Below, in pieces: positions 1 to 8,252 of a DNA stretch of 8,252 nt (within the stretch, counting starts at the first letter, position 1; the number at the start of each line of letters is the position of its first letter). This DNA is from DAOVGU01 sp030637775 [NCBI: bacterium] (lineage in GTDB: Bacteria > Ratteibacteria > UBA8468), in the NCBI GenBank assembly GCA_030637775.1, contig DAOWFY010000082.1:1-8252 (forward strand), read 5' to 3'. A model generated the notes under the pieces. It saw only the letters and a list, made by a program, of their open reading frames with translations, was not told where the DNA came from and made no database searches. A program made the position numbers and the translations under genes.

Positions 1-735
1 AGTATCGCCGCTCTTTTTCAGGCAAAAAAAGCTGTCTGCAATGATGCCGCCGCCTTGACGGTAGCAATGTTAAGAGCGGTAGAAATCCCGGCGCGGGTTC
101 TTTGTGACGTTAAATACAAAGGAAAATGTGGCCATTGTTTCTGTCAGGTTTTCTTTTCCCGGAGATGGTGGACGATTGATAGCACATTTGATGAAAACAA
201 AAGGCGTTTTTCTTACAGACAGTTCTCCGAATTGGAAGAACCCTGGTTTACCGATGAGCCAGGAGAGGGAAGAAAGATTGTCATTCCGGCAGACTTCCTC
301 TTTGGCACTTTAATATATCCTTTCTGTAAAGAGATTATTATTGATGGCAAAAATGAAACCCTTTCCTTAAAGTTAAGTTTTAGCGGCTGCTGGGGCTCTG
401 CTAATCCAACCCAGATGAGGCTTGCCGGGGAGCCGGTTTTAGACATAAAAACAAAAAAGGTGGCAAAAGCCCTTTACCTTCCCGATAGTCTCTTCCGGAT
501 CATTAAGGAGGAGAAATGCTACTTAAGAACAAAGTTGCCGCTTGGTTCCTACCGCTTAAGTTATGGAATCAGAACCGGCTTAACCGGATTCTTTCACGAA
601 ATAGGGTATACCAATTTTATGATTATAAGTCCTAAGGGAAAGACTGAGATTACGGCAGAAAAACTAAAAGCATCTCCAGGGATTAAAAGGAAATTATTTT
701 TGGCTCTCTCTTCGGCTTTAAAAAATAAAAAATGA
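1..735 (+). CDS. Transglutaminase-like cysteine protease-fold protein, 5' truncated
   Basis: The reading frame is open from base 1, so the true start lies outside the window. TTG at 55 or ATG at 67 would cut away the catalytic cysteine and are not believable starts. The visible fragment (244 residues) shows the transglutaminase core. Cys13 lies in AVCNDAAALTVAMLRAVEIP, resembling the family's C-x-A motif followed by 'R..GIPAR'. His45 lies in CGHCFCQVFF and Asp60 in WWTIDST, giving the Cys-His-Asp triad in the usual order and spacing. Proteins of this superfamily are proteases, amidases or cross-linking enzymes; the substrate here cannot be told. The C-terminal 120 residues hold beta-rich sequence that I do not recognise. 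No membrane segment is visible. The stop overlaps the next gene's start as ATGA, so the two are probably translationally coupled, which suggests a shared signalling role. Confidence 0.8.
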   Translation, partial: SIAALFQAKKAVCNDAAALTVAMLRAVEIPARVLCDVKYKGKCGHCFCQVFFSRRWWTIDSTFDENKRRFSYRQFSELEEPWFTDEPGEGRKIVIPADFLFGTLIYPFCKEIIIDGKNETLSLKLSFSGCWGSANPTQMRLAGEPVLDIKTKKVAKALYLPDSLFRIIKEEKCYLRTKLPLGSYRLSYGIRTGLTGFFHEIGYTNFMIISPKGKTEITAEKLKASPGIKRKLFLALSSALKNKK

Positions 736-1940
736 CAAAAAGAAAGACCGTTTTAGAAAGGGAGATTGAGGCTCTCTCTCGGGTAAATAAGTTTATCGGC
801 TCGATCAGCAATTTGCATCGGCTTCTTGACCTGATTATGAAAGAGAGCAAGAGGATAATGAAGGCGGAGGCCAGTTCTCTGATGCTCTATGACCCCAAAA
901 GCAAAAAACTCTTCTTTGAGGTGGCCCTGGGAAAAAAGGGAAAGAAAGTAAAAAAGATAAGGTTAAAAGTGGGACAGGGGATTGCGGGGACCGCAGCTAA
1001 AATGGACAAAGTGCTCAATATCCCTGATGTTACCAAAGATCCTCATTTCTACAAAGAGGCAGATAGTAGAAGTGGGTTTAAAACTAAATCTATTCTGACT
1101 GTCCCCCTGAAACGAAAGGGTAAGTTGTTAGGTGTGCTTGAGGTATTGAATAAGAAGAATGGAAGGCCATTTGATAAGCAGGATGTCAGATTAATTCAGA
1201 TTATTGCTGGTCAGGCCGCAGTGGCGATTGAAAATGCTCAGTTATATCTCGCAAACCTCAGAGCAGAACGACTCGCTGCTGTCGGTCAGACGATCACCAG
1301 CCTCTCCCATTATATCAAAAACCTTTTGACCGGTATCGAGATGGGAAAGGAAACGGTTCATCTGGGTCTGGAAGATAGGGAGCAGGAAACCTTTGCCACA
1401 GGTTGGAGGATGGTAGATAAGAATATGGAGAAGGTTTCCAACCTGGTGCTCAATATGTTGAACTATTCCAAACCGCGTAAACCCCTGTATCAATTGGCAA
1501 ATCTCAATGAGATCGTAAAGCAGGTCGTTGCCTCTCAAGAGGAGCACGCAAAGAGAGAGAATGCCAGGTTGCTTACTAATCTGGACCATCATTTAGACCG
1601 GGTATTAATTGATACTTCAGGAATTGAGAGGGTCTTGCTAAATTTAGTGGGAAATAGCCTTGATGCCCTGAAAGGAAGAGGGGGGAAGGTAGAAATAACG
1701 ACCCATTTAGAGAAGAAAAAGAAACTCTTTCGGATTATCGTTAGCGATACGGGTTGCGGTATCCCCAAAGAGCAGATTAAGGAAATCTTTAATTTCTTTT
1801 ATAGCACAAAGGGGTCTAAAGGCACAGGCATTGGGCTGGCGGTGACGGAAAAGATTGTAAAGGAACAGAAAGGGAAGATTAAGGTTACATCAGAAGTAGG
1901 GAAGGGGACGACCTTTACCATTACCCTCCCTTGGCATTAA
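732..1940 (+). CDS. Cytosolic GAF-domain sensor histidine kinase
   Basis: This 402-residue protein has no signal peptide or membrane segment, so it should sense a cytoplasmic cue. A GAF domain spans about residues 20-170. It is followed by a short helical linker and a dimerisation/phosphoacceptor helix with the H-box SLSHYIKNLL (His193). The ATPase part has an N-box at ERVLLNLVGNSLDAL (Asn308), a G1 box SDTGCGIP (about 338-345), an F-box-like NFFYSTK and a G2 box GTGIGLA (364-370). All catalytic boxes are present, so the kinase should autophosphorylate. The start overlaps the stop of the upstream transglutaminase-like gene (ATGA) and no Shine-Dalgarno site is visible, which favours coupled translation. 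No receiver is fused. The nearest candidate partner is the single-domain response regulator encoded convergently at 2954-3361. The GAF ligand is unknown. Confidence 0.93.
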   Translation: MTKRKTVLEREIEALSRVNKFIGSISNLHRLLDLIMKESKRIMKAEASSLMLYDPKSKKLFFEVALGKKGKKVKKIRLKVGQGIAGTAAKMDKVLNIPDVTKDPHFYKEADSRSGFKTKSILTVPLKRKGKLLGVLEVLNKKNGRPFDKQDVRLIQIIAGQAAVAIENAQLYLANLRAERLAAVGQTITSLSHYIKNLLTGIEMGKETVHLGLEDREQETFATGWRMVDKNMEKVSNLVLNMLNYSKPRKPLYQLANLNEIVKQVVASQEEHAKRENARLLTNLDHHLDRVLIDTSGIERVLLNLVGNSLDALKGRGGKVEITTHLEKKKKLFRIIVSDTGCGIPKEQIKEIFNFFYSTKGSKGTGIGLAVTEKIVKEQKGKIKVTSEVGKGTTFTITLPWH

Positions 1941-1960
1941 GGGGTCAGACCTCTACATTT
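1940..1960 (-). repeat. Left REP-type terminal inverted repeat
   Basis: This 21-bp sequence is the exact reverse complement of 2930-2950. Its minus strand reads GTAG, one base, then the imperfect palindrome GGTCTGACC. With one mismatch the identity continues 4 bp inward, to about 1964. Its first base is the last base of the kinase stop codon TAA (1938-1940). Confidence 0.9.
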
Positions 1961-2000
1961 TACATTTTTCTTCTCTTAGCAGTTTAAATTTTATTTACCG

Positions 2001-2945
2001 ATGGCAAGACCTCTAAGAATTTCGTATGCTGGGGCTCTGTATCACATTATTTCTCGTGGTAACGAGACAAGAGAAATTTTTATAGATAAAAGAGATCGAG
2101 GGAAATTTCTTCAGTGTTTGAAAGAGATAATCCTCCGTTATAATGTAAAGATCCATACTTACTGTCTGATGGACAATCATTACCATCTAATTATGGAGAC
2201 ACCTCACGGAAATATTGTTGATGCCATGCATTATCTCAATTCCAGTTATACCGTTTACTTCAATTCTCTACATAAGAGGATTGGGCATCTTTTCCAAGGA
2301 AGATACAAATCCCTTCTTGTAGAAAAGGATCCATATCTGCCTGCTTTATCCCGTTATATCCATTTAAATCCAGTAAGAAAAAACTTAGTAAAAAATCCTC
2401 AAGATTATCCATGGTCAAGCTACAGGTATTTCATTACCCCGATAAATACACCCGATTTTCTTTGCACCGATTTTATTCTCTCCGTGTTTTCTGAAGATTT
2501 AGAAAAAGCCAGACATTTGTACCGAGAGTTTGTAGAGGACCATATTGGGGAGGAGGTGGAGGTTATCAGGGACAATTTGCATGCGGGTTTGATTGTAGGA
2601 AGCAGAAAGTTTGTGGAATGGGTGGGTAAAAACTTTTTGAAGGAGAAGAAGAAAGATAGGGAACTACCACAATTGCAAAAGCTCAAAGAGACTCCATCCA
2701 TAGAAGAAATTGAGAGGCTGGTAAAGGAGAATGTTGAGAGAAGTAAAATGCAGAGAAAATTAACCATATACTTAGTAAGGAAATTTACCAACAAAAAACT
2801 CCGCCAGATAGCTGAACACTTTGGGAATTTAACTGATATAGGGGTGAGTCAAATCTTTAGGAGAGTGGAGAAAAGAAGAAAAGAGGAGAGAGATTTTGAT
2901 TCGATCATTAAAGAGTTGGAAGATTTGTTAAATGTAGAGGTCTGA
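2001..2945 (+). CDS. REP-associated tyrosine transposase (RAYT, Y1/HUH family)
   Basis: This 314-residue protein has the classic RAYT N-terminus (MARPLRISYAGALYHIISRG). The metal-binding HUH-type motif appears as MDNHYHLI (His60, His62). GHLFQGRYKSLLVEKD follows, then SRYIHLNPVR, where Tyr119 is the best candidate for the catalytic tyrosine, and YPWSSYRYF. Such enzymes cut and rejoin single-stranded DNA at REP palindromes. The C-terminal part (about 250-290, KLRQIAEHF...GVSQIFRRVEKR) looks like a DnaA-type helix-turn-helix, as in the longer RAYT proteins, and may bind DNA. The start is fixed by the conserved N-terminus even though no Shine-Dalgarno site or clear promoter precedes it, so expression is likely low. 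The reading frame is intact with no missing catalytic residue. Confidence 0.92.
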   Translation: MARPLRISYAGALYHIISRGNETREIFIDKRDRGKFLQCLKEIILRYNVKIHTYCLMDNHYHLIMETPHGNIVDAMHYLNSSYTVYFNSLHKRIGHLFQGRYKSLLVEKDPYLPALSRYIHLNPVRKNLVKNPQDYPWSSYRYFITPINTPDFLCTDFILSVFSEDLEKARHLYREFVEDHIGEEVEVIRDNLHAGLIVGSRKFVEWVGKNFLKEKKKDRELPQLQKLKETPSIEEIERLVKENVERSKMQRKLTIYLVRKFTNKKLRQIAEHFGNLTDIGVSQIFRRVEKRRKEERDFDSIIKELEDLLNVEV

Positions 2946-2950
2946 CCCCT
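2930..2950 (+). repeat. Right REP-type terminal inverted repeat
   Basis: This is the exact inverted copy of 1940-1960, with GTAG at 2934-2937 and GGTCTGACC at 2939-2947. The last four sense codons (N-V-E-V) and the TGA stop of the transposase gene (2943-2945) are encoded inside it, so the repeat is partly coding. It ends 3 bp before the stop codon of the convergent receiver gene. Confidence 0.9.
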
Positions 2951-2953
2951 AAA

Positions 2954-3361
2954 CTAAATCTTAAAGCGCCGCGATTTCTCTTCCTCAATGGATTGGAACA
3001 CCATCTTGATTCCATCCAAAACCTCGGCAATCCTGAATGGCTTGGAAATATAGTAGTTGGCGCCATATTTATAGCCTTTGAGCATATCTTCGTCCCCTGC
3101 TCTGGCAGTGAGCATAATTACCGGTAAGGAGGCGGTCTGAGGATCTCCTTTAATCCTTTGAAGAACCTCAATTCCATCGAGCTTTGGCATTATAATATCA
3201 AGGATCACCAGAGCGGGATGAGAATCCTTCACTCTCTCCAATGCCTGCTCCCCATCGGTAGCACTGACCACATCAAAACCCTGACGTCGAATTGCCTTAC
3301 TTAAGGTTTTCACCACATCTGGTTCGTCATCTACCACCAAGATTCTCTTTTGGGTTGGCAT
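2954..3361 (-). CDS. Single-domain response regulator (CheY-like receiver)
   Basis: This 135-residue protein is a receiver domain with no output domain. It has the acidic pair Asp11/Asp12 (VVDDE), the phosphoacceptor Asp55 (VILDIIMPKLDG), Thr85 (MLTARAG) and Lys107 (ISKPF), so it should accept phosphate. After the receiver there is only a short charged tail ending SRRFKI. It probably acts by protein-protein contact or as a phosphorelay intermediate. The start is supported by AAGGAGA about 5 bp upstream on the minus strand and by a good promoter at 3392-3421. It ends 3 bp from the right REP repeat and is convergent with the GAF kinase, which is the likely but unproven partner. It diverges from the endonuclease Q gene. 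Confidence 0.93.
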   Translation of the reverse strand: MPTQKRILVVDDEPDVVKTLSKAIRRQGFDVVSATDGEQALERVKDSHPALVILDIIMPKLDGIEVLQRIKGDPQTASLPVIMLTARAGDEDMLKGYKYGANYYISKPFRIAEVLDGIKMVFQSIEEEKSRRFKI

Positions 3362-3365
3362 CTCT

Positions 3366-3372
3366 TCTCCTT
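3366..3372 (-). promoter_or_regulatory. Ribosome binding site of the receiver gene
   Basis: The minus strand reads AAGGAGA about 4-5 bp before the ATG at 3361, a near-ideal Shine-Dalgarno site that fixes this start. Confidence 0.75.
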
Positions 3373-3391
3373 ATCTGCTAAGGTACAATTA

Positions 3392-3421
3392 ATTTTAATC
3401 TATTTTTCCTCTTTCTGTCAA
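3392..3421 (-). promoter_or_regulatory. Predicted sigma70-type promoter of the receiver gene
   Basis: Reading the minus strand, TTGACA (3421-3416, perfect -35) is followed after 18 bp by TAAAAT (3397-3392, five of six to TATAAT). The predicted transcript starts near 3385 and has a leader of about 24 nt containing the ribosome site. The -35 lies 6 bp from the -10 of the divergent promoter for the endonuclease Q gene. Confidence 0.65.
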
Positions 3422-3424
3422 TTA

Positions 3425-3433
3425 TGGTATAAT
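3425..3433 (+). promoter_or_regulatory. Predicted extended -10 promoter of the endonuclease Q gene
   Basis: TGGTATAAT is a perfect -10 hexamer (3428-3433) with the TGN extension. The -35 position (3405-3410, TTTCCT) is poor, as is usual for extended -10 promoters. The predicted start point, near 3440, is only about 4 nt before the ATG at 3444, so the message would be nearly leaderless. Confidence 0.6.
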
Positions 3434-3443
3434 AATCAAACCT

Positions 3444-4664
3444 ATGGCTTTTATCTGCGACTTTCACCTCCACACCAAGTATTCCCGCGCAACATCTTCG
3501 GATATGGATTTGGAAAATCTTTCCCTCTGGGCAAAGAGAAAGGGGGTCAGTCTTTTGGGCACGGGAGACTTCACCCATCCCATCTGGTTTGAGGAGTTAA
3601 AGAGAAAGCTAAGGCCAAAGGATGAAGGAATCTATGAATATAATGGGGTTAGATTTATTCTTACTACCGAGGTCTGCAATATCTTTGCCAAAAGGGGGAA
3701 GATCAAGAAGATTCACAACGTGATCTTTCTTCCCTCTTTGGAAAAGGTCATTAAATTAAATGAAAAATTGGAAAGATTTGGGGAATTGGGAGCCGATGGC
3801 CGACCGATTCTTCAGTTAGAAGCAAAGGATCTGGTAAAGCTTGTAAAGGATACCGATAGCGCTGGTTTTGTTGTCCCCGCCCATATCTGGACCCCCCATT
3901 TCTCCCTCTTTGGAGCCAATTCTGGATTTGATGATATTTCTGAATGTTACGGGGAGGAAACAGAAAATATCTTTGCTCTGGAGACCGGGCTTTCCAGTGA
4001 TCCTCCGATGAACTGGCGGCTCTCCGCCCTGGACTCCTTTACCCTTATCTCTAACTCCGATGCCCACTCCCCTGGTCGAATTGGTCGGGAGGCGAATGTC
4101 TTTAAAGAGCCTCTTAATTATCCGGAGATAGTGGAGGTCCTTAAAAGGAAGGATAAGGAAAAATTTCTCTATACCATTGAGTATTTTCCCGAGGAAGGAA
4201 AATACCATTTTGATGGTCACCGGAATTGCCAAGCTTGCCTTTCTCCCGATGAGGCAAAGAGCAATGAAAATCGCTGTCCCATCTGCGGAAGAAAAGTTAC
4301 GGTTGGTGTGATGCACAGGATAGTTGACCTGGCCGATAGAGAAAAAGGGTTCATTCCTGAGTCCGTCATCGGTTGCAAGCATCTTATCCCTCTGGAGCAG
4401 ATTATTGGCTCTGCTTTAAAAAAGGGGGTCTCCTCGGAGACGGTTCAGAGCCAATATTTACAGATTGTTAATCAAGTGGGCAGCGAATTCAGCGTGCTTT
4501 TGGAAATCCCCGAGGATGAGCTTAAGAAGAGCATTCCTTACCAGATCGCTGAAGCGATCATCAAGGTGAGGCAGGAAAAAGTAAATCTTTCCCCGGGGTA
4601 CGATGGGGAATACGGGAAAATTGAAATTCCTTTAGGCGAAGAGCAACAGCAGACATTGTTCTAA
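3444..4664 (+). CDS. Endonuclease Q (PHP-domain DNA repair endonuclease)
   Basis: This 406-residue protein has the full architecture of the EndoQ family, which nicks DNA 5' of deaminated bases (hypoxanthine, uracil, xanthine) and abasic sites. The PHP metal-binding residues are visible: DFHLHT (His8, His10), GTGDFTHP (Asp42, His45), Glu76 in TTEVCN, His147 in VPAHIWTPH, and SNSDAHSPGRIGREA (Asp206, His208). A C4 zinc site follows (Cys262-x2-Cys265 and Cys278-x2-Cys281, CPICGR), then a mostly helical C-terminal region. Length is typical. The last residues are QQQTLF, resembling a bacterial sliding-clamp binding motif. The start is set by the PHP motif, which begins at residue 6. No Shine-Dalgarno site precedes it, in keeping with a leaderless transcript. 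The family is best known from Thermococcales and methanogens and occurs in a scattered set of bacteria. Confidence 0.9.
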   Translation: MAFICDFHLHTKYSRATSSDMDLENLSLWAKRKGVSLLGTGDFTHPIWFEELKRKLRPKDEGIYEYNGVRFILTTEVCNIFAKRGKIKKIHNVIFLPSLEKVIKLNEKLERFGELGADGRPILQLEAKDLVKLVKDTDSAGFVVPAHIWTPHFSLFGANSGFDDISECYGEETENIFALETGLSSDPPMNWRLSALDSFTLISNSDAHSPGRIGREANVFKEPLNYPEIVEVLKRKDKEKFLYTIEYFPEEGKYHFDGHRNCQACLSPDEAKSNENRCPICGRKVTVGVMHRIVDLADREKGFIPESVIGCKHLIPLEQIIGSALKKGVSSETVQSQYLQIVNQVGSEFSVLLEIPEDELKKSIPYQIAEAIIKVRQEKVNLSPGYDGEYGKIEIPLGEEQQQTLF

Positions 4665-4736
4665 AAATGAAAAAGCTTCAACAACTTTTGCCTATTGCAT
4701 AGAGACTGAGTTAAGACCTTTAGTACCAAAAGAAAT

Positions 4737-4743
4737 AAGGAGG
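4737..4743 (+). promoter_or_regulatory. Ribosome binding site of the HicB-like gene
   Basis: AAGGAGG lies 4 bp before the ATG at 4748, a strong Shine-Dalgarno match that supports translation of this small gene. The 83-bp gap before it (4665-4747) shows no convincing promoter or terminator. Confidence 0.75.
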
Positions 4744-4747
4744 AGAG

Positions 4748-4975
4748 ATGCTAATAGAATATATCCATGCTGCAATGGAGAAAGCAAAGTATGAGATCCT
4801 CTCCGATGATAACACATTCTATGGGGAGATTCCTGGCTTTGATGGTGCTTATGCAAATGCTGAGACTCTGGAGAAATGCCGGGATGAATTGGAGAGCATT
4901 CTAGAAGAATGGATTTTCTTTAGAATATCTCGTAACTTATCATTACCAAGGGATTCTCAAACAGGCAAAAATTGA
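4748..4975 (+). CDS. HicB-like antitoxin-family small protein, 3' end altered
   Basis: This 75-residue protein matches the HicB-like fold used by type II antitoxins. It has an N-terminal helix (EYIHAAMEKAKYEIL), strand residues around TFYGEIPGFDGAYANAETLEKC, and the helix RDELESILEEWIFFRI. Family members of this kind usually continue after 'RNLSLP' with an I/V-D-G-type ending. Here, after Pro67, the frame runs into RDSQTGKN and stops, and the DNA from about 4944 encodes another protein remnant in a different frame. The C-terminus therefore looks like the product of a deletion junction. No HicA-like toxin (small dsRBD-fold protein with a catalytic His) is visible on either side, so it is an orphan. 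It may be a functional regulator or a decaying relic; the intact ribosome site favours expression. Confidence 0.75.
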   Translation: MLIEYIHAAMEKAKYEILSDDNTFYGEIPGFDGAYANAETLEKCRDELESILEEWIFFRISRNLSLPRDSQTGKN

Positions 4976-5012
4976 TAGAAAGGTATGGGAGGAATTGTAA
5001 TATTCAGACAAA

Positions 5013-5137
5013 GATCCAGGAATCGCTAAAATACCGGATTTTCCCGAAATCCCCGAAAACCATCTCTATATTTGCGCTTTAAGAAGTTTTCTTAAAGCGA
5101 GAAAGGTATAGATTTAGAGGACCGCAAAACAGCAGTA
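5013..5137 (+). repeat. Direct repeat, copy 1 (flanks Shedu gene upstream)
   Basis: This segment aligns with 6409-6552 in the same orientation, from GATCC through GGAATCGCT, GAAAACC, CATTTGCG-type and TTTAGAGGACC blocks. There are two single-base indels and one 18-for-1 replacement. Identity is about 80% in the best part, and nearly all differences there are transitions. It lies 143 bp before the Shedu-like start codon. Confidence 0.75.
5075..5099 (+). repeat. Perfect 11-bp inverted repeat with 3-base loop
   Basis: CGCTTTAAGAA (5075-5085), loop GTT, then TTCTTAAAGCG (5089-5099): a perfect stem of 11 pairs inside remnant copy 1. No T-run follows, so it is not a standard intrinsic terminator. 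The matching place in copy 2 (6472-6496) pairs only in part. Confidence 0.7.
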
Positions 5138-5188
5138 AAATTCAGGGAGTATCAGGAAGAGATGTTTGAGGATACGGAGAGGATGTAG

Positions 5189-5280
5189 GAAAATAATTAT
5201 AAGAGTTGTGCATGAACGGAGTAGTTCAGTTATTTTTAGCTATGTGAAATTGTGCCCCAGCATAATTTAGAGCATCATTA
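5189..5280 (+). other. AT-rich spacer before the Shedu-like gene
   Basis: No coding frame, hairpin or strong promoter is visible in these 92 bases. CATAAT at 5261-5266 could serve as a weak -10, but no -35 is placed for it. The Shedu-like gene also lacks a good Shine-Dalgarno site. Confidence 0.4.
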
Positions 5281-6333
5281 ATGATAAATTTTAAGAACAC
5301 TATTTTAGAGTATTTCAAGACACTTGATTCATCTTTAGAAAAGTTTTCCATTAAAAGTGAAGGCAATATCACAAGGCTGCCCCTGTGGACCCTCACTCAT
5401 AGAGAAATATGTTTAGGTCTCAATGAAAGTAAGAGTTTTTTGATAATAAAGGTCATTCCTAACGATAAATTACAAAAGGATAGAATAGTAGAGAAAAAAA
5501 TGACTTCTCAAGAAGATGTGGCTGGAATTCTAAGTCCATTAGAAGCTGATTTTTCAATAAATAAATTGCCGAAAAATAACTTTGTGATGTTTGAAGGTAT
5601 AACTGTTACAGAAGCAAATAATCCCCTTGCAAAACCTGTTATGGAATTTCCAGGCGTCATCGGGTGGGGTAATTTAGAAAGTGCATTGAATTCTTTCAGT
5701 GTAATTGAAGCAAAAAAGGGGGCAATCAATTTATGGAATAATGCTTTGCATAATAGACCAAGAACGGAATCATTCATTCACGAAACACGACTTGTTTTTA
5801 CTAAGTTTAGCCTTTTGATGAAAAGAAAGGCATTTTTGGAAAGAAAAATCCATCGATTTATTAACGCACATCGGGATATCTTACTTCCAAATTTCAAAAA
5901 TTGCTTTTTTGAGATTAAGCTAAAGTTAGGCAAGGAATTTAGGAAGGCAGACTTTATAATTGAAAGAGAAGAGGGCATACCGGCCCTTTTAATAGAACTC
6001 GAAAACCCTTCTTATAGAATGTTTAGAAAAGATGGAGAATTGACCGCTGAAGCAAACCATGCACGGAGCCAAATAGCAGAATGGGTTAGATTTATTGAAC
6101 AAAACCCTCAAATAAATGCAAGTGGGCCATTATACTTCTTGAATGGTCGTAAAGACAGACTTGTAATTATGGGGCGGGGATTAAATAACAGAAAAAAGAT
6201 GATTGATTCGAAATATACCGACACGACTATGTGGACTTATAACTTATTTCTAGAACAAGCGAAGAGTAAATGGAATGATATTATTAATAACCAATGCCAA
6301 ACTATTGGCATAGAGAGAATAACTCCTTTTTAG
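5281..6333 (+). CDS. Shedu-like (DUF4263) anti-phage nuclease-family protein
   Basis: This 350-residue protein has the C-terminal signature of the Shedu/DUF4263 family, single-gene anti-phage systems with a PD-(D/E)XK nuclease fold. Asp224 lies in RKADFIIERE, Glu239-Leu-Glu241 in ALLIELENPSYRMF, and Gln264 in EANHARSQIAEWVRFI. The order D...E-x-E/K...Q is that of the family. The position usually held by lysine is Glu241, as in a subset of family members that read IE-x-E-x-P. The N-terminal 190 residues are unlike anything I can name and may be the variable sensing part of Shedu proteins. There is no membrane segment. Upstream and downstream lie two remnants of one lost gene, and codon use is more AT-rich than in the first half of the window; both suggest acquisition. 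The start is the first ATG of the frame, with a weak ribosome site. The family assignment rests on motifs read by eye. Confidence 0.72.
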   Translation: MINFKNTILEYFKTLDSSLEKFSIKSEGNITRLPLWTLTHREICLGLNESKSFLIIKVIPNDKLQKDRIVEKKMTSQEDVAGILSPLEADFSINKLPKNNFVMFEGITVTEANNPLAKPVMEFPGVIGWGNLESALNSFSVIEAKKGAINLWNNALHNRPRTESFIHETRLVFTKFSLLMKRKAFLERKIHRFINAHRDILLPNFKNCFFEIKLKLGKEFRKADFIIEREEGIPALLIELENPSYRMFRKDGELTAEANHARSQIAEWVRFIEQNPQINASGPLYFLNGRKDRLVIMGRGLNNRKKMIDSKYTDTTMWTYNLFLEQAKSKWNDIINNQCQTIGIERITPF

Positions 6334-6408
6334 AAATAGGTGTTAATTATCCATAGCATAGATATAGTTGGATAAATAAATAATCCTAATGCACTTAAAA
6401 TTAAGCAG

Positions 6409-6552
6409 GATCCCGGGAATCGCTAGATCCTGTATTTCCCCGCAAATCCCTGAAAACCGCCTCTACATTTGCGTTTTAAGAGGTTTTCCCAAAGTAAGGA
6501 AGGGTATAGCACCCCTGAAATCAGGGGTTTAGAGGACCACAAGGCAGCGGTA
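6409..6552 (+). repeat. Direct repeat, copy 2 (flanks Shedu gene downstream)
   Basis: This is the same-orientation counterpart of 5013-5137, differing by scattered transitions, two single-base indels and an 18-base palindromic segment at 6510-6527. It lies 13 bp before the start of the zinc-ribbon gene. Confidence 0.75.
6511..6528 (+). repeat. 8-bp perfect hairpin inserted in repeat copy 2
   Basis: ACCCCTGA, two bases, TCAGGGGT form a perfect stem. Copy 1 has a single A (5112) where copy 2 has the 18 bases 6510-6527, while the bases on either side align. The palindrome was therefore gained in copy 2 or lost from copy 1. Confidence 0.65.
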
Positions 6553-6565
6553 TTAAAGTGAATAT

Positions 6566-7672
6566 ATGAATATTGATCGATGGATTTCATGTATTTCGGA
6601 AGCTTATGGAATAACCGGGGGAATACTCTCGCCCTATGCAAAGGAAGTGCTCTTAGGGAAATTACCTGGAAATAATCTAAGTAAATCTCAAAATGACATC
6701 GTTGAAGAAACGCGGGAAGTAATCAGACGCTACTTTTTCAGAAAAGCTGCCCACGGAGAAATATTCGGCCCAATTAGTCGGATTAAGGAAAAATTTGGAA
6801 ATTCTGTCGAAGAAAATTATAGCTTATCAAGCGGACCATTTGTAGATATGGCAAAAACATATTGGACCTATAAAATAGAGGCAGAAGATCTGTTGCCAAA
6901 ATATCATAACCTTGCTTTGTCGCAAGTTTTATTACAGATCGAAGGAGATATTGCAAGTATATTTTTCCCCACTCCAGGACCAATGGTAATTTGGGTGAGG
7001 CAACGAAGAGAAACGCAACGGCAATTGCTCAAACAATATGCTCCAGAAATTGATATTGGCACCTTTTTAGAGAATAATCCTATTTTAGGTACCTCAAAGG
7101 GGTCTATTTCTAAGAAAGTCTTTAGTGAGAAAATATGGATAAGATGTCTAAACTCTGGGTGTTTACAATTCCTCAAAGTGCCCAATACAGTTAAAGCATT
7201 ACAAGTTACCTGTCCGAAATGCAATAAGAGGTTTAGATTTCCATCAGAAGAACTTGAATGGTTAAATCGGTTAGAGCCCCATATTCATCCCGAACCATAC
7301 AAAATTAAAGAGTTAGAGGACATTCGCCAACTTTATGGTATCCCGCACGAAATATTTGCCATGCGAGTTTTGGGCTCACCTTGGGCTACACGCCGGGTTC
7401 AAGAGAGTATTTATGCATACAATCGTGAAAAGATGCCAAGAGCGTCAGAGAAAGAATTGCTGAGGACTGTGTTTGTATCGCGAGCACTTCCTAAAGAGCC
7501 TTTTGGGTTGGGAATGACCGAAGAAGAAATTGATGAATCTATGGAATCAATTAACTCTTTAGAAGATTTGGTAAATTATTTTATTACAAGAGATGAAGCT
7601 GAAAAGCCTGCGGCTCCCGATCCACTTGGAATCGGAGCGAAAATAGATGAAATATTATCAAAGGAAAATTAA
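6566..7672 (+). CDS. Unrecognised protein with a central zinc ribbon
   Basis: I do not recognise this 368-residue protein. The N-terminal half (1-180) is helical and charged, with runs such as EETREVIRRYFFRKAAHG and VRQRRETQRQLLKQYAPE. A four-cysteine ribbon follows: Cys194-x4-Cys199 (RCLNSGC) and Cys216-x2-Cys219 (TCPKCNKRFRFP), spaced like the MJ0042-type zinc ribbons that sit in regulatory or membrane-associated proteins. After it come a helical region (AMRVLGSPWATRRVQESIYA) and an acidic tail. There is no signal peptide or membrane segment, so it should be cytosolic. It lies 232 bp after the Shedu-like gene, behind remnant copy 2, and its last 26 bp overlap the start of a membrane-protein gene, so those two are co-translated. 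The start is the first ATG of the frame; the ribosome site is weak. Confidence 0.75.
   Translation: MNIDRWISCISEAYGITGGILSPYAKEVLLGKLPGNNLSKSQNDIVEETREVIRRYFFRKAAHGEIFGPISRIKEKFGNSVEENYSLSSGPFVDMAKTYWTYKIEAEDLLPKYHNLALSQVLLQIEGDIASIFFPTPGPMVIWVRQRRETQRQLLKQYAPEIDIGTFLENNPILGTSKGSISKKVFSEKIWIRCLNSGCLQFLKVPNTVKALQVTCPKCNKRFRFPSEELEWLNRLEPHIHPEPYKIKELEDIRQLYGIPHEIFAMRVLGSPWATRRVQESIYAYNREKMPRASEKELLRTVFVSRALPKEPFGLGMTEEEIDESMESINSLEDLVNYFITRDEAEKPAAPDPLGIGAKIDEILSKEN
7634..7637 (+). promoter_or_regulatory. Internal ribosome binding site for the membrane-protein gene
   Basis: GGAG lies 9 bp before the ATG at 7647, inside the end of the zinc-ribbon gene. It supports this start, which overlaps the upstream gene by 26 bp. 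Confidence 0.5.
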
Positions 7673-8252
7673 GGAAAGGACAAAATCACATCGGGCAAGA
7701 AGAGCAATCGTAGGTATTTTGGGTGGAGGGATAGGATTTGGATCTATGAGCATTCTAAATTCATTAGGAGTAAGAAACTTATCACCTGAAATATTTGACG
7801 TATTACTCAAAACATTTCGTGGAGTGATTTTTGTAACAGCACAAGTTGTAGTCGTTTTAGGTATTGCAGGAGTAATCGCAGGTATTCTTGTTGATATTGT
7901 TTGTCACCGAACTCAAAGAAAAACTAGGGGAGTAACAAGATTTGTGTTAACAGGTATAGGCTATATAATTGGAATAGGCTTTGGAGCATTAGGTTTAGGA
8001 GGAATTAGTGGATACTTGAGTAACGAGAGAAAATATAGAAAGTTTTTGATGTTTGCCATACCTTCTTTTTTACCAGTGCCCAGATTTAAGTCTCCTTTTG
8101 CTCGCTTTTATGGCCGTGAGTATCTGGATGATGAGTCAAAAGAAGTAGGCAAGAACTGGCTTGAGCCAGATTTTGCACTCACTGCAGCTATTATTATCCC
8201 AATATTATTAGGGATGATAGAAAGTATTAAAGCGTCCTTTTGGGCAGGAATC
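7647..8252 (+). CDS. Multi-pass membrane protein of unknown function, 3' truncated by window end
   Basis: An open frame runs from ATG 7647 to the last base of the window (202 codons, no stop). The N-terminus is strongly basic (MKYYQRKIKERTKSHRARRA), followed by hydrophobic stretches. These lie at about residues 21-41 (glycine-rich, AIVGILGGGIGFGSMSILNS), 59-85 (VIFVTAQVVVVLGIAGVIAG), 99-122 (VLTGIGYIIGIGFGALGLGG) and 177-195 (ALTAAIIIPILLGMIESI). At least three or four membrane spans are likely, with a polar loop at about 125-175. By the positive-inside rule the N-terminus should face the cytoplasm. It overlaps the zinc-ribbon gene by 26 bp in another frame, so the two products are probably made together and may interact. 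No family is recognised. Confidence 0.75.
   Translation, partial: MKYYQRKIKERTKSHRARRAIVGILGGGIGFGSMSILNSLGVRNLSPEIFDVLLKTFRGVIFVTAQVVVVLGIAGVIAGILVDIVCHRTQRKTRGVTRFVLTGIGYIIGIGFGALGLGGISGYLSNERKYRKFLMFAIPSFLPVPRFKSPFARFYGREYLDDESKEVGKNWLEPDFALTAAIIIPILLGMIESIKASFWAGI

What the first reader, a model, noticed from the sequence alone, without database searches (positions are those of the whole stretch)
1940..2950. RAYT gene bounded by perfect 21-bp inverted REPs, with the right REP coding for the transposase C-terminus
Each 21-bp repeat has the GTAG-plus-palindrome plan of REP sequences, and the two face each other across the transposase gene. The right copy contains the transposase's last codons and stop, so a cleavage site and protein-coding DNA are the same bases. 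A perfect match over 21 bp argues for recent activity or strong constraint, since the enzyme must recognise the repeat and the repeat must still encode N-V-E-V-stop.
Basis: partly seen in the sequence, partly recalled or inferred. Interest (0 to 1): 0.6.

Follow-up and report, generated by a model that had tools for sequence, protein, structure and literature searches.

The report
Jumping gene with shared-duty end repeats
The gene is a small bacterial jumping gene whose right-hand end repeat also spells the last four amino acids and the stop of the enzyme thought to move it; it belongs to a described but little studied kind, and its absence from the same spot in two related genomes suggests that it moved in after those lineages split.

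Summary
Perfect 21-bp inverted repeats at 1940-1960 and 2930-2950 flank a tyrosine (HUH, Y1) transposase gene (2001-2945), and the right one encodes N-V-E-V-stop. The label needs correcting: this is a TIRYT/TIRtron (Di Nocera 2013; Quentin 2018 subclass 2.1), not a GTAG-type REPtron. The repeat carries the TIRtron motif GGGGWSAS, its hairpin potential is no better than shuffled sequence, and the sister family in the same genome has GTTG. The genome holds 6 exact copies plus 44 of the sister family; 30 of the 48 outside the window are in facing pairs. A second TIRYT is flanked by the sister repeat and also stops inside it. Of 90 related ORFs (window's included), 77 have flanking inverted repeats; in 42 of these 77 the stop codon lies inside the right repeat. 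Orthologous sites in a same-genus and a same-family genome lack the element, so it probably inserted in this lineage. Not seen described in what I read, and by computation only: left repeats are enriched for a TTGACA promoter box (not the window's own), and often contain a tandem ~7-bp unit, more often when the enzyme has a DnaA-like C-terminal domain. Ordinary in kind, useful in detail.

The parts
1940..1960 (+). left terminal inverted repeat (type A), perfect 21 bp; similarity continues with a mismatch to about 1964; base 1940 is also the last base of the upstream kinase gene's stop codon
   Evidence: motif GGGGTCAG fits GGGGWSAS of Di Nocera 2013
1954..1968 (+). tandem 7-bp unit in the left end (TACATTTTACATTTT), shuffle p = 0.007
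2001..2945 (+). TIRYT: HUH/Y1 transposase core followed by a DnaA-domain-IV-like helix-turn-helix domain, 314 aa
   Evidence: model of mean pLDDT 88.4 matching TnpAREP 4er8 and DnaA DNA-binding domains 3pvp and 1j1v
2931..2945 (+). codons N-V-E-V and stop TGA lying inside the right repeat
   Evidence: sequence; residues 312-314 pLDDT below 50
2930..2950 (-). right terminal inverted repeat (type A), perfect 21 bp
1941..2949 (.). whole element (TIRtron A; edges uncertain by a base or two), absent from the orthologous site in G001 (7 other bases between the matches) and in G002 (21 other bases)

Best explanation
The feature is a complete TIRtron: a Y1 transposase gene of the TIRYT type (subclass 2.1) with near-perfect terminal inverted repeats at its outer edges. 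Shown here: the repeats, their dispersal as single copies and facing pairs, a second TIRYT with its own repeat family, overlap of the right repeat with the last codons in both, and absence of the element from the same place in two relatives. Inferred: the enzyme recognises its own repeat (the DnaA-like domain may read the inner tandem units, the HUH core cuts near the outer GGGGTCA), moves the whole element or short non-autonomous pairs, probably as single-stranded DNA, and the two arms stay identical because both are read as DNA. The enzyme's end can lie in the right arm because its last residues are disordered; in many relatives the left arm also carries a -35 box, so the ends would serve recognition, expression and translation stop together.
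For: Repeats. Repeat family: 50 sites within 3 mismatches in the own genome, reversed control 0; 15 facing pairs under 260 bp among the 48 sites outside the window. Second TIRYT, 56% identical, stops in its own repeat in the same frame. Relatives: 77 of 90 distinct ORFs have arms scoring 14 or more, while 714 pairings of one locus's upstream stretch with another's downstream stretch, in direct orientation, never exceeded 13. Stop wholly inside the right arm in 42 of 77; TGA is the stop in 28 of these 42, 18 of them matching my rule for the head TGACCCC, plus L066 with TGACCCT. Arm mismatches in coding bases 3 of 154, 7 of 173 and 3 of 185 at codon positions 1, 2 and 3; the arms were picked for identity, so only the lack of a third-position excess counts. 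Empty sites. A mini-pair (L058) is absent from the G001 site. TTGACA in 28 of 77 left ends, shuffled mean 0.88. Tandem unit: 22 of 77 at p<0.05 against 9 of 231 coding controls and 4 of 75 outer flanks. Fold.
Against: No transposition was observed; the empty sites rest on two relatives and could be excisions. No target-site duplication is consistent across the sites. 13 of 90 ORFs showed no arms, among them the Firmicutes and Omnitrophica loci L117, L123, L124 and L127. The same-locus direct-orientation control also reached score 14 in 15 of 90 loci, so part of the signal is local repetitiveness. Where several arm pairs scored within 2 of the best, my script took the one nearest the stop, which favours overlap somewhat. 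The window's own left end has only a weak -35 (TTTACA), and its promoter scan is not above shuffles. The loci are related: at 50% identity 44 clusters, 35 with arms, 18 with a stop in the arm, 13 with TTGACA; with single linkage at 40% only 12 clusters, 9, 4 and 1. PF08299 scored below its cut-off (22.1 of 31.5 bits). TIRtron B sits at one orthologous place in G000 and G001, which shows vertical inheritance rather than movement for that copy.
Confidence: 0.85

Rival explanations
1. It is a classical REPtron: a RAYT flanked by GTAG-tagged hairpin REPs.
For: The repeat contains GTAG followed by a short palindrome-like stretch; RAYT genes are flanked by inverted REPs (Nunvar 2010, abstract and passages); NF047646 scores 75.2 against a cut-off of 80; nearest solved fold is TnpAREP 4er8.
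Against: Hairpin not above shuffles; sister family GTTG with broken palindrome, a change that abolished cleavage by the S. maltophilia enzyme (passages of PMC8266576); protein motifs NHYH, FQ, YIHLNP and a DnaA-like domain are those of subclass 2.1, for which Quentin 2018 found no REPs.
Confidence: 0.07
2. A domesticated, immobile gene whose flanking repeats are kept for some host function; the other genome copies are relics.
For: Class 2 genes have low copy number within genomes, subclass 2.3 excepted (Quentin 2018); TIRtron B is at the same place in two species.
Against: TIRtron A is absent from the colinear site in G001 and in G002; a mini-pair is present in G000 and absent in G001; many copies are identical over 20-25 bp.
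Confidence: 0.12
3. On the overlap alone (compatible with the best explanation): the overlap of repeat and stop is only compaction; the repeat happens to abut a short gene, with no selection for the overlap.
For: The right arm lies just downstream of the stop in several relatives (for example L069, L082, L099); any of the three stops is used; the tail is disordered.
Against: Stop inside the arm in 42 of 77 loci and in 18 of 35 clusters with arms, with the same head TGA used in loci from several phyla.
Confidence: 0.5

Closest known systems
TIRYT / TIRtron (Di Nocera, De Gregorio, Rocco 2013, PMC3733652)
   Same: Y1 transposase gene between long terminal inverted repeats with GGGGWSAS; repeats in single and paired copies; 3' overlap with the gene is already provided for ('3'ov') in the legends of Figures 8 and 9.
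   Different: The -35 box, the tandem 7-bp unit and empty sites are not in the parts that I read (abstract, section 16, section 17 part 1, passages).
TnpAY1 subclass 2.1 / Bertels group 1 (Quentin 2018, PMC6006769)
   Same: NH[YF]H, FQ, Y[IV]HLNP motifs and Bac_DnaA_C-like C-terminal domain.
   Different: They found no REP-like sequences near these genes, and noted that GGGGWSAS does not resemble a DnaA box; inner tandem units are not discussed in the parts that I read.
RAYT / REPtron with GTAG REPs (Nunvar 2010; TnpAREP)
   Same: HUH/Y1 core, inverted flanking repeats, non-autonomous pairs (REPINs).
   Different: GTAG at the foot of a hairpin is lacking as a conserved feature; the ends here are plain inverted repeats.
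IS200/IS605
   Same: Catalytic fold.
   Different: Y motif ends NP; none of the 8 window ORFs scanned matched a TnpB family; ends are mirror copies rather than two different subterminal hairpins.

Membership tests
TIRYT / TIRtron (subclass 2.1) | long terminal inverted repeats at both sides of the gene | tested here: met
TIRYT / TIRtron (subclass 2.1) | GGGGWSAS motif in the repeat | tested here: met
   GGGGTCAG; the motif is in 32 of 77 left arms (window included), 1 of 77 on the other strand
TIRYT / TIRtron (subclass 2.1) | NH[YF]H, FQ and Y[IV]HLNP motifs | tested here: met
   NHYH, LFQGRYKS, YIHLNP in the window protein, against Table 1 of PMC6006769
TIRYT / TIRtron (subclass 2.1) | DnaA-type helix-turn-helix domain at the C-terminus | tested here: met
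   fold match to 3pvp and 1j1v, TMt 0.73 and 0.75, E 0.021 and 0.025; PF08299 E 1.5e-4 but below the curated cut-off
TIRYT / TIRtron (subclass 2.1) | repeat family elsewhere in the genome, singly or paired | tested here: met
RAYT / REPtron | HUH/Y1 transposase core | tested here: met
RAYT / REPtron | repeat folds as a hairpin | tested here: not met
   window p = 0.24 and 0.59; 9 and 10 of 77 arms at p<=0.05 on the two strands, coding control 4 of 77
RAYT / REPtron | GT[AG]G at the hairpin foot, kept in the family | tested here: not met
   GTAG letters in type A, GTTG in type B; 5 of 77 against reversed control 7 of 77
RAYT / REPtron | cutting of single-stranded REP by the enzyme | not testable with these tools
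   needs biochemistry
IS200/IS605 | different subterminal hairpins at the two ends | tested here: not met
   ends are mirror copies, hairpin not above chance

The most novel reading that the evidence does not exclude
TIRtrons are not hairpin-reading Y1 elements but Y1 elements that read plain inverted repeats: a DnaA-derived C-terminal domain binds two tandem ~7-bp boxes inside each arm while the HUH core cuts at the GGGGTCA edge. The left arm supplies the -35 box, so that the enzyme would repress itself by binding its own end, and the right arm supplies the stop codon. One short repeat is then recognition site, promoter and stop signal, and a new box sequence changes all three at once.
Probability: 0.3. 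Interest if true: 0.62.

Novelty: new member of a known kind. Interest (0 to 1): 0.42.

Why it matters
Genes of this kind with arms turned up here in named records labelled Nitrospirae, Aminicenantes, Uhrbacteria, Deltaproteobacteria, Opitutales and Gammaproteobacteria, yet the word TIRYT is in only two papers of the open-licence library searched. This case gives an empty site for a whole element with a second relative to polarise it, a two-family genome in which enzyme and repeat can be matched, and a testable model of how an enzyme of a single-stranded-DNA type could use ordinary inverted repeats.

Tried and rejected
GTAG-plus-hairpin REP: tested and rejected. Spread by phages or plasmids: little support; plasmids 24 records, 1 with at least 80% cover at 39% identity, phages 1 weak record, viral contigs no exact type A 20-mer. 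Frequent excision scars: the palindrome GGGGTCA-N-TGACCCC (0-12 bases between) occurs at only one place in G000 and nowhere in G001, so no rule can be drawn. Mini-pairs as deletion derivatives of TIRtron B: only 2 of 26 interiors (L034 and L061) share 29 and 42 bases with it, so not general. Promoter of the window's own gene: weak, not above shuffles. Target duplication: TAA stands at both sides of TIRtron A, but L182 and L058 show nothing alike; not claimed. A literature search for a stop within a right inverted repeat found no paper with all four terms; I recall from general knowledge, not from a call, that some other insertion sequences have their stop inside an end.

Rows dropped before counts: of 102 matching ORFs, 12 with identical first 250 residues were merged; near-duplicates such as L054/L064, L097/L098 and L100/L101 remain. 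Loci came from the 30 loci returned by the search of 99 relatives, 43 named loci, TIRtron B (L054) and 40 stretches that I chose, many from multi-copy genomes, so they are no random sample. One search repeated the tandem test with lags 6-9 instead of 5-12: 29 of 77 at p<0.05; 27 of 58 with and 2 of 19 without the C-terminal domain (Fisher p = 0.006, not corrected for kinship). That domain was called with a profile built in the script from 8 of these proteins and iterated on the same set (61 of 90 at E<=0.01), not with Pfam.

Full report
What is there. The window holds a perfect 21-bp inverted repeat at 1940-1960 and 2930-2950 around one gene, 2001-2945, for a 314-residue Y1 transposase. The element lies between a sensor kinase gene (732-1940), whose stop codon it abuts, and a convergent response-regulator gene (2954-3361, minus strand). 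The last four codons and the stop are inside the right repeat.

The repeat family. In the own genome (1.40 Mb in 177 contigs, 83.5% complete) 50 sites match the 20-mer within 3 mismatches, against 0 for the reversed control. Six are exact (type A: two at this gene, four elsewhere). The other 44 are a sister type B, GGGGTCAGGTCTCAACATTT, three of them with C in place of one A. Of the 48 sites outside the window, 30 form 15 facing pairs less than 260 bp apart and 18 do not, two of these 18 being the ends of a second transposase element; partners with more than 3 mismatches were not counted. Pairs such as L040, L049 and L058 are almost nothing but two arms (44-52 bp). Among 99 genomes, type A within 2 mismatches occurs in three: the own genome (6 sites), G058 (2) and G072 (5), all three of which also have matches to the transposase; the reversed control had single matches in two others, G007 and G028. 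The same-genus genome G001 has 58 sites within 3 mismatches of type B, no type A site, and only one full-length enzyme, the type B one. Enzyme and repeat type therefore go together in this small comparison.

The second gene. Contig C119 carries a 312-residue enzyme, 56% identical, between two type B repeats, and it too stops inside its right repeat: S-N-V-E-T-stop, in the same frame, with the TGA of TGACCCC. Its orthologue in G001 is in the same place.

How general. I collected 90 distinct related ORFs (the window's and TIRtron B's included) from unnamed and named genomes and looked for inverted arms between up to 500 bases upstream and the stretch from 90 bases before to 400 after the stop. 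77 of 90 have arms of score 14 or more and 13 do not; 714 pairings of different loci in direct orientation reached 13 at most; the same-locus direct-orientation control reached 14 in 15 of 90. The stop codon lies wholly in the right arm in 42 of 77 and the arm overlaps coding bases in 50 of 77; when several arm pairs scored alike the script took the one nearest the stop. Counted by clusters at 50% identity, 35 of 44 clusters have arms and 18 of these have at least one member with the stop in the arm; at 40% single linkage it is 9 of 12 clusters and 4. Within coding parts of the arms, mismatches to the left arm are as rare at third codon positions (3 of 185) as at first and second (3 of 154, 7 of 173), which points to constraint or copying at the DNA level rather than to a conserved peptide.

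Not a GTAG REP. Arms do not fold much better than shuffled sequence in general (9 and 10 of 77 at p<=0.05 on the two strands, coding control 4 of 77; medians 0.40 and 0.52; the window's own arm 0.24 and 0.59). A minority, such as L078, L148 and L092, do have strong hairpins. GTAG or GTGG occurs in 5 of 77 right arms, its reversed control in 7. From type A to type B two stem bases change without compensation and GTAG becomes GTTG.

What kind it is. Di Nocera and colleagues (PMC3733652; abstract, sections 16 and 17 part 1, and passages read) described RAYT-like genes flanked by long terminal inverted repeats and called them TIRYT genes and TIRtrons, with the motif GGGGWSAS, and their figure legends provide for repeats overlapping the gene's 3' end. 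Quentin and colleagues (PMC6006769; abstract, sections 12 and 15 part 1, and passages read) placed 20 of those 26 examples in subclass 2.1, with NH[YF]H, FQ, Y[IV]HLNP and a Bac_DnaA_C-like C-terminal domain. The window protein has these (PF08299 itself is below its cut-off), and the predicted structure (mean pLDDT 88.4) matches TnpAREP 4er8 (E 6.8e-8) and, far more weakly, the DnaA DNA-binding domains 3pvp and 1j1v (E 0.021 and 0.025; TMt 0.73 and 0.75). By sequence the DnaA chain 1j1v aligns to residues 237-301 (E 0.035).

Movement. In G001 the window's neighbours are colinear: 718-1930 at 91% and 2953-4666 at 90% identity, with seven bases in place of 1931-2952. In G002, of the same family, the same two genes are adjacent with 21 bases between the matches. 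The simplest reading is insertion in the lineage of the window. A 52-bp type B pair (L058) is likewise absent from the G001 site, whose flanks match at 90% and 83%. A 125-bp element of G001 (L182) is replaced in G000 by a 15-bp palindrome made of the outer bases of both arms, which looks like an internal deletion or an imperfect excision; it is the only such place. A third site that I compared (L010, contig C4) has other DNA in G001, so it is no clean empty site. Other orthologous sites carry arms in both species but different interiors (L047/L180, L038/L196, L061/L178, L020/L194).

Details that I have not seen described. First, TTGACA occurs in the first 50 bases of 28 of 77 left ends, against 0.88 on shuffling, 1 on the other strand, 2 in the outer flanks, and 2, 0, 0 and 0 of 77 in four coding controls; right ends read inward have it in 13 of 77. 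A -35/-10 pair lies between left arm and start in 34 of 77 against 5.15 expected, with the -35 starting inside the arm in 23. The window's own left end has only TTTACA, and by 40% clusters the TTGACA loci fall in one cluster. Second, the left ends hold a tandem unit: 22 of 77 at p<0.05 (14 of these 22 with period 7, 5 with 8), against 9 of 231 coding stretches and 4 of 75 outer flanks; with lags 6-9 it is 27 of 58 in genes with the C-terminal domain and 2 of 19 without. This fits, but does not prove, reading of the units by the DnaA-like domain. Searches for prior mention, seen as listings: in open-licence papers only, so subscription papers may hold it.

Mechanism, with its status. Shown: anatomy, repeat families, empty sites. 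Inferred: the enzyme reads its own arms and moves whole elements and arm pairs; arms stay identical because both are read as DNA; the last residues are free to be whatever the repeat spells, as residues 312-314 are predicted disordered. Unknown: strand and form of the DNA that is cut, target choice, and whether the left-arm promoter box is used.

Noticed in passing
window 5281-6333: ORF with a Shedu SduA C-terminal domain match (PF14082, E 2e-8), a possible anti-phage defence gene.
   Followed up: no
window 5110-5196 and 6427-6536: Short stretches that recur in several contigs of G001, G002 or G003: other dispersed repeat families of these genomes.
   Followed up: no
L226 6576-8484 (G000 contig C49): A 1.9-kb three-ORF cassette between a type B variant repeat and a facing type A repeat; G001 has other DNA between the same flanks.
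   Followed up: partly
G000 contig C161 7890-7904 (L236): A 15-bp perfect palindrome of arm outer bases where G001 has a 125-bp element; the only such place found in the two genomes.
   Followed up: yes
L047/L180, L038/L196, L061/L178, L020/L194: Orthologous sites in two species hold repeats with different interiors, as if the inside had been exchanged.
   Followed up: partly
L226 6285-6593; L054 1751-2317: Repeat copies appear to supply the first codons (M-W-R-P-D-P) of one neighbouring ORF and to lie in the C-terminal part (G-V-R-S-Q-H-L-T) of another; gene starts not verified.
   Followed up: no
G074 (loci L136-L149): One genome with 16 matches to the transposase; the 12 rows listed for it under L137-L149 all have arms, of differing sequence, so enzyme and repeat seem to diversify within one genome.
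   Followed up: partly
L004 406-483 and 1497-1618: Of 42 matches of this stretch in G001, 19 fall on the first part and 21 on the interior of the pair at the type A copy: more widespread repeat families, or pairs with decayed arms.
   Followed up: no
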